64,000 nt of DNA from Sulfurospirillum sp. UCH001 (GTDB lineage: Bacteria; Campylobacterota; Campylobacteria; Campylobacterales; Sulfurospirillaceae): the NCBI RefSeq assembly GCF_001548035.1, contig NZ_AP014723.1:2480001-2544000 (forward strand), read 5' to 3'. A program made the position numbers and the translations under genes. The notes beneath the pieces are model-generated. The model was not told the DNA's origin, did no database searches, and saw nothing but the letters and a program-made list of their open reading frames with translations. This document shows positions 1 through 64,000 of this stretch, piece by piece; position 1 is the stretch's first letter, and each line of letters starts with the position of its first letter.

Positions 1-615
1 AATGTAACCATCACGTCCACCAGGTCCCATGACTTGGCCTAAGATACCAGCAACTTTAAGATTGATGCCATTCACTGAGCCACTTTTATTATTGGCAACC
101 AAAACAATGGTATCGCCGATTTTAACATCCATCCCTTTTATCAAAAGTTCTGGAACGATAATCTCCCCTGCTTTGAGCGTTTCATTCATATCCAAAACCC
201 GATCTCTTAGTAAAGGCAAGGTTTCAAATTCATCCTCAGGATCAATTGCATTGAGTCTAATATTTGTAGTGCTAGTAAAGTTTGAAAACATCGCACCAAA
301 TTTGATGCGATAACTGTAGCTTGCAATATACGGGTTCATTTCCAACTTTGATTCTATAAACTCTAACATCTTTGCGTTGAGATTTTTATCTAATGGGAGG
401 TTATCCACAGAAGCGACATACCCTTTTTTATGAATCTGAATATGTCCCATCACAGAATCTGTGATTTGTCCTACGGTATAGTTTTTGAAACTTCCAGAGA
501 GCGCAGTATAAAGAAGTACAAAAACCACGCCTAAAGTGATGAGTGAGGTTGTTAATAGGGTTCTTCTGCCATTACGTTTAAGATTTCGGTAGGATATTTT
601 AAAGATATTATTCAT
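1..615 (-). CDS. ABC transporter permease, MacB/FtsX type (partial, runs off left edge)
   Basis: Membrane component of an ABC exporter of the MacB/LolC/FtsX class; the C-terminal part lies outside the window. The visible part starts with ATG at 613-615 and encodes a cytoplasmic stretch (MNNIFKISYRNLKRNGRR), one hydrophobic segment at about residues 19-37, then a long extracytoplasmic domain with the VLVANNKSGSVNG and GILGQVMGPGG stretches typical of the MacB periplasmic core. Its ATG overlaps the stop of the ATPase gene (ATGA), so the two are translationally coupled. FtsX-family permeases have a large periplasmic domain after the first helix, as here. Substrate unknown: lipoprotein, peptide or drug export are all possible. 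Confidence 0.85.
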   Translation of the reverse strand, partial: MNNIFKISYRNLKRNGRRTLLTTSLITLGVVFVLLYTALSGSFKNYTVGQITDSVMGHIQIHKKGYVASVDNLPLDKNLNAKMLEFIESKLEMNPYIASYSYRIKFGAMFSNFTSTTNIRLNAIDPEDEFETLPLLRDRVLDMNETLKAGEIIVPELLIKGMDVKIGDTIVLVANNKSGSVNGINLKVAGILGQVMGPGGRDGYI

Positions 616-1298
616 CGCATCATCCTTTTTTCTTCTACGATTTCCCCATCCACAATAGTAATGAGTCTATCAACATTAGCAACAATTTTTTCATCATGTG
701 TTGCAAAAACGAACGTTGTGTGATGCTCTTTTTGGATTTTTTTCATCAGCTCTATAATCATATAGGCTGTTTTACTGTCTAAGTTAGCTGTCGGCTCATC
801 CGCAAAAACAATCTTAGGGTTGGTTACAAGTGCCCTTGCAATGGCAACACGCTGCATTTGACCGCCTGAGATTTTATCGGGTGTTTTATCTTTATGCTCT
901 AACATCCCTACCTCTTCCAAAAGCGTTAACACCCGCTTTTGGCGCTCCTTTTCCTCAAGGTTTTGTACCATGATAAGAGGATACTCAACATTTTCATACA
1001 CGCTTAACACAGGAATGAGATTGAAACTTTGAAAAATAAACCCAATATTTTCACCCCTAAAATACGCTCTTTGCGTTCTATTCATCGTCGTTGTTGCCGT
1101 GTTGTTGATGGTAATCGTACCTTGAGTGGGTGTGTCTAAGCAGCCTAGCATGTTCAGCACCGTACTTTTACCACTTCCGCTAGGTCCAACGAGAGAGATA
1201 AATTCACCCTCATGAATCTCTAAAGAGAAATCCTTGATAACCTCTTGAACCACTTCGCCCGTATGATAAACCTTCTTGAGGTGCTGTGCTTGAAGCAT
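612..1298 (-). CDS. ABC transporter ATP-binding protein, MacB/LolD type
   Basis: Cytoplasmic ATPase that powers the permease encoded directly downstream. The 228-residue length fits the LolD/MacB ATPase family. Walker A GPSGSGKS is at residues 38-45, the Q-loop (IFQSFNLIP) near 89-97, the signature SGGQMQRVAIARAL begins at 145, and Walker B plus catalytic Glu (IVFADEP) is at 164-170. It is first in a minus-strand operon with a 4-bp ATGA overlap to the permease. Family membership is certain. The exported substrate is not identifiable, and no MacA-like adaptor is visible within the window. Confidence 0.93.
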   Translation of the reverse strand: MLQAQHLKKVYHTGEVVQEVIKDFSLEIHEGEFISLVGPSGSGKSTVLNMLGCLDTPTQGTITINNTATTTMNRTQRAYFRGENIGFIFQSFNLIPVLSVYENVEYPLIMVQNLEEKERQKRVLTLLEEVGMLEHKDKTPDKISGGQMQRVAIARALVTNPKIVFADEPTANLDSKTAYMIIELMKKIQKEHHTTFVFATHDEKIVANVDRLITIVDGEIVEEKRMMR

Positions 1299-1495
1299 GT
1301 TTCTACCTTTTGCTTAATTTGGAAAAGTATAGAAGATGTATATTAATGAAATGTTAACATTTTTTTACTTTTATAGATAGAAAAAATGATGTAACTAAAA
1401 TCATGAGATAATTAATCCTATTTTTTTCGTCATATTTAGCTTTTATTTACGGAGTTTTGATAGGATTTCATATCTTACATACTAAAAGGTTTTAG

Positions 1496-1933
1496 ATGAA
1501 AAAACTACTTTTAACAAGCCTATTATTGGGCTTTTTTATGTCACTCTTTGCAGAGACTCTTCCGCCTGTTACCGTTTACAAATCAAAATATTGTGGGTGT
1601 TGTGGCGAATGGGTTAAACATATGGAAAACAATGGATTTAAAGTCAATGTGATAGAAACAGAAGCGCTCAATGAAGTCAAAATCAAATACAATGTCCCAG
1701 CTCCTCTTGCGTCATGTCATACGGCTATTATTGGTAATTTTATCGTCGAAGGACACACTCCCGCAAGCAGTATAAAACGCTTTTTAAAAGAGGCTCCAAA
1801 AGATGCTATTGGACTTGCGGTTCCTGGTATGCCTCTTGGATCTCCTGGCATGGAGCAAGGCAATATGAAACAACCTTATGATGTACTAGCCTTTGACAAG
1901 CAAGGACATACCGTTGTTTTCGAAAAGTTTTAG
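1496..1933 (+). CDS. DUF411 periplasmic metal-binding protein
   Basis: A 145-residue secreted protein of the DUF411 (CopG-like) family, often found with copper-resistance genes. The signal peptide covers residues 1-19 (MKKLLLTSLLLGFF...LFA). The family CGCCG motif is at 33-37, a third conserved Cys in ASCHTAI at 74, and the PGMPLGSPGME stretch at 110-120; these are candidate metal ligands. Its 3' end overlaps the start of a small cytochrome c gene, suggesting coupled expression. A role in periplasmic copper binding or delivery is inferred from the family; nothing in the window proves which metal is used. Confidence 0.88.
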   Translation: MKKLLLTSLLLGFFMSLFAETLPPVTVYKSKYCGCCGEWVKHMENNGFKVNVIETEALNEVKIKYNVPAPLASCHTAIIGNFIVEGHTPASSIKRFLKEAPKDAIGLAVPGMPLGSPGMEQGNMKQPYDVLAFDKQGHTVVFEKF

Positions 1934-2219
1934 TCTCTTAGCTCTTTTAGGGCTTTTACAAAGCAATCTTTTGAGCGCAAGCAATGAAGTATTGTACAAC
2001 TCGTGTCGTTTTTGCCATGGAGAAAAAGGAGAGGTGACTTATTTGGGAAAAGTTGAGCCTATCAAACGGCTTGATAAAACTGCTCTCGCTACACTTTTAC
2101 AAAGCTATAAAAAAGGTGAGATCGATCAAATTGGGCTTGGCAAACTTATGCAAGCCCAAATAGCTAATTTTAGCGATGCAGATATTGAGCAACTAAGCGC
2201 TTATATCGCTTCATTTTAA
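1914..2219 (+). CDS. Small periplasmic class I cytochrome c
   Basis: A monoheme c-type cytochrome of 101 residues carrying electrons in the periplasm. The heme motif CRFCH is at residues 31-35, after a signal peptide (MFSKSFSLLALLGLLQSNLLSA). The C-terminal ANFSDADIEQLSAYIASF is the usual closing helix of class I cytochromes. I chose the TTG start at 1914 because AAGGA lies 7 nt upstream and it gives a clean signal peptide; an alternative TTG at 1893 would add seven polar residues. It overlaps the DUF411 gene by 20 bp and meets the MreB-like gene tail to tail with a 4-bp overlap. Redox partner unknown. Confidence 0.8.
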   Translation: MFSKSFSLLALLGLLQSNLLSASNEVLYNSCRFCHGEKGEVTYLGKVEPIKRLDKTALATLLQSYKKGEIDQIGLGKLMQAQIANFSDADIEQLSAYIASF

Positions 2220-3223
2220 GCACCAAAAAGTGGGTTATAGCGTGTCTCTTCAAGGGCACGCCCTGCCCCTAGGATGATGTTTTGTAGAGGATTTTTCACC
2301 GCGTTGACCTCTATCTCTAATTTTGTAGAAATATAACGATCTAAGCCTTGAAGCATCGATGAACCACCTGTGAGTAAAATACCCTGATCATAAATATCTT
2401 GTGCAAAAACAGGAGGTAGTTCAGAAAGCATACTGTGTGTAAGTGTGACCATTTTATCGGCAAGAGGTAAAATGGCTTGATGTACATCTTTGGAACTTGC
2501 TACAAAACTCTCAGGAAGGCGCGTGATAAGATTCTTCACATTGATTTGAAGTGTTTTTTCCTCTTTCTCAAAGAGCGTTCCAAGCTCCTTTTTCAGGCGT
2601 TCTGCATCACTTTGAGAAATCAAAATACGCTTATGTGCCTTAAAATACTCAATAATCGCCTCATCCAAATCATTCCCTGCAATACGAAGCGATTTACTCA
2701 TCACAATACCATTGCATGAAAGTAGTGATATATCGCTTACACCAGCACCTATATCAAGGACTAAAACCCCTTGCGGTCGCTCAATTGCTTGTTCTGAACC
2801 AAGGGCTGCAGAGAACGGATCTTTGATCAGCATCACTTCACGCGCGCCACCGTCTTTACATGCCTCTACAACAGCATTGCGTTCCATGATATTCAAATCG
2901 CTTGGTACGCTGACGACAATGGTTGGTTTAAAAAATCGACTCTGTGTAATGCGTGCAATCACCTCTTTAATATAGGCTTTTGCAACTGTTAAATTAGAAA
3001 TCGCACCTTTTGATAATGGGTGCATCACTTCGATATGCTTAGGATTTTTTCCTGACATACGTTTTGAACTGGCACCATAATCTATAAAAGAACTTCGCTT
3101 ACTATCAAATGCGATAGAGGTCGGTTCATCTAAAATAATTCCCTTGCTTGGTTGGTACACAAGCGTATTATTCGTGCCAAGGTCAATTGCGAAGGCATGG
3201 GACGAGCGAAAGAGAGAAAACAT
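2216..3223 (-). CDS. MreB/Mbl-family actin-like protein
   Basis: Bacterial actin homologue of 335 residues. The phosphate-1 loop reads AIDLGTNNT (residues 12-20; most MreBs have DLGTANT). The phosphate-2 loop is LDIGAGVSDISLLS and the adenosine motif LLTGGSSMLQGLD. No mreC, mreD or rodA lies nearby; its upstream partner is terC, whose stop overlaps this start by 1 bp (TAATG). It could be the main cell-shape MreB of this organism or a second paralogue. The orphan context and the substituted phosphate loop make a paralogue plausible, but the window cannot decide. Confidence 0.85.
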   Translation of the reverse strand: MFSLFRSSHAFAIDLGTNNTLVYQPSKGIILDEPTSIAFDSKRSSFIDYGASSKRMSGKNPKHIEVMHPLSKGAISNLTVAKAYIKEVIARITQSRFFKPTIVVSVPSDLNIMERNAVVEACKDGGAREVMLIKDPFSAALGSEQAIERPQGVLVLDIGAGVSDISLLSCNGIVMSKSLRIAGNDLDEAIIEYFKAHKRILISQSDAERLKKELGTLFEKEEKTLQINVKNLITRLPESFVASSKDVHQAILPLADKMVTLTHSMLSELPPVFAQDIYDQGILLTGGSSMLQGLDRYISTKLEIEVNAVKNPLQNIILGAGRALEETRYNPLFGA

Positions 3224-3966
3224 TACGCCTCTTTTTTTACCATTGATTTTTTATCTTTTTTCTTACGACTATAGATATTAATAGACTCAACTGCTAAAGA
3301 GAATGCCATCGCAAAATAGACATATGCTTTGGAAATATGAAAATCAAGACCTTCTGCAATAAGCGTCACACCGACTAAAATCAAAAAGGAAAGTGCTAAA
3401 ATCTTAATGGTTGGGTTAGCATCAATAAAATTAGAGATACTTTTACTTGCGAACATCATAACACCCACAGCAATCACTACGGCTAAAATCATAACAATGA
3501 TATCATTTGCCATACCTACTGCGGTAATAACAGAATCTAATGAAAAAACGATGTCTAAAATAGCAATTTGAATGAGTGTATTAAAAAAGCCTCGTGAACC
3601 TTTCTTCAGTTCTTTTTCCTCTTCGCCAGCCTCTTCAATATCTTGGTGAATTTCATTGGTTGACTTGACAAGCAAAAAGAGCCCACCGAGAATTAATATA
3701 AGATCACGTCCTGAAATTTCTTGCGCGAAAACAGTAAAAAGAGGAGAAGTAAGCTTCATAATCCAGAAGAGTGAAAGCAGAAGCAAGATACGGGTAATCA
3801 TTGCAAGAGCGAGACCAAAAATACGACCTTTATCTCTTTGGTGTTGTGGTAAACGACCTACTAAGATGGCAATAAAAATAATATTATCAATGCCAAGTAC
3901 AATTTCTAAAGCCGTTAGCGTTAATAGCGCCATCATGGCTTCAAGGGTAAATAACGATTCCAACAT
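3223..3966 (-). CDS. TerC-family integral membrane protein
   Basis: A 247-residue membrane protein of the TerC family (YceF/Alx/MeeY relatives), implicated in metal (manganese) export and in tellurite resistance operons. It shows several hydrophobic helices and the two family acidic motifs, EIVLGIDNIIFI near the N-terminus and LDIVFSLDSVITAVG in the middle, whose Asp/Glu residues are thought to bind metal. The last 15 residues are Lys-rich and cytoplasmic. It is first in a two-gene operon with the MreB-like gene. No other ter genes are present, so a housekeeping metal-export role is more likely than tellurite resistance. Confidence 0.9.
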   Translation of the reverse strand: MLESLFTLEAMMALLTLTALEIVLGIDNIIFIAILVGRLPQHQRDKGRIFGLALAMITRILLLLSLFWIMKLTSPLFTVFAQEISGRDLILILGGLFLLVKSTNEIHQDIEEAGEEEKELKKGSRGFFNTLIQIAILDIVFSLDSVITAVGMANDIIVMILAVVIAVGVMMFASKSISNFIDANPTIKILALSFLILVGVTLIAEGLDFHISKAYVYFAMAFSLAVESINIYSRKKKDKKSMVKKEA

Positions 3967-4075
3967 CTCATTCTTTCCTGATTTTTCTTTTTATTGTACC
4001 AACTTTTGAGTATAACTCTTCTTAGATGACATCTCTAATCAACTCTTCTAAACCCTCTTGTTAAGATAGCTGAGT

Positions 4076-4081
4076 TATAAT
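4076..4081 (+). promoter_or_regulatory. Probable sigma-70 -10 box for mqnA
   Basis: A perfect TATAAT lies 27 nt before the mqnA ATG in the divergent terC/mqnA gap, followed by an AAAAGGAG ribosome-binding site. No good -35 box is visible, which is usual for Campylobacterota promoters. Confidence 0.55.
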
Positions 4082-4107
4082 AGTTTTCCCAAAAAAAAGG
4101 AGTTCAT

Positions 4108-4767
4108 ATGGTTTTTGGCAAGATAGATTACATCAATCTTCTTCCTTTTCATGTTTTTTTGAAAAAGTCCTCTCTTCCAAGCGCTTTTAAACGCTCATGT
4201 GAACATCAAAAGAATGTTCCAGCCGTTATCAATCACAAACTACGTAAACGTAAAGTCGATGCGGCATTTATTTCAAGCATTGAAAGTAAGCGCAAAAATA
4301 TAACACCACTCAATGTAGGAATTGTGGCACAAAAAAATGTCAAAAGCGTTATCATCAAAGAAGGAGTTTCCAAAAAAGACCCTGCATCAGCAACGTCTAA
4401 CATGCTCGCACGTGTTTTAGGGCTTAAAGGTGAAGTGTTTATTGGCGATCGTGCTCTAAAGCTTTATTTACAAGATCCTGATGCGTATATCGATCTTGGT
4501 CAAACATGGAACAACAAATACCATTTACCTTTTGTCTTTGCACGATTTTGTGTTAATCAACACCAACGTTTTTACAAAAAACTCTCCAAAAAGTTCGTGC
4601 AACAACCTATTAAAATCCCAAATTATATTCTTTCAAAATATGCACGAGAACGTGGAATTTTAGAAAAAGATATTAAAGAGTATCTCAAACTTATCAGCTA
4701 TACTATTGCTAGAAAAGAGCAAAAAGCACTCTTTATTTTTTTAAAAAAAGCACATCAATTACAATAA
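4108..4767 (+). CDS. mqnA: Chorismate dehydratase (futalosine menaquinone pathway)
   Basis: MqnA converts chorismate to 3-enolpyruvylbenzoate, the first committed step of the futalosine route to menaquinone. The MVFGKIDYINLLPFHVFL start is the family's GxIxYxNxxP motif, followed by VDAAFISSIES and the substrate-domain stretch YIDLGQTWNNKYHLPFVFARFCVN (seen in two parts). At 219 residues it is shorter than many bacterial MqnA proteins (about 270). Start and end both look intact, and a short form is what I recall for Campylobacter. mqnD lies 36 kb away in the window. The gene is followed 16 bp later by gdhA on the same strand. Confidence 0.85.
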   Translation: MVFGKIDYINLLPFHVFLKKSSLPSAFKRSCEHQKNVPAVINHKLRKRKVDAAFISSIESKRKNITPLNVGIVAQKNVKSVIIKEGVSKKDPASATSNMLARVLGLKGEVFIGDRALKLYLQDPDAYIDLGQTWNNKYHLPFVFARFCVNQHQRFYKKLSKKFVQQPIKIPNYILSKYARERGILEKDIKEYLKLISYTIARKEQKALFIFLKKAHQLQ

Positions 4768-4783
4768 AAACTGAAGGGAAGCA

Positions 4784-6139
4784 ATGGAAAACTACGTTGA
4801 AAATGCATTAAAAGCAACCATACACAGCACGCCTGGGCAAACTGAATTCTACCAAGCCGTCAAAGAGGTACTCACCTCTTTAAAACCTCTTTTAGACGCT
4901 GATCCAAAATATGCTCACTACAATATCGTTGAACGCATTCTCATTCCTGATCGTCAAATTATTTTTCGTGTTCCATGGATAGATGATGCGGGTAAAATTC
5001 GCTCCAATATAGGATATCGTGTTCAATTTAGCAATGCCATTGGACCTTACAAAGGTGGTCTTCGTTTTCATCCAAGCGTGAATCTTAGTATTATAAAATT
5101 CTTAGGTTTTGAGCAAATTTTCAAAAACTCTCTTACAGGCCTTGCGATTGGTGGCGGTAAAGGAGGCAGTGATTTTGACCCTAAAGGCAAAAGTGAAGGC
5201 GAAATCATGCGTTTTTGTCAATCATTCATGATTGAACTCTCCAAGTATATCGGTGAAACGATCGATGTTCCAGCAGGTGATATTGGCGTCGGTGGACGAG
5301 AAATTGGCTTTATGTATGGGACCTATAAACGTCTTACCAATCGATACGAAGGTATCCTTACAGGAAAAGGTCTCAATTGGGGTGGTTCACTTGCTCGCAC
5401 CGAAGCAACAGGCTTTGGTTCTGTTTACTTTGCAGAAAATATCCTTAATAACATTGGTGATTCGATTAAAGGTAAAACATGCACTATTTCAGGCTCAGGA
5501 AATGTTGCGATTTATACGATCCAAAAGCTTTATGAATTAGAGGCAAAGCCTGTTACATGTAGCGACTCACATGGAATGATTTACGATAAAAATGGCATTG
5601 ATCTCACGTTGCTTAAAACGATTAAAGAAGTCCATAGACAATCACTCAGTGAATATGCAAAAGCAAAACCGGATGCTCAATACATCCCAATAGAAGCGTA
5701 TCCAAAAGGGATGAATGCTGTATGGAGCATTCCTTGTTTTGCGGCGTTTCCAAGTGCAACACAAAATGAACTTAATCTTGAAGATATCAAAACACTTCAT
5801 AAAAATGGATGTCGCTTAGTCAATGAAGGTGCAAATATGCCAAGCACTCTTGATGCTATCGCGTATATGCAAGAAAATAAAATTCTTTTTGGACCTGCAA
5901 AAGCAGCAAATGCAGGCGGTGTTGCGACCAGTCAATTAGAGATGAGTCAAAATGCGAGTATGCAAAAATGGCATTTTGCAAAAGTCGATACAAAACTAAG
6001 AGATATTATGAAACATATTTTTGATCTCTCTTATGCGACATCACAAGAGTTTAACGACGAGGGTAATCTGCTTTTAGGAGCCAATATTGCTGGTTTTAGA
6101 AAAGTAGCTGATTCGATGATTGATCAAGGTGTTGTATAG
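4784..6139 (+). CDS. gdhA: NADP-specific glutamate dehydrogenase
   Basis: Hexameric class I glutamate dehydrogenase that aminates 2-oxoglutarate with NADPH, assimilating ammonium. The 451-residue length is typical. Visible motifs are GPYKGGLRFHP (substrate Lys), GLAIGGGKGGSDFDP, PAGDIGVGGREIGFM and the nucleotide-binding ISGSGNVAIYT. A good ribosome-binding site (GAAGGGAAGC) precedes the ATG. It follows mqnA by 16 bp, so the two may be co-transcribed. The gene ends at a perfect palindrome that probably terminates both this gene and the convergent upp operon. Confidence 0.96.
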   Translation: MENYVENALKATIHSTPGQTEFYQAVKEVLTSLKPLLDADPKYAHYNIVERILIPDRQIIFRVPWIDDAGKIRSNIGYRVQFSNAIGPYKGGLRFHPSVNLSIIKFLGFEQIFKNSLTGLAIGGGKGGSDFDPKGKSEGEIMRFCQSFMIELSKYIGETIDVPAGDIGVGGREIGFMYGTYKRLTNRYEGILTGKGLNWGGSLARTEATGFGSVYFAENILNNIGDSIKGKTCTISGSGNVAIYTIQKLYELEAKPVTCSDSHGMIYDKNGIDLTLLKTIKEVHRQSLSEYAKAKPDAQYIPIEAYPKGMNAVWSIPCFAAFPSATQNELNLEDIKTLHKNGCRLVNEGANMPSTLDAIAYMQENKILFGPAKAANAGGVATSQLEMSQNASMQKWHFAKVDTKLRDIMKHIFDLSYATSQEFNDEGNLLLGANIAGFRKVADSMIDQGVV

Positions 6140-6140
6140 T

Positions 6141-6165
6141 GTAAAACGGGTTAAACCCGTTTTAC
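6141..6165. terminator. Bidirectional terminator between gdhA and upp
   Basis: Perfect inverted repeat: GTAAAACGGG, loop TTAAA, CCCGTTTTAC. The A and T ends of the stem give a U-run on both strands. It lies between two convergent genes, 1 bp after the gdhA stop. Confidence 0.8.
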
Positions 6166-6178
6166 ATCTAAAAAAACA

Positions 6179-6811
6179 TTACGCGCCTTGCGTATTAAAG
6201 ACTCTATCTCCAGCATCGCCAAGACCTGGAACAATATAGCCATTTTCATTCAATCCATCATCAATACATGTTGTGTAAACAGGTACTTCAGGATGTACTT
6301 CATGGAATTTTTTAAGCCCTTCAGGTGCAGAAACAAGGCATAAGAAACGGATATCTTGGACACCTTTTTTCTTTAAAAAATTCACCGCATCAATGGCTGT
6401 TCCGCCCGTTGCAAACATTGGATCAATAATAATCGCTGTACGCTCGGCATGATCAGATGGAAGCTTCGCATAGTAAAATTCTGCTTCAAGTGTTTTTTCA
6501 TTGCGCTGAAAGCCCAAGAAACCAACACTCGCATCTGGAATAAGTTTAAAAACGCTGTCCAACATACCAAGAGCTGCCCGAAGAATCGGACAGATCATAA
6601 TCTTAGCATCTAACTTATGTGCATTTGCCACTGCAACAGGTGTTTGAACTTTTACATCTTTGAGTGGTAAATCTCGAGTAGCCTCAAACAACATCAAGTA
6701 CGAAATCTCATCAACTAAAAGTCGAAACTGAAACGGCTCCGTTCTCTCATCTCTCAAAATAGAAAGCTTATGCTCAATGAGAGGGTGTTTGATGACATGG
6801 ACATTTTTCAC
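6179..6811 (-). CDS. upp: Uracil phosphoribosyltransferase
   Basis: Pyrimidine salvage enzyme that makes UMP from uracil and PRPP. The 210 residues match the family. The PRPP-binding loop is IIDPMFATGGTAIDAV, and the C-terminal GYIVPGLGDAGDRVFNT is the uracil-binding signature. It directly follows the malic enzyme gene (the malic stop is at 6812), so it is expressed from the gltX-malic enzyme-upp operon. The same order occurs in C. jejuni as I recall it. A separate uracil/xanthine permease lies at 51.9-53.1 kb and could supply the substrate. Confidence 0.97.
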   Translation of the reverse strand: MKNVHVIKHPLIEHKLSILRDERTEPFQFRLLVDEISYLMLFEATRDLPLKDVKVQTPVAVANAHKLDAKIMICPILRAALGMLDSVFKLIPDASVGFLGFQRNEKTLEAEFYYAKLPSDHAERTAIIIDPMFATGGTAIDAVNFLKKKGVQDIRFLCLVSAPEGLKKFHEVHPEVPVYTTCIDDGLNENGYIVPGLGDAGDRVFNTQGA

Positions 6812-8095
6812 TTATTTTTGCTCCGCATCAATAATAGCTTGAAGTTTTGCTTTGTATGCATTAATATCAAAATCTTTTACACGAGCAACACCATCTTTAA
6901 TAGCTGCTTCAGCAACAGCACAACTTACCCATACAAACGCACGTCTGTCAAATGGTTTTGGAATAATATAGTTAATACCAAATTTAGGATCTTCACCTGG
7001 ATATGCTGCTTTAACATAATCAGGTACTTCTTCTTTTGCAAGTTTTGCAAGAGCAACAGCCGCAGCCATTTTCATGCCTTCAGTTACTTTTGTCGCTCTC
7101 ACGTCTAAAGCGCCACGGAAAATAAATGGAAAACCGAGTACGTTATTGACTTGGTTTGGATAGTCACTTCTACCTGTTCCCATCATAACATCATTTCTTG
7201 CAGCATGTGCTTCTTCAGGTAAAATTTCAGGAGTTGGATTTGCAAGAGCAAAGATAATTGGATATGGATTCATAGATTTAACCATCTCTTGTGTAACAAC
7301 ACCAGGAGCAGAAAGACCTAGGAACATATCTGCACCTTTCATCGCATCTTCCAATGTTCTATCACTTGTTTCGATAGCAAATTCTGCTTTATATTTGTTA
7401 AGGTCTGTTCTTCCTGAATGAATAACGCCTTTTGTATCGATCATAACGATATTTTTAGCGCCTAAAAGTTTATACATTTTTGCACACGCAATACCTGCTG
7501 CTCCAGCACCTGAAACAACAATTTTCATCTCTTCAATTTTTTTACCGCTGATCTCAAGCGCGTTAATAATACCTGCACTTGTAATCATCGCTGTACCATG
7601 TTGGTCATCATGCATAACAGGGATATCAACACATGCTTGAAGTTTTTGTTCAATATCAAAACATTGTGGTGCTTTGATATCTTCAAGGTTGATACCACCA
7701 AAAGTTGGAGCAATAGCACGGCAAATTTCGACAAATTTATCAACATCGTATTCATCAATTTCAATATCAAATGCATCAACACCTGCAAATTTTTTGAAAA
7801 GAACAGATTTTCCTTCCATAACAGGTTTACCAGCAACTGGACCTAAATCTCCTAGACCCAAAATTGCTGTAGAGTTTGTCATAACAGCAACAAGATTTGC
7901 TTTATTCGTATATTTGTATGCTAATTCATTATCTTTTTGAATTTCCAAACACGGATGCGCAACGCCTGGTGAATAAGCCATAGATAAATCTCTTGCAGTA
8001 TCACACACCGTTTTGACATTGATCCCAATTTTCCCACCAATATGGTATTCTAAAGCTTCTTCTTTAGTCACTTTTCCCTTATTGCTCACTCTCAA
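6812..8095 (-). CDS. Malic enzyme (oxaloacetate-decarboxylating malate dehydrogenase)
   Basis: Decarboxylates malate to pyruvate with reduction of NAD(P), linking the C4 acids to pyruvate. The 427-residue length matches the short bacterial MaeB-type catalytic domain without a phosphotransacetylase extension. It contains [14 protein letters not shown] near the N-terminus, the metal site [34 protein letters not shown] and the nucleotide loop [14 protein letters not shown]. Cofactor preference cannot be read with confidence. The start overlaps the gltX stop by 4 bp, so it is coupled to gltX. Confidence 0.94.
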
Positions 8096-9483
8096 CTCCT
8101 TTTATAAGATATTAATTTTTGAATTCTTTCTATAACGTTTTCATACCCAATAATCTCTAGCACTTCAAAAATGGAAGGGCTGACAGAACTGCCTACCATC
8201 GCAATACGAATTGCTTGTGCGAGATCTTTAAGTTTTAAACCACGCTCTTCTAAAAATGTTTTAGTAAATGTTTCAAAATCACTCGCATTAGAGAGTGTTT
8301 TTACATTTTTTAATGCTTCAAAATAGTGTTCTAAAACTCCCAATCCATCAGCAGTTAAGAACTTTTCAATGGCTTTTTCATCGTAACATGTTGGAGCTTC
8401 TAAAATCTGTTTTGCTAAGCTTGCAAACTCTACAAGTGTTTTTGCACGATCACGAAGTGCGTCAATCAGTAACTCTTTCTTAGTATGAGACGAAATATCC
8501 ACATTAAAAAAGCGTAACTCTTCAATCAATCTATCGTGTGTTGCTTGTTTAATATAATGAGCATTCAACCATAAAAGCTTTTCTTGGTTGTAAGCAGAAG
8601 CTGATTTATTAATATCATTAGGATCAAAAAGTGCTTTCATCTCATCAAAAGAGAAAATCTCTTGATCACCGTGACTCCAACCTAAACGTATAAGGAAATT
8701 CAACAATGCTTCTGGTAAATACCCTTCACGCTTATATTCCATAACATCAACGGCACCATCGCGTTTAGAGAGTTTTTTGCCCTCAGGATTGAGGATCATA
8801 GGAACATGATAAAATTTTGGAATATCAAAACCAAGTGCTTCGTATAAAATAATCTGTTTTGGTGTATTCGAGAGGTGGTCATCACCACGAATGACTTCAT
8901 TTACACCCATCAATGCATCGTCAATGACAACAACAAAGTTATACGTAGGTGTACCATCACTGCGTGCGATGATAAAATCATCCAACATATCACTGGCATT
9001 AAAGCTTACTTCACCTTTAACGCCATCAACAAAAGAGACAACACCACTCATTGGTGCTTTAATTCGAATAACAGGCTCGACACCTTCAGGAGGAGTGCCT
9101 GTAAAGTCACGGTATCTACCATCGTATCTTGGGCGCTCTTTACGTGCCATTTGAGCTTCTCTTAGCGCATCAAGATCTTCTTTACTCATATAACATTTAT
9201 ACGCTTTTCCTTCTTCTAAAAGCTTTTTGACATAGCTTTTGTAAAGATCAAAACGCTCAGACTGATAAACAATTTCACCTTCATGCGCAAGTCCAACCCA
9301 TTTAAACGCTTCAACAATAGCATCAGCAGCTTCTTTGGAATTTCGTGCAAGGTCTGTATCTTCTATGCGGAATAAAAATTTTCCATTGTTTCTTTTTGCC
9401 CAAAGATAGCTATAAAGTGCTGTTCTAAGCCCTCCAATATGCAAATATCCCGTAGGGCTAGGGGCAAAACGTGTCACAACCAT
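8092..9483 (-). CDS. gltX: Glutamate--tRNA ligase
   Basis: Class I aminoacyl-tRNA synthetase charging tRNA-Glu; 463 residues. The HIGH-type motif is in [17 protein letters not shown] near residues 8-24, and the KMSKS-type motif reads KKLSKRDG. Campylobacterota usually carry two GltX proteins, one of which misacylates tRNA-Gln for the GatCAB route; this window does not show which paralogue this is. It is first in the operon with malic enzyme and upp, and divergent from the SurA-like gene across a 200-bp AT-rich promoter region. Confidence 0.96.
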
Positions 9484-9686
9484 GACTGTACCTTATGATT
9501 GATTTTTAATAAGTTATGTATAAATTATGTATCATTTCGTTACGCGGTAACTAAAAATTCTACGAGAGCGCGAGTAAAAACATTTTTTTAATTTTTTTTG
9601 CCAAAAAAAATGTTATCATTCGTAGCTCTTAACTTTTAATACAGACACGATTATATAGCTATTTTTCTTAAAACAAAGGACTATTG
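9484..9686. promoter_or_regulatory. Divergent AT-tract promoter region of gltX and surA-like gene
   Basis: A 200-bp gap without a gene. It holds a small inverted repeat GTTAC-GCG-GTAAC (9539-9551) and a T8-GCC-A8 hairpin (9592-9610). The latter is nested inside a larger inverted repeat AACATTTTTTT/AAAAAAATGTT (9579-9589/9604-9614). TATCAT just after it is a candidate -10 box for the SurA-like gene. Runs of A and T suggest curved DNA. Confidence 0.45.
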
Positions 9687-10538
9687 ATGAAGATTAAACT
9701 AAAGGTGTTAACTTTTGTAACTTTGAGTGCGACCCTTCTTTTTTCACCAGCATCTGCTGGAACTGTGGATGGTGTTTCCGTAATTATCAATAAAGAACCC
9801 ATCACACTTTATGATGTTTTCAAGTACTCACAGCGCTTTAACATCTCTAAAAAAGAGTCTTTGGATATTTTGGTAAGACAAAAATTGGAAGATTCAGAAA
9901 TTAAAAAACTGGGTATCACTGTTGATAACTTTGAAATTGATCAATATATTGAAAACTTAGCGATCAGCAACAATATGAACCAATACGATTTCCTCAATAT
10001 GATCCGTTCAAAAAACATTGAAATCTCTGAGTATAAAGAAGATTTGAAAAAGAAACTTCAACGTGATAAACTCTATAAAAAAATTGTTAGTACTAAAATG
10101 CAACAAATGAGTGATGGTGAACTCCAAGCGTATTATAATGATAACCTCAATGAGTTTTCTCAAGCGTCAGCTTTTGATGTGACCATTTATACCAGTGCAA
10201 ATCAACAAAGCCTTGCAGCAATTCAAAGTAACCCTATGAGTGCTGTTAGCGACGTTCAACTTCAAGAAGGAAGAATGGAAGCTAGCAAAACTGATCCAAA
10301 ATTATTGGCACTTTTAAATAAAACACCACAGGGTAAATTTTCTTCTATCAATAAATCAGATTCAAATTATGTTATGTTTTTTGTGAAAGAAAAACACAAT
10401 CTTCAAAGTGTCTCTTTTGCTGATGCAAAAAATTATATTTACAATAAACTTGGTGAAGGTAAAGAGCAAAAAGCAATTGAAGAGTATTTTGAGAAGTTAA
10501 AAGCATCTGCTAATATTCAAGTGCTAAGAGCACCATAA
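9687..10538 (+). CDS. SurA-like periplasmic chaperone (Cj1289-type)
   Basis: A 283-residue periplasmic protein with a SurA N-terminal domain, expected to help fold outer membrane proteins. The signal peptide (MKIKLKVLTFVTLSATLLFSPASA) ends near residue 24. It is followed by GVSVIINKEPITLYDVFK, the typical SurA_N opening, and a C-terminal parvulin-like half with weak PPIase similarity. The start is the ATG at 9687, with AAGGA 6 nt upstream; a TTG directly before it is less likely. Length and position (between gltX and accC) match C. jejuni Cj1289, described as a SurA-related chaperone. Whether it has isomerase activity cannot be told. Confidence 0.85.
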   Translation: MKIKLKVLTFVTLSATLLFSPASAGTVDGVSVIINKEPITLYDVFKYSQRFNISKKESLDILVRQKLEDSEIKKLGITVDNFEIDQYIENLAISNNMNQYDFLNMIRSKNIEISEYKEDLKKKLQRDKLYKKIVSTKMQQMSDGELQAYYNDNLNEFSQASAFDVTIYTSANQQSLAAIQSNPMSAVSDVQLQEGRMEASKTDPKLLALLNKTPQGKFSSINKSDSNYVMFFVKEKHNLQSVSFADAKNYIYNKLGEGKEQKAIEEYFEKLKASANIQVLRAP

Positions 10539-10555
10539 GTAAATACAAAAAAGTT

Positions 10556-10577
10556 AAGGTCGCCATTTGGCGACCTT
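10556..10577. terminator. Bidirectional terminator between surA-like gene and accC
   Basis: A 9-bp stem AAGGTCGCC/GGCGACCTT with loop ATTT. T-rich sequence follows on the plus strand, and an AACTTTTTTG run follows on the minus strand. It separates convergent genes. Confidence 0.85.
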
Positions 10578-10583
10578 TCTTAA

Positions 10584-11915
10584 TTAATAGCGTGAAAGAT
10601 AGTTTGTATCGAATCTATTTTCGATAAAGTCTTCGTTTTCCATCATATGCAAATGAAAATCTCTAACTGTTTTAATACCTTCAATTTGTAGCTCACTTAA
10701 AGCCTGTTTCATCTTTTTAATCGCACGCTCACGAGTTTCACCCCAAACGATAAGCTTTCCAATCATGGAGTCATAATGTGGTGGAACAGAGTAGCCTTGA
10801 TACGCATGAGAATCCATACGAACATTACGTCCACCAGGGATGATATACTTCGTAATTTTACCTGGGCTTGGAATGAATTTTACAGGATCTTCAGCTGTGA
10901 TACGACACTCAATAGCATGACCTCGGAATGTAAGTGCACTTTGATCAAAAAGTTTTTCACCCTCTGCTACACGAATCATCCACTCAATAATGTCAATACC
11001 ACTCACCATCTCACTCACACAATGCTCAACTTGAAGACGAGTATTCATTTCCATAAAATAGAAGTTTTTATCAGCATCTAAAAGGAACTCAAACGTACCT
11101 GCATTTTCATAGCCAATATACTTAGTTGCTTTCACTGCTACTTCATGAAGACGTGCACGTGTTTTATCATCTAAAGCAATAGCAGGAGACTCTTCAATCA
11201 ATTTTTGGTGACGACGTTGCATCGAACAGTCACGCTCGCCAATGTGAACAACATTGCCATAGCTATCGCCAATCACTTGCACTTCAATGTGACGTGGGTT
11301 TTTGATATATTTTTCCATATAGAGTGTGCCATCGCCAAACGCACTTAGCGCTTCGCTTTCAGCAGCAAGGAATGATTTTTCCAAATCTTCCATCTTTTCA
11401 ACCACACGCATACCACGTCCGCCACCGCCAGCGCTTGCTTTGACGATAACAGGAAGTCCGATTTGCTCTGCTAATTTTTTTGCTTCTTCAACACTCTCAA
11501 GTGCACCCTCGCTACCAAGGATAACAGGTACACCCGCTTTTTTCATCACTTCTTTGGCTTTGGATTTATCACTCATCAAAACCATAGAATCAACAGAAGG
11601 TCCGATAAATTTGATATTGTGGTGTTTACAGACTTCAACAAAGGTTTGATTCTCACTTAAAAAACCATACCCAGGGAAGATGGCATCACAGCCACTGATC
11701 TCAGCCGCACTGATAATGGCAGGAATACTAAGATAGCTCTCTGATGATTTTGCTCCACCAATACAAATACTTGCATCAGCATGTTGAAGATAGAGTGCAT
11801 CTTTATCCGCAGTGGAATAAACCGCAATCGCTTGTTTCCCCATCTCTTTGATGGTTCTTATTGCACGAAGGGCGATCTCACCACGATTGGCAACAAGAAT
11901 TTTCTCAATCTTCAT
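10584..11915 (-). CDS. accC: Biotin carboxylase subunit of acetyl-CoA carboxylase
   Basis: Carboxylates the biotin on AccB using ATP and bicarbonate, the first half-reaction of malonyl-CoA synthesis. The 443 residues match the family. Visible are the N-terminal KILVANRGEIALR, the ATP-grasp glycine-rich loop SAGGGGRGMRVV, HIGERDCSMQRRHQKLIEESP, and the catalytic stretch FYFMEMNTRLQVEHCVSE. Its ATG overlaps the last base of the accB stop (TAATG-type junction), the usual accBC operon. The carboxyltransferase genes accA and accD are not in the window. Confidence 0.97.
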   Translation of the reverse strand: MKIEKILVANRGEIALRAIRTIKEMGKQAIAVYSTADKDALYLQHADASICIGGAKSSESYLSIPAIISAAEISGCDAIFPGYGFLSENQTFVEVCKHHNIKFIGPSVDSMVLMSDKSKAKEVMKKAGVPVILGSEGALESVEEAKKLAEQIGLPVIVKASAGGGGRGMRVVEKMEDLEKSFLAAESEALSAFGDGTLYMEKYIKNPRHIEVQVIGDSYGNVVHIGERDCSMQRRHQKLIEESPAIALDDKTRARLHEVAVKATKYIGYENAGTFEFLLDADKNFYFMEMNTRLQVEHCVSEMVSGIDIIEWMIRVAEGEKLFDQSALTFRGHAIECRITAEDPVKFIPSPGKITKYIIPGGRNVRMDSHAYQGYSVPPHYDSMIGKLIVWGETRERAIKKMKQALSELQIEGIKTVRDFHLHMMENEDFIENRFDTNYLSRY

Positions 11916-12394
11916 TACACTTTCTCCACCGTAAAGATTGGCATATCGTATTCTACTGGCTGACCATCGTCAACAAGGATATCTAAAATTTTGCAGTCAA
12001 ATTCTGCTTCAATTTCATTCATGATTTTCATCGCTTCGATAATACCAACTGGTTGACCTTTACGGATAACATCACCTATTTTTGCGAATGGTGCAGCGCC
12101 AGGCGCTGGAGATTTGTAGAAGGTTCCTACCATTGGTGATTTAATACTTAGACCTGCAGGAGCAGCATTAATGCTTGCTTCACCTCCAACATGTGCCACT
12201 GGTGCTGGCGCTGCTACAGCAGCCGCTGGAGCTATACTTGGAGCTTGCATAACAGGTGCAGCAGCACTGTAAGTTACACTACCTTCAAAGCCTTTTTGTA
12301 ACTCAATGCTAAAATCACCCTCTTTGATTTTGAGTTTTGTAATATCACTTTTATCAAAAATACGTATTAACTCTCTAATCTCATTTTTGTCCAT
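11915..12394 (-). CDS. accB: Biotin carboxyl carrier protein
   Basis: The 159-residue carrier that shuttles the carboxyl group between AccC and AccAD. It shows the usual three parts: an N-terminal MDKNEIRELIRIFDKSDIT segment, a flexible Ala/Pro-rich linker at about residues 45-75, and a C-terminal biotinyl domain with the biotin-accepting Lys in EAMKIMNEIEAE. A strong ribosome-binding site (AGGAGAAACCG) precedes the ATG. It is first in the accBC operon, divergent from dcd. BioB, which makes its cofactor, is encoded at 35.1 kb. Confidence 0.97.
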   Translation of the reverse strand: MDKNEIRELIRIFDKSDITKLKIKEGDFSIELQKGFEGSVTYSAAAPVMQAPSIAPAAAVAAPAPVAHVGGEASINAAPAGLSIKSPMVGTFYKSPAPGAAPFAKIGDVIRKGQPVGIIEAMKIMNEIEAEFDCKILDILVDDGQPVEYDMPIFTVEKV

Positions 12395-12443
12395 TCGGTT
12401 TCTCCTAAATATTTGCCATTTTTTGGCATGACATAAAATGTGT

Positions 12444-12449
12444 TATAAT
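12444..12449 (+). promoter_or_regulatory. Extended -10 promoter of dcd
   Basis: TGtTATAAT, a perfect extended -10 box, lies 37 nt upstream of the dcd ATG. TTGGCA at 12423-12428 is a weak -35 candidate with only 15 bp spacing. Confidence 0.55.
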
Positions 12450-12485
12450 ACCACACTTAATATATACGATCACTTAAGGGAAATT

Positions 12486-13046
12486 ATGGGTTTAAAAGCA
12501 GACAGTTGGATACGAGAAAAATCGCTCAAAGAGCGTATGATAGAGCCTTTTTGTGAAGATCAAGTAGGCCGTGACGTTGTGAGTTATGGCGTCAGTAGTT
12601 ATGGGTATGACATCCGAGTAGGGCGTGAATTTAAGATTTTCACTAATGTAAATTCCACTGTGGTTGACCCTAAAGAATTTGACGATAAAAATGTCATCGA
12701 TTTTGTAGGTGACATCTGTATTGTTCCACCAAACTCTTTTGCATTAGCACGTACAGTAGAATACTTTAGAATTCCAAAAAACGTCCTTGCAATTTGTTTA
12801 GGTAAAAGTACGTATGCACGTTGTGGTATCATCGTCAATGTCACACCATTTGAGCCAGAGTTCGAAGGTCATATTACCATTGAAATTTCAAATACTACAC
12901 CACTTCCTGCAAAAATTTATGCCAATGAAGGCATTGCACAAGTGCTCTTTTTAGAGGGCGATACACCATGCGAGACAACGTATAAAGACAAACGTGGTAA
13001 ATACCAAGGACAAACAGGTATTACCTTACCACGTATTTTAAAATAA
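12486..13046 (+). CDS. dcd: dCTP deaminase
   Basis: Deaminates dCTP to dUTP, feeding dTMP synthesis; a trimer of the dUTPase fold. The start is the ATG at 12486, with AAGGG 5 nt upstream, giving 186 residues, the usual length. An upstream in-frame ATG at 12438 overlaps the promoter and is rejected. Family sequence includes [34 protein letters not shown] (with the catalytic Glu in [14 protein letters not shown]) and the C-terminal [13 protein letters not shown] recall dcd directly before pseB in C. jejuni; here six genes separate them. Confidence 0.97.
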
Positions 13047-13052
13047 TCTCTT

Positions 13053-13691
13053 ATGCCTCTATACGTTAAAGCGTTAGAAGAACATAATACACACGAGTTT
13101 GATGGCTTTTATGCCATCTACTCCATCTCATTTCCAAAGAGTGAGCAAAAGTCGTATGATGAACTTTTAACCATGCAACACTCCTCTTCTTATACTATTT
13201 ACCTTGCTGTGAATGACGAAAAAATTGTTGGATTTTGCATTATGTATCATCCTAAACAAGACGATTTCTTTTTACTCGAGTACATGGCTGTCGATGAGAC
13301 ACAAAGAGGTATCGGGCTTGGTTCAACACTTTTAAAACAGAGCATCGAACATCTTTTTAACACACAAGGTACACGCGCTTTACTTATCGAAATTGACTCG
13401 CCTGAAAAAAACTCGAGTGAGCAAGAAATTCGCGAAAAAAGAGAACAGTTTTACCGTCGTTTGGGCGCTTTAAAGATTGATCCGTTTGATTATATTTTAG
13501 CACTTAAAAGCAGTGAAGAAGCTCCTCCAATGGAGCTTTTAGTCTATCATCCACATATGAAAACCGTATCTAAATCAACATTGCAAACATGGCTTGAGAA
13601 ACTCTATGTCAACGTCTATGGATGCAGTCAAAATGACCCACGCATTGCACAGATGCTTGAGTCAACACCACCGATTTTAAACCTCATTTAA
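13053..13691 (+). CDS. GNAT-family N-acetyltransferase
   Basis: A 212-residue acetyltransferase. The GNAT core is in the first 120 residues: DFFLLEYMAVDETQRGIGLG contains the acetyl-CoA loop (Q/R-x-x-G-x-G/A as QRGIGLG), followed by STLLKQSIEHLF. The C-terminal 80 residues are not typical of the core fold and may form a substrate-binding extension. It starts 6 bp after dcd without a clear ribosome-binding site, so it probably depends on dcd translation, and ends 11 bp before a small membrane-protein gene. Substrate unknown. Confidence 0.75.
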   Translation: MPLYVKALEEHNTHEFDGFYAIYSISFPKSEQKSYDELLTMQHSSSYTIYLAVNDEKIVGFCIMYHPKQDDFFLLEYMAVDETQRGIGLGSTLLKQSIEHLFNTQGTRALLIEIDSPEKNSSEQEIREKREQFYRRLGALKIDPFDYILALKSSEEAPPMELLVYHPHMKTVSKSTLQTWLEKLYVNVYGCSQNDPRIAQMLESTPPILNLI

Positions 13692-13702
13692 AAGGATGTT
13701 TG

Positions 13703-14158
13703 ATGGAAATTTTTTTGAGTGATGAATACGAAACTCTCTGGACGGCGATTAGCTCTATCATGGGCATTATTGCAACGACATTAGCTATTTTTGCGTTGAT
13801 TTATTCGATGAGAACCTATCGTAGAACTATGCAAGTGGTACATTATGGGGAGATTGATAAAATGTACTTTGAGATCTTAAAAGAAGCCCTTAATAAGCCT
13901 TTTTTACTCAGACATGATATTGAGCGTTCTATCGAAGAAGAGATTCAATACAATACCTATGCCTTTATTGTTTGGAACTTTTTAGAATCCATTTATGATC
14001 GTTGTATGCTTGATCACGACCTTCAAAAAACATGGTTTCCTATCATTGAGTCAGAGCGAAAAATTCATCTTGCGTGGATTCAAAATCAAGAAAATCGCCC
14101 AAAATTTAAAGCAGAATTTTTGAGTTTTATAGAAAAAGGAAAGTTTGAAGTAGCCTAA
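13703..14158 (+). CDS. Small membrane-anchored protein of unknown function
   Basis: Unrecognised, 151 residues. One hydrophobic segment at about residues 14-37 is followed by a basic YSMRTYRRT patch. The rest is soluble, charged and mostly helical, with several Trp (NTYAFIVWNFLESIYDR, KTWFPIIESERKIHLAWIQ). The start at ATG 13703 has AAAGGA 6 nt upstream and is preferred over a TTG one codon earlier. The topology suggests a single-span protein with a cytoplasmic domain. It follows the GNAT gene closely and ends inside a hairpin shared with the convergent rRNA methyltransferase gene. Confidence 0.7.
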   Translation: MEIFLSDEYETLWTAISSIMGIIATTLAIFALIYSMRTYRRTMQVVHYGEIDKMYFEILKEALNKPFLLRHDIERSIEEEIQYNTYAFIVWNFLESIYDRCMLDHDLQKTWFPIIESERKIHLAWIQNQENRPKFKAEFLSFIEKGKFEVA

Positions 14159-14168
14159 AAGCTACTTC
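14147..14168. terminator. Hairpin spanning two convergent stop codons
   Basis: An 8-bp perfect stem GAAGTAGC/GCTACTTC with loop CTAAAA. The plus-strand TAA lies in the loop, and the minus-strand TAG lies in the right arm. It probably terminates both convergent genes, although U-runs are weak. Confidence 0.6.
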
Positions 14169-15334
14169 TCTACTCTGAGCAATAATCCATTAAGATAAAA
14201 CGATGCGGAAGCATTAATAAGACAAGGATGATCTGAGTCTTGTTGCATCTGCTCCAATAAAATGTACTGCACTTTAAGGTCGTGTGAGACTTCCATTGCA
14301 ATATCTAAGAGCTCTTTTCTACCCACATGATGCGAACATGAGAAAAAGCCTATAATTCCGCCATCTTTCACCGCTTTGGTAGATTCCATCAATAGGTGTT
14401 TAAAGCCTCTTTTTGCCCCTTGCGCTTGCTCTTTGGTTTTTGCAAAGGATGGTGGATCAAGAATGATCATATCAAAACTATTTTTATACTTTTTCTCTTT
14501 CATAAAAGAAAAGGCATCAGCACTGTAAACTTCATAATTTTCCATACCATTTACATGTAAATTTGCTTTCGTTTGCTCTATGGCTAACTCTGAAATGTCT
14601 ACAAAAACAGCATTTTTAGCCTTTTTTGAGAGTGCATAGATACCAAAACCACCTGCATTGCAGCACACATCAAGAATGGTGTCACCCTCTTTAACGTAAC
14701 TAGCGCAAATGGCTCTATTTTTACGTTGATCCAAGTAAAAGCCCGTCTTTTGGGCGTCTTCAATGTCCACTAAAAAGCTCAAACCATTTTCGTTGAGTTC
14801 AAATTGTTTTGAAGGTGTACCAAAAAGCGTGCCATTTTTGCTCTCTAAACCTTCGATCTCGCGTGAATGAAGGTCAGATTTTTCAACAATCCATGAAGGA
14901 TTTACCATCTGTTTGAGTGTGCTGATGATAAGATCACGAAAAACTTCCATACCTGCGGTGTTAATCTGAATGGCAAGGGTATCGCCGTATTTATCGACAA
15001 TAAGTCCTGGTAAAAAATCGGCTTCAGAGTGAATAAGGCGTACAGCATTGGTTTGTGCAAGTAATGCTTCACGCTTTGCAATAGCTCTTTTGATACGATT
15101 GTGAAAAAACTTTTTGCCAATTTCTTCTTTGCCAAAGCTCAAAATCCGTGCAAAAATCGCACATTTTGGGTTGACATACGCTGTTCCTAAAAAGCCATCT
15201 TTTTTGGAAAAAAGGGCTACGACTTCACCACTTTGAAACTCTTCTGGACTGGAGTCAATTTCATTGGCATAGACCCATGGGGTAAAACGTCTTATTTTGG
15301 GAACAACAGAGTGTTTGATGTATAACTTATTCAA
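14162..15334 (-). CDS. RlmI-like SAM-dependent rRNA (cytosine-C5) methyltransferase
   Basis: A 390-residue class I methyltransferase of the RlmI/YccW family, which methylates C1962 of 23S rRNA in E. coli. It has an N-terminal PUA-like domain (to about residue 80), then FLVDIEDAQKTGFYLDQRKN, SAM motif I ILDVCCNAGGFGIYAL and motif IV MIILDPPSFAKTKEQAQG, the family's catalytic loop. The start codon is TTG at 15332-15334, inside the 3' end of the upstream hydrolase gene (8-bp overlap). It is part of a minus-strand operon: small methyltransferase, hydrolase, this gene. Exact target base is inferred from the family. Confidence 0.85.
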   Translation of the reverse strand: MNKLYIKHSVVPKIRRFTPWVYANEIDSSPEEFQSGEVVALFSKKDGFLGTAYVNPKCAIFARILSFGKEEIGKKFFHNRIKRAIAKREALLAQTNAVRLIHSEADFLPGLIVDKYGDTLAIQINTAGMEVFRDLIISTLKQMVNPSWIVEKSDLHSREIEGLESKNGTLFGTPSKQFELNENGLSFLVDIEDAQKTGFYLDQRKNRAICASYVKEGDTILDVCCNAGGFGIYALSKKAKNAVFVDISELAIEQTKANLHVNGMENYEVYSADAFSFMKEKKYKNSFDMIILDPPSFAKTKEQAQGAKRGFKHLLMESTKAVKDGGIIGFFSCSHHVGRKELLDIAMEVSHDLKVQYILLEQMQQDSDHPCLINASASFYLNGLLLRVEK

Positions 15335-16109
15335 TGATTTTTCCTAATATGGTTTGTAACTCTTTGGTAAAGGCTGGATGTTCGAGAATTTTACCATGTG
15401 TGGTATTGGAGAGAATGATATGCAAAGGTTTTGAAGGCATTGCTTCTAACAATTTTTCAAGATGGTACCGTGGAATCGTTACATCATTTTCGACTTCAAT
15501 AATAGCAATTTTTGCTTTCACCAAAGGTAAATAATTGACCGTTTCAAATTTATTTTTGAGTAAAAGATCAATCGGGAAGAAAGGGTACTTAAGCTTAGCA
15601 AGCGATAGAATCGAATCATAAGGAGTAAGTAATACCAAACCATCTACAACACGTTTACTTGCAAGGTAGGTTGCCACACCTGTGCCTAAACTACGACCTA
15701 TGACAACGACTTTGCGACCTTTAGCATAAGTATCGTAAATTTTAAGAGCATCTTCAAATAAAGCTGCTTCACTTGGCGTTCCCGTACTTCCAACATAACC
15801 TCGGTAATTAAACGCAATGACATCATACCCTTGAAGCTCTTTTGTGTAGACAACAAAATGTGTCGCATCATCCGCATTGCCACCAAAGTAGAGAATAAGC
15901 CCTGCTCCTTCCTCTTCATCTTTACGTAACACACCATCTAATACAACATCTTCTTTAACACGTAACGTCAGTGACTCTATAGCATCACCACTTACCTTCG
16001 CCTCTTTAACAATCGATTTGGCAGGAAAAAGCTGATCATTCTGTGTAAAATACAAATATCCCATTGCGACTAAGTAGAGCCCAACTACACCTAATAAAAG
16101 TTTTTTCAT
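15327..16109 (-). CDS. Membrane-anchored alpha/beta hydrolase
   Basis: A 260-residue serine hydrolase of the BEM46/ABHD-like type. An N-terminal hydrophobic anchor (LLLGVVGLYLVAMGYLYF) is followed by the alpha/beta fold. The nucleophile elbow is VVIGRSLGTGVATYL (Ser in GRSLG), with an oxyanion region LILYFGGNADD, a candidate acid in EVENDVTIP, and a C-terminal His in NTTHGKIL. The gene overlaps the upstream methyltransferase by 4 bp and the downstream RlmI-like gene by 8 bp. Substrate unknown; an envelope lipid or peptide ester is a reasonable guess only. Confidence 0.8.
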   Translation of the reverse strand: MKKLLLGVVGLYLVAMGYLYFTQNDQLFPAKSIVKEAKVSGDAIESLTLRVKEDVVLDGVLRKDEEEGAGLILYFGGNADDATHFVVYTKELQGYDVIAFNYRGYVGSTGTPSEAALFEDALKIYDTYAKGRKVVVIGRSLGTGVATYLASKRVVDGLVLLTPYDSILSLAKLKYPFFPIDLLLKNKFETVNYLPLVKAKIAIIEVENDVTIPRYHLEKLLEAMPSKPLHIILSNTTHGKILEHPAFTKELQTILGKIIE

Positions 16110-16693
16110 AACGCTTCCTTCTTCAAAAATACAGTAAAATCACCTTCCATATAGCCCTCATACATCTCTACATCATACGCAAAATCACTCACATAATCCT
16201 CAATCTCTTCAGGTAAAAAATAGTTAAAATGCCCTTCTTTTTCCTCACCTCTTAGAAGGTTAAAAATAAACCCTTTTCTAGAAGCTTCAAAACAACGGCG
16301 AATAAACAAAAAGGTTTCACATCGTTTTAAAATATTCATTGAGCCACTTGCAACATAAAAGTCAGCCCATTCTAATTCATCATTTAAAATATCTTTATAC
16401 ACGCATCGCTGCTTTGTGCGCTTCTTCGCTACAAACAGAGCTTCTTGAAGCATATCGTATCCTACATATTGACGAGGTAGAGAACCTTTTTGTTGTAGAT
16501 ACACATAAAGATCTCCAAAACCACATCCCGCATCTATCATTGAACTTAAAGGCAAATGATCCGCCAAAATTTCATGAATGACTTCAAAACGCGTATGTTG
16601 AGAATTTTTGGAATTCCAGTTCAATCCACGTGCAGTACAACCATATCGCTTGATTGCATTTTCATAAAAAGTTTGATTATTGATGCGTGGCAT
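16106..16693 (-). CDS. SAM-dependent methyltransferase (class I)
   Basis: A 195-residue class I methyltransferase. Motif I is SMIDAGCGFGDLYVYL, motif II YVGYDMLQEAL, and motif III is near DILNDELEWADFYVASG. It resembles the methyltransferase encoded at 26986-27627 in the flagellar sugar operon (shared layout: short N-terminal helix, [DI]GCG loop, GYD, DILNDE, then an SG stretch), so the two are probably paralogues. It leads an operon with the alpha/beta hydrolase (ATGA overlap). Proximity to flagellin-like and pse genes suggests a glycan or flagellin substrate, but this is inference. Confidence 0.75.
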   Translation of the reverse strand: MPRINNQTFYENAIKRYGCTARGLNWNSKNSQHTRFEVIHEILADHLPLSSMIDAGCGFGDLYVYLQQKGSLPRQYVGYDMLQEALFVAKKRTKQRCVYKDILNDELEWADFYVASGSMNILKRCETFLFIRRCFEASRKGFIFNLLRGEEKEGHFNYFLPEEIEDYVSDFAYDVEMYEGYMEGDFTVFLKKEAL

Positions 16694-16715
16694 ACGAAGA
16701 GACTAAGAAAGAGAG

Positions 16716-16738
16716 GGCACTTTTAAACTAAAAGTGCC
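16716..16738 (-). terminator. Terminator hairpin spanning the flaC-like stop codon
   Basis: A 10-bp perfect stem GGCACTTTTA/TAAAAGTGCC with a 3-nt loop. The TAA stop of the flagellin-like gene lies within the stem; the last three codons also contribute to it. Confidence 0.6.
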
Positions 16739-17442
16739 GAAATATTTTGTTGCATCATATTATTTTGATGAATTTGAGCTAAAACAGAACTGGTTAGTTT
16801 GATCTGATCGCTGCTTATTTCAGCGATTTTTTGATCGAGTGGTTTTTCTGAAATCTGAGCATTTGCGCTGCTCAAATTTGTCATAGCCGTCAATGAACTT
16901 GTAATCGTGCTACTAGCGCTGTTCAGTTGTGAACTGATCGTTGAAGAGAGTGCGGTGAGATTTTCTCTAAAATTCGCAATTCCTTCTTGGTCATTAATGC
17001 TTAAATTGTTAAGCCCAGAAACATCAAGACCATAGGTGCTACTGAGAAGATTTTGTCCATTGTACGTTGTTTGTGCAGCAATATCTTGCATTGAGGTACT
17101 AATATCGTTGAACTGTTTTTGCAACATTGCTTTTTGATCAGATCCTAAAGCTGCATTATTGAAACGAACAGACAGATCACCCAGCTTATCAGCTCCTGAT
17201 TGAATAGCCTGAATGGAAGCATCTGCGATTTGGTACATACCAATCGTCTCATTAGCGTTTTGTACGCCTTGGCTCAAACTTGCAATTTGAGAAGATAGTG
17301 CATCAGAAACAACTAAATTTGCTCCATCTTTACCACTTAACTCTCTTGTAGCATTGATTTTTTCTAATATAAGATCAGTTTGAGACTTATTTTGAGTAAT
17401 TAAATTGAGTACTTGTGTGTTGGAACTACTGGAAATTTTCAT
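16723..17442 (-). CDS. flaC: Short flagellin-like protein, FlaC type
   Basis: A 239-residue protein with only the conserved flagellin N- and C-terminal helical regions (NATRELSGKDGANLVVSDAL, ADKLGDLSVRFNNAALGSDQKAML, TYNGQNLLSS, and a C-terminal MMQQNISALLV). It has no D2/D3 variable domain. The layout and length match C. jejuni FlaC (about 249 residues), which is secreted through the flagellar export apparatus rather than forming the filament. Its promoter looks like a housekeeping sigma-70 type, unlike the large flagellin. It stands divergent from pseB, the start of the flagellar glycosylation operon. The symbol is assigned by resemblance. Confidence 0.75.
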   Translation of the reverse strand: MKISSSSNTQVLNLITQNKSQTDLILEKINATRELSGKDGANLVVSDALSSQIASLSQGVQNANETIGMYQIADASIQAIQSGADKLGDLSVRFNNAALGSDQKAMLQKQFNDISTSMQDIAAQTTYNGQNLLSSTYGLDVSGLNNLSINDQEGIANFRENLTALSSTISSQLNSASSTITSSLTAMTNLSSANAQISEKPLDQKIAEISSDQIKLTSSVLAQIHQNNMMQQNISALLV

Positions 17443-17470
17443 CAGATGCTCCTTGTTTAAAGATACATTT

Positions 17471-17500
17471 ATTATACTACTCCTATCATGGTATTGTCAA
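17471..17500 (-). promoter_or_regulatory. Sigma-70 type promoter of the flaC-like gene
   Basis: On the minus strand TTGACA (17500-17495), an 18-bp spacer and TATAAT (17476-17471) precede the ATG by about 30 nt. Both hexamers are perfect. A strong ribosome-binding site (AAGGAGC) follows. Confidence 0.75.
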
Positions 17501-17506
17501 ATTTAA

Positions 17507-19661
<2,155 letters not shown>

Positions 19662-19665
<4 letters not shown>

Positions 19666-20351
19666 GACTTGCCATTATCCCAGCACGTGGAGGCAGTAAA
19701 CGCATTCCTCGAAAAAACATTAAAGCATTTTGTGGTAAACCTATGATCGCATACAGCATTGAAGCAGCCCTTAAAAGTGGCTGTTTTGATAAAATTGTTG
19801 TGAGTACTGACGATGAAGAGATCGCAACATTGGCTCGCTCTTTAGGAGCGGAAGTTCCTTTTATGCGACCAAAAGAGCTCAGTGACGACCACACAGCGAC
19901 CATTCCTGTTATCGCTCATGCCATTACTGCTTCTGTTCGTGATATCAAAGATGTCGAAGCAGTCTGTTGTATCTATGCTACCGCTCCTTTTGTGCAACCA
20001 CACTACATTCAAGAAGCATATGAGAAACTGATAAAAACACATAGTACTTATGCATTTAGTGCAACGAGTTTCCCTTTCCCGATTCAGCGTGCTATTCGCC
20101 TTACCAAAGATGACCGTGTCGAGATGTTCTCACCTGAGCACTTTAACACCAGAAGCCAAGACTTAGAAGAAGCCTTTCATGACGCAGGGCAATTTTACTG
20201 GGGAACTCCCGAGGCATGGTTAGAAGGTAAAATTATCTTCGCACCTCACTCGACAGCTGTTCTTTTGCCTCGTCATTTGGTTCAAGATATCGATACACCA
20301 GAAGATTGGGTAAGAGCTGAGTTTATGTACAAAGCCCTTGCTCTTTCATGA
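19662..20351 (+). CDS. pseF: CMP-pseudaminic acid synthetase (cytidylyltransferase)
   Basis: Activates pseudaminic acid with CTP, the last step before transfer to flagellin. The start is ATG 19662, with AAAAGGA 8 nt upstream, giving 229 residues that begin MRLAIIPARGGSKRIPRKN, the CMP-sugar synthetase signature. An ATG three codons earlier sits on the ribosome-binding site and is rejected. Further family sequence is CCIYATAPFVQP and DIDTPEDW. The stop overlaps pseG by 4 bp. Order B-C-F-G-H-I is as in related Campylobacterota clusters. Confidence 0.96.
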
Positions 20352-21211
20352 GAACGTTAATTCGCAGTGACAGTTCAAGCACGATTGGGCTTGGACATAT
20401 TATGCGCGATTTGGTATTTGCCAAAAGTCTTGAAGGCGAAGTCATCTTTGCATGCCAAAACTTGGAAGGCAATATCATTGCTTCCATTCCTTATGAAGTC
20501 AAAATCTTAAAATCAAACGATGTTGAAGAACTTATAGAGCTGATTAGAACATTACAGATCACGTTGTTGGTAATCGATCATTACGGTATTGATATAGCGT
20601 ATGAACGCGCCATCAAAGAAGCAACGCAGGTAGAAATCCTAAGCTTTGATGACACCTACCAACTGCACCATTGCGATATTTTACTGAACCACAATATTTC
20701 AGCAAATAAAAAACGCTATAAAGATTTAGTTCCACCCTCTTGTGAACTTCGTTGCGGTATTTTATACACGCTCATACGCGATGAATTTAGAGAAGAAAAA
20801 AAACAAAAACGTAAAAAAATCTATGATCTCTTTATCGCAATGGGTGGAACCGACGCTAGCAACATCACACTTTCTATCTTAAAAACGTTGCCTAAAACAT
20901 TGCGCATCTGTGTCCTTACCACAACGGCAAATGCCCATCTCAAAGAACTTCAAGATTATGTTGTAGATTTTCCTACGATTGCTTTACACATCAACTCAAA
21001 CGAAGTTGCCAAATTACTGCATCAAAGTCACTTTGCCATTGTAACGCCAAGTGTGATGGTACATGAAGTACTCTTTATGGAAGTGCCCTTCATTGCGATT
21101 AAAGTAGCAGCAAATCAAGACGATATGTTTGAATACCTTCACAAACAAGGATACCCTGTGTTAAAGGAGTGGGATGCATCTTCATTTATGCAACTTTACA
21201 ACGCTCAGTGA
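20348..21211 (+). CDS. pseG: UDP-2,4-diacetamido-2,4,6-trideoxy-beta-L-altropyranose hydrolase
   Basis: Removes UDP from the nucleotide sugar before PseI condensation. 287 residues with a GT-B fold related to MurG. The N-terminal loop is SSTIGLGHIMRDL, with the Gly-rich turn and catalytic His (GLGHIMRD), then VIDHYGID, FIAMGGTDASN and HFAIVTPSVMVHEVLFMEVP, the UDP-binding region. The start overlaps pseF (ATGA), and the 3' end overlaps pseH by 38 bp, an unusually long overlap that argues for tight coupling. Confidence 0.94.
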   Translation: MRTLIRSDSSSTIGLGHIMRDLVFAKSLEGEVIFACQNLEGNIIASIPYEVKILKSNDVEELIELIRTLQITLLVIDHYGIDIAYERAIKEATQVEILSFDDTYQLHHCDILLNHNISANKKRYKDLVPPSCELRCGILYTLIRDEFREEKKQKRKKIYDLFIAMGGTDASNITLSILKTLPKTLRICVLTTTANAHLKELQDYVVDFPTIALHINSNEVAKLLHQSHFAIVTPSVMVHEVLFMEVPFIAIKVAANQDDMFEYLHKQGYPVLKEWDASSFMQLYNAQ

Positions 21212-21656
21212 ATCTCAAAAAAAGATGATTTTAACATGGCGTAACCATCCCAATGTCAAAGCGTATATGTATAACGATAAAGAGATTACAGAAGCAGAAC
21301 ATTTTGGATTTATAGAAACTCTAAAAAACCGTGAAGATAGACGCTATTTTCTCGTACAAGAGAACAAGAGTGATCTCGGTGTGATTGATTTTAATGCTAT
21401 TTCTAAAGAGTCTGCCATCATGGGCTTGTATGCCAATCCTACATTAACGCAAAAAGGAATTGGTTCACGCTTAATGGAGGCGATTGTAACGTACGCATTT
21501 GAAACATTAAATATACAAGCACTCAAAGCCGAAGTCTTTGCAGAAAATCAAAGAGCTAGAGCACTGTATGAAAAATTTGGATTTTGTGAAAAAGAACGTA
21601 AAAGCGTGAATGAAAAAGAGGTTATTTGTATGGAGTTAACAAATGAAAATCGGTAA
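21174..21656 (+). CDS. pseH: UDP-4-amino-sugar N-acetyltransferase
   Basis: GNAT-family enzyme that acetylates the 4-amino group made by PseC, the third pathway step. 160 residues. LTWRNHPNVKAYMY near the N-terminus and LYANPTLTQKGIGSRLMEAI (acetyl-CoA loop QKGIGS) are as in PseH. It starts 38 bp inside pseG; the AAAGGAGTGGG sequence just upstream of the ATG is a good ribosome-binding site. It overlaps pseI by 14 bp. Substrate is assigned by family and operon position. Confidence 0.92.
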   Translation: MHLHLCNFTTLSESQKKMILTWRNHPNVKAYMYNDKEITEAEHFGFIETLKNREDRRYFLVQENKSDLGVIDFNAISKESAIMGLYANPTLTQKGIGSRLMEAIVTYAFETLNIQALKAEVFAENQRARALYEKFGFCEKERKSVNEKEVICMELTNENR

Positions 21657-22680
21657 TTTTGACTTAAATAGCACGCGAACACTGATCATAGCTGAGCTTT
21701 CCGCCAATCATGGCAATAGCATAGAAATCGCAAAAGAAACGATTAGAGCAGCAAAAAAAGCAGGCGCTGATGCGATTAAGCTTCAAACCTATACCGCCGA
21801 TACATTAACACTCAATTGTGATAAAGAAGATTTTGTTGTCAAAGGCGGTACTTTGTGGGATAATAAAACTCTCTACGAACTCTATCATGAAGCCTATACG
21901 CCTTGGGAGTGGCATAAAGAGCTATTTGAATGCGCTCAAGAAGAGGGTTTGCTCTGCTTTTCAACACCTTTCGATAAAAGCGCCGTTGATTTTTTAGAAC
22001 AGTTTGATCCTCCTGCATACAAAGTCGCTAGTTTTGAAATCACAGACTACGAACTGGTACGCTATATGGCGTCTAAGCAAAGGCCTATGATTATCTCTAC
22101 CGGTATTGCGACACTGAATGAAATCGAAGATGTGGTACGCATCTGCCAAAGAGAAGATAACTCTGAGATTATTTTATTGCAGTGCACGTCATCTTATCCT
22201 GCACCACTAGAAGGTGCCAACCTTCTTACAATACCAGATCTAAGCAAACGCTTTGGTGTTATCGCAGGTTTTTCAGACCACACATTGGGTATTACTGCAC
22301 CTGTAACAGCTGTAGCGTTGGGTGCGAAAGTCATTGAAAAACATTTCATCTTAGATAGCTCTATTGGTGGAGCAGATGCCGCTTTTTCACTCGACACAAA
22401 TGCTTTTACAGAGATGGTACAAGCCGTCCGTGATGCTGAAAAATTGTTAGGTAAGCCTACATACTATACGGATGTAAAGACCATTAAGGGCAGACAGTTT
22501 TCAAGAAGTCTTTATATTGCCAAAGATATTGCAAAAGGCGAAGTGTTCAATGAAGATAATATTCGTTCCATTCGCCCTGGTTATGGGCTACATCCAAGGT
22601 ATCTCAAAGATGTTCTAGGCAAATGTGCAAAAGAAGATTTGAGCTTTGGAGATAGACTAAAAAAAGAGGATATTGAGTGA
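21643..22680 (+). CDS. pseI: Pseudaminic acid synthase
   Basis: Condenses the 6-deoxy-diacetamido-altrose with phosphoenolpyruvate to give pseudaminic acid (NeuB family). 345 residues: a TIM barrel with ELSANHGNSIEIAKE, ADAIKLQTYTADTLT, STPFDKSAVDFLEQF and GFSDHTLGI, then a C-terminal antifreeze-like SAF domain (FSRSLYIAKDIAKGE, RSIRPGYGLHP). The stop overlaps the GTG start of the next gene (GTGA). With this gene the pathway from UDP-GlcNAc to CMP-pseudaminic acid is complete within the operon. Confidence 0.96.
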   Translation: MKIGNFDLNSTRTLIIAELSANHGNSIEIAKETIRAAKKAGADAIKLQTYTADTLTLNCDKEDFVVKGGTLWDNKTLYELYHEAYTPWEWHKELFECAQEEGLLCFSTPFDKSAVDFLEQFDPPAYKVASFEITDYELVRYMASKQRPMIISTGIATLNEIEDVVRICQREDNSEIILLQCTSSYPAPLEGANLLTIPDLSKRFGVIAGFSDHTLGITAPVTAVALGAKVIEKHFILDSSIGGADAAFSLDTNAFTEMVQAVRDAEKLLGKPTYYTDVKTIKGRQFSRSLYIAKDIAKGEVFNEDNIRSIRPGYGLHPRYLKDVLGKCAKEDLSFGDRLKKEDIE

Positions 22681-23672
22681 AAAGAATTGCTCTCTTTGCC
22701 CACGATGCGGGAGGAGCTGAAATTCTTTTAGAATTACTAAAAGCCTCTTTGAACGTGGGAGAATTTCGCATTTTCTCTTTAGTGGCCTCTCCGTGTTACA
22801 CGCTTATCAAAACCAAAAAATTGGAATATTTTTGGAGTGAGATAACCTTTGATAAAAATGATATAGAAGCAAAACTTTCTCAATTTCAACCCTCAATCAT
22901 ACTTTATGGTACAGGATGGCAAAATCATTTGGAGTACCATTTTTTAAGCTATGCAAAAACGCATCATATTTCGAGTATTGCTTTTTTAGACCACTGGACA
23001 AATTATCGTGAGCGCTTTGGATATCCTGAAAAAAATTGGGAAGACAACCTGCCCTCATTCATTGCGGCACATGATCAAACCAGCTATGATAAAGTCACAG
23101 CCTTCGGCTTACCTAATGTCATCGCCATCAAGAACTATGCACTATTGAGCCAGCTCAAAGAAGCACAAAATGTCCTATCGAAGATACAAGAAAAGAACAC
23201 CCTTCTCTTTTTAAGTGAACCTACGGCTAAAGTAGCAACACGTGCTTTTGAAGATGCGTATGGCTGGGGTTTTACTGAAAAAGAGGTCTTTGAAGATATA
23301 CTCAAACATAAAGCCCTTTTTGAATGCGACACTATTCTGATTCGCCTGCACCCTTCCGATACACCTACGCTATACCAAAACATTGCTCCAGATGTTGCTT
23401 TGAGTCATGCTACGTTGTTAGAAGATATTGCTCAGGCTAAAGTCATTATTGGTATCGATACCGTAGCGCTTTATACGGCATACCTTTTAGGCAAAAAGGT
23501 CATCTCTTATATCCCTTCAACAAAACGCGAATGTTTAGTACCACTGCCCAAAGAAAATCAACTGACTAGCTTTGAACATTTTAACCTCTCATCTCTCAAA
23601 CAAATGAATGACAAGCCCGATAATTTCGGTATAGATTTTGCTTTATTTGTGGAAAAACAGTTAGGAAACTAA
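22677..23672 (+). CDS. Putative GT-B-like glycosyltransferase, flagellar sugar locus
   Basis: Not confidently recognised; 331 residues with a GTG start coupled to pseI. The N-terminus IALFAHDAGGAEILLELL has the Gly-rich turn of GT-B enzymes. The middle holds IAFLDHWTNYRERFG. The C-terminal half has ILIRLHPSDTP followed by AKVIIGIDTVALYTAYLLGKKVISY, resembling the nucleotide-sugar-binding half of sialyl- or CDP-glycerol-type transferases. The next gene's ATG overlaps the stop (TAATG). A role in transferring or processing a pseudaminic acid derivative is inferred from fold hints and position; no specific donor or acceptor can be named. Confidence 0.6.
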   Translation: MKRIALFAHDAGGAEILLELLKASLNVGEFRIFSLVASPCYTLIKTKKLEYFWSEITFDKNDIEAKLSQFQPSIILYGTGWQNHLEYHFLSYAKTHHISSIAFLDHWTNYRERFGYPEKNWEDNLPSFIAAHDQTSYDKVTAFGLPNVIAIKNYALLSQLKEAQNVLSKIQEKNTLLFLSEPTAKVATRAFEDAYGWGFTEKEVFEDILKHKALFECDTILIRLHPSDTPTLYQNIAPDVALSHATLLEDIAQAKVIIGIDTVALYTAYLLGKKVISYIPSTKRECLVPLPKENQLTSFEHFNLSSLKQMNDKPDNFGIDFALFVEKQLGN

Positions 23673-24631
23673 TGCCAAAATCTCTCTCATGTGCCATTAT
23701 CGGAGCTGGAAGTATTGGTGGTCTTATCGACTCGCCTAACAGTGAGAATATCGCCTCACATGCTCACGCATTTTTTAAACATCCAAACTGCAAGCTTGTT
23801 GCCATTTGTGAGCCAAATAGTGCTAACCAAAGCGCGTTTGTTGGGCGTTGGGATGAAGTGGAAATTTACCATTCTTTTGACTCTTTATTGCAGTATGAGA
23901 CCATCGATCTACTTGCCATCGCATCACCAACACCGTTTCATGCAAAAACACTCGAAGAGGCTTTACACGTAAAAAGTTTGCAAGCCATTATGTGCGAGAA
24001 ACCTCTTGTTGCAACGGCCAAAGAATTGGCACACATAAAACCATTACTTCTTTCAAGCGATAAAAAAATTCTCATTCATCTAATGCGACAGTACGACCCT
24101 TCTTTTATAAAACTTGCCCATGCTATAACTGCCCAAAAATGGGGAAAAGCCGTTCGTTTTCAAGGTGTTTTCACCAAGGGCTTACTGCACAATGGCATTC
24201 ACATGTTAGCACTTCTGAGTCATCTTTTTGGCGAAATCCAAAATATAAAATCCTTACATGTTACACATCATCATGACATCAGCGGCGATTTTGATGTGAC
24301 ATGCAAACACGCCAGAGGAGTGCTGAGTTGTATGGAAGAGCTTCCTTATTCGGCATTTGAGCTTACTATCTGGTTTGAAAATGGCAAAGTGGAGATCAAA
24401 GAGGGAGGCTCAAGGATTGATACATTTATCAAAAAACCTTCAACTCTATATGAAGGCTATTTTACGCTAGAACATGAAGAGACCTTACCCAATACATTGA
24501 AATATTATGCACTAAACTCGCTTGAATTTTTACTCCAAAACGACGATATAACCTGCAAACAGATCTTGCAAGAACACTTAGATGTTCATGCAAAAATTTT
24601 TGAAACCATTGCAAAAGAGAAACGACAATGA
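23672..24631 (+). CDS. Gfo/Idh/MocA-family oxidoreductase
   Basis: A 319-residue NAD(P)-dependent sugar dehydrogenase. The Rossmann loop SCAIIGAGSIGGLIDS is at the N-terminus, and MCEKPLVATAKEL carries the family EKP motif (catalytic Lys). The C-terminal dimerisation half contains the GLLHNGIHMLALLSHLFG stretch, with the conserved Asp/His region. It is linked by 4 bp to a DegT aminotransferase, a pair that commonly makes 3-amino or 4-amino nucleotide sugars. This suggests a second modified sugar, or modification of pseudaminic acid, but substrate is not known. Confidence 0.85.
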   Translation: MPKSLSCAIIGAGSIGGLIDSPNSENIASHAHAFFKHPNCKLVAICEPNSANQSAFVGRWDEVEIYHSFDSLLQYETIDLLAIASPTPFHAKTLEEALHVKSLQAIMCEKPLVATAKELAHIKPLLLSSDKKILIHLMRQYDPSFIKLAHAITAQKWGKAVRFQGVFTKGLLHNGIHMLALLSHLFGEIQNIKSLHVTHHHDISGDFDVTCKHARGVLSCMEELPYSAFELTIWFENGKVEIKEGGSRIDTFIKKPSTLYEGYFTLEHEETLPNTLKYYALNSLEFLLQNDDITCKQILQEHLDVHAKIFETIAKEKRQ

Positions 24632-25944
24632 AAAAATTAGCCATTAACGGCGGAGAAAAACTACGTTCTAACCCTTTCCCAGCGTATAACACGATAGGTG
24701 TAGAGGAAGAAGAGGCTGTTCTAAGAGTGCTTAGAAGCGGTAAACTCTCCACGTACCTCGGAGCTTGGCATCAGGATTTTTATGGAGGAAGCGAAGTACG
24801 TGCTTTTGAGCAAGAGTGGGCAACTTTTTTTGGTGTCAAACATGCGATTAGTGTTAACTCTGCCACTTCTGGACTTATCTGTGCAGTGGGTGCCGCGGGC
24901 ATTGAAGCAGGTGATGAAGTGATTGTGAGTCCTTATACCATGTCAGCCTCTGCCGTTGCACCATTATTTTACGGCGGTATCCCTGTTTTTGCTGATGTAG
25001 AAGAAGAGACCTACTGCCTAGACCCCAAAAGTGTTGAAGCAAAAATCACCCCTAAAACCAAAGCCATTATCGTGGTCGATATTTTCGGACAACCTTACAA
25101 TGTAGAAGCCATTAATGCCATTGCAAAAAAACATAACCTCATCGTCATCGAAGATGCCGCACAAGCCCCAGGAGCAATGTACAAAGAGCGTTTTGCAGGA
25201 ACCCTTGGCGATATGGGTGTTTTTTCACTCAATTACCACAAGCACATTCATTCAGGGGAAGGCGGTGTCATTGTCACCAATGATGACGCTTTAGCTAATA
25301 AACTCCAACTTATCCGCAACCACGCTGAATCGGTCATCGCCAATAAAGGCTTTAGCGCACCAAGCGAGCTTATCAACATGGTCGGTTTCAACTTCCGTAT
25401 GACAGAGATGGAGTGCGCAGTCGCTCGTGAACAGCTCAAAAAACTCCCGGATCTACTTACTGAGCGTCTTGAAAATGTTGCGTATATCAACGAACAACTA
25501 AAATGCATTCCATGCCTTAAAACAACAAAAACCAGAGAACATGTCAAACACGCTTTTTATGTACATCCTTTAGAGTTTGACGCTAGCCTTGCAGGTGTTC
25601 ACCGAGATGTTTTCATCAAAGCAGTTAAAGCGGAACTGCCTCGTACCATCATGCGTGATGATTCAGATGTGTTGATGGGATGTGGTTATGTAAAACCCAT
25701 CTATCTCCAACCGCTTTTTGCTCATAAAATTGCGTTTGGAAGCAAAGGGTACCCGTTTAATCTCTCCACGGTAACGTACACAAAAGGCGACTGTCCGGTA
25801 TGTGAGAGCTTACATTTTGAGAGACTTTTTACCCATGAACTCATGCGCCCTGGTATGAGCAGGAGCGATATGGATGATGTGGTAAGAGCGTTTGCCAAAG
25901 TATGGGAAAACAAAGAGGAATTAGTTATGGAACATCTAAAATGA
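24628..25944 (+). CDS. DegT/DnrJ/EryC1/StrS aminotransferase (long form)
   Basis: PLP-dependent sugar aminotransferase of 438 residues, longer than PseC (373). It opens with LAINGGEKLRSNPFPAY, which is typical of the StsC/AHBA-synthase-like branch. VIEDAAQAPGA has the PLP Asp, and the PLP lysine is K205 in SLNYHKHIHSGEGGV. The C-terminal third carries an extra cysteine-containing segment (TKGDCPVCESLHFERL), as in long-branch members. It pairs with the Gfo/Idh/MocA gene upstream, implying oxidation followed by transamination of a sugar or cyclitol. Its stop overlaps the next ATG (ATGA). Confidence 0.88.
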   Translation: MKKLAINGGEKLRSNPFPAYNTIGVEEEEAVLRVLRSGKLSTYLGAWHQDFYGGSEVRAFEQEWATFFGVKHAISVNSATSGLICAVGAAGIEAGDEVIVSPYTMSASAVAPLFYGGIPVFADVEEETYCLDPKSVEAKITPKTKAIIVVDIFGQPYNVEAINAIAKKHNLIVIEDAAQAPGAMYKERFAGTLGDMGVFSLNYHKHIHSGEGGVIVTNDDALANKLQLIRNHAESVIANKGFSAPSELINMVGFNFRMTEMECAVAREQLKKLPDLLTERLENVAYINEQLKCIPCLKTTKTREHVKHAFYVHPLEFDASLAGVHRDVFIKAVKAELPRTIMRDDSDVLMGCGYVKPIYLQPLFAHKIAFGSKGYPFNLSTVTYTKGDCPVCESLHFERLFTHELMRPGMSRSDMDDVVRAFAKVWENKEELVMEHLK

Positions 25945-26996
25945 ATTTTGTTTTTAAATATGAAGACTCACAAAATTTTGAAAAATTATGGAATCAATAC
26001 TTAACAAGTTATAATGTAGATTTTCAATACTCTCTCACTAGCATTGAATATTACCTTGCCTATTGCAATAATTTATATAAAGATAAAAGCTTTATTTTAG
26101 AAGTAGACAATCACTGTGTAGGTATCTGTTTTTTACCGATAGAATCAACAAAAGATGGTTTTTCTATCTCTATTGCAAACGGATATATCATGGCGCCATT
26201 AGCAAAGTCTTTGAAATATGAACAAATTATCTTTGATTGTATTGATAAAATTTGTGATGATTTAAATATTGTTATAGTCAAGTTTAAAGTGTCCATATTT
26301 GAAAATTTAAACTTTAATAGGCTTCGACTATATCGTTTCTTGGATACAACGAATACTACATGTATACTAGATTTGAACAACAGCCAAGAAGATTTATGGA
26401 TGAATCTTAGAAAAAGATATAAATCATTAATAAACTCCCTTACGAAGAACGGTGAATATTCTATTGTTTGTTCCAATGAATCTACTCTCAATGAATTGCA
26501 TAAATACTATGTAACTTTCCATAAAATTCATATGAAAAATGCAGGAAAATCACTTAAATCTAATCTCATATATACTAAACAATTAAACCTTGCTCAACAA
26601 AATCTTGCAACAATTATTGCAGTAAATTTTCAAAATCATCCCATTATCATTAATTATTTTTTTCACGACACTACCAATGTTGTTTATGCAAGCAATGCTT
26701 ATGACACCCATGAATCTTTTAAAAATCTACCTTTAAATCATTATCTCTTATGGCATTCAACACTATACTTTAAGCAACGTGGCTTTAAAAAATTTGGCTT
26801 TGGACAACCTTGTAGTCTTAATTCTATCAATGGTTTTATGGATTATGCTGATGAGAAAGAGTTAAGCATATCGCACTTTAAACGAGGGATGGGAACCCAA
26901 ATGATTTCACATATGCAAGGTATAAAATTTTTAAAGAAAGAGCCTTTACTTCAATTAATTGATCAATTTAAATCGGAGGTTACTAATGGACTTTAA
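25941..26996 (+). CDS. FemAB/GNAT-like acyltransferase in flagellar sugar locus
   Basis: 351 residues, start ATG at 25941 coupled to the aminotransferase stop. The C-terminal half (QQNLATIIAVNFQNHPIII, then YFFHDTTNVVYASNAYD and FKKFGFGQPCSLNSINGFMDYADE) resembles the second GNAT domain of FemAB/BioF2-like acyltransferases, which join an acyl or aminoacyl group to a sugar amine. The gene is visibly more AT-rich than its neighbours and uses many AAT, ATA and TTA codons, hinting at horizontal acquisition. It could acylate the amine made by the upstream aminotransferase. Family assignment is tentative. Confidence 0.6.
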   Translation: MNFVFKYEDSQNFEKLWNQYLTSYNVDFQYSLTSIEYYLAYCNNLYKDKSFILEVDNHCVGICFLPIESTKDGFSISIANGYIMAPLAKSLKYEQIIFDCIDKICDDLNIVIVKFKVSIFENLNFNRLRLYRFLDTTNTTCILDLNNSQEDLWMNLRKRYKSLINSLTKNGEYSIVCSNESTLNELHKYYVTFHKIHMKNAGKSLKSNLIYTKQLNLAQQNLATIIAVNFQNHPIIINYFFHDTTNVVYASNAYDTHESFKNLPLNHYLLWHSTLYFKQRGFKKFGFGQPCSLNSINGFMDYADEKELSISHFKRGMGTQMISHMQGIKFLKKEPLLQLIDQFKSEVTNGL

Positions 26997-27627
26997 CAAT
27001 ATTAAAGAGAAAGCTATCACTATCTATAACAATTCTGCTCAAAAATTTGGTGCACATACATTTGCGTCTGTTCACTGGGAAGACGAACAAAAAGCACTTT
27101 ATAGATATCATCTTATAAATAAACATATTGCGAAAGAGAGTGGAACGTCTGTTTTAGATATTGGCTGTGGGAATGGAGGATTATTTAAATACCTTAATTA
27201 TTCTGGTTTTAGAGGCTCATATAGGGGCTATGATATTAATGAAACATTGATTAATGCTGCAAAAAAAATTTATTCTAAGCACTCTGATTGTTTTGAAGTC
27301 ATTGATATTTTGAATGATGAAGCTACGCACACATATGATTACGTCGTTCTTAGTGGTCTATTTAACAGTAACTATGGGCAAGATTTTAAATGGATTTGCG
27401 CTTTTGTTAAAAAGATGTATGATCTCTCAAATAAAAAAGTTATTTTCAATGCTATTTCAACATATACAAACTTTAAAGAAGAGTCTATGTATTATATTGA
27501 TCCTTTAGAAATTTCAGATTTTATTATTAAAAACCTATCCAGTGAAATAATTGTAGAACATGGTCAATTACCCTATAATTTTCAAATCGTCATTAATAAA
27601 GATGCCTCATGGAAAACTTTAAATTAA
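26986..27627 (+). CDS. SAM-dependent methyltransferase, flagellar sugar locus
   Basis: 213-residue class I methyltransferase. The start is ATG 26986, with a perfect GGAGG 6 nt upstream; the upstream in-frame start at 26959 is rejected. Motif I is SVLDIGCGNGGLFKYL, then YRGYDINETLI, DILNDEATHTYDYVVLSG and FNAISTYTNF. It overlaps the previous gene by 11 bp and is AT-rich like it. It resembles the methyltransferase at 16106-16693. Likely target: a hydroxyl or amine of the flagellar sugar, by context only. Confidence 0.75.
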   Translation: MDFNNIKEKAITIYNNSAQKFGAHTFASVHWEDEQKALYRYHLINKHIAKESGTSVLDIGCGNGGLFKYLNYSGFRGSYRGYDINETLINAAKKIYSKHSDCFEVIDILNDEATHTYDYVVLSGLFNSNYGQDFKWICAFVKKMYDLSNKKVIFNAISTYTNFKEESMYYIDPLEISDFIIKNLSSEIIVEHGQLPYNFQIVINKDASWKTLN

Positions 27628-27641
27628 AAATGGAGACTAGT

Positions 27642-28265
27642 ATGAAACAATACCAAACTGAACAAGAAAAATTTTGGGCTGGAAAATTTGGCGATGAATA
27701 CATTTCTAGAAATAAAGAGCCATGGTTAATAGCTTCAAATTTAGCTCTTTTCTCATCCATTTTAAAGCGGACTAATCATGTGAATTCTATTATCGAATTT
27801 GGAGCAAATATAGGTATGAACATTCATGCCATTAAAAACTTACTTCCCAACACAAAACTTAGTGCTATTGAAATCAATGCTAAAGCAGTTGAACAACTTT
27901 CTCAGATTGAAAATTTAACTGTCTATCACCAGTCGATTTTTGATTTTGCATCCAATAAAAAAAATGATTTTGTCTTTTCTAAAGGTGTGTTAATTCACCT
28001 TGCGCCTACCATGCTTCCTAAGGTCTATAAGACTATGTATGAAAACAGTAACCGCTACATTTGTATGATTGAGTACTACAACCCTACGCCTATGGAAATC
28101 CCTTACCGAGAGCACAATGATAAGATGTATAAAAGAGACTTTGCTGGAGAGATCATGGATATATATCCTGATTTGCAACTAGTAGATTATGGTTTTATTT
28201 ACCGTAGAGATCCTGTATTTGTCCAAGGGGATTTGACATGGTTTTTGATGGAAAAGAGGGTATAA
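27642..28265 (+). CDS. Pseudaminic acid biosynthesis-associated methylase
   Basis: 207-residue class I methyltransferase of the family repeatedly found in pse clusters (pseudaminic acid biosynthesis-associated methylase). It opens with QTEQEKFWAGKFGDEYISRN and has the variant motif I SIIEFGANIGMNIHAI, then FVFSKGVLIHLAP and IEYYNPTPMEIPYR, all characteristic. The start is ATG 27642, with GGAG 6 nt upstream; two in-frame ATGs upstream lack ribosome-binding sites. It directly precedes maf (adjacent stop and start). It probably methylates pseudaminic acid or a precursor; the exact position is not known to me. Confidence 0.82.
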   Translation: MKQYQTEQEKFWAGKFGDEYISRNKEPWLIASNLALFSSILKRTNHVNSIIEFGANIGMNIHAIKNLLPNTKLSAIEINAKAVEQLSQIENLTVYHQSIFDFASNKKNDFVFSKGVLIHLAPTMLPKVYKTMYENSNRYICMIEYYNPTPMEIPYREHNDKMYKRDFAGEIMDIYPDLQLVDYGFIYRRDPVFVQGDLTWFLMEKRV

Positions 28266-30269
28266 ATGGAACAGATTGAACAACAAGCATTAATAACTTT
28301 TCAAAAAAATCTTGCTTACTTACAAACCTACCATCACGCTATTTATGAAAAAATCACCCTCCTCAATTCCCTGATTGAAGAAGGCCAATATATAGAACAC
28401 TATGCGCTAGAGTATAAAGAAGAAAGCTACTTTGATGTTTGTGAACTTTCCACGCACCAGTATTTATATAATGAGAATAGTCTAAAAAGTGCTCAAAGAG
28501 TTATAGAAGCATACAATCTTAAAAAAACAGGTGGTGTTTTTAAAGCTCAAAAATATTGCTATGCTACTGATGCACAAGCAGAAGCCATTGATAAAAGTGA
28601 GCTCTCTTTTCATAATGCACTATGGGCAACCATTAAAATTATAAACTATACTAAAAGATATGCTTCTGATGAAACGCACATGTATCGCTCTAACAAAGTT
28701 ATTTTTCTCGGTATTGGGCTAGGACTTTATATTCAAGGTATCATTAAAAAACTAAATCCAAAAGTTATTTTTATAAAAGAGACAAATCTTGAAATTTTTA
28801 GACTCTCTCTTTTTGTCACTGACTTTGAAGAAGCATTAAAAGATAAACTTGTCTATTTTTCTCTTACCGATGATGAATCACAAGAAAGAGAAACCTTCAT
28901 TGAGTTTCTTAATACAGGCAATAACTACAATCTCAATATCAAACACATACCATTTACTCTCAACTATCAAAGTGATCTTCAACGATTGCAAGCGCATGTA
29001 TTGTCACAAAGCTATATAAACTACGGATACAGTGCTATTTTATTGCGCTATATTGACTCTCCAAAGTACTTAGTCCAAAACTATGCTTTTATGAACATTA
29101 TGACACGCTACCACGGAAAAGAAGGCAATGTATTAAGTGAAAAACCTGTGCTTATGGTCTTTTCAGGCCCTTCAACTTCTAAAAATATAGAATGGCTTAA
29201 AGAACATAAAGATCGATTCATCATTGTTTCAGCTCTTTCAACATGCAGACTTTTACAAGCACATAGTATCACTCCAAACATTGTCGTACATATTGATCCA
29301 GGTGAAAACAGTGCCTTACTCTTTGAAGGCTTAGAACCAGCATATTTTCAAGATGTTATTACGATTTTAGCTTCTAATGTTGATGAAAAAACCGCGAATC
29401 GCTTCGATAAAGATCATATCTATTTTATTGAACAAGGTACGGAATACAAAAAAGGATTTGGTTACTTTTCGGCTCCAAGTGTTGGAGAATATACTTTAGG
29501 TATTATGATGATACTTGGTATTTCAAATATGTATATGTTAGGCGTTGACTTAGCTCTTGATCCAGAAACCATGCAAACACATGGAGGATATCACCCATAT
29601 CAAGCGACAGGGGCAATAGAAACACAAAATGCTTCACTCGATCCAAATGCTTCAGCAACTTATGTTAAAGGCAATTTTATTGAGAAAATTCCTACTCTTG
29701 AAGCTTATAAGCTCTCTATCGAACAAGCAGTTCTCTTTACAGATCGTCTTAAAAAAGAGCATCATCATATTTATAACTTAAGTAATGGTGCATATATAGA
29801 AGGATGTGAGCCTTTACATATTGAAAATTATGAATGGACAACATTTGAACCACTCGTTCGTGATGAGATACAACGAAAAATAGCTGCTTTTTTTGGAGCT
29901 ATTTCAGAAGCACAGTTCAATAAAAGTGATCGTGCACAGATGAATTATCAAGTCAATGAAGCAAAGAAACTCGAAAAACTTATCAAAGCATTTAAAAAGA
30001 AAAAATATGTCTCAACAGAAGCTTATCTTGAAACACTTGCAAAGCTTGCTTGGAATATTAGTGATATGAATAATAAAACAGGTTCTAATCTAGCAGAAGT
30101 TTATTATCAGTATTTTCAAATCATATTGAGTTATTTCTACGATTTTTTTAATACACAAGAGTTAGATACACCTTTTAAACACATTACCTCATTAAATAAT
30201 CTTCTTGTTGAACAATTGCTAAAAATGTCGGGATTATATATCTCAAAATTAGAAAGTTTTTTAAAGTAA
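28266..30269 (+). CDS. maf: Motility accessory factor (Maf) flagellin glycosyltransferase
   Basis: 667-residue Maf-family protein, thought to transfer nonulosonic acids such as pseudaminic acid from the CMP donor to Ser/Thr of flagellin in the cytoplasm before export. The central DUF115/MAF_flag10 domain is clear: LMVFSGPSTSKNI at about residues 296-308, VVHIDPGENS near 341, and GYHPYQATGAIETQN near 440. The N-terminal 250 residues match the Maf N-domain, and the C-terminus is helical. It ends the operon and faces the large flagellin gene, its likely acceptor, across a double terminator. No homopolymer tract that would allow phase variation is seen. Confidence 0.9.
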   Translation: MEQIEQQALITFQKNLAYLQTYHHAIYEKITLLNSLIEEGQYIEHYALEYKEESYFDVCELSTHQYLYNENSLKSAQRVIEAYNLKKTGGVFKAQKYCYATDAQAEAIDKSELSFHNALWATIKIINYTKRYASDETHMYRSNKVIFLGIGLGLYIQGIIKKLNPKVIFIKETNLEIFRLSLFVTDFEEALKDKLVYFSLTDDESQERETFIEFLNTGNNYNLNIKHIPFTLNYQSDLQRLQAHVLSQSYINYGYSAILLRYIDSPKYLVQNYAFMNIMTRYHGKEGNVLSEKPVLMVFSGPSTSKNIEWLKEHKDRFIIVSALSTCRLLQAHSITPNIVVHIDPGENSALLFEGLEPAYFQDVITILASNVDEKTANRFDKDHIYFIEQGTEYKKGFGYFSAPSVGEYTLGIMMILGISNMYMLGVDLALDPETMQTHGGYHPYQATGAIETQNASLDPNASATYVKGNFIEKIPTLEAYKLSIEQAVLFTDRLKKEHHHIYNLSNGAYIEGCEPLHIENYEWTTFEPLVRDEIQRKIAAFFGAISEAQFNKSDRAQMNYQVNEAKKLEKLIKAFKKKKYVSTEAYLETLAKLAWNISDMNNKTGSNLAEVYYQYFQIILSYFYDFFNTQELDTPFKHITSLNNLLVEQLLKMSGLYISKLESFLK

Positions 30270-30273
30270 TAAA

Positions 30274-30311
30274 AAAAGCCCTTGTCACGAAATGGTGTGA
30301 CGAGGACTTTT
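30274..30311. terminator. Bidirectional terminator between maf and flagellin
   Basis: 15-bp stem (30274-30288 with 30297-30311) with one mismatch and one G-U pair, 8-nt loop. On the minus strand it ends CTTTTTTTATTA, a strong U-run for the flagellin transcript. Confidence 0.85.
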
Positions 30312-30317
30312 AAAGTG

Positions 30318-30342
30318 TCTAAGGCTATTTAACAGCCTTAGA
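30318..30342. terminator. Second hairpin downstream of flagellin
   Basis: Perfect 9-bp stem TCTAAGGCT/AGCCTTAGA, 7-nt loop, just before the stronger terminator as read from the flagellin gene. It may act as a backup terminator or protect the mRNA 3' end. Confidence 0.55.
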
Positions 30343-30365
30343 TATTGTTATTATCGTAACAATTT

Positions 30366-30390
30366 AAGTACATTTCAAAGAAACGTACTC
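30366..30390. other. Hairpin directly after the flagellin stop, with flagellin-like end codons
   Basis: An 11-bp stem with two G-U pairs (AAGTACATTTC/GAAACGTACTC), loop AAA. Read on the minus strand, 30376-30353 spells codons for NVLKLLR then TAA. This closely repeats the flagellin C-terminus NVLKLLQ, which lies about 60 bp upstream in the transcript. Confidence 0.5.
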
Positions 30391-30414
30391 ATAACTTACG
30401 CTACGCTATTTAAA

Positions 30415-32835
30415 CTACTGAAGTAGTTTAAGTACGTTTTGTTGTACAGAGTTAGCTTGACTCATTGCATAACTTCCTGACTGAGCAAGAATATTAAATT
30501 TAGAGAAGTTCGCTGATTCTGCAGCAAAGTCAACATCACGAATACCAGACTCTGCACTCTTAACATTTACTTGAGTTACAGAGATGTTATTGATAGTTGA
30601 AGTGATTTGATTTTGAACAGAACCCAAGTCTGAACGGATTGTGTCAAGGTTTGTCATCGCAGCACTTACAGTATCAATCGCTTTCATAGCACCTTCAAGT
30701 GTTGTAACATCGATTTTAGAAAGATTTGAAAATTCAGTCTCATCAAGAGCAACGCTATCTTGTCCACCATTTGCATTCATTGCAATTGTAGAGCCTAACT
30801 TAATCGTTGCATTTGTACCTGATGTTCCTTTAATCATTGTAAAGTCATCACTTACAACAACACTCGCTGTTAATGCAACATCTGTACCTAATGTTGTACC
30901 GGCTTTGATTCCAGGACCACTACCCGAGCCAACTTGTGCTGCAGTAAGATCTTGGTTAATAACCGTACCTGCTTTTAAAGTAGTACCTGTTGCTAAGATA
31001 GAACCCGCTTTGATGACCATATCTTGATTTAAAATAACATCAGCATTATTTTGAACAGCTGCCCCAAGTGTAGAACTCTCTTTAATCGTAGCACCTGTGC
31101 TTAAAACAGATGTACCAGCAAGTTTTGACTCAATGGTTGTTGTAAGAGTATTTGCACCTAAGTCTAATTTATCACCAAGGACAGTTCCTGCTTTCATAAT
31201 ACTGCCAGTTACGAGAACTGTATTATCTTTGATTACCATATCTTGACTTGTTGTTACCAAAGAAGATGTCTGAATATCTGCACCAAGTACAGTTCCCGCT
31301 AACAGCTTACTTCCTGCTGCAATTGCAGCATCTGCATCAAGCGTATCTACTTTCATTAACATATCTTTTGCAACGGTTAACTGATCAGCCAAGACAAGAT
31401 CTACATGAAGTGTTGTACCTGCTTTATAAAGAGTACCGCCATTATCAATATCCTGTGTCAGTGTTGTTCCTGCATCTAAAATTGAACCTGTAGCAAGAAC
31501 GGAACCTGCTTTGATCAGCATATCACTACTGAGGGTAGCTGTAGCAGTAAGATTTACCGTTGCACCTAAAGTTGTATCTTTACTAATCGTTGAACCAGCA
31601 GCAATGGTTGATCCTGTTTTTAAAAGCGTATCATTGCTTGCAGTAAATGATGCAGTTAACGTAAAGTCACCACCTACAGTACTTCCTGCAGCTAATGTAC
31701 TCTCTGCGGCAAATGAACTACCTATTGCAAGAGTTGAGTCTTCAACTGTTGTAACAGTGGCAGCAGTTGTAATGTCTTTACCTACAGCTGCACCCATTTT
31801 TGAACCAGTGATTTGGAATGTAGAAGAACCTGCTTGAACAACTTCTAGGTGACCAATAGTACTTAGGCTATCTGCTGTACTTGATGTAACACCAGAAAGA
31901 TCTCCTGTAACACTAATTGCACGACCATCAGATGATGTCAATGTAAGTTTACCATCAGCAGTTTTAGTTGCAGTAACACCTGTCTCTGTTGATTTGTTGT
32001 TAATCGCAGTTAACAATGTACCTTGGCTATCGTTTGCTGAAACATTGATAGCACCAATGTTAACGCCATTAATTGCAAAATCGCTTCCTGTAGTACCTGC
32101 AGTAATAGCAGCTGTTGTAGAACTTACGACAGCTTTTGCAGTAATACCTGTCTCAGCACTATGTTTGTTAATAATATCTGCCAATGCACCCATACCATTT
32201 GCTGGATCATTGTTCATTTGCAAATTAACAGACTCTAATGCGATTGAAGTACCACTAACAGCGCTTTTAAGCGTTAATTGGTTTTCTCCAAGCTGAGCAA
32301 CACTTAACTTAGCACGGCTTGTTTGACCAATTTGGCTTGTCTCAGCAGAAGCGATAGAAGCTTTAATTGTCTCATTCGCGTTTGCACCAACTTGGAACTC
32401 TTTATTAGTAAATGTACCAGAAAGAAGTTTTTGGCCGTTGAACGATGTTGTTTTTGCAATATTGTTCAAGTTCTCAAGAAGACGGTTAATGTCTTTTTGA
32501 ATCGCTAAACGAGATGCTGCATTTTGACCATCAGATGCTGCTTGTACAGATTTAGTCTTGATAGTATCAAGAATATTTGAGTACTCGCTAAGCGCACCGT
32601 CGGCAGTCTGGATCAAACCGATCGCATCATTACCGTTGTTGATAGCTTGACCTAATGAACTTGCTTGCGCACGAAGAGAGTTTGCAATAGCAAGACCAGA
32701 AGCATCATCTGCCGCTTTGTTGATACGAAGACCTGAGGACAATTTAGAAAGTGAATTGTCCAAGTTTCTGTTGTTGACCGCTGCACTTGTTTGTGCAGTA
32801 AGTGACGCAACGTTTGTGTTAATACGGAAACCCAT
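30415..32835 (-). CDS. flaA: Large flagellin with hexapeptide-repeat variable domain
   Basis: Flagellar filament subunit of 806 residues, far longer than the roughly 575 of C. jejuni FlaA. Residues 1-180 (MGFRINTNVASL, SSGLRINKAADDASG, TSFNGQKLLSG) and 700-806 (RSDLGSVQNQITSTINN, AESANFSKFNILAQSGSYAM, VLKLLQ) are the conserved D0/D1 helices. Flagellin IN-type motifs lie at about 247-315 (SDFAINGVNIGAINV). Residues about 365-690 are a long run of six-residue repeats of the form G[ST]x[LI]xx. Ser and Thr are very abundant there, giving many possible pseudaminic acid sites. It faces maf and the pse operon. A sigma-28 promoter precedes it. Whether other flagellins exist elsewhere is unknown. Confidence 0.93.
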   Translation of the reverse strand: MGFRINTNVASLTAQTSAAVNNRNLDNSLSKLSSGLRINKAADDASGLAIANSLRAQASSLGQAINNGNDAIGLIQTADGALSEYSNILDTIKTKSVQAASDGQNAASRLAIQKDINRLLENLNNIAKTTSFNGQKLLSGTFTNKEFQVGANANETIKASIASAETSQIGQTSRAKLSVAQLGENQLTLKSAVSGTSIALESVNLQMNNDPANGMGALADIINKHSAETGITAKAVVSSTTAAITAGTTGSDFAINGVNIGAINVSANDSQGTLLTAINNKSTETGVTATKTADGKLTLTSSDGRAISVTGDLSGVTSSTADSLSTIGHLEVVQAGSSTFQITGSKMGAAVGKDITTAATVTTVEDSTLAIGSSFAAESTLAAGSTVGGDFTLTASFTASNDTLLKTGSTIAAGSTISKDTTLGATVNLTATATLSSDMLIKAGSVLATGSILDAGTTLTQDIDNGGTLYKAGTTLHVDLVLADQLTVAKDMLMKVDTLDADAAIAAGSKLLAGTVLGADIQTSSLVTTSQDMVIKDNTVLVTGSIMKAGTVLGDKLDLGANTLTTTIESKLAGTSVLSTGATIKESSTLGAAVQNNADVILNQDMVIKAGSILATGTTLKAGTVINQDLTAAQVGSGSGPGIKAGTTLGTDVALTASVVVSDDFTMIKGTSGTNATIKLGSTIAMNANGGQDSVALDETEFSNLSKIDVTTLEGAMKAIDTVSAAMTNLDTIRSDLGSVQNQITSTINNISVTQVNVKSAESGIRDVDFAAESANFSKFNILAQSGSYAMSQANSVQQNVLKLLQ
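30766..31743 (-). repeat. Hexapeptide-like repeat region inside flagellin
   Basis: Encodes about residues 365-690. Units such as AGSVLA, TGSILD, AGTTLT, AGTVLG, TGSIMK, TGATIK and TGTTLK recur with Gly and Leu/Ile at every sixth place. A longer-range marker DM[LV][IM]K or a variant recurs at about residues 402, 438, 491, 532, 605 and 664. DNA of the units is diverged, so this is an old amplification. Confidence 0.8.
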
Positions 32836-32890
32836 GATAAATCCTTTTATCTTTTGTATTTCGCAGGCATCCTTGCCTTTGATGAAAACA

Positions 32891-32917
32891 AGATCGGAGT
32901 CTTGTAAAAAAACTTTA
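32891..32917 (-). promoter_or_regulatory. Sigma-28 (FliA) promoter of the flagellin gene
   Basis: On the minus strand TAAAGTTT, an 11-bp spacer and TCCGATCT match the FliA consensus TAAAGTTT-N11-GCCGATAA; the -35 is perfect and the -10 core CCGAT is present. It lies about 55-82 nt before the ATG, leaving a leader of roughly 50 nt with an AAAAGGA ribosome-binding site. Confidence 0.82.
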
Positions 32918-32994
32918 ATACGTACAACAATTTTTAAAAAGATTTTTTTTTAGATAGAATACACAAAAATGTTTACATATAAAATGGAAAAGCA

Positions 32995-35067
32995 GTGAAA
33001 AATCTCATTATTGTGGAATCTCCCACAAAAGCAAAAACAATTAAGAATTTTTTGGGTAAAAACTATACCGTTGTCGCATCTAAGGGACATATTCGTGATC
33101 TTCCAAAAAGCAGTTTTGGCATCAAAATTGATAACCAAACCTTTATTCCAGAGTACCGTATCCCTAAAGACCATGCCAGTGTTGTCAAAGAGATTAAAGA
33201 TTTAGCCAAAGAGGCAGATCAAGTCTATATCGCGACCGATGAGGACCGCGAAGGTGAAGCGATTGGATATCATATCGCAACTGCTATTGGGAAAGACCCT
33301 AAAGTATTACCGCGTATTGTTTTTCATGAAATTACGAAAAATGCTATTACACATGCATTAGAGAACCCTAGAGTTTTAGATGAAAGCAGTATCAATGCGC
33401 AACAAGCACGTCGCTTACTTGATCGCATCGTGGGTTATAAACTCTCACCCCTACTCTCTTCCAAAATTCAAAAAGGATTAAGTGCTGGTCGTGTCCAGTC
33501 TTCCACACTTAAAATCGTCGTTGATCGAGAAAAAGAGATCAGAGCTTTTAAAGAAGAAGAGTTTTGGAGCATTGATGCACTGTTTAATAAAACAATTGAA
33601 GCCTCTTTGGTGGAATTTGAGAATGAAAAAATCGAGAAAATGACCATTACAAATGGTGATCGTGCTCATGCTATTAAAGAAAAACTCCTCAAAGAAGCAT
33701 TTAAAGTAGCTCTTTTAGAGAAAAAAGAACGTGAAAGTTCTCCTTCCCCTTCTTTTATGACATCAACACTGCAGCAAAGTGCTTCAAGTGCGCTTGGATA
33801 CTCTCCTAAAAAAACGATGATGATTGCACAAACACTTTATGAAGGTGTAAAAACGCATCAAGGTGTTATGGGTGTGATTACCTATATGAGAACAGATTCC
33901 CTCAATATCTCTAAAGAAGCAATTGATGCGGCACGTGAACAGATTAAAAAAGAGTATGGTGCTGCATATCTTCCTGAAAAACCACGTTTTTATACCAATA
34001 AATCAAAAGGTGCTCAAGAGGCACACGAAGCGATTCGCCCTACAATTTTAGAGTTTACACCTACGATTGCTAAAGAATTTTTGAAACCCGATGAACTTAA
34101 ACTCTATACTCTGATTTATAACCGCTTCCTTGCTTCTCAAATGAATAATGCACGCTTTGAATCTCAAACATTGGTATTTGAAAGCAATAGTGGCAAGTTT
34201 AAAGCAAGCGGCCGAAAACTGCTTTTTGATGGTTTCTATAAAGTCTATGGTGATAATGACAAAGATAAACTTTTACCCGATCTTGCATTGGGACAAGAAG
34301 TAAAACTTTCTAAAATCGATGCAAACCAACATTTTACAGAGCCTCCTTCACGCTACTCTGAAGCAAGTTTGATTAAAAAATTAGAAAGTTTGGGGATTGG
34401 ACGTCCTTCAACGTACGCACCAACCATATCTGTTTTAACAGCTCGTGATTACATTACCATCGAAAAAAAGCAACTCGTTCCTACAGAAATTGCTTTTAGC
34501 GTGACTGAACTCTTAGAAAAACACTTTCCTCAAATTGTCGATTCTTCTTTCACATCTACAATGGAAGAAACGCTCGACTTAATCGCTGAAGACAAAGAGA
34601 ACTGGCAAACAACCTTATGGAACTTTTATGAGCCATTTGAAAAGCAAGTGAGTGAAGGAAAAACAAATATTGAGAGTCAAAAAGTTGTTGTATTCACGGG
34701 GGAGATGTGTCCTGAGTGTGGCAAAGAACTCGTACGTCGAAAAGGGCGTTTTGGCGAGTTTATCGCTTGTAGTACCTATCCTACGTGTAAATACACCCAA
34801 AATCTTAAAAAAGTAACGACTGCTACGCCTAAAGAAAAAATTACACTTGCGGTTCCATGTCCTGAGTGTGGTGGAGCCATTATTGAACGTAGTTCTCGTA
34901 GAGGAAAATTCTTTGGTTGCGGAAATTACCCTAAATGTAAATTTATCTCCAATCATGAACCAACCGATAAAAAATGCCCAGAATGTGGCTATATAATGTC
35001 TAAACGTGAACTGCGTAAAAAAGAGATCTATGAATGCATTAAGTGCAAACACAAAGAGGAAGCCTAA
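32995..35067 (+). CDS. topA: DNA topoisomerase I
   Basis: Type IA topoisomerase relaxing negative supercoils; 690 residues. Toprim domain: IVESPTKAKTIKNFLG at the start and YIATDEDREGEAI (the DxDxE-type metal site). The active-site Tyr is in GVITYMRTDS near residue 300. Three C-terminal zinc ribbons follow, each beginning CPECG (about residues 570, 622 and 660). The start codon is GTG; an ATG 11 nt upstream is out of frame. It is divergent from the flagellin gene and followed by bioB, an order I recall from C. jejuni. Confidence 0.97.
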   Translation: MKNLIIVESPTKAKTIKNFLGKNYTVVASKGHIRDLPKSSFGIKIDNQTFIPEYRIPKDHASVVKEIKDLAKEADQVYIATDEDREGEAIGYHIATAIGKDPKVLPRIVFHEITKNAITHALENPRVLDESSINAQQARRLLDRIVGYKLSPLLSSKIQKGLSAGRVQSSTLKIVVDREKEIRAFKEEEFWSIDALFNKTIEASLVEFENEKIEKMTITNGDRAHAIKEKLLKEAFKVALLEKKERESSPSPSFMTSTLQQSASSALGYSPKKTMMIAQTLYEGVKTHQGVMGVITYMRTDSLNISKEAIDAAREQIKKEYGAAYLPEKPRFYTNKSKGAQEAHEAIRPTILEFTPTIAKEFLKPDELKLYTLIYNRFLASQMNNARFESQTLVFESNSGKFKASGRKLLFDGFYKVYGDNDKDKLLPDLALGQEVKLSKIDANQHFTEPPSRYSEASLIKKLESLGIGRPSTYAPTISVLTARDYITIEKKQLVPTEIAFSVTELLEKHFPQIVDSSFTSTMEETLDLIAEDKENWQTTLWNFYEPFEKQVSEGKTNIESQKVVVFTGEMCPECGKELVRRKGRFGEFIACSTYPTCKYTQNLKKVTTATPKEKITLAVPCPECGGAIIERSSRRGKFFGCGNYPKCKFISNHEPTDKKCPECGYIMSKRELRKKEIYECIKCKHKEEA

Positions 35068-35079
35068 AAAGCTCCTCTT
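35054..35079 (+). terminator. Hairpin at the topA stop codon
   Basis: AAGAGG-A-AGC / GCT-CCTCTT stem with a single bulge; the topA TAA lies in the A-rich loop. A pyrimidine-rich stretch follows (AATTTCTCTCTTC). Weak to moderate terminator; some read-through to bioB is possible. Confidence 0.5.
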
Positions 35080-35124
35080 AATTTCTCTCTTCTAGATTAC
35101 ACTGATAATAAGGAATACTAAACA

Positions 35125-35970
35125 ATGAAAAAATCAATTTTTTTATGTGCCATTTCAAATATTTCTAGCGGAAGCTGTGCGGAGGACTGTGGATTTTGTA
35201 CGCAAAGTGCTCGTCATCACGCGGATATTGAACGTTATAAATACAAACCTGTTGAGCAAATCGTTTTCGAGGCTAAAAATGCTTCTAACAATGGTGCTAT
35301 TGGTTTCTGTCTTGTCACCTCTGGTCTTGGACTAGATGATAAAAAACTCTCTTTTGTCTGTGAAGCAGCGCGTGCTATTAAAGCGGAACTTCCTGATCTT
35401 AATTTGATTGCATGTAATGGTATAGCAACTGTTCAACAGCTCAAAACCCTCAAAGATGCAGGAGTTAACTCTTACAATCATAATCTAGAAAGTTCCAAAA
35501 ACTTTTATGACAAAATTTGTACAACCCATTCATGGGAAAGCCGTTATCAAACCTGTTTAAATGCTAAAGAAGCAGGACTTTCCTTGTGTAGTGGCGGTAT
35601 TTTTGGTTTGGGTGAAAGCAAAGAAGAGCGAACGTCTTTTATACAAAGTGTCAAATCCCTCTCTCCAGATACCATGCCTCTTAATTTTTTCATTCAAAAT
35701 CCCGCATTACCTATCAAAGCTACACCTTTAAGTGAAGAAGAAGCATTGGCAATCATTACTGAAGTAAGAGAAGCTTTGCCAAATACGCGCCTTATGGTTG
35801 CGGGTGGACGAGAGACAACATTTAAAAGCGAAGATTGCGATATTTTCGCTGCAGGTGCTGATGCTATCGTCATTGGTGACTACCTAACAACAAAAGGCAA
35901 ACTCCCAGAGAGCGATCTGAAAATGATTGAACGTCTGGGCTATGAGATTGCCACAACCTGTCATGCGTAG
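35125..35970 (+). CDS. bioB: Biotin synthase
   Basis: Radical SAM enzyme inserting sulfur into dethiobiotin to give biotin. The 281-residue length is shorter than E. coli BioB (346) but matches the short form I recall in Campylobacter. The radical-SAM cluster motif is C18-x3-C22-x2-C25 (CAEDCGFC), followed by GFCLVTSGLG, NHNLESSKNFY, SGGIFGLGES and MVAGGRETTF. A good ribosome-binding site (AAGGAATAC) precedes the ATG. Product biotin is needed by AccB, encoded at 12 kb. The gene ends in a hairpin. Confidence 0.95.
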   Translation: MKKSIFLCAISNISSGSCAEDCGFCTQSARHHADIERYKYKPVEQIVFEAKNASNNGAIGFCLVTSGLGLDDKKLSFVCEAARAIKAELPDLNLIACNGIATVQQLKTLKDAGVNSYNHNLESSKNFYDKICTTHSWESRYQTCLNAKEAGLSLCSGGIFGLGESKEERTSFIQSVKSLSPDTMPLNFFIQNPALPIKATPLSEEEALAIITEVREALPNTRLMVAGGRETTFKSEDCDIFAAGADAIVIGDYLTTKGKLPESDLKMIERLGYEIATTCHA

Positions 35971-35987
35971 CAGATTTACTGCTACGC
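35965..35987 (+). terminator. Hairpin spanning the bioB stop codon
   Basis: Perfect 9-bp stem GCGTAGCAG/CTGCTACGC, loop ATTTA, with the TAG stop inside the left arm. A weaker AAAAGTT/AACTTTT hairpin followed by T residues lies just downstream (about 35995-36014) and may supply the U-run. Confidence 0.6.
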
Positions 35988-36079
35988 CCTACCTAAAAGT
36001 TTCAAACTAACTTTTTTAATATTCTTCTCTCTAATATAATAATGCTTACAATTTATTAAGCGTGCAAAACAAAATTTGA

Positions 36080-36085
36080 TATAAT
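36080..36085 (+). promoter_or_regulatory. Extended -10 promoter of gltA
   Basis: TGaTATAAT lies about 26 nt before the gltA ATG, with an AT-rich stretch upstream and no clear -35, as is common in this phylum. Confidence 0.6.
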
Positions 36086-36111
36086 ATTTTATTATTTTAT
36101 AAAGGATGCGT

Positions 36112-37398
36112 ATGAGTAAAGAGTCTGTTACCCTGATTGACAATCGTACGGGCAAAGAATATGAGTTTCCGATCCTCAAATCAACATTAGGACCTGATGT
36201 TGTAGATATTTCAACATTTTATGGCAATACAGGAATGTTTACATTAGATAGAGGCTTTACGTCTACGGCAAGTTGTAGATCACGTATCACGTATATTGAC
36301 GGTGATATCGGTAAATTGATGTACCGCGGTTATGACATAGCTTATTTAGCAACCAAAAAATCATTTCTAGATACTGCTTTTTTACTTTTACATAAAGAAC
36401 TTCCAACGAAAGAAGAGTATAAAAACTTTTTACTCGAACTCAAAAAGCGTTCATTTATTCATGAGAGTATGAGAAAACTTTTTGATGCTTTCCCAGATAA
36501 TGCTCATCCAATGGCGATTTTATCTGCTGCTGTTTCTGCACTTTCTGCATTTTATTTCGATCACCTTGATATGGACTCTCCTGAAGAAGCTAAAGAGATG
36601 GCTCATCGCATTATCGCTAAGATTCCAACCATTGCTGCTTTCTCATACCGTTACTCTCAAGGTCTACCTATTATCTATCCTGATTTAGATAAAGGCTTTA
36701 CAGAGAATTTCTTATATATGATTAGAGGCTATCCTCATCACCATATTGACCTCAAGCCTATTGAAGTTAAAGCTCTCGATACCATCTTTACTCTTCATGC
36801 GGACCATGAACAAAATGCTTCTACAACGTCTGTTCGCGTTGTTGCTTCTACACACGCGCACCCTTATGCAGCAATTTCTGCAGGTATTGGTGCACTTTGG
36901 GGTAGAGCACATGGTGGTGCGAATGAGTCAGTGATTCGTCAATTGGAACTTATTGGAAGTGTTGATAATGTTGATAAATACATTGCAAAAGCAAAAGATC
37001 CAAATGATCCATTTAGATTGATGGGATTTGGTCACAGAGTGTATAAAAACTTTGATCCACGTGCGACCATTTTGAAAAACCTTCAAAAACAGCTTGTAAC
37101 TGAACTTTCTATCGATACTGAACTTATGGCTGTAGCACATCGTATTGAAGAGATTGCACTCAATGATGAATACTTTATCAAACGTAAACTCTATCCAAAT
37201 ATCGATTTCTATTCAGGACTTATTCTTCAAGCATTGAAAATTCCAAAAGAGATGTTTGCGGTTATTTTCGTAATTGGTAGAACACCAGGTTGGATTGCTC
37301 AATGGATTGAGCTTAAAGAACAACCTGATATGAAGATTGCTCGCCCTCGCCAACACTATCTTGGACCATTAGAGCGAACACCAAAATACGATATATAA
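36112..37398 (+). CDS. gltA: Citrate synthase
   Basis: Condenses oxaloacetate and acetyl-CoA to citrate at the entry of the TCA cycle. 428 residues from the ATG at 36112, which has AAAGGA 5 nt upstream; the ATG two codons earlier overlaps that site. Type II hexameric form with an N-terminal beta domain (VTLIDNRTGKEYEFP). The active-site stretches are LHADHEQNASTTSVR (His) and GFGHRVYKNFDPRA (His), with a C-terminal Asp region near KLYPNIDFYSGL. Own promoter and terminator suggest a single-gene unit. Confidence 0.97.
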   Translation: MSKESVTLIDNRTGKEYEFPILKSTLGPDVVDISTFYGNTGMFTLDRGFTSTASCRSRITYIDGDIGKLMYRGYDIAYLATKKSFLDTAFLLLHKELPTKEEYKNFLLELKKRSFIHESMRKLFDAFPDNAHPMAILSAAVSALSAFYFDHLDMDSPEEAKEMAHRIIAKIPTIAAFSYRYSQGLPIIYPDLDKGFTENFLYMIRGYPHHHIDLKPIEVKALDTIFTLHADHEQNASTTSVRVVASTHAHPYAAISAGIGALWGRAHGGANESVIRQLELIGSVDNVDKYIAKAKDPNDPFRLMGFGHRVYKNFDPRATILKNLQKQLVTELSIDTELMAVAHRIEEIALNDEYFIKRKLYPNIDFYSGLILQALKIPKEMFAVIFVIGRTPGWIAQWIELKEQPDMKIARPRQHYLGPLERTPKYDI

Positions 37399-37404
37399 AA
37401 CAAT

Positions 37405-37433
37405 TTACATGTAAGGTTTTTCCTTACATGTAA
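37405..37433. terminator. Bidirectional terminator between gltA and AMIN-domain gene
   Basis: Perfect 12-bp stem TTACATGTAAGG/CCTTACATGTAA with loop TTTTT, lying between two convergent genes. Confidence 0.8.
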
Positions 37434-37442
37434 CCTTCTTTA

Positions 37443-38165
37443 CTACTTCAGTTTAACGATATATCCACCATTAAAAGCTTGTATATCATATCGATAATGC
37501 CCATCAAGCAAAATTGCTATACGATAAAATCCATCATGATTTCCTAATGTTGCAGAAACAAAAGGTGCTTTTTTAAATTCAAGTGTTTTTGTCCCATAGG
37601 CACTTGCTTTTCTAAAATCAACAACAACCTTATAAGGATCAGCAATCAGAAAATCTCGCAGTTTAATATCTTTTGTAAAAATTGTAATTTCATTTTGATT
37701 GATAAAGAATGAGAGATCCTCTGTTAATTTAAAAGTACTATCTGCATCGCTTTTGATACTGTTTTTAGTCACAACAGGTTTTTCATCTTCTTCTTTGATT
37801 ATTGGAGTAGGAGGTGCTTTTTTTTCAACAACTTTTTTTGTTTCTGGAGTTATAGTTGGTGTAGCAGTAACATTTTGTGTTTTTTGACTACTTAAAACAA
37901 GGGGTAAATGCCAGTCAACATTCTGTTCAATTGCTACAATTTCTTCACTAATAGAACCGTCTAAATTTTGAAAAGTAACAGAAGCACTTTTTAAAATACG
38001 TGCACTGCTAGGAAGAGTTATAGTCGTATTTGTAAAATCAATACGTTCATCTTTAATTTGTGTAGTTTGGCCAACAGTTTGAGGAGACATGCCTGTCTCA
38101 AAAGGATTTTCTCTCGCTTCTAGTATCACTGCAAGAGATAGAAAAAGCCAAAGAATCTTCTGCAT
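37443..38165 (-). CDS. AMIN-domain periplasmic protein
   Basis: 240-residue exported protein. A signal peptide (MQKILWLFLSLAVILEA) is followed by a low-complexity Thr/Pro/Lys region (about residues 90-140) and a C-terminal AMIN-like domain (about 145-240: FFINQNEITIFTKDIKLRDF, DPYKVVVDFRKA). AMIN domains bind peptidoglycan or direct proteins to the division site or secretion complexes. It is last in the recA-eno-ftsB-like operon, 13 bp after the divisome-like gene, which supports an envelope or division role. Confidence 0.75.
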   Translation of the reverse strand: MQKILWLFLSLAVILEARENPFETGMSPQTVGQTTQIKDERIDFTNTTITLPSSARILKSASVTFQNLDGSISEEIVAIEQNVDWHLPLVLSSQKTQNVTATPTITPETKKVVEKKAPPTPIIKEEDEKPVVTKNSIKSDADSTFKLTEDLSFFINQNEITIFTKDIKLRDFLIADPYKVVVDFRKASAYGTKTLEFKKAPFVSATLGNHDGFYRIAILLDGHYRYDIQAFNGGYIVKLK

Positions 38166-38178
38166 CTGCTCTCCTTAA

Positions 38179-38451
38179 TTATCGATCGGGGTCCAATTGT
38201 CGTAATTCAAAATACTCTTTTTGTAGTACAGCATTCTCGTCTTTAAGACTTTTGATTTTTGCAGTTAAAGTATCTTTATCGGCTTGAAGATTTAAAAGCA
38301 CGTCGAGTGAGCTTTTTCCAAATAAAACATCTCCTATATACAAACCAAATCCAACCACTAAAGCTACTAACGATAAAATTTTAAGGTAAAAGAGAGCGGA
38401 TCGTCCACTCTCTTCGGCTTCATCGTCAAATTCGTCTAAAACGTCACTCAT
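38179..38451 (-). CDS. FtsB/DivIC-like septum formation protein
   Basis: 90-residue bitopic protein. An acidic cytoplasmic N-terminus ([16 protein letters not shown]) precedes one transmembrane helix at about residues 22-42. A coiled coil follows at about 48-85 ([21 protein letters not shown]), as in FtsB/DivIC, which bridges FtsQ and FtsL in the divisome. It overlaps eno by 4 bp. Linkage of an ftsB-like gene to eno is widespread in proteobacteria and supports the call. Confidence 0.82.
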
Positions 38452-39719
38452 TTAGTAAAGAGTTGTTTTCCTATGTACTCACCAAACTCAAGCTCTTTAT
38501 CGATCTCGAGTAAGCGATTGTATTTTGCAGTTCTCTCACCTCTTGCAGTGGCACCTGTTTTGATTTCACCAGTATTGAGCGCTACAGCAAAATCAGCAAT
38601 AAATGCATCTTCACTTTCGCCGCTTCTGTGGCTCATAACACATTTGTAGTTATTGCGTTGTGCAAGACGAACTGTTTGCATTGTCTCTGTTACGGTACCA
38701 ATTTGGTTTGGCTTAATTAAAATGGCATTACCAATACCTTTTGCGATACCTTCTGCCAAAATTTTCTTATTGGTAACAAAAAGATCATCACCAACAAGTT
38801 GTACTTTGCCACCTAATTTTTCAGTTAGCAGTTTCCAACCATCCCAATCATCTTCACTTAAACCATCTTCAATAGAAACGATAGGATATTTTGCACAAAG
38901 ATTCTCATAGTATGCAACAAGCTCTGCACTGCTTAGTGTTCTACCTTCAGATTCGAGTTTATAACCACCCTCACATACAAGCTCACTACTTGCAACATCA
39001 AGAGCAATGGCAATATCAACACCTGGTTTGTAACCTGCTTTCTCAATTGCTTGCATGATAACTTTAATTGGTTCTTCATTGTCTTTTAGATTTGGAGCAA
39101 AACCACCTTCATCACCAAGTGCTGTACTCTCACCCATACCAGCGATGATTTTTTTTAGCTGATGATAAACTTCAACACATGAACGTAGCGCTTCATCAAA
39201 ATTTTCAAAGTTAAGAGGCATAATCATATATTCTTGAAAGTCAACACTGTTATTCGCATGGCTTCCACCATTGATAATATTGAACATTGGTGTTGGGAGT
39301 GTCATTGCATTAGAACCACCCAAATAACGATATAAAGGAACACCTAAATTAAGAGCTGCTGCACGAGCTACTGCCATAGAAACACCAAGGACTGCATTTG
39401 CGCCTAAACGACCATAGTTTTCGGTACCATCTAATTTTTTCATCGCTTCATCAATTGCTGCTTGGTTGAAAGGGTTAAGTCCAATCAATTCATCTGAAAT
39501 TTCTGTGTTAACATTTTCACATGCTTTAAGAACACCTTTTCCCATATAGCGACTATCTGCATCTCTTAATTCTAACGCTTCACGTTTTCCTGTACTTGCA
39601 CCACTTGGAACAATTGCACTTGCTACTGTGCCATCACTAAGGGTTACTTTTGCACGTACGGTTGGATTGCCGCGACTATCTAATACTTCGTCCGCTGCAA
39701 TATCTTCAATATAAATCAT
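38448..39719 (-). CDS. eno: Enolase
   Basis: Interconverts 2-phosphoglycerate and phosphoenolpyruvate. 423 residues. It contains [29 protein letters not shown], the metal-ligand sequence [14 protein letters not shown] and VGDDLFVTN, and the active-site Lys/His region [13 protein letters not shown] and [13 protein letters not shown]. It is in the middle of the recA-eno-ftsB-like-AMIN operon with 4-bp overlaps on both sides. PEP made here also feeds pseudaminic acid synthesis through PseI. Confidence 0.97.
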
Positions 39720-40759
39720 TCATCGTCCTTTATATCATCAGCGCCACATGCCATAACCATCGCATTGCCGCCGATTGCTTGTTTTATTTTATCTTCAATT
39801 TCTAACGCTAACTCTTTATTTTCTTTCAAAAATGCTTTCACATTCTCTCTACCTTGACCCAGTTTTGTCTCATTGTAACTAAACCAAGCGCCACTTTTGT
39901 CAATTATGTCGAGCTTTACGCCATAATCAACCATCTCGCCCTCTTTAGAAATTCCTTCGCCGAACATAATATCAAACTCTGCTTGACGAAATGGAGGTGC
40001 CACTTTATTTTTAATCACTTTTGCTTTAACTCTGTTACCAATCTGCTCTTCACCTTGTTTTAGTGTAGCGATTTTACGGACATCAATACGTACAGAGGCA
40101 TAGAATTTCAATGCATTTCCACCTGTTGTAGTTTCAGGTGAACCATATCCCATCGTACCAATTTTCATACGAATTTGATTAATAAAAATAACGGTCGTAT
40201 TCATTTTATGAACGACTGCTGTCAGTTTTCTAAGTGCTTGACTCATGAGTCTTGCTTGAACACCCATATGAGAATCACCCATATCACCTTCAATTTCACT
40301 TTTTGGTGTTAAAGCCGCAACGGAGTCAACAACGATAACATCAACTGCGCCACTGCGTGCAAGTGTCTCTACGATGTCTAATGCTTGCTCACCAAAATCA
40401 GGTTGAGATACTAAAAGATTTTCAATGTCTACACCTAAATTTCCAGCATATTTGACATCAAGTGCATGTTCAGCATCGACAAATGCGCAGATACTACCTT
40501 TGGATTGTGCTTCTGCAATAATTTGAAGTGATAATGTCGTCTTACCTGAACTTTCCGGTCCATAAATTTCGATAATACGACCTTGTGGGATACCACCAAT
40601 TCCAAGCGCAAGATCAAGTCCGATAGAACCTGTACTAATCGATGCGATAGGTTCAACAACCTTGTCGCCAAGTCTTACCAGAGCACCTTTTCCAAACGCC
40701 TTATCAATCTGTTTGATTGCAAGTTCAAGTGCTTTTTTCTTATTTTCATCGATTTGCAT
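39716..40759 (-). CDS. recA: Recombinase A
   Basis: Strand-exchange ATPase for homologous recombination and the SOS response. 347 residues from the ATG at 40757-40759, which follows GAGGGG by 4 nt; an in-frame ATG four codons upstream carries that site and is rejected. Walker A is [11 protein letters not shown], followed by [23 protein letters not shown] and [10 protein letters not shown]. It heads the operon with eno. No LexA-type box is evident upstream, consistent with lack of a classical SOS system in many Campylobacterota. Confidence 0.97.
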
Positions 40760-40910
40760 GTGACCCCTCATTTCATAGTGTTATTATTTTACCATTTCGA
40801 GCTTGAAAAAGCCCTTTGAAGCAATTCTATACGATTTCAAAAAAAGAAGTTCAAAATATTTCAATATGTAATATGTTAGAATAATCTCATCACTTTTGTA
40901 AGGACTTTTT

Positions 40911-41774
40911 TTGAAGACAATTAGCGTAGCGCATTCACCCGATGCCGATGATATTTTTATGTATTATGCCATTAAATTTGGCTGGGTAAGTACGCATGGG
41001 CTGAGTTTTGAAAATGTCGCTCTTGACATTGAAACGCTCAATGTGGATGCACTTAAAGGCATTTATGACATAACCGCTATTAGCTTTGCGCTCTATCCAA
41101 AAATTCGTAATGACTATGCACTTTTGCGTACTGCTGTCAGTTTTGGAGAGGGTTATGGACCTAAACTTGTTAAGAAAAAAGAGACTAAACTCAAACGTAA
41201 TTTTAAAGTAGCACTGAGCGGTACACATACCACAAATGCATTGCTTTTTAAAATTGCTTATCCCGAAGCGCGCATTATCTATAAGAACTTTTTAGAGATC
41301 GAACAAGCGGTTTTAGAGGGTGAAGTTGATGCGGGCGTTTTGATTCATGAAAGTATTCTCAATTTTAGCGATGAATTGGTTGTAGAACGCGAAATTTGGG
41401 ATGTCTGGAAAGAGTTATGCAAAGAAGATCTTCCTTTACCACTTGGGGGAATGGCATTGCGCCGTTCTATGCCTATTTTAAGGGCTATTGCCTGTGAAGA
41501 TGCCCTCATCCAAGCCGTTGATGTCGCCCACACGCATCAAGGACTTTTATCGAAAATGTTGCTAGAGAGAAATCTTGTTCGTGTAGATCAAGCAACACTG
41601 AAAAAATACCTTGGTCTTTACGCAAATGAACACTCTATCGAGATGAATGATCTACAATACAAAGCCATTGACACACTCTTTGAAATTGGCTATAAACACG
41701 GTTTTTACGATCAACACATTCATGCGCATGATTATCTTATTCCTAAAGAATATGAAGCATTACGTAACAGTTAG
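40911..41774 (+). CDS. mqnD: 1,4-dihydroxy-6-naphthoate synthase (futalosine pathway)
   Basis: Late enzyme of the futalosine menaquinone route, converting cyclic dehypoxanthinylfutalosine to 1,4-dihydroxy-6-naphthoate. 287 residues. Signature sequences: SVAHSPDADDIFMYYAI at the start, YDITAISFALYP, LSGTHTTNALLF, and DAGVLIHESILNF. The start codon is TTG at 40911, with AAGGA 6 nt upstream. It leads a plus-strand group with fliQ and murB. mqnA is at 4.1 kb, and mqnE/mqnC are not in the window. Confidence 0.92.
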   Translation: MKTISVAHSPDADDIFMYYAIKFGWVSTHGLSFENVALDIETLNVDALKGIYDITAISFALYPKIRNDYALLRTAVSFGEGYGPKLVKKKETKLKRNFKVALSGTHTTNALLFKIAYPEARIIYKNFLEIEQAVLEGEVDAGVLIHESILNFSDELVVEREIWDVWKELCKEDLPLPLGGMALRRSMPILRAIACEDALIQAVDVAHTHQGLLSKMLLERNLVRVDQATLKKYLGLYANEHSIEMNDLQYKAIDTLFEIGYKHGFYDQHIHAHDYLIPKEYEALRNS

Positions 41775-41785
41775 GAAGGCATTTT

Positions 41786-42052
41786 ATGGAAGCTAAACTC
41801 ATCGGTCTTGGTGTCGAAACATTCAAAATAGCGCTCTTACTCTCTATGCCTATGCTCCTCTCAGGCCTTGTAGCGGGTCTTGCGATTAGTATTTTCCAAG
41901 CAGTTACGCAAATTAACGAATCAACACTGAGTTTCGTACCTAAGATTCTGGTGACCATCGTCGTTGCTATCTTCACAATGCCATGGATGATGAATATGAT
42001 GATAGAATTTACGACACGTATGCTGGAACTTATTCCTTCATTTGTTTTTTAA
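41786..42052 (+). CDS. fliQ: Flagellar export apparatus protein FliQ
   Basis: 88-residue inner-membrane component of the flagellar type III export gate (FliPQR core). Two transmembrane helices at about residues 14-40 and 50-75. Family sequence includes GLAISIFQAVTQINESTLSFVPKI. It sits 11 bp after mqnD and is immediately followed by murB (adjacent stop and ATG), an arrangement I recall from C. jejuni. An AGGAAGG ribosome-binding site precedes the ATG. Confidence 0.95.
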   Translation: MEAKLIGLGVETFKIALLLSMPMLLSGLVAGLAISIFQAVTQINESTLSFVPKILVTIVVAIFTMPWMMNMMIEFTTRMLELIPSFVF

Positions 42053-42826
42053 ATGACAAAATCCATTAATTTTTCAACTTTTTCAAGCATTAAAATTGGT
42101 CCGATAAAAGACGTTTTATTGCTTGATTCTCTTATGCCACTCCCAGAGGGATATACCCTTATTGGTGGAGCCAACAATCTTTTAATGAGCCCTAATCCTC
42201 CGCCTCTTGCTATGCTGGATAAATGCTTTGATTTCATTAGGCTTGAAGAAAATGTTTTGCATATTGGGGGAGCAACGCCCAGCGGGAAAATACTCTCTTT
42301 TGCTAAAAAGCATGACCTTGCAGGCTTTGAGCTCATGCAAAAACTTCCAGGAACGCTCGGTGGTATGGTTGCGATGAATGCAGGGCTTAAAGAGTGGGAA
42401 ATTTTCAACAATCTTCTTGCAATCCGTACAGAAAAAGGATGGATTACAAAAGATAACATTGAACATGGATACCGCTTCGCTAAAATAGATGGTGTCGTCT
42501 ATGAGGCAACGTTTGCGAGCAAGAATGGTTTTGATGAGAATTTGCTTCTTATGTTTAAAAAAATGCGCGATAATCAACCAAAAGAGCCTAGTGCTGGGAG
42601 CTGTTTCAAAAACCCCATAGGGCATTTTGCGGGTAAGCTCATCGAAGAGGCAGGCTTTAAAGGCAGGTGTGTTGGCAATATGATGTTTAGCACTGTTCAC
42701 GCCAATTTCTTAGTCAATCTTGGAGGCGGAACGTATGAAGAAGCCATGGAGCTTATTACTGCGGTCAAAGAAGAAGTGCTAAAACGTTTTGCAGTCAAAC
42801 TCGAAGAAGAGATTATTATTCTTTAA
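42053..42826 (+). CDS. murB: UDP-N-acetylenolpyruvoylglucosamine reductase
   Basis: Reduces UDP-GlcNAc-enolpyruvate to UDP-MurNAc, the second step of peptidoglycan precursor synthesis, with FAD and NADPH. 257 residues, the short type IIb form. Visible are the FAD-binding LIGGANNLLMSP, the LPGTLGGMVAMNAG loop, and PSAGSCFKNPIGHFAGKLIEEAGFKG containing the catalytic Ser in SAGSCFKNP. It starts directly at the fliQ stop and so is probably translationally coupled. Confidence 0.96.
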   Translation: MTKSINFSTFSSIKIGPIKDVLLLDSLMPLPEGYTLIGGANNLLMSPNPPPLAMLDKCFDFIRLEENVLHIGGATPSGKILSFAKKHDLAGFELMQKLPGTLGGMVAMNAGLKEWEIFNNLLAIRTEKGWITKDNIEHGYRFAKIDGVVYEATFASKNGFDENLLLMFKKMRDNQPKEPSAGSCFKNPIGHFAGKLIEEAGFKGRCVGNMMFSTVHANFLVNLGGGTYEEAMELITAVKEEVLKRFAVKLEEEIIIL

Positions 42827-42848
42827 ATGTAACACCCCAATTTGAATA

Positions 42849-43850
42849 CTAATAAAAAATATCTTTTGATGAACTACGCACTTTCAAGTCTGCGATATCA
42901 ACAAATATCCCCTTTTGATACGCTTCTACAGCACATCGTCCTATCATAGCAGCATTATCGGAGCAAAATTCCATCTTAGCAGTATAAAGCTTTGCTTTTT
43001 TGGAGTTACAGAAAGCTTCCAGTTCACCTCGTAAGTAAAGGTTTGCACTCGCACCACCCACAACACCAAAGTGTTCGACTTTACGCTCTTTATAGGCTTT
43101 TTTTATTTTTTGCATTAAGTGTGCAACAGCAACACGTTGAAACGAAGCACAGATATCGCACAGTGTTTGCTCATCTAAATTTTCATGCGATTCGATGCAG
43201 AGTCTCACTTGATTTTTAAGTCCTGAGTAGCTAAAAGCTAACATTGAAGAAGAAGTTCCTTGCAAAGGAATCGTAAAATCAAAGCGTTTTGCATCGCCTC
43301 TTTTAGCATAATTTTCGATAATAGCCCCTGCAGGGTAAGGAAGCCCTAGCATTTTTCCTACTTTGTCAAAACTCTCACCAAAGCTGTCATCCATCGTGGT
43401 TGCCAGAAGTTGAATTTCTTCTAAAGTCTTAACATGCAACAGCTGTGTATGTCCTCCTGAGACCAGTAAAACATCCATTGGAAAACGTATTTCTTCTTCG
43501 ATAAAGAGTGAGCAAATATGCCCTTTGAGGTGATTGATACCTAACAGTGGAAGACCCAGTGAAACACTAAGCGCCTTTGCCATGCTCACACCCTCAACTA
43601 ACGTCACAGAAAGACCCGGTTCATTCGTCACGGCTATCGCTTTAAGCTCACTAAAATAAGACTTTGTCTCTTCAAGTATTTTGGGAAGCGTTACGGCATG
43701 CAGACGTGCGGCTAATTCGGGAACGACACCACCGTATTTTGCATGTTCTTCATCTTGTGAAATTTTTTTATGAAAAAGAAGCTTTTTATCATCTATGCGA
43801 GTAATAGCTATCGAGCTATCATCACAACTACTTTCGATACTTAAGATCAT
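42849..43850 (-). CDS. tsaD: tRNA N6-adenosine threonylcarbamoyltransferase
   Basis: Transfers threonylcarbamoyl to A37 of ANN-decoding tRNAs. 333 residues of the ASKHA fold. Contains [31 protein letters not shown] and the iron-binding [11 protein letters not shown] (HxxxH), followed by VSGGHTQLL and [13 protein letters not shown]. It directly follows the M15-type peptidase gene (start at 43850, upstream stop at 43851), so the pair is likely an operon. Confidence 0.96.
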
Positions 43851-44597
43851 TTATACTATCTTTACGTGCCAAGGTTCAAATCTGACACCATCTCCATTAC
43901 CTATGGTATAGCGCATGGACACATACGAGAGCTTTTGCAAATTCCAAAACTCTTCTGTACGTGCAAAATTTGCTGTGAAGTTTTGATGTCCCCACCCTTT
44001 TTTGCCCACATCAAAATCTCCCACAGAGTGGTAAGAGTACGCAGGTGGAACCAATGAGCGTGATGCGACGGTAATATTGCCGTTTTCGCTTTTGATTTTT
44101 TCAAGGTGAAGGCTTAGTTGTTTCATTGTGCTTCTCACTCCTGAAGTGAGTATCAGCGTTTTGCCAATATCTTTCATAAGGCGTTCAAGAAGCTCTTGAG
44201 AATGACCACGGTACACATAATGTCCTGAGCCTTCTATTTTGATCACATCTTTTTCATTAATAGTATCTGTCAGATTTTCAATTGTACGTTTTCCATAAAA
44301 ACCATAAATGACAGGGTCTGTATAAAAAACTTCTTCAATATACGCAATTTCAGCAGGGGTAAATGCGCCAATTTTAGGAAAACTTTTGGCGATTTTTAGC
44401 GTTTCATCAAAAGAGATAAGATTAAAGTTTGCATACCCAACCGTACGCTCAACCATCTCAAGTTTTTTGATCACGGATTCAAATACACCTTTTTGGTCAT
44501 CTCTCAACCAAATATCGGGATGCTTTAACTCATCTGCTTGCGCTAAACTTCCAACCAGTGTCGCGCCCATTAATCCTAAAAAATCTCTTCGTATCAT
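43851..44597 (-). CDS. M15-type D-alanyl-D-alanine carboxypeptidase with Tat signal
   Basis: 248-residue exported peptidase. The N-terminus MIRRDFLGLMGATLVGSLAQA has a twin-arginine RRxFLGL motif, so export through Tat is likely. The catalytic zinc motifs of the VanY/DacB M15 family are visible: TSGVRSTMKQLSLHLE, YSYHSVGDFDVGKKGWG (SxHxxG-x-D) and FEPWHVKIV (ExxH). It should trim peptidoglycan stem peptides in the periplasm. Zinc-enzyme export by Tat would imply folding in the cytoplasm. Exact substrate bond is inferred. Confidence 0.78.
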   Translation of the reverse strand: MIRRDFLGLMGATLVGSLAQADELKHPDIWLRDDQKGVFESVIKKLEMVERTVGYANFNLISFDETLKIAKSFPKIGAFTPAEIAYIEEVFYTDPVIYGFYGKRTIENLTDTINEKDVIKIEGSGHYVYRGHSQELLERLMKDIGKTLILTSGVRSTMKQLSLHLEKIKSENGNITVASRSLVPPAYSYHSVGDFDVGKKGWGHQNFTANFARTEEFWNLQKLSYVSMRYTIGNGDGVRFEPWHVKIV

Positions 44598-44627
44598 CTT
44601 CGCCCTATCTGAACATTTTCAGTGTGA

Positions 44628-47513
44628 TTATAACATGTGCTCTTGATTTTTCAAGAGAAGCTCTACATCTTGCGCAGGGATGGGTTTACTAAAGAGATAC
44701 CCTTGCATCAATTCACATCCACTGCTGTAAATAAACTCTTTTTGTCCTGCAGTTTCCACTCCCTCTGCAAGGACTTTAAGTCCAAGTCCGCGACCTAATT
44801 CAATGATAGTACGAGCAATCGCACGATCTTCCCTGCTCTCTTCTAAATTTTGAACAAAACTCTGATCGATTTTAAGCTTCGTAATCGGAAGTTGTTTGAG
44901 GTATGCTAACGACGAATGTCCTGTTCCAAAATCATCAATCGAGATATCAACACCCAGTTCACGGAAGCGCTTTAAGAGTGCAATTGATTTTGTGGTATCT
45001 TTCATAATAAACCGTTCAACAATTTCCATCTCAATCCACTCAGGCTTACAGCCACTTTCTCGTAAACTCTGAATCATAAATGCGACTAAACTTGTTGATT
45101 CTAGTTGTTTTCCTGCGATATTAATGGCTATTTTCCCAGGATTAAGTCCCATGTCATACCATTTTTTTATTTGACACATCACTTCTCTAATAACCCAGTT
45201 ACCGATCTCGACAATGAGTTCACTCTCTTCTGCAATATGAATAAAATACCCAGGAGCAGTAAGCCCACGTGTTGGGTGATTCCAACGTATCAACGCTTCA
45301 AAACCCACAATTTTTTCACTTTGAAGATTGATTTGAGGCTGGTAAAAAATCACAAATTCATCGTTAGCAAGAGCTTTGTGCAAGCTTTTTTCTACTTCAA
45401 GATGTTCATTGGTTTCTTGGTTCATCTCTTGATCAAAAAAGACATAGCGGTTACGCCCTTTTGATTTAGCTTTATACATGGCAATATCTGCATTTTTAAG
45501 CAGCTTACTTGCCGTTTCGCCATCATTCGGATAAACACTCACACCAATACTCATGGTGATCTTAAAGCTCTCATTTCCTAGTAAAAATGGCTCTTGAAAT
45601 GCTGCAACCAATTTTTTAATGGCTATGAAAATATCACTGGCATCTTTACAGCCATCTAAAAGGACAATGAACTCATCGCCACTAAGGCGTGCTACCGTAT
45701 CGGTCTCACGTACACTACCTCGCATACGAGCAGCAATGGTTTTTAAGAGCATATCACCCGCATCATGGCCTAATGAATCGTTCACACTTTTAAATTTATC
45801 GACATCCACAAACATGACACCCAATACTTTGCCATCTCTGCTGGCTTTTTTGATGGCTTGTGTAAGTCTGTCTTGCAAAAGGTTACGATTAGGAAGTCCA
45901 GTGAGTGTGTCATGTTCAATCTGATGCATTAAAAGTTTTTTCTGTTTTTTATTCTCTTCTTCGAGCTCTTTACGAATGGTAATATCACGAACGGAACAGT
46001 GTTGAATGATACCTTTATCCATACGAATCGTGGTCATCATAATACTAATCCAAAAGAGTGTTCCATCACAGGCACGTGCATGCCACTCAAATTTATGCAC
46101 ACCTTGCTGGGAAGCGAGCGCATTCATCCACAGTGCTTTTTCATAAGAACTTTGGTCATCAGGTTGAAATTCTGGAGAGAGATCCGCAAGTGTCACATTG
46201 GTAAGTGCCTGTTTATCTTTTGCCTTAAACATTTTCACAATGGCTTCATTACAATCAACAAAAACACCCTCTTTCAGGAGCCAAATACCATCAGCTGATT
46301 TTTGGTAGAGTGTTTCAAACACCATCTTTTGTTCACGAATTTGTTTATTACTGAGTAACAAATGGTTTTCATAGCGTGATAAAACAGAGCGTAATTTTGT
46401 CGAGATAAAAAACATAATTCCCATGACTAAAAGCATAATGATAAGCGAAACTGCAAGCATATTGATAATAGTCGATTGCATTTTACTTTTTAACATCTGT
46501 TCTTGCTCAAGCAATGCATTATTCTCTTCAAATAAATACGCACCAGTACCAATAACCCATTCAAATTGTGTGATAGGGCGGATAAAGGAGATCTTACTGC
46601 GATCTTGAGCAGTAGGATGAAAAGAAGCAACATAGCTCATAAAAAAGCCTTCAGGGTTGCGCTTGCCTCCTTCAACAATATCCTTAATAATATATTGTCC
46701 GTTAGTTACAACATCCAGTCTGTTTTTACCAACCAAAGAGTGATCGCCATGTGAAATCGTATTACCGGCATAATCATAGGCAAAGATATAGCCATATTCG
46801 CCATATTTTGTGTTAAGTAAAAGTTTTTGTGTCTCTTTTTTGATACGATCACGGATTTCATCTTCATAACGTCCACTACCAACATAAATATTTAAAGGCT
46901 CAAAGCGCTTTAAATAACCTATTTTTTTACGTGAAGCAGTATCTTTAGGATTTTTCCAATCCCATATTAACGAAAATGCATCTTCTGTTTTAAAACGTTC
47001 AATAGCATTGTGAATAAAATTTTTCGCATTTTCATCGTGAAGGTTTAAAAGGTTGTGTCCTTCTAGCTCTTTATTCGCCCCGTGCATAACACAGATACCT
47101 TGAAAATCAAAAATATAATAATAACCACTTAAGTCATTAAAAAAACGTGTATCGCGAAGTTTGGTTTTGATTTTTTCCAGTATTTTTTCACGAGGGAGAT
47201 TAGGATTTTCCGTATAAATATCGTTGATGATTTGATACGCCAAATTAACGATATTTTTGATCTCGTCTTTCGCCTCATTCATCAAAAACTTTTCGTTTTC
47301 ATCGATATACTCTATGAGCTTATCAACGCGCTCTTGAGCCTGAGCCTTAGAGCGCTTGACATAGGCTATACGTGTATTTTCAAGGGATTTTTGATACTCA
47401 GCACGTTCTGCTGAAATAATAATAGTCAGCGTAATGGAGAAGGTAAGCAGAATGGCAAATGCAGGCAAAAAAACAATCCATTTTGTAATATTTTGTTTTT
47501 TTAAGCTCAGCAA
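44628..47513 (-). CDS. Cache-PAS-GGDEF-EAL cyclic-di-GMP sensor protein
   Basis: 961-residue membrane sensor. Transmembrane helix at about 12-35. A double Cache-type extracellular domain covers about 40-335 (GYYYIFDFQGICVMHGANKE in the first half, GYIFAYDYAGNTISHGD in the second), and a second helix lies near 355-375. A PAS domain at about 400-520 is followed by GGDEF (about 540-700) with SGDEF at the active site and by EAL (about 710-955). EAL motifs are intact: EALIRW, SIDDFGTGHS, KLKID and AEGVE. It probably degrades and may also make c-di-GMP in response to a small ligand. Single gene; signal unknown. Confidence 0.88.
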   Translation of the reverse strand: MLSLKKQNITKWIVFLPAFAILLTFSITLTIIISAERAEYQKSLENTRIAYVKRSKAQAQERVDKLIEYIDENEKFLMNEAKDEIKNIVNLAYQIINDIYTENPNLPREKILEKIKTKLRDTRFFNDLSGYYYIFDFQGICVMHGANKELEGHNLLNLHDENAKNFIHNAIERFKTEDAFSLIWDWKNPKDTASRKKIGYLKRFEPLNIYVGSGRYEDEIRDRIKKETQKLLLNTKYGEYGYIFAYDYAGNTISHGDHSLVGKNRLDVVTNGQYIIKDIVEGGKRNPEGFFMSYVASFHPTAQDRSKISFIRPITQFEWVIGTGAYLFEENNALLEQEQMLKSKMQSTIINMLAVSLIIMLLVMGIMFFISTKLRSVLSRYENHLLLSNKQIREQKMVFETLYQKSADGIWLLKEGVFVDCNEAIVKMFKAKDKQALTNVTLADLSPEFQPDDQSSYEKALWMNALASQQGVHKFEWHARACDGTLFWISIMMTTIRMDKGIIQHCSVRDITIRKELEEENKKQKKLLMHQIEHDTLTGLPNRNLLQDRLTQAIKKASRDGKVLGVMFVDVDKFKSVNDSLGHDAGDMLLKTIAARMRGSVRETDTVARLSGDEFIVLLDGCKDASDIFIAIKKLVAAFQEPFLLGNESFKITMSIGVSVYPNDGETASKLLKNADIAMYKAKSKGRNRYVFFDQEMNQETNEHLEVEKSLHKALANDEFVIFYQPQINLQSEKIVGFEALIRWNHPTRGLTAPGYFIHIAEESELIVEIGNWVIREVMCQIKKWYDMGLNPGKIAINIAGKQLESTSLVAFMIQSLRESGCKPEWIEMEIVERFIMKDTTKSIALLKRFRELGVDISIDDFGTGHSSLAYLKQLPITKLKIDQSFVQNLEESREDRAIARTIIELGRGLGLKVLAEGVETAGQKEFIYSSGCELMQGYLFSKPIPAQDVELLLKNQEHML

Positions 47514-47536
47514 TACTCACTCCAGCTAAATTGGGT

Positions 47537-48130
47537 TTATTTTATAGTTATAACTTTATCGAAATTTTCTAAAATTTTGGCTACCCTTGCTTGCCATAAC
47601 GTACCAAATGCTACTTTTTCTTCCTGACTGAGTACTCCCGTAAGAATCTTCTTCATAAGTGGTTGCATCATAGGATCAATTTCAATTGAATTAGGATTAT
47701 AAGCAATATCCACATACGCTTGTGTATCGATACGTATCATTCTGACAGCTAAAGGAATATCTGCATGAAATGTCATCAAATCTTTGCGTACATACTTTCC
47801 TCCAAGTCCTTTAAATCCCCAATTTTCAGTCGCTCCAGTAATAAGTGAAAATGCATTGGCAATCACACCCGTTGTTCCTTCGTCTTGATTCTCTTTGAAC
47901 AACACTTTTATCGATCCTCGCTCAGGCACGCTATTTGGATAAAGCGCTTTAAGCCCTTCACGTATCATCAAATACGCCCCTGCCATAGTAGGACAACTGT
48001 GCCCTGCACTTTTGACAACATCCAGATAACTAAAAGTGATTTTCCCGTCATCAAATGCGCCTAAAACATCAGAAAGCGGGTCATAGAGCGTAACAGACTC
48101 AATTGTGTCAAAAAAAGTAGGATAGTTCAT
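47537..48130 (-). CDS. FmdE-like domain protein
   Basis: 197 residues, resembling the FmdE domain family: SAGHSCPTMAGAYLMIREGLKAL carries the HSCP motif typical of FmdE metal-binding sites, followed by an FKENQDEGTTGVIANA segment. FmdE domains were named from molybdenum formylmethanofuran dehydrogenase operons, yet this organism shows no methanofuran genes here. Only one Cys (HSC) is prominent and no C-terminal zinc ribbon is present. It stands alone on the minus strand, divergent from a methyltransferase gene. Function unknown; metal binding is a guess from the family. Confidence 0.55.
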   Translation of the reverse strand: MNYPTFFDTIESVTLYDPLSDVLGAFDDGKITFSYLDVVKSAGHSCPTMAGAYLMIREGLKALYPNSVPERGSIKVLFKENQDEGTTGVIANAFSLITGATENWGFKGLGGKYVRKDLMTFHADIPLAVRMIRIDTQAYVDIAYNPNSIEIDPMMQPLMKKILTGVLSQEEKVAFGTLWQARVAKILENFDKVITIK

Positions 48131-48245
48131 TTTTGCTCCTTAGTGTTTATTGCACAATTTTAGTACAATTTTAAAAGCAAATCATTGATTTAATTTGTGT
48201 TACAATTCATAGAGAAAGAATAGACGTCTAATAAAAAGGTGCATG

Positions 48246-48851
48246 ATGCAAGCATTTTGGAATGCTAAATTTTACACAAAAGATTTCATCTACGGAGAAG
48301 CGCCTAACAATTTTGTCAAAGAGAATATTGAACTTCTTGTAAACACAAAAAAAGTGATGTGTTTAGGCGAAGGTGAAGGGCGAAATGCGATTTATTTAGC
48401 TGACAAAGGAATGGAAGTTGAAGCCTTAGATATTTCCGATGTCGCACTTAAAAAACTCCGCAGACGTGCCAAAGAGAGTTATCTTTTTATCAAGACACGT
48501 CATACGCTTTTTGAATACTGGCAACCAGACACGCACTACGATGCTGTAGTATGTACGTACCTACATCTTCCTAAACACAATCAAAAAATGCTCTTTGAAA
48601 AAGCGCTAATGGCACTGAACACCAATGGTTATTTTATTGCAGAACTCTTTAGCGAAAGTCAAATTCATTTCAGTAGTGGAGGTCCTAAAAATATTGCGCT
48701 GTTGTATGATCTTAATGATATTCTGGACATCGTAAAAACACTTCCATGCAAGATTATTAAGCTAGCACAAGAAGTTATTGTACTCAATGAGGGTGATAAA
48801 CATGTAGGACGTGCGAGCGTCATTCGCATTATTTTACAAAAACTGGCGTAA
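48246..48851 (+). CDS. TehB-like SAM-dependent methyltransferase
   Basis: 201-residue class I methyltransferase of the TehB/TPMT-like group. It begins QAFWNAKFYTKDFIYGEAPN, a typical opening (FW..xY..xxxxYG..PN), then motif I VMCLGEGEGRNAIYLA, EALDISDVAL and VVCTYLHLPKH. The start is ATG 48246 with AAGG 6 nt upstream; the ATG one codon earlier is too close. Relatives methylate small thiols, tellurite or selenium compounds. No genetic partner helps to define the substrate; it ends 2 bp from a convergent lipoprotein gene. Confidence 0.8.
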   Translation: MQAFWNAKFYTKDFIYGEAPNNFVKENIELLVNTKKVMCLGEGEGRNAIYLADKGMEVEALDISDVALKKLRRRAKESYLFIKTRHTLFEYWQPDTHYDAVVCTYLHLPKHNQKMLFEKALMALNTNGYFIAELFSESQIHFSSGGPKNIALLYDLNDILDIVKTLPCKIIKLAQEVIVLNEGDKHVGRASVIRIILQKLA

Positions 48852-48853
48852 CA

Positions 48854-49396
48854 TTATCGCTCAATAGTACCGTAATAGCGACTTCTCTCCACATTTTCTA
48901 CCCATTTGTACTCAGGGTCATCTCCAAGTTTTGCCCAATAAAGCACGCCCGATTTACGCCATGGATCAATCAAAATACCCGTGCGAAATGGAGCACCCTT
49001 TGCAACAACAACGACAGAGTTATGTTCATCAAATTCGCCCTTGTTCGCAACACCCCAACGCAAATCAAAACTTTGGTATTTGAGGTTTTTGAGGTGTGTA
49101 ATCATATCTTCACTCCACTCATAGCATAGACCTCTGTCTTTAATGCCTGTGTTGATGAGAAAGTTATGAAACGTTGGAGGAGAGACAAGACCATAGCGTT
49201 CTGCTAAAATTTGCGGATACAAAAGTGCTTCATAGGCAAAGAGTCGTGCCTCTTGATAATCAATCGTATCGCTAAGCTTCGTTAACTCAGTGGTAAGTTG
49301 CTGTACTTTGTCGGGTGTTACCTCTAAGGAATCATGTTTGACACTACAACCACTCAAGAAAAAAAGTAAAATACTAAATGCTAAAAATGATTTCAT
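48854..49396 (-). CDS. Lipoprotein with Cys-His-Asp pattern, unknown function
   Basis: 180 residues. Lipoprotein signal MKSFLAFSILLFFLSGC with lipobox LSGC, so it is probably anchored to the outer or inner membrane facing the periplasm. The mature part contains GLCYEWSEDM, DEHNSVVVVAKG and GILIDPWRKSG in that order. This spacing of Cys, His and Asp is reminiscent of papain-like or transglutaminase-like enzymes, but I do not recognise a named family. It overlaps the metallophosphoesterase gene by 4 bp, so both likely work at the envelope. Confidence 0.65.
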   Translation of the reverse strand: MKSFLAFSILLFFLSGCSVKHDSLEVTPDKVQQLTTELTKLSDTIDYQEARLFAYEALLYPQILAERYGLVSPPTFHNFLINTGIKDRGLCYEWSEDMITHLKNLKYQSFDLRWGVANKGEFDEHNSVVVVAKGAPFRTGILIDPWRKSGVLYWAKLGDDPEYKWVENVERSRYYGTIER

Positions 49397-50514
49397 ACTG
49401 CAACTTTAAGAGTTAGTTTAACAATTTCACTTGGTGCCATAATACGCACCGCAGGACCCCAATACCCAGCACCATTACTCACAAAAACGTGTGTATGTTT
49501 TGAATGTTGGTACAGTCCACTTAAATAAGGTTGATCCAAAAGCACCAAAAGGCCAAATGGAAAGATCTGCCCTCCATGAGTATGTCCACTCAAAATAAGA
49601 TCAATTTTCTCATGCTTGATCTCTGAAACGATTTTAGGTTGATGTGAAAGTAAAATCGTTGGTAACGATGGAGCAACATTATTCAAAGCCAGAGTGAGGT
49701 CTGGTGGTTCAAAATCAAAACGTCTGCCCATCATATCCATGACACCCGCAAGATTAATCGTTTGGTTTATGACCATCGAGCGATTTGAGAGAACATGAAT
49801 CCCTAAAGATTTTATATGCTCCATAATCTTATGAACTCCATAAAAATACTCGTGATTTCCAGGTACATAATAGACACCAAAACGGCTTTTAATCTCTTTT
49901 AATGCATCTAATGTATTGCCAATACGCTCAACTGGCATATCCACCAAATCACCCGTAATGACAACAATGTCCGCCTTTAACGTGTTGATCTGTTTTACAA
50001 TATCGTCAATAAAGGCTTTTCCTAATGTCTTTCCAATATGCACATCCGTAATTTGAACAACGCATAGCTCTTCTTTAAGCCCAGAAATAGGCACATCGAC
50101 TTCTTTGATCATTGGGGCTTTCATGCCATTAATGAAACCTTTGGTCATATAAGAGAGTGCTAAAATGAGCATGGTCACATCAAAAACCATTTTAACAAAC
50201 ATACGCCTTGAATAATCATACGGTATCTTTGCATAAGGAATATGAAAGAGATCATAGATAATGGAGACACAAAAAAGCATAAAAGAGACACCAAGCATCG
50301 CAGAGAAAAGCGAATAAAGCAGAGGATCAAGATTATCTAAGCGCAGAACTAAAAAGTAAAAAATTTCACAAAGCGTGATGAGAATCATCACACCTTTTAG
50401 GATACTTTGGTACTTAAAAAAAAGGTCCAAGCGCTTTAAAAAGCGCTTGTAACTGTAAAAATTAATGAGCGTCAGAACAGCAATGGCAGCTAACGCAAAA
50501 GAGAGGCGAAACAT
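49393..50514 (-). CDS. Membrane-bound metallophosphoesterase (YkuE/YaeI-like)
   Basis: 373 residues. About four hydrophobic helices lie in the first 140 residues, then a calcineurin-like phosphoesterase domain with all metal-site motifs: VQITDVHIGKTLG (DxH), VVITGDLVDMP (GDxxD), VPGNHEYFYG (GNHE) and LILSGHTHGGQIFP (GHTH). Relatives hydrolyse UDP-diacylglucosamine or phospholipid-type phosphodiesters. The N-terminal membrane block suggests a lipid-linked substrate. It is coupled to a lipoprotein gene downstream and follows the alanine symporter gene by 15 bp. Confidence 0.85.
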   Translation of the reverse strand: MFRLSFALAAIAVLTLINFYSYKRFLKRLDLFFKYQSILKGVMILITLCEIFYFLVLRLDNLDPLLYSLFSAMLGVSFMLFCVSIIYDLFHIPYAKIPYDYSRRMFVKMVFDVTMLILALSYMTKGFINGMKAPMIKEVDVPISGLKEELCVVQITDVHIGKTLGKAFIDDIVKQINTLKADIVVITGDLVDMPVERIGNTLDALKEIKSRFGVYYVPGNHEYFYGVHKIMEHIKSLGIHVLSNRSMVINQTINLAGVMDMMGRRFDFEPPDLTLALNNVAPSLPTILLSHQPKIVSEIKHEKIDLILSGHTHGGQIFPFGLLVLLDQPYLSGLYQHSKHTHVFVSNGAGYWGPAVRIMAPSEIVKLTLKVAV

Positions 50515-50529
50515 GCTTCTGCTTTTTCC

Positions 50530-51861
50530 TTATTTAAGGCTCTCAAAATAGCGTTTACTTTCAGATGAAATCACTTTTGAAAGTAAAAGAAGTGCTATAA
50601 GATTTGGAATTGCCATCATACCATTGGTAAGATCGGAAAAGTTCCATACAAACTCAAGTTTCATCATAGAACCTACCATAACACCTGCGATAAAAAGAAC
50701 GCGATATAAACGGATAAAACGCTCACCAAAAATATACTCAAACGCTTTTTCTCCGTAATAACTCCATCCTAAAATCGTCGAATAGGCGAACAATACGGTT
50801 GAGATAATAACAACAATACCACCAAAAGAGCCAAGATAGAGCTGAAAACTTTGCATAGTTAGCGCACTTGGGCTCACACCTTGTTGCCAAAATGGAGAAA
50901 TCAAGATAATAAGTGCCGTCATCGTACATACTACTAATGTGTCGATAAACGTTTGTGTCATACTCACAAGTGCTTGGCGTACAGGATCGTTTGTCTTAGC
51001 GGCTGCTGCTGCGATAGGAGCAGAACCCAGTCCTGATTCATTGGAGAAAACACCACGCGCAACACCGTAGCGAATCGCTGCTGCCATTGTAGCACCCACA
51101 AATCCACCACCTGCAGCAATAGGATTGAACGCGTGATAAAAAATAAGACCAAATGCACTGCCTAATTTATCAAGATTCATCGCTAAAATAACCAAAGAAA
51201 CTGCTACGTAAATTAAAATCATAAAAGGGACAAGGAAAGAGGTAAAGTTACCGATAGATTTGATACCACCTAAAATAACCACAGCGGTTAACGTTAAGAG
51301 TACAACACCCGTAATCCATGTTGGAACAGCCATCTCACTGTTTAAGATCTGTGCAACGGCATTTGCTTGTGTCATATTGCCGATACCAAATGCTGCAATC
51401 GCCGTAAAAATAGCAAATGCCATACCCAATTTTGGCATATTCAAACCATAGGTAAGGTAGTACATTGGTCCACCTTTGAAACCATGATGATGCCCTTTTT
51501 GACGATATTTTACAGCGAGTACTGCTTCGGAGTACTTTGTTGCCATACCAACAAGACCTGTCATCCACATCCAAAAAACTGCACCTGGACCACCAAGGGT
51601 AATCGCTGTAGCAACACCCACAATATTACCGATACCTACTGTCGCAGCTAATGCTGTCATCAGTGCAGCAAAGTGACTGATTTCACCTTCTCCATCATGC
51701 TCTTTGTGAAAAATAAGCTTCATCGCATGAGGCAATGCCCAAAATTGCATTCCTTTTAAAATAATTGTCAAATAAATACCTGTACCAACCAATAAAACCA
51801 ACATTGGTGCGCCCCAAACAATGCTTGAGAGGGTTGCTACCAACTTTTCAATCATTTCCAT
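50530..51861 (-). CDS. Alanine/glycine:cation symporter (AGCS family)
   Basis: 443-residue multi-spanning transporter of the AGCS family, importing alanine or glycine with Na+ (or H+). Signatures: TVGIGNIVGVATAITLGGPGAVFWMW, seen in two parts, then ATKYSEAVLAVKYR, and VARGVFSNESGLGSAPIAAAAA. It lies 17 bp after the NCS2 permease gene, so both transporters may share a transcript. The specific amino acid and ion are inferred from the family. Confidence 0.93.
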   Translation of the reverse strand: MEMIEKLVATLSSIVWGAPMLVLLVGTGIYLTIILKGMQFWALPHAMKLIFHKEHDGEGEISHFAALMTALAATVGIGNIVGVATAITLGGPGAVFWMWMTGLVGMATKYSEAVLAVKYRQKGHHHGFKGGPMYYLTYGLNMPKLGMAFAIFTAIAAFGIGNMTQANAVAQILNSEMAVPTWITGVVLLTLTAVVILGGIKSIGNFTSFLVPFMILIYVAVSLVILAMNLDKLGSAFGLIFYHAFNPIAAGGGFVGATMAAAIRYGVARGVFSNESGLGSAPIAAAAAKTNDPVRQALVSMTQTFIDTLVVCTMTALIILISPFWQQGVSPSALTMQSFQLYLGSFGGIVVIISTVLFAYSTILGWSYYGEKAFEYIFGERFIRLYRVLFIAGVMVGSMMKLEFVWNFSDLTNGMMAIPNLIALLLLSKVISSESKRYFESLK

Positions 51862-51878
51862 CTATGTTCCTTAACGAA

Positions 51879-53129
51879 TTATTGTTCGCTGATATGGTGA
51901 CCTTTTGGCAACACCAAATTGAGTACAATACCTACAATCGCACCTAAACCAATACCACTAAACGCAACGCCACCCATATCAACAACCATACCACCAATCG
52001 CCAATACCAAAATCATTGAAACAATAATCATGTTGCGTGGGTCATTCATATCTACTTGCTCTCTCACCATCGTTCCAAGACCAATTGATGCGATGATACC
52101 AAAAAGAAGTAACAAGATACCGCCCATAACCGGTACAGGAATCGTTGCTAACAGTCCACCGAGTTTTCCTACAAACGCTAATAAAATCGCAAAAAGTGCT
52201 GCCCATGTCATAATCGCTGGATTGTATGCTTTAGTGATGGTTACAGCACCTGTGACTTCTGAATAGGTAGTATTTGGAGGTCCGCCTAACATAGAAGCCG
52301 CACTGGTAGCAATAGCGTCACCTAAAAGTGTGGTTTTTAAACCTGGCTTTTTCAAATAATCTGTTTTTGTTACATTACTAATCGTCAAAATACCACCGAC
52401 ATGCTCTACCGCTGGAGCAATCGCAATTGGCAAGATATAGATAATCGCTTCAAGATTCCATTCAGGGAAAACAAAATTTGGCATTGCAAACCATGCTGCT
52501 TTTGCTACAGAATCAAAACTGACAATACCTAAAACAAGAGATACACTATAACCTGCGATAATACCACATAAAATAGGCAATAGCCTAAGAACACCTTTAC
52601 CAAGAAGTGCAACGAGGAGTGTTACGATAAGCGCAGACATAGAAACCATCATCGCTTGATGAAGAGGAACGAGCACAATGGCACCATCACCTGTTTTTCC
52701 CATTGCCATATTTACAGCAACTGGAGAGAGAATAAGACCAATTGTCATAATAACTGGACCAACAACAACGGCTGGAAAGAGTTTATGTAAAAAGTCTGAA
52801 CCCTTGAGACGCACAATGACACTCAAGAAAAAATAGAACAAACCAGCTGCGGCAAGTCCACACAGTGTACCAGCTAATCCCCATGTTTTAAGCCCATAAA
52901 TAATCGGCGCAATAAACGAGAACGAAGACGCTAAGAAAATAGGAGGAATCTGCTCTCGTGTTGTAAGCTGAAATAAAAGCGTCCCAAGTCCCGCTGTGAA
53001 AAGCGCAACGTTAGGATCAAGACCCGTTAAGATAGGTACAAGTACCAATGCCCCAAAGGCAACAAATAAAAACTGCAACCCAATAATGCTGTCTTTCAGC
53101 CTAAAGTTGTAGTCTGTTTTATGTAACAT
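51879..53129 (-). CDS. Uracil/xanthine permease (NCS2 family)
   Basis: 416-residue nucleobase transporter of the NCS2/UraA family with about 12-14 hydrophobic segments. Family stretches include LFVAFGALVLVPILTGLDP, the conserved NAT motif region AIAPAVEHVGGILTISNVT with the key Glu-His, and GGPPNTTYSEVTGAV. It probably brings in uracil, which Upp (6.2 kb) can convert to UMP; xanthine specificity cannot be excluded. First gene of a likely four-gene minus-strand unit with the AGCS symporter, phosphoesterase and lipoprotein. Confidence 0.9.
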   Translation of the reverse strand: MLHKTDYNFRLKDSIIGLQFLFVAFGALVLVPILTGLDPNVALFTAGLGTLLFQLTTREQIPPIFLASSFSFIAPIIYGLKTWGLAGTLCGLAAAGLFYFFLSVIVRLKGSDFLHKLFPAVVVGPVIMTIGLILSPVAVNMAMGKTGDGAIVLVPLHQAMMVSMSALIVTLLVALLGKGVLRLLPILCGIIAGYSVSLVLGIVSFDSVAKAAWFAMPNFVFPEWNLEAIIYILPIAIAPAVEHVGGILTISNVTKTDYLKKPGLKTTLLGDAIATSAASMLGGPPNTTYSEVTGAVTITKAYNPAIMTWAALFAILLAFVGKLGGLLATIPVPVMGGILLLLFGIIASIGLGTMVREQVDMNDPRNMIIVSMILVLAIGGMVVDMGGVAFSGIGLGAIVGIVLNLVLPKGHHISEQ

Positions 53130-53199
53130 TTACACCTCTTTTTGGTAAATTTTTTGTGACATTTTAGCGTAAAGTATTTCTATATGCAGAGAGAATTTT

Positions 53200-54267
53200 T
53201 TAGTGAAGACAGTATTGTCTCACTTCTTTATCGATTTCAAATACCTCATCCAATGTTTTAGGAATGGCATTTTCAAAATAGCGGTACGCATTAATGGTTC
53301 GCTGGGCTAATTCTAAAATATTGATCTCTTGGTTATAAAACTTCGCGATACCCACTTCATTGGCAGCGTTAATAACAACACCCCTTGTTGGATGAGCAAG
53401 GACATCCTCTTTAATTTCCCAAATAGGATAACGTGCCGCTTCGATAGGTTGAAATGAGAAAGAACCAATTGATGCTAAATCAATAGAAGGAAGAATAGGT
53501 TCTTCCACTTCTCCCAAAAGTGCAAATGCGATAGGAAGTTTCATGTCAGCAACGGCTAAATGAGCTGTCGTACTGCCATCTTTAAAATCAACAAACGCAT
53601 GAATGATGGATTTTGGCTCAATAATGGCGTCAAGTTTTTCACATCCAAATAGCCATTTAGCTTCAAGAAGTTCAAAAAGTTTATTGGTCATGGTCGCACT
53701 ATCAATGGTAATTTTTGAACCCATGCTCCAGTTGGGGTGTTTGAGAGCATCTTGAAAAGACATATGTGGAAGTTGTTCAAGAGGTGTATCGCGAAATGCT
53801 CCACCGCTGGCAGTAATCGTCATGCCTTTAACAGGGCGCTTACCCAGAAGATACCACAACCCAAAATGCTCGCTATCAATCGGCGTAATGCGAGAAGTAT
53901 CGAGCAGATGACCTGCTACAACCAAAGACTCTTTATTTGCCAAAGCTAGGCGTTTACCTAAACGCAGTGTTTCGATGCTTGGAGCAAGCCCTACAAAACC
54001 AACAAGCGCATTAACTACTAAAAAGCTTTGAGTTTTTTGAAGAAGCTCTAAGATACCTTCTCTACCCACAAAAACATTGGGATGATTGACAAGTTCGCGG
54101 TCTTTTGCATCACTAATCGCGACATATTTGGGGTGATGCTCTTTTATCTGTTCATTAAGAAGCGCTATATTTTTACCAGCAACCAAAGCCTCAACCATAA
54201 TACCAAAGCGCTTTGCGATAATGAGAGCATTGACTCCTATAGAGCCTGTTGAACCAAGAAGTACCAC
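53200..54267 (-). CDS. dxr: 1-deoxy-D-xylulose 5-phosphate reductoisomerase
   Basis: Second enzyme of the MEP isoprenoid pathway. 355 residues, shorter than E. coli Dxr (398) but usual for this phylum. It starts with a GTG directly after the cdsA stop (TAAGTG) and has the NADPH loop VLLGSTGSIGVNAL. The metal and substrate site are in LTPIDSEHFGLWYLL-type sequence (RITPIDSEHFGLW), TASGGAFRD and MGSKITIDSATMTNK. The cdsA-dxr order is conserved in the group. Confidence 0.96.
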   Translation of the reverse strand: MVLLGSTGSIGVNALIIAKRFGIMVEALVAGKNIALLNEQIKEHHPKYVAISDAKDRELVNHPNVFVGREGILELLQKTQSFLVVNALVGFVGLAPSIETLRLGKRLALANKESLVVAGHLLDTSRITPIDSEHFGLWYLLGKRPVKGMTITASGGAFRDTPLEQLPHMSFQDALKHPNWSMGSKITIDSATMTNKLFELLEAKWLFGCEKLDAIIEPKSIIHAFVDFKDGSTTAHLAVADMKLPIAFALLGEVEEPILPSIDLASIGSFSFQPIEAARYPIWEIKEDVLAHPTRGVVINAANEVGIAKFYNQEINILELAQRTINAYRYFENAIPKTLDEVFEIDKEVRQYCLH

Positions 54268-55032
54268 TTATGCAAGCCCTCGAAGAAGAATCACCATAAC
54301 AACACCGCCAAAGAGGTAACCATCAAGACGATCTAACATACCACCATGTCCGGGGAAGAGATTGCCGCTGTCTTTCACACCAGCTTCACGCTTTAGATAA
54401 CTTTCAAAAAGATCACCAAAAACAGATGCAACAGAGCTTATCAGTGCAATAAGCAGTGAAAGCCATAGCGGAATGAAAAATGTTCCATATAATGCACCTA
54501 CAATCGTACCGATAAGCACACCACCCAAAACGCCTTCCAGTGTTTTATTCGGAGATGTTGGAGAAAAAGGTGTTTTACCGATGCTTTTACCAACAAAATA
54601 TGCCCCTGTATCGGTCAACGCGACGACGATAACAAGCCAAATCAGTACAGACATACCAAAGTCGTGGTAAAGGGCATACAAAAAGAGCATTGAGATTGAA
54701 GGGTAAAAGAAAGGAGCTAAGAGTTTATAATCAAGTTTTTTAGTATAGGCCATGACACTCAACGTACCAATAAGTGCGAGGAAAATGAGATCATCCGGAT
54801 TAGGATAAATAAATGCCGCTAACCATAGTAGCACTGCATAAACAAAGAGTTTGTTGTCTTTAATTTCAAAGAGATTCATCGCCTCATAAAAGGCGAACAT
54901 ATACATGGCGCCCATAATAAGCCATGTTAAAAGTGCGTTATTCAAAAATGCAATTACCGCTGCAAATGCAAGCATTACCAAGCCCGTAAAGACGCGCTGT
55001 TTGTTTGATTCGTAGAGTGCTTTGAAGTTCAT
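54268..55032 (-). CDS. cdsA: Phosphatidate cytidylyltransferase
   Basis: Integral membrane enzyme making CDP-diacylglycerol for phospholipid synthesis. 254 residues with about 7-8 transmembrane helices. The CDS signature is complete near the C-terminus: SYLKREAGVKDSGNLFPGHG, then GMLDRLDGYLFG. The gene's stop adjoins the dxr start, and an acidic small protein lies 58 bp upstream. Confidence 0.96.
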   Translation of the reverse strand: MNFKALYESNKQRVFTGLVMLAFAAVIAFLNNALLTWLIMGAMYMFAFYEAMNLFEIKDNKLFVYAVLLWLAAFIYPNPDDLIFLALIGTLSVMAYTKKLDYKLLAPFFYPSISMLFLYALYHDFGMSVLIWLVIVVALTDTGAYFVGKSIGKTPFSPTSPNKTLEGVLGGVLIGTIVGALYGTFFIPLWLSLLIALISSVASVFGDLFESYLKREAGVKDSGNLFPGHGGMLDRLDGYLFGGVVMVILLRGLA

Positions 55033-55090
55033 TGAGACTCTTTTATGATGTTATTGTGTGAAAAGTAATCATAGCAAAGTCAAGGTGAGG

Positions 55091-55426
55091 CTAAGCTTTA
55101 ATGTCTAAATGTCCATTATGAACGGCAGGGATTTCGTCCTCTTCTTCCACAGTATGCGCTTCATGCTCTTCTTGTTTCATCTGCTCTTCCGTAGCCCCAC
55201 TCTCTTCCTCATGTTTTTGGCGTTCATGTTCATTTTCAGGATCGATTTTATAACTCTCTTCTGCTGGTCTAACCTCTTCTACGACCTCTTCTTTTTCATT
55301 TTGCATCGCTTCTGCAATAGCACTTTGCATTTGAACACTATTGAGATAATCCATCTGTTTTCCCGCTTGTACGGTTACCATTTGGTTTGCATAAATGACA
55401 TTGCCAATAGGACCAATTGTTGCCAT
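55091..55426 (-). CDS. Small acidic coiled-coil protein of unknown function
   Basis: 111 residues from the ATG at 55424-55426, chosen because AGGAGG lies 5 nt upstream. An earlier in-frame ATG would extend the gene into the repeat element. The first 40 residues (MATIGPIGNVIYANQMVTVQAG) are hydrophobic-neutral, and the rest is very acidic and Glu/His-rich (NEKEEVVEEVRPAEES, HERQKHEEESGATEEQ), ending AVHNGHLDIKA. I recall a comparable small gene between cdsA and the NFACT gene in C. jejuni. No domain recognised; possible coiled coil or metal buffering. Confidence 0.65.
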   Translation of the reverse strand: MATIGPIGNVIYANQMVTVQAGKQMDYLNSVQMQSAIAEAMQNEKEEVVEEVRPAEESYKIDPENEHERQKHEEESGATEEQMKQEEHEAHTVEEEDEIPAVHNGHLDIKA

Positions 55427-55445
55427 AAAAGCCTCCTGCTTATTT

Positions 55446-55520
55446 TTAACACGCTTCTTAGGCAAAGCCTAAAAAGCTACGTTGCACTAGGCGCTAAAGC
55501 TTGCCTCTTTCGAGGCAGAA
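55446..55520. repeat. Intergenic hairpin element, copy A
   Basis: Between the acidic-protein gene and the NFACT gene. It opens with TTAACACG, followed by hairpin TTAGGC-AAA-GCCTAA (55458-55472), a CTACGTTGCACTAGG block, and hairpin TGCCTC-TTTC-GAGGCA (55502-55517) ending GAATTTTA. It clearly matches copy B at 56894-57003, with stem sequences preserved or compensated and loops changed. Confidence 0.7.
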
Positions 55521-55522
55521 TT

Positions 55523-56851
55523 TTACTCTTTATAAATTTTAAGCGTTTGATACTCATCATAAGCAACATTCGCTCCATCAAAGGGTTTAACATTTTTACG
55601 TTTAGTATAATCGACCAAATATCCACCTTTTTGAGGCATACTAAACTCAACGCAAAGCTTTGCTGCAAAAATAAGAACGGATTCAGGAACATTTTGTTTT
55701 TCAGTACAGATAATCACATGCGAAGAAGGCATATCTTTGACATGAAGCCAAATATCACTCTTTTTAGCCTCTTGTAAAAGTGCGATGTTTCCTTTTTCAT
55801 TCTTACCAAGTAAAATACGATACCCCTCCAATAAAAAGGTTTCATAGTAACTTCCTTCATCACCTTTTTGTTTTGATTTGCGCTGTTTTGGCACTAAAAT
55901 CTGTATCTCTTCAGGATCACGTGCCGCATTGATAACATTTACCATACGCTCTAAGAAGAGTCGTTTCTCTTCCAAGTTCTCTTTTTGACGATGCACAGAA
56001 AGCGCTTTCTGACGCAATTTCTTCGATTTTTTAAATAGCAAATTGGCTGCCATTTGAGGTGTTTGAGCCTGTGGAAGACAAATTGTCACCTCTTTTCCTT
56101 CAAAATCGTGCAATGTGACTGCTTCTTGATAACCTTTTATCGTATGTAAGTTGGCTAACACAAGTGTTCCATGATGATTTGCTATCTCACTTTGAGCATA
56201 AAGGTCTTCTTCATTCTCTAGTCCATCAATCGCTTGCGTGAGTTTTGTAATTTTTTTCACGACTTGCGCAATTTTTTGCTTTTTAATCTCTTCAAGTTTG
56301 ACATGCAACCGTTTTTCATAAGAAGCCTTTAGGTATGCTTCTATGCTTCCTTCACATTCAAATGGTTTCTCTTTAAGCTCTTTGGGAGGCAAGGCTTCAA
56401 GTGCTTCTCCTACCTTAACACTGCGAAATGAGACACTAGAATCTATATGACGCAACGCCTCTAATACAACCTCATTTTCATCAAGAATAATCGCATTGGT
56501 ATTGCGTCCTGTAAATTCTAACTGCAATGTTGTACGCAGTGCTTTATAACTTGAACTTGCAAGCACACAAATACGCCAGATCCTATTCCCCTCTTCCACA
56601 TCCATCGACTCGATTTTCGCATTGGAAAACCGCTTGCCTAGAAGAACATCAAAAGGGGCTGTATAACGCTTTGCTTGTTTAAAGTCCTCTTTAAAAAACA
56701 TATACGAATCCCCACGCCCAAGGTCAATAAAGAGTGGTTCTCCCGCTTCGAAAATAATGCGCAAGACACTATCATCCACACGATAAATCGAGGAAATTTT
56801 ATGGTATTGCTTTAGATAATTATTGATGCAAATCAGTTCACTGTATTTCAT
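55523..56851 (-). CDS. NFACT-family ribosome quality control protein (RqcH-like)
   Basis: 442-residue member of the NFACT/Rqc2/RqcH family, once called fibronectin-binding protein; members bind stalled 50S-peptidyl-tRNA complexes and add C-terminal tails. NFACT-N covers about residues 1-170 (SVLRIIFEAGEPLFIDLGRGDS, seen in parts), a coiled-coil middle about 180-320, and NFACT-R about 335-430 with KSDIWLHVKDMPSSHVII, the tRNA-contact stretch. It is shorter than the 550-570 residues of Firmicute RqcH; the central region is reduced. Alanine-tailing activity is inferred from the family only. Confidence 0.82.
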   Translation of the reverse strand: MKYSELICINNYLKQYHKISSIYRVDDSVLRIIFEAGEPLFIDLGRGDSYMFFKEDFKQAKRYTAPFDVLLGKRFSNAKIESMDVEEGNRIWRICVLASSSYKALRTTLQLEFTGRNTNAIILDENEVVLEALRHIDSSVSFRSVKVGEALEALPPKELKEKPFECEGSIEAYLKASYEKRLHVKLEEIKKQKIAQVVKKITKLTQAIDGLENEEDLYAQSEIANHHGTLVLANLHTIKGYQEAVTLHDFEGKEVTICLPQAQTPQMAANLLFKKSKKLRQKALSVHRQKENLEEKRLFLERMVNVINAARDPEEIQILVPKQRKSKQKGDEGSYYETFLLEGYRILLGKNEKGNIALLQEAKKSDIWLHVKDMPSSHVIICTEKQNVPESVLIFAAKLCVEFSMPQKGGYLVDYTKRKNVKPFDGANVAYDEYQTLKIYKE

Positions 56852-56893
56852 ATATCTCTTTTTTATTTTTAGTTGGAGTTCTTAACAGAACTC

Positions 56894-57003
56894 TTAACAC
56901 GTTTTTAAAGCAAAGCTCTAAAAACTAAGTTAACACTGGGTTTTCCTTGGCAGAATGCCCACGCACCTTTGGTGCTTTTGCCTCTTATGAGGCAGAATTT
57001 TTT
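56894..57003. repeat. Intergenic hairpin element, copy B
   Basis: Between the NFACT and glycerate kinase genes. TTAACACG, an imperfect TTAAAGC-AAA-GCTCTAA hairpin, a CTAAGTTAACACTGGG block, hairpin GCACC-TTT-GGTGC (56963-56975) and hairpin TGCCTC-TTAT-GAGGCA ending GAATTTTTT. It reaches into the glycerate kinase gene and supplies its last codons (NSAS) and stop. About 35 bp longer than copy A. A separate 7-bp hairpin GAGTTCT/AGAACTC lies just before it. Confidence 0.7.
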
Positions 57004-58130
57004 ATTAGTTTTATCAGTCTAAAAATCTCTTTTGTGCTCTGTTTGACAAGTTTTTCAGCCCGTGTTTTTTCCATCGCTTCTTCTAAGCTCATAGGATAAC
57101 GCATAATCGAAAACAGTGCATCCACCCCTTCATGCTCTTCGTGTTCATCCGCAATGCCACCACCTAGGGCAATCAACGGTACACCCGCACTCACACAACG
57201 TTTTGAAACGCCACTCAGTACTTTGCCCATGAGTGATTGTTTATCAATACGGCCTTCCCCTGTGATAACAAGCGTAGCATCCTTAAGATGAGCATCAAAC
57301 CCGATCTGATCTAAAATAATCTCAATACCAGAGCGAAGTTTTGCATTCAAAAAGGCTTGCATACCGCCACCCATACCACCTGCGGCACCAGAGCCTGCAT
57401 TGTGTGCCACATCTTTATCTAGTTTATGTTTCAACACCTCTGTAAAATGCTTCATGCCAGCATCGAGGCGTTCTATCATCACGGCATCTGCCCCTTTTTG
57501 CCCTGCATAAATATGTGCTGAACCTCGTGGTCCATACATCACATTATCGACATCGCACGCCACTATAAATTCACACGCTTTAAGCTCTTTATCGACATGG
57601 CTTTCATCGATACGATGCACTTTTTCCAGTATTTCACCACCAAAACCAAGCTCATGACCTTCTTTGTCAAAAAAACGATACCCCAAGGCTTGCATCATTC
57701 CCAAGGCTGCATCATTGGTCGCACTGCCACCAATACCCACGATAAAGGTACGGCACCCATGCTTCATGGCATCTTTCACAAGCTCTCCCACACCAAACGT
57801 TGTGGTAATAAGAGGATTGCGTTTTTCATAGGGAACTAAGGGAAGTCCTGCCACTTGCGCCATCTCGATCACGGCTGTTTTTTCATCTTCTAAAATACCA
57901 TATTGTGCGTCTATGGGTTGCATAAGAGGGTCATGCACACTGCATGTCATAATCTTACCTGGGATATTTTGCATAATGGCAGAAAGCATTCCCTCGCCGC
58001 CATCGGCAATGTAGCATGCTTGTACAACAGCTTCTTGGTAAACCTCTTTAATGCCCTCTTCTATCCATGCAGAGAGTTCTTGTGAACTCGCACACCCTTT
58101 AAATGAATCGATCGCCAATACTATTTTCAT
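56985..58130 (-). CDS. Glycerate 2-kinase (GarK/GlxK type)
   Basis: 381-residue type I glycerate kinase, phosphorylating D-glycerate to 2- or 3-phosphoglycerate. Family sequence: IVLAIDSFKGCASSQELSAW at the start, CYIADGGEGMLSAI, TFIVGIGGSATNDAALGMMQALGY (ATP loop, seen in parts) and ALGGGIADEHEE. It overlaps ogt by 4 bp. The C-terminus ends within repeat element copy B. No other glycerate or glyoxylate genes are near; eno at 38.4 kb would use its product. Confidence 0.92.
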   Translation of the reverse strand: MKIVLAIDSFKGCASSQELSAWIEEGIKEVYQEAVVQACYIADGGEGMLSAIMQNIPGKIMTCSVHDPLMQPIDAQYGILEDEKTAVIEMAQVAGLPLVPYEKRNPLITTTFGVGELVKDAMKHGCRTFIVGIGGSATNDAALGMMQALGYRFFDKEGHELGFGGEILEKVHRIDESHVDKELKACEFIVACDVDNVMYGPRGSAHIYAGQKGADAVMIERLDAGMKHFTEVLKHKLDKDVAHNAGSGAAGGMGGGMQAFLNAKLRSGIEIILDQIGFDAHLKDATLVITGEGRIDKQSLMGKVLSGVSKRCVSAGVPLIALGGGIADEHEEHEGVDALFSIMRYPMSLEEAMEKTRAEKLVKQSTKEIFRLIKLIKNSAS

Positions 58131-58582
58131 CGATATTTTTGCTCCAATGCCAATAAATACTCTTTACGCCACAGTCCACCACTATAACCTCCAATGCCCC
58201 CATCTTTGGCAATCACACGATGACACGGAATGACAATCGCAATTTTATTTTTACCATTAGCATTTGCAACTGCACGTGTGGCTTTGGGGTGCTTGAGAAG
58301 CTCTGCTTCACGACTATAAGAAACCGTCTCACCGTATGGGATACTTCGCAGCACATTCCATACACTCTCTTGAAAGAGCGTACCTTTAGGGTGCAATGGA
58401 ACACTAAAAGTTTTGAGATTGCCCGCGAAATAAGCTTCTAACTCTTTCTTTAACAGCTCAATATGTGGATTTGAGCCTTTTACTACTTCGCCACTATCAT
58501 CAAAATCAAGAGCGCAAATACCACGTTCATCTGCAGAGATCAGAAGAATTCCAATAGGAGAAGGAAATGTACATTGAACCAT
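58127..58582 (-). CDS. ogt: Methylated-DNA--protein-cysteine methyltransferase
   Basis: Suicide repair enzyme that removes methyl groups from O6-methylguanine. 151 residues. The active-site motif IVIPCHRVIAKDGGIGGYSGG carries the acceptor Cys in PCHRV. The upstream VSYSREAELLKHPKATRAVANANGKNK is the helix-turn-helix with the Arg finger (RAVANAN). No Ada-type N-terminal domain is present. First in a two-gene unit with glycerate kinase. Confidence 0.95.
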   Translation of the reverse strand: MVQCTFPSPIGILLISADERGICALDFDDSGEVVKGSNPHIELLKKELEAYFAGNLKTFSVPLHPKGTLFQESVWNVLRSIPYGETVSYSREAELLKHPKATRAVANANGKNKIAIVIPCHRVIAKDGGIGGYSGGLWRKEYLLALEQKYR

Positions 58583-58745
58583 GGTTAACTCCTTAGTTTT
58601 TTAGCCATGCAGACACTATTTTACATGTTATCATTGAGAGACATCTCTTGTAAGAATAATTTTTTTATTATATCCTCATTTGCACAGTTTTTAAACACCA
58701 AATTGGATACAAAGCGTGATATCATTTTCATCAAGGAGCAAGCAC

Positions 58746-59147
58746 ATGACACATCTCTTTACGTATGGATCATTAATGTTTGAGGACGTCTGGAACAGAC
58801 TGGTTAGAGGAAATTATCTCTCGCAAAAAGCAACCTTAATGGGTTATGCTAGACGTTCTGTTAAAAATGATGAATACCCCGTTATTTTCCAAGCCGATGA
58901 GCTTGTTGAAGGGGTTGTTTATTACGATATAAACGAGGAAGATATGATCACTCTTGATGCTTTTGAAGGCGAGTATTACGAGCGTAAAGAGGTGGAGCTT
59001 CTGGTTAAAAATGAGCCCGTACACGCATGTGTTTATGTTTTAAAAGAGCACTATTTTGACATCATAGACCCTAAGCCTTGGAGCGAAGCACATTTTGCAA
59101 CCGAAGGCATTAAACGCTTTTTGGCTAACTACAAAGGATTTGCATAA
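58746..59147 (+). CDS. Gamma-glutamylcyclotransferase-like (AIG2/GGCT fold) protein
   Basis: 133 residues from the ATG at 58746, with AAGGAG 7 nt upstream; an upstream in-frame start is not supported. The GGCT-fold substrate loop HLFTYGSLMFEDVW (YGSL) is at the N-terminus, and the catalytic Glu lies in LDAFEGEYYERKEV. Members cyclise gamma-glutamyl amines or act on related amides. Stands alone, divergent from ogt. Substrate unknown. Confidence 0.82.
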   Translation: MTHLFTYGSLMFEDVWNRLVRGNYLSQKATLMGYARRSVKNDEYPVIFQADELVEGVVYYDINEEDMITLDAFEGEYYERKEVELLVKNEPVHACVYVLKEHYFDIIDPKPWSEAHFATEGIKRFLANYKGFA

Positions 59148-59216
59148 GTCATTGTGATTGAGTATTTTTACTATTTTTTTGTACAATTCACCTATACAGA
59201 TGGATAAGGTGGATCA

Positions 59217-59831
59217 ATGCTAAATTTACACGATTTTGAATTTGCCAAATCTTTAAATGCTGAAGAGTTTGATTATCTTCAAAAGCATGCCAAACGAGTG
59301 ACTATTCCTAAAAATACTATTCTTTTTTATCAAGAAGACATTTGCAAAGATATTTTGCTGCTTGGCAAAGGGGAAGTTGAACTTTTTATGTATGGTGAAA
59401 ATGATAAAAAAATCCCACTCTATGCCTTGAAAGAAGGCGAACAGTGTGTGATCAATACATCAAGCACTATCTCCCAGACCCCTGCAATTGGTACTGCACA
59501 CAGCCTAAGCGACATAGAGGGTTGGCTGATTAGCGAAGAAGTTGTGAAGCATCTTATGCATCGCTCTCCTACATACCTCAATTATGTTTTTTCCCTTTTT
59601 ACCATCAAACTTGACGCGCTAGCTACATTGATTCAAGATATTAAGTTTAAAAAGCTCGACAGTCGCATCTTAGAGTGGCTACACACCCATCCTTCCAATA
59701 TTGTTCAAGCCACGCATGAAGAAATTGCAGAAGCACTCGGAACTTCGCGTGTTGTTGTGAGTCGTGTCCTGAAAGATTTAGAAAAACAAAATCTGCTTAA
59801 ACTTCACCGCAAAGAAATTGAAATTCTGTAA
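59217..59831 (+). CDS. Crp/Fnr-family transcriptional regulator
   Basis: 204 residues. The cNMP-binding-like beta-roll occupies about residues 1-115 (KNTILFYQEDICKDILLLGKG), the dimer helix is at about 120-150, and the winged helix-turn-helix is at the C-terminus (THEEIAEALGTSRVVVSRVL). It lacks the N-terminal cysteine cluster of FNR, so it is not an oxygen-sensing iron-sulfur FNR. It may be an Nnr/NssR-like or heme-free redox regulator. A GTAAC-N4-GTTAC palindrome just downstream, in front of the next gene, is a probable binding site. Confidence 0.85.
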   Translation: MLNLHDFEFAKSLNAEEFDYLQKHAKRVTIPKNTILFYQEDICKDILLLGKGEVELFMYGENDKKIPLYALKEGEQCVINTSSTISQTPAIGTAHSLSDIEGWLISEEVVKHLMHRSPTYLNYVFSLFTIKLDALATLIQDIKFKKLDSRILEWLHTHPSNIVQATHEEIAEALGTSRVVVSRVLKDLEKQNLLKLHRKEIEIL

Positions 59832-59838
59832 CACTTTT

Positions 59839-59852
59839 GTAACGTATGTTAC
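59839..59852 (+). promoter_or_regulatory. Probable Crp/Fnr-type operator
   Basis: Perfect inverted repeat GTAAC-GTAT-GTTAC. Its centre (59845.5) is about 42 bp before the start point predicted from the TATAAT at 59876-59881, the usual class II activator position. Similar to the TTAAC-N4-GTTAA site I recall for C. jejuni NssR. Confidence 0.6.
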
Positions 59853-59875
59853 TGACAAATAAAGCTTTTTTATTT

Positions 59876-59881
59876 TATAAT
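59876..59881 (+). promoter_or_regulatory. -10 box for the DUF2892 gene
   Basis: Perfect TATAAT, 27 nt before the ATG at 59909; the position of a -35 box is taken by the GTAAC-N4-GTTAC palindrome, suggesting activator-dependent transcription. Confidence 0.6.
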
Positions 59882-59908
59882 AACCAAAATCAAAATAAGG
59901 AGTTTACC

Positions 59909-60136
59909 ATGAAATGTAATGTGGGAAAAACAGACAGAATGCTTCGTGCTATCGCAGGCGTTGCCGTTATTATTTTAGGGGTTATTTTTAACAGTTGGTT
60001 TGGCATTATCGGTGTGGTGTTATTAGGAACATCCCTGTTCCGCTTTTGTCCAGCGTACCTTCCATTTTCCATCGATACATCTAAAAATGATGAGAGCGGA
60101 TCATGCGGTAGCGGCGGTTGTGGCTGCGGTAGATAA
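59909..60136 (+). CDS. DUF2892 membrane protein with Cys-rich tail
   Basis: 75 residues from the ATG at 59909, with AAGGAG 6 nt upstream; an upstream ATG at 59846 lies inside the operator and is rejected. It begins MKCNVGKTDRMLRAIAG, the hallmark of the DUF2892 (YgaP transmembrane-like) family. Two hydrophobic helices (AVIILGVIF and GIIGVVLLGTSLF) lead to FRFCPAYLPF. The tail ends SCGSGGCGCGR, a cysteine-rich metal- or persulfide-binding-like stretch. Probably activated by the neighbouring Crp/Fnr regulator. In YgaP-like proteins this domain is linked to rhodanese sulfur transfer; here it stands alone. Confidence 0.82.
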   Translation: MKCNVGKTDRMLRAIAGVAVIILGVIFNSWFGIIGVVLLGTSLFRFCPAYLPFSIDTSKNDESGSCGSGGCGCGR

Positions 60137-60146
60137 CCTTCCTTTT

Positions 60147-60186
60147 AGTTGCCCGTTTTGGGCAACTCCTTTCCTCTTTTTTTTTC
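60147..60186 (+). terminator. Strong intrinsic terminator after the DUF2892 gene
   Basis: 8-bp stem AGTTGCCC/GGGCAACT, loop GTTTT, followed by CCTTTCCTC and a run of nine T. It isolates the small gene from leuC. Confidence 0.9.
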
Positions 60187-60241
60187 TTAAACCTTTTTTT
60201 GCTAAAATACCCGTATTTTACATGTACATAAAAGGCATACC

Positions 60242-61507
60242 ATGGGACAAACCATCACTGAAAAGATTTTTAGCGACCACGTGGGTCACGCAGTTCATGC
60301 GGGTGAGATTATTAAATGTAAGATCGATATGGTTATCGGTAATGACATTACAACTCCTATTTCGATTAAAGCGTTTGAAGAGAGCGGTGCAACGAAGCTT
60401 GCAAATCCTGATGGTTTTAGTATCGTCATGGATCACTATATTCCCGCGAAAGATATTGCAAGTGCCAACCAAGCTAAGATCAGTCGTGAATTTGCCTACA
60501 AACATGACCTAAAGCACTATTTTGATGAAAAAGATATGGGTATCGAGCATGCGCTTTTGCCCGAAAAAGGGCTTGTAGTACCAGGCGATGTTATCATTGG
60601 TGCAGACTCACACACCTGTACACATGGTGCCTTAGGCGCTTTTTCAACAGGTATGGGCTCAACAGACCTTGCTTTTGCCATGATCACAGGAGAGAACTGG
60701 TTTAAAGTTCCAGAATCCATCAAAGTTGTTTTCACCGGTAAACCAAAACAACATGTGTATGGAAAAGACCTTATCTTAGAGGTTATTCGTATTCTTGGTG
60801 TTGATGGGGCATTGTACCGTACCCTTGAATTTACAGGTGACACCATTAACTATCTTAGCATGGATGATCGTTTTTCACTCTGTAATATGGCAATTGAAGC
60901 GGGTGCAAAAAGTGGTATTGTTGCCGTTGATGAAACAACCAAAGCATTTTTAAAAGATAAAAATCTTGCACGTGAACCAAAATTCTTCTACTCAGATGAC
61001 GATGCGCAGTACATGCAAGTGCTTCACATCGATGTAGCAAACCTTGATCCTGTGATTGCATATCCATTTTTACCATCCAATGGTAAGTCCATTAATCAAG
61101 CAGTCAAAGATGATTTGAGTATCGATCAAGTCTTTATCGGAAGCTGTACCAATGGCCGCTTAGAAGATCTTCGCATTGCAGCAAGCATTCTAAAAGGTCG
61201 TAAAGTCGCACGTAAAACACGTCTTATCATCACTCCTGCAACGCAAAAAATCTCCTTACAAGCACAAAAAGAGGGTTTAGTAGATATCTTCGTTGAAGCA
61301 GGCGCAGTTTTCAGTAACCCAACATGTGGTGCATGTTTAGGCGGTTATATGGGCATCTTAGGTGAAGGTGAGCGTTGTGTTTCTACAACCAACCGAAACT
61401 TTGTAGGACGTATGGGTGCAAGAACCAGTGAAATCTATCTTGCAAACTCTGCCGTAGCAGCTGCAAGTGCTGTTATGGGTAAAATCACTGATCCAAGAAC
61501 ACTCTAA
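60242..61507 (+). CDS. leuC: 3-isopropylmalate dehydratase large subunit
   Basis: Aconitase-family iron-sulfur enzyme in leucine synthesis. 421 residues, the shorter LeuC type also seen in archaea, not the 466-residue E. coli type. Cluster ligands: the Cys in FIGSCTNGRLEDLR and the two in NPTCGACLGGYMG; GADSHTCTHGALGAFSTGMG is a further signature. Related homoaconitases have a similar length, so leucine specificity is inferred. The small subunit leuD is not next to it; mobA follows with a 1-bp overlap (TAATG). Confidence 0.92.
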   Translation: MGQTITEKIFSDHVGHAVHAGEIIKCKIDMVIGNDITTPISIKAFEESGATKLANPDGFSIVMDHYIPAKDIASANQAKISREFAYKHDLKHYFDEKDMGIEHALLPEKGLVVPGDVIIGADSHTCTHGALGAFSTGMGSTDLAFAMITGENWFKVPESIKVVFTGKPKQHVYGKDLILEVIRILGVDGALYRTLEFTGDTINYLSMDDRFSLCNMAIEAGAKSGIVAVDETTKAFLKDKNLAREPKFFYSDDDAQYMQVLHIDVANLDPVIAYPFLPSNGKSINQAVKDDLSIDQVFIGSCTNGRLEDLRIAASILKGRKVARKTRLIITPATQKISLQAQKEGLVDIFVEAGAVFSNPTCGACLGGYMGILGEGERCVSTTNRNFVGRMGARTSEIYLANSAVAAASAVMGKITDPRTL

Positions 61508-62082
61508 TGCCTTTTATCCCACTGCCTTTAGTTATCGTTGCCGGTGGGAAAAGCTCACGCATGGGAAGCGACAAAGCGTTGCTTCCCTTTGGTGAGTTTA
61601 AAACGTTGACTCAGTTTCAACTCCACAGACTCAAACCCTATTTTTCAAGCATTCATGTCAGCAGTAAAAGCAAAGAAAAATTTGATTTTGATGCCTCATT
61701 TATTGAAGATAGCTCAAAGTACAGTGAACATTCACCGCTGGTTGCCTTACTTTCTATTTTGGAATTTTTTAAGACACCTGTATGTGTGCTTAGTGTGGAC
61801 ACGCCTTTTGTAACACCTGAAATTTTTGAAAAACTCTATGAAAATTTTGAAGAAAATGATGATGCGATTATTGCGACATCACCTTGTTCATCACATCAAT
61901 TATGTGCCATTTATGCACCTTCTATTTCAGAAACTATTCGTACACAACTCTCTAAAAATGAACATAAAATCCGTTTAGTGCTTGACCAAAGTCGTACAAA
62001 GCAAATTGTATTTGAAAAAGATGAGCCATTTTTAAACCTCAACCATCCGCACGAATATGAAAAAGCACAGGAACTTTTATGA
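61507..62082 (+). CDS. mobA: Molybdenum cofactor guanylyltransferase
   Basis: Attaches GMP to molybdopterin to form the MGD cofactor used by DMSO-reductase-family enzymes such as nitrate, formate and thiosulfate/polysulfide oxidoreductases, which are common in Sulfurospirillum. 191 residues. The N-terminal nucleotide motif IVAGGKSSRMGSDKALLPFG is complete, and CVLSVDTPFVTPEIF has the metal-binding Asp. It lies between leuC and an EAL-domain gene with overlaps of 1 and 4 bp. Confidence 0.94.
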   Translation: MPFIPLPLVIVAGGKSSRMGSDKALLPFGEFKTLTQFQLHRLKPYFSSIHVSSKSKEKFDFDASFIEDSSKYSEHSPLVALLSILEFFKTPVCVLSVDTPFVTPEIFEKLYENFEENDDAIIATSPCSSHQLCAIYAPSISETIRTQLSKNEHKIRLVLDQSRTKQIVFEKDEPFLNLNHPHEYEKAQELL

Positions 62083-63248
62083 TCGACGCTCTGACCAAAA
62101 TCTCCTCTTTTGGTGCTTTTGAAGCAAAATTGCTCACGTGTAAAAGCCCCAAGCTTTTTCTTGTCGATATTAAGCAATTTCAACGTATTAATCTTGAACA
62201 TGGTGATGAGGGCGGGAACTTTGTGTTATGTGCTTTTTCGATGACACTTCAAAGCTTTGCAAAAGCTAACGATATGGAAGTTTTTCGTATCCAAGATGAT
62301 AAATTCGCTCTTTTAATGGATACTCCTTTTGAGCTCTCCAAGATGGAACGTATCATCTTTGCTCTTAGTGATACCATTGAGCGCCTAAGCTATGCGTATC
62401 ATAACAGAGATATTAATGTCGAAGTACACATTGGAATTAGTTTTGATCATTTTGAACCACTCGTAAAAGCACAAAAAGCACTCTTAGTCGCAAAAGCAGA
62501 AAATCAACCTTTTGTTACCTATTCAGAGTTTGCCAATATCTTGATGAGTGAAAATGAAGAAGCGATAGAAAGCATGATGAAAAGTGCCATTGAAAGCGGG
62601 CAAATTGTACTTCACTTCCAATCCATTGTCGATCACAATAAACAACCTTTTTACTACGAAGCACTATTGCGTTTGGCATATCATCAAACACTCCAATCGC
62701 CAAAACTCTTTTTAAAAATCGCAAAAGAACGCCATTTTTATGACACACTTTTTGAAAGCATTGCAAACAAAGTCGCTGAATTTTCTGTTCAAACAGGCCT
62801 TCGTCTTGCACTGAATCTCACCGCGGAAGATCTTCTCGATGCACACCATGTTGATTATTTGAAAAACTGTTTTTCAGGTAAAAATATCGTTCTGGAAGTT
62901 TACTGTGAAAAAGACTCACAATTTGAGGCATTAAAAAAAGTCATGCTAGAGCTTAAACAAGCAGGGATTATGATAGCACTTGACAATGTCAAAACGCCAG
63001 CGCTTATCGAAGCATTTAAAGAGGGAATCATTGATGTTATTAAAGTCCATGGTGATCTTATTCGGAACTTTGCACTTGATGAAATAGCACAACGTACATG
63101 TCAAAAAATGGTTGAGTTAGCAAAGCAGAAAAAAATTCGTATCGTTGCTACACAACTTAATTCAAAAACAATTCTTGAGGCTGCTCGTAACCTTGATTTT
63201 GATCTTTTTCAAGGTTATATATTCGAGCAACCTCATACACTCGTGTAA
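62079..63248 (+). CDS. Degenerate GGDEF-EAL domain protein
   Basis: 389 residues with no transmembrane segment. The N-terminal GGDEF-like domain (about 1-145) has RIQDDKFALLMD where an active enzyme has GGDEF. The C-terminal EAL domain (about 160-389) keeps EALLRL, LALNLTAED and DVIKVHG. The catalytic DDFGTG motif has become LDNVKTP and the AEGVE Glu is replaced (VATQLN). It is therefore unlikely to hydrolyse c-di-GMP and may be a c-di-GMP receptor or protein-interaction module. It is coupled to mobA by a 4-bp overlap, an odd pairing. Confidence 0.82.
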   Translation: MIDALTKISSFGAFEAKLLTCKSPKLFLVDIKQFQRINLEHGDEGGNFVLCAFSMTLQSFAKANDMEVFRIQDDKFALLMDTPFELSKMERIIFALSDTIERLSYAYHNRDINVEVHIGISFDHFEPLVKAQKALLVAKAENQPFVTYSEFANILMSENEEAIESMMKSAIESGQIVLHFQSIVDHNKQPFYYEALLRLAYHQTLQSPKLFLKIAKERHFYDTLFESIANKVAEFSVQTGLRLALNLTAEDLLDAHHVDYLKNCFSGKNIVLEVYCEKDSQFEALKKVMLELKQAGIMIALDNVKTPALIEAFKEGIIDVIKVHGDLIRNFALDEIAQRTCQKMVELAKQKKIRIVATQLNSKTILEAARNLDFDLFQGYIFEQPHTLV

Positions 63249-63260
63249 TTTTTTATAAAA

Positions 63261-64000
63261 CTATTGATCTTGCGCGTAAACTAGGGATTCCTCAATTTTC
63301 GAAAACTCTACAATTTGAAGCCCCTTATGGTCTTTCATAAAGATTTGTGCGCTTTTGAAAGTTTTAAAAGGAATAAATTCTTTCCCCATAGGACCATAAA
63401 TATCACTTCCTACGACATAAAATGCTTTTTTACCATCAATCGCTTCTGCGGTATAATAATCACTTACCAAAATTGATAGCTCAGACTCTTTATGTTTTGT
63501 ATAATTGCCCCACTTAGAAGGATTATAATAAAACTTCAATAAATCTTTTACGCCATCAAATGCAAAATTGATCTGTTTACCATTTTCGGTATAACTCATA
63601 CGTGCAGCCCATTTTGGATATTTGTAAGCAAACATACCGCATACAGGGCATTTCTCATCTTTTTCGACATGAATCATTGTTTTATGGTCATGCTGTTCAT
63701 GTGTCTCTAGACGTACAATCTCCCATAAATAGAGTGCAACTGCTTGTAGCTCTTGCTCATTGACTTCACCACACACTTGTGTTTTTTTCACATTCACTTT
63801 AAGCTCAGCAATGGAATTAAAATCATGCAAATGAATCTTTTCTTTTTGACATTTTGCATTGTAAATTTTCTCACCCATAGGGTACATACCCTTTTGCTTT
63901 TTCTTAATAAACTCATCCACATCATCCGCTAAAGAAGCTCTTGCTTTAGCAAATGTCGCATCAAAGCCCATGACCTCACCACCGTTTTCTGAAGCAAATG
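63261..64000 (-). CDS. NosL-domain protein with heme-less cytochrome-like N-terminus (partial)
   Basis: At least 246 residues; the frame stays open to the right edge, so the true start lies outside (the ATG at 63969-63971 is probably internal). The C-terminal NosL domain has KCPVCGMFAYKYPKWAARM with the copper-binding CxxCGM-type motif, and FYVVGSDIYGPMGKEFIPF. NosL is a copper chaperone for nitrous oxide reductase. The N-terminal part (MYPMGEKIYNAKCQ ... ELQAVALYLWEIVR) reads like a class I cytochrome c but lacks CxxCH. It is convergent with the EAL gene. A nos cluster probably continues to the right. Confidence 0.8.
   Translation of the reverse strand, partial: FASENGGEVMGFDATFAKARASLADDVDEFIKKKQKGMYPMGEKIYNAKCQKEKIHLHDFNSIAELKVNVKKTQVCGEVNEQELQAVALYLWEIVRLETHEQHDHKTMIHVEKDEKCPVCGMFAYKYPKWAARMSYTENGKQINFAFDGVKDLLKFYYNPSKWGNYTKHKESELSILVSDYYTAEAIDGKKAFYVVGSDIYGPMGKEFIPFKTFKSAQIFMKDHKGLQIVEFSKIEESLVYAQDQ

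Follow-up and report, generated by a model that had tools for sequence, protein, structure and literature searches.

A Sulfurospirillum flagellin whose outer domain is predicted to be a β-solenoid, probably left-handed, and which is linked to a Maf gene

Introduction

Flagellin outer domains are among the most diverse proteins, and their folds are known mainly from solved filaments. The locus described here raises the question of what fold is adopted by the central part of a flagellin that is built of short repeats, and of how such a domain varies and is transmitted. The protein, of 806 amino acids, is encoded in a window of 64,000 nucleotides of Sulfurospirillum sp. UCH001 (contig NZ_AP014723.1), the window being the whole stretch of DNA that was analysed. 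An earlier note on this DNA had drawn attention to a run of hexapeptide-like repeats at 30766-31743, which corresponds to residues 365-690 of the flagellin. From the results given below, the protein is probably a filament flagellin with a left-handed β-helix (LbH) as outer scaffold and a variable surface, which is exchanged together with a dedicated Maf gene.

The flagellin and the placement of its central domain

The Flagellin_N and Flagellin_C domains, at the two ends of the protein, are both above the Pfam cut-off (Table 1). A search of the 2.6-Mb genome recovered a single full-length flagellin gene, the one in question, the other match being a much smaller flagellin-like protein. As the sole full-length flagellin of the genome, the 806-residue protein would be the one that is assembled into the filament. 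In the intergenic region before the gene (32836-32994), TTAAAG is followed 15 bases further by CCGATCTT, which by eye resembles a sigma-28 flagellin promoter.

Table 1. Location of the features discussed, in positions of the window
Feature	Coordinates	Strand	Basis
Flagellin-like protein, 239 aa	16723-17442		Other flagellin match in the genome
Pseudaminic acid biosynthesis genes pseB, pseC, pseF, pseG, pseH, pseI	17540..22680	+	NCBIfam equivalogs above cut-off
Maf-family flagellin glycosyltransferase gene, convergent with the flagellin	28266..30269	+	FlagModPseD 6.4e-18; MptE-like and Maf_flag10_N
Long flagellin, 806 aa	30415..32835	-	Pfam Flagellin_N 3e-44, Flagellin_C 7.4e-30
Conserved C-terminal D1/D0 part, residues 709-806	30418..30711	-	Flagellin_C 719-804; alignment to 6x80, 9ygu
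Predicted LbH solenoid, residues 345-697	30745..31803	-	AlphaFold2 model, LbH HMM and PDB profile matches, controls
D2-like part, residues about 146-344	31804..32400	-	Flagellin_IN 251-302, 1.1e-08; aligns with 6x80
Conserved N-terminal D0/D1 part, residues 1-145	32401..32835	-	Pfam Flagellin_N, residues 4-142
topA, divergent neighbour fixing the locus in both forms	32995..35067	+	Adjoins the flagellin in long- and short-form genomes

Campylobacter jejuni FlaA (6x80) aligns well with the protein over residues 1 to about 345, and again from about 709. Since the alignment holds on both sides of the solenoid, the earlier placement of the repeats between conserved ends, in the exposed central region, is supported. 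By this alignment the solenoid appears to replace the outermost D3 domain that Campylobacter FlaA has at the same place, and it is presumably exposed on the filament.

Six-residue periodicity of the central domain

A periodicity of six residues is found in the hydrophobic residues of region 365-690, with an autocorrelation z of 8.1 at lag 6. The spectrum peaks at a period of 5.95 (power 26.8), while the power of shuffled sequences, evaluated at five periods between 5.5 and 6.5, reaches 6.0 at most. The period lies between 5.91 and 6.14 in all 13 long orthologs of the genus, and the periodicity claimed at the outset is thus confirmed. It had been described as a recurrence of Gly and Leu/Ile; both do recur at lag 6, but the aliphatics contribute more to the signal than Gly does, with z 7.0 for Leu/Ile alone and z 4.1 for Gly. 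The strict LbH consensus [LIV][GAED]xx[STAV]x is weakly enriched (19 occurrences versus 13.4 expected, P=0.054). Self-similarity computed with a substitution matrix peaks at lag 6 (z 8.1) and lag 36 (z 6.2); it is also present at lag 12 (z 6.0) and is weaker at lag 18 (z 3.5). The real repeat unit is one of 36 residues, alternating, which reads roughly DMLIKAGSxLAxGSxLxAGTxLGxDxxLTAxxTLxS.

Predicted fold of the central domain

The check proposed in the earlier note, structure prediction of the central residues, yields a solenoid. AlphaFold2 models residues 345-697 alone as a regular solenoid with a mean pLDDT of 90.3 and a pTM of 0.82 (five models at 87-90), and the same solenoid is present in the full-length model, with residues 350-690 at high confidence; the alignment behind these models is shallow (17 ortholog rows, Neff 2.5). 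The modelled strands are one to three residues long and follow one another mostly every 5-7 residues. On the strand positions of the model, the marker DM[LV][IM]K, previously considered to recur irregularly, is regular: the strands that carry it have indices 2, 8, 14, 23, 29, 35 and 41, all of them 2 modulo 3. With three sides to a coil, these strands therefore share one face, where the marker comes about every 36 residues. Counted by this marker face, a coil of about 18 residues contains three short strands. The register of the marker is shifted by two extra coils and by small loops, the spacings of 53 and 59 residues comprising nine strands instead of six, that is, one extra three-strand coil each.

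Profile comparisons relate the solenoid to LbH proteins. Pfam LbH_EIF2B matches 17 of 17 members, at 35.4 bits for the domain alone and hence under its cut-off of 54, and Hexapep matches 14 of 17, at 29.4 bits for the domain alone against a cut-off of 27 and at 21.6, below that cut-off, in the full-length scan. The NCBIfam models NeuD and LpxD match 17/17 and 12/17 solenoids, respectively, with values down to 2.6e-13. The cut-offs of these enzyme families are missed by far (42.5 bits versus 207 for LpxD, 35.4 versus 160.8 for NeuD); membership in an LbH acyltransferase family was rejected on these LpxD and NeuD scores under the curated cut-offs, although the fold signature is shared with such enzymes. 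In a profile search of the PDB, the 14 matches at E up to 0.01 were all named as LbH-type enzymes or γ-carbonic-anhydrase-like proteins, and comprised QdtC, LpxD, GlmU, WxcM, LpxA, a DapD-type acetyltransferase, other N-acetyltransferases, VioB and a γ-carbonic-anhydrase-like protein. Reversed solenoid sequences, in which composition and period are kept, gave no HMM or PDB profile match, and shuffled ones no HMM match. Comparison by hhalign with the LpxD of the same genome gave 89.7% (E 1.8e-6), and with its bactofilin 0.1%. The solenoid is most likely a left-handed β-helix, a handedness that is taken from the sequence relationship. At 4.8 Å per coil, its approximately 17-18 coils of 18 residues would measure roughly 8-9 nm if extended.

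That the domain is some other β-solenoid, either right-handed and three-sided like bactofilin or two-sided with a coil of 12 residues, seems rather unlikely. Such a reading could draw on the self-similarity at lag 12, on the LbH handedness being read from sequence and not from coordinates, and on the structure searches: Foldseek and VIA-align with the domain model alone returned no LbH structure and no credible match of any kind, and with the full-length model the Foldseek (PDB, BFVD) and VIA-align results were taken up by matches to flagellin cores and to helices. The lack of a match for a solenoid of pLDDT 90 is not evidence of a differing fold, yet it is unexplained, given that many LbH structures are known; it may be an artefact of searching with a repetitive model, or the geometry may truly differ. 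Against the right-handed variant stand the hhalign value of 0.1% and the absence of PF04519 from the Pfam matches, by which a bactofilin-type solenoid was ruled out, and against the two-sided one the strand counting, since marker strands agree modulo 3 and not modulo 2; the LbH HMM matches, moreover, are directional. Hence, of the initial proposal of a β-helix or bactofilin-like solenoid, the β-solenoid stands, as an LbH by its profiles, and the bactofilin likeness does not.

Orientation of the hexad positions and the question of glycosylation

One position of the hexad is aliphatic in 100% of the 52 strands, the register having been chosen in its favour. Two residues ahead of the aliphatic position comes the small one, which is occupied by Ser/Thr in 52% of cases and would face inward in LbH geometry, whereas the position between the two would face outward and has 42% Ser/Thr, mostly Thr. 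Richness in Ser/Thr by itself is a poor guide to glycosylation, because the richest position would face inward; the suggestion that the repeats are rich in Ser/Thr for glycosylation is thereby weakened, and retains the outward position in its favour.

The genes for pseudaminic acid synthesis and a Maf transferase gene are neighbours of the flagellin (Table 1). The linked Maf protein probably adds pseudaminic acid, the product of the pse genes, to the flagellin. The stretch from the pse genes to maf (22677-28265) forms an island with a second PseC-like aminotransferase at 24628-25944 and, at 26959-28265, two ORFs that by eye read as methyltransferases; its content suggests that the sugar may be modified further.

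Variation and origin of the repeats

Complete copies of the long flagellin have 804-813 aa in the genus and 801-813 aa when other genera are included. A variation in the number of units across Sulfurospirillum, for which the earlier note proposed a comparison, was not found. The solenoid is the hypervariable region of the flagellin. The window protein and that of genome G008 are 97-98% identical at their ends and 49-55% in the solenoid, and those of S. cavolei (G010) and G014 are 96-100% identical outside the solenoid and 62-70% inside; between the window protein and that of S. cavolei, identity is 83% for the N-terminus and 86% for the solenoid. Such a mosaic of identities is the pattern that would be expected from exchange of the outer domain by recombination.

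It had also been suggested that the repeats could have arisen when AGSGFS-type units like those in Campylobacter FlaA expanded, an origin that is improbable. FlaA does bear AGSGFSSGS-like stretches in roughly the corresponding place, and some of them are aligned weakly by phmmer with the initial part of the solenoid. The length is nevertheless constant, intermediates are absent among the forms seen, the short flagellins of Sulfurospirillum do not have such units, and the long forms constitute one clade across genera. A phage origin was rejected as well, tblastn of the solenoid having given no match in 50,697 phage records, though the phage family phrog_5353, of unknown function, matches 14 of the 17 solenoids, the best at 6.1e-12.

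Long and short forms and their Maf genes

Among 24 genomes of the genus, 13 have the long form and nine an intact short flagellin of 481-493 aa; the short-type gene of G020 is broken or incompletely recovered, and the search of G018 recovered no full-length flagellin. The two forms alternate at the same locus next to topA, and each is accompanied by a Maf gene of its own. In every one of the 19 non-redundant long loci examined, the strand opposite to the flagellin carries a Maf-family gene. It adjoins the flagellin tail to tail, except at tandem and Sulfuricurvum loci, where it lies just past the second copy or no more than about 1.3 kb away. The long-type Maf, searched genome-wide, is present in 13/13 long-form genomes and in 0/9 intact short-form ones, the 23% match of G006 being its own, different Maf. 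In each of the seven short loci inspected, a co-directional gene lies just downstream of the flagellin. Three of these genes belong to the Maf family by Pfam, three are 57-92% identical to at least one of those, and the seventh resembles one Pfam-confirmed Maf in length and N-terminus only. Identity between short-locus and long-type Maf proteins is 21-25%, over partial alignments. Maf type therefore tracks flagellin type, and both switch together as one cassette. In length, the convergent PseD-like Maf that accompanies long flagellins has 667 aa, and the co-directional ones next to short flagellins 627-932 aa.

Exchange between genera and distribution

In a tree of topA, three changes are required to account for the long/short label, and starred branches force two or more of them. 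In a tree of the flagellin ends, all long forms group in one clade (85/88) that takes in Sulfurimonas, Sulfuricurvum and other genera besides Sulfurospirillum, and the short Sulfurospirillum flagellins fall in a separate one (100/100). Monophyly of the Sulfurospirillum long flagellins is rejected (p-AU 1.9e-54). The long form has crossed between Sulfurospirillum and Sulfurimonas.

Strong solenoid matches were obtained, in the order and phylum draws, only in the family of the window (f1), in family f17 and in one genome of family f7, and in the phylum draw they occur in 14 of 397 genomes. The carriers are Sulfurospirillum (e.g. S. cavolei, S. diekertiae), Sulfurimonas, Sulfuricurvum and relatives. 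Most of the other Campylobacterota flagellin frames listed have about 470-650 aa. The weak matches across the order, in frames of about 315-345 aa, are by length and score probably LpxD and its kin, and no flagellins.

Some Sulfurimonas-type genomes have long flagellins in tandem (L034:5023-10068, L039:3863-8909, G318, G395), the copies being nearly identical in L034, L039 and G318. In Sulfurimonas sp. UBA6014 (L045:5026-6165, L069 / G335) the frame is broken, with 380 aa and later pieces that carry a stop, and is either a pseudogene or an assembly error.

Proposed working of the outer domain

The LbH coil would hold the inward aliphatic and small residues fixed, and leave the outward ones free to vary. 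The solenoid could thus act as a rigid outer rod or scaffold whose surface changes without harm to export or assembly, and perhaps thickens the filament. The selective reason for a changing surface would most likely be evasion of phages that bind the flagellum, or of other surface recognition. The flagellin gene is exchanged among Campylobacterales with its dedicated Maf glycosyltransferase gene, whose product probably glycosylates the flagellin. With somewhat less than even confidence, it can further be proposed that these proteins represent a class of filaments coated with LbH, in which an acyltransferase-type scaffold with a hypervariable surface is carried between genera in a cassette of flagellin plus Maf, the Maf being matched to the outer domain. 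In the literature that was searched, nothing relevant was found on a left-handed β-helix or solenoid in flagellins. If the proposal is true, the domain is a new outer-domain scaffold with a clear inside/outside code, and the sequence by itself could therefore reveal how the surface varies. Because outer-domain and Maf types are paired within one genus, the acceptor specificity of Maf becomes directly testable.

A separate function of the solenoid in binding or catalysis, comparable to that of the proteolytic flagellins, is highly improbable, even if enzymatic inserts do occur in flagellins, as described in PMC5595980, and LbH proteins are mostly acyltransferases. In the solenoid, the only His (residue 478) is missing from most orthologs, Cys is absent, and most of the sequence is not conserved. 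Scarcely credible is a low-complexity Ala/Gly/Ser/Thr linker whose periodicity comes from composition, for although the composition is biased (5 aromatics/Cys and 1 Pro in 353 residues) and AlphaFold2 often assigns high confidence to regular repeats, shuffles of the same composition have neither periodicity nor HMM matches, and length is conserved and inward positions are aligned in orthologs that are 35-86% identical.

Comparison with known systems

The LbH scaffold proposed here can be compared with several known systems. C. jejuni FlaA (6x80) and H. pylori FlaA/FlaB (9ygu, 9yh1) have the same D0/D1 core and the same D2-like part with Flagellin_IN, and their outer domain starts and ends at the same points. 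They differ in having 508-576 aa, a far shorter outer domain and no hexad solenoid; in the solenoid profile search of PDB sequences, no flagellin was among the matches. The acyltransferases LpxD, LpxA, NeuD and QdtC are alike in their hexads, their 18-residue coils and the directional HMM and PDB profile similarity. Unlike them, the solenoid has about 17-18 coils per chain and an alternating unit of 36 residues, resides inside a flagellin and does not have their catalytic His pattern.

Among flagellins with unusual outer regions, the flagellinolysins are proteolytic and carry enzymatic inserts, according to PMC5595980. In that account they likewise have a folded foreign domain in the flagellin hypervariable region, but the domain is a metallopeptidase, whereas the solenoid seems to be structural, with no sign of catalysis. 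The solenoid flagellin as a flagellinolysin was rejected, no peptidase family being among its Pfam matches. The giant flagellins of marine γ-proteobacteria, as presented in PMC6248924, are alike in their enlarged outer region and in the thicker filament that is expected; they have over 1000 aa versus 806 aa here, and the likeness drawn here is one of size. Finally, the H. pylori Maf-type gene jhp0106 lies just downstream of flaB (PMC5368276), so that there, too, a flagellin gene adjoins a Maf-type gene. The H. pylori pair is co-directional, as are the short-form loci of Sulfurospirillum, whereas the Maf gene of the long form is convergent and belongs to a different subfamily.
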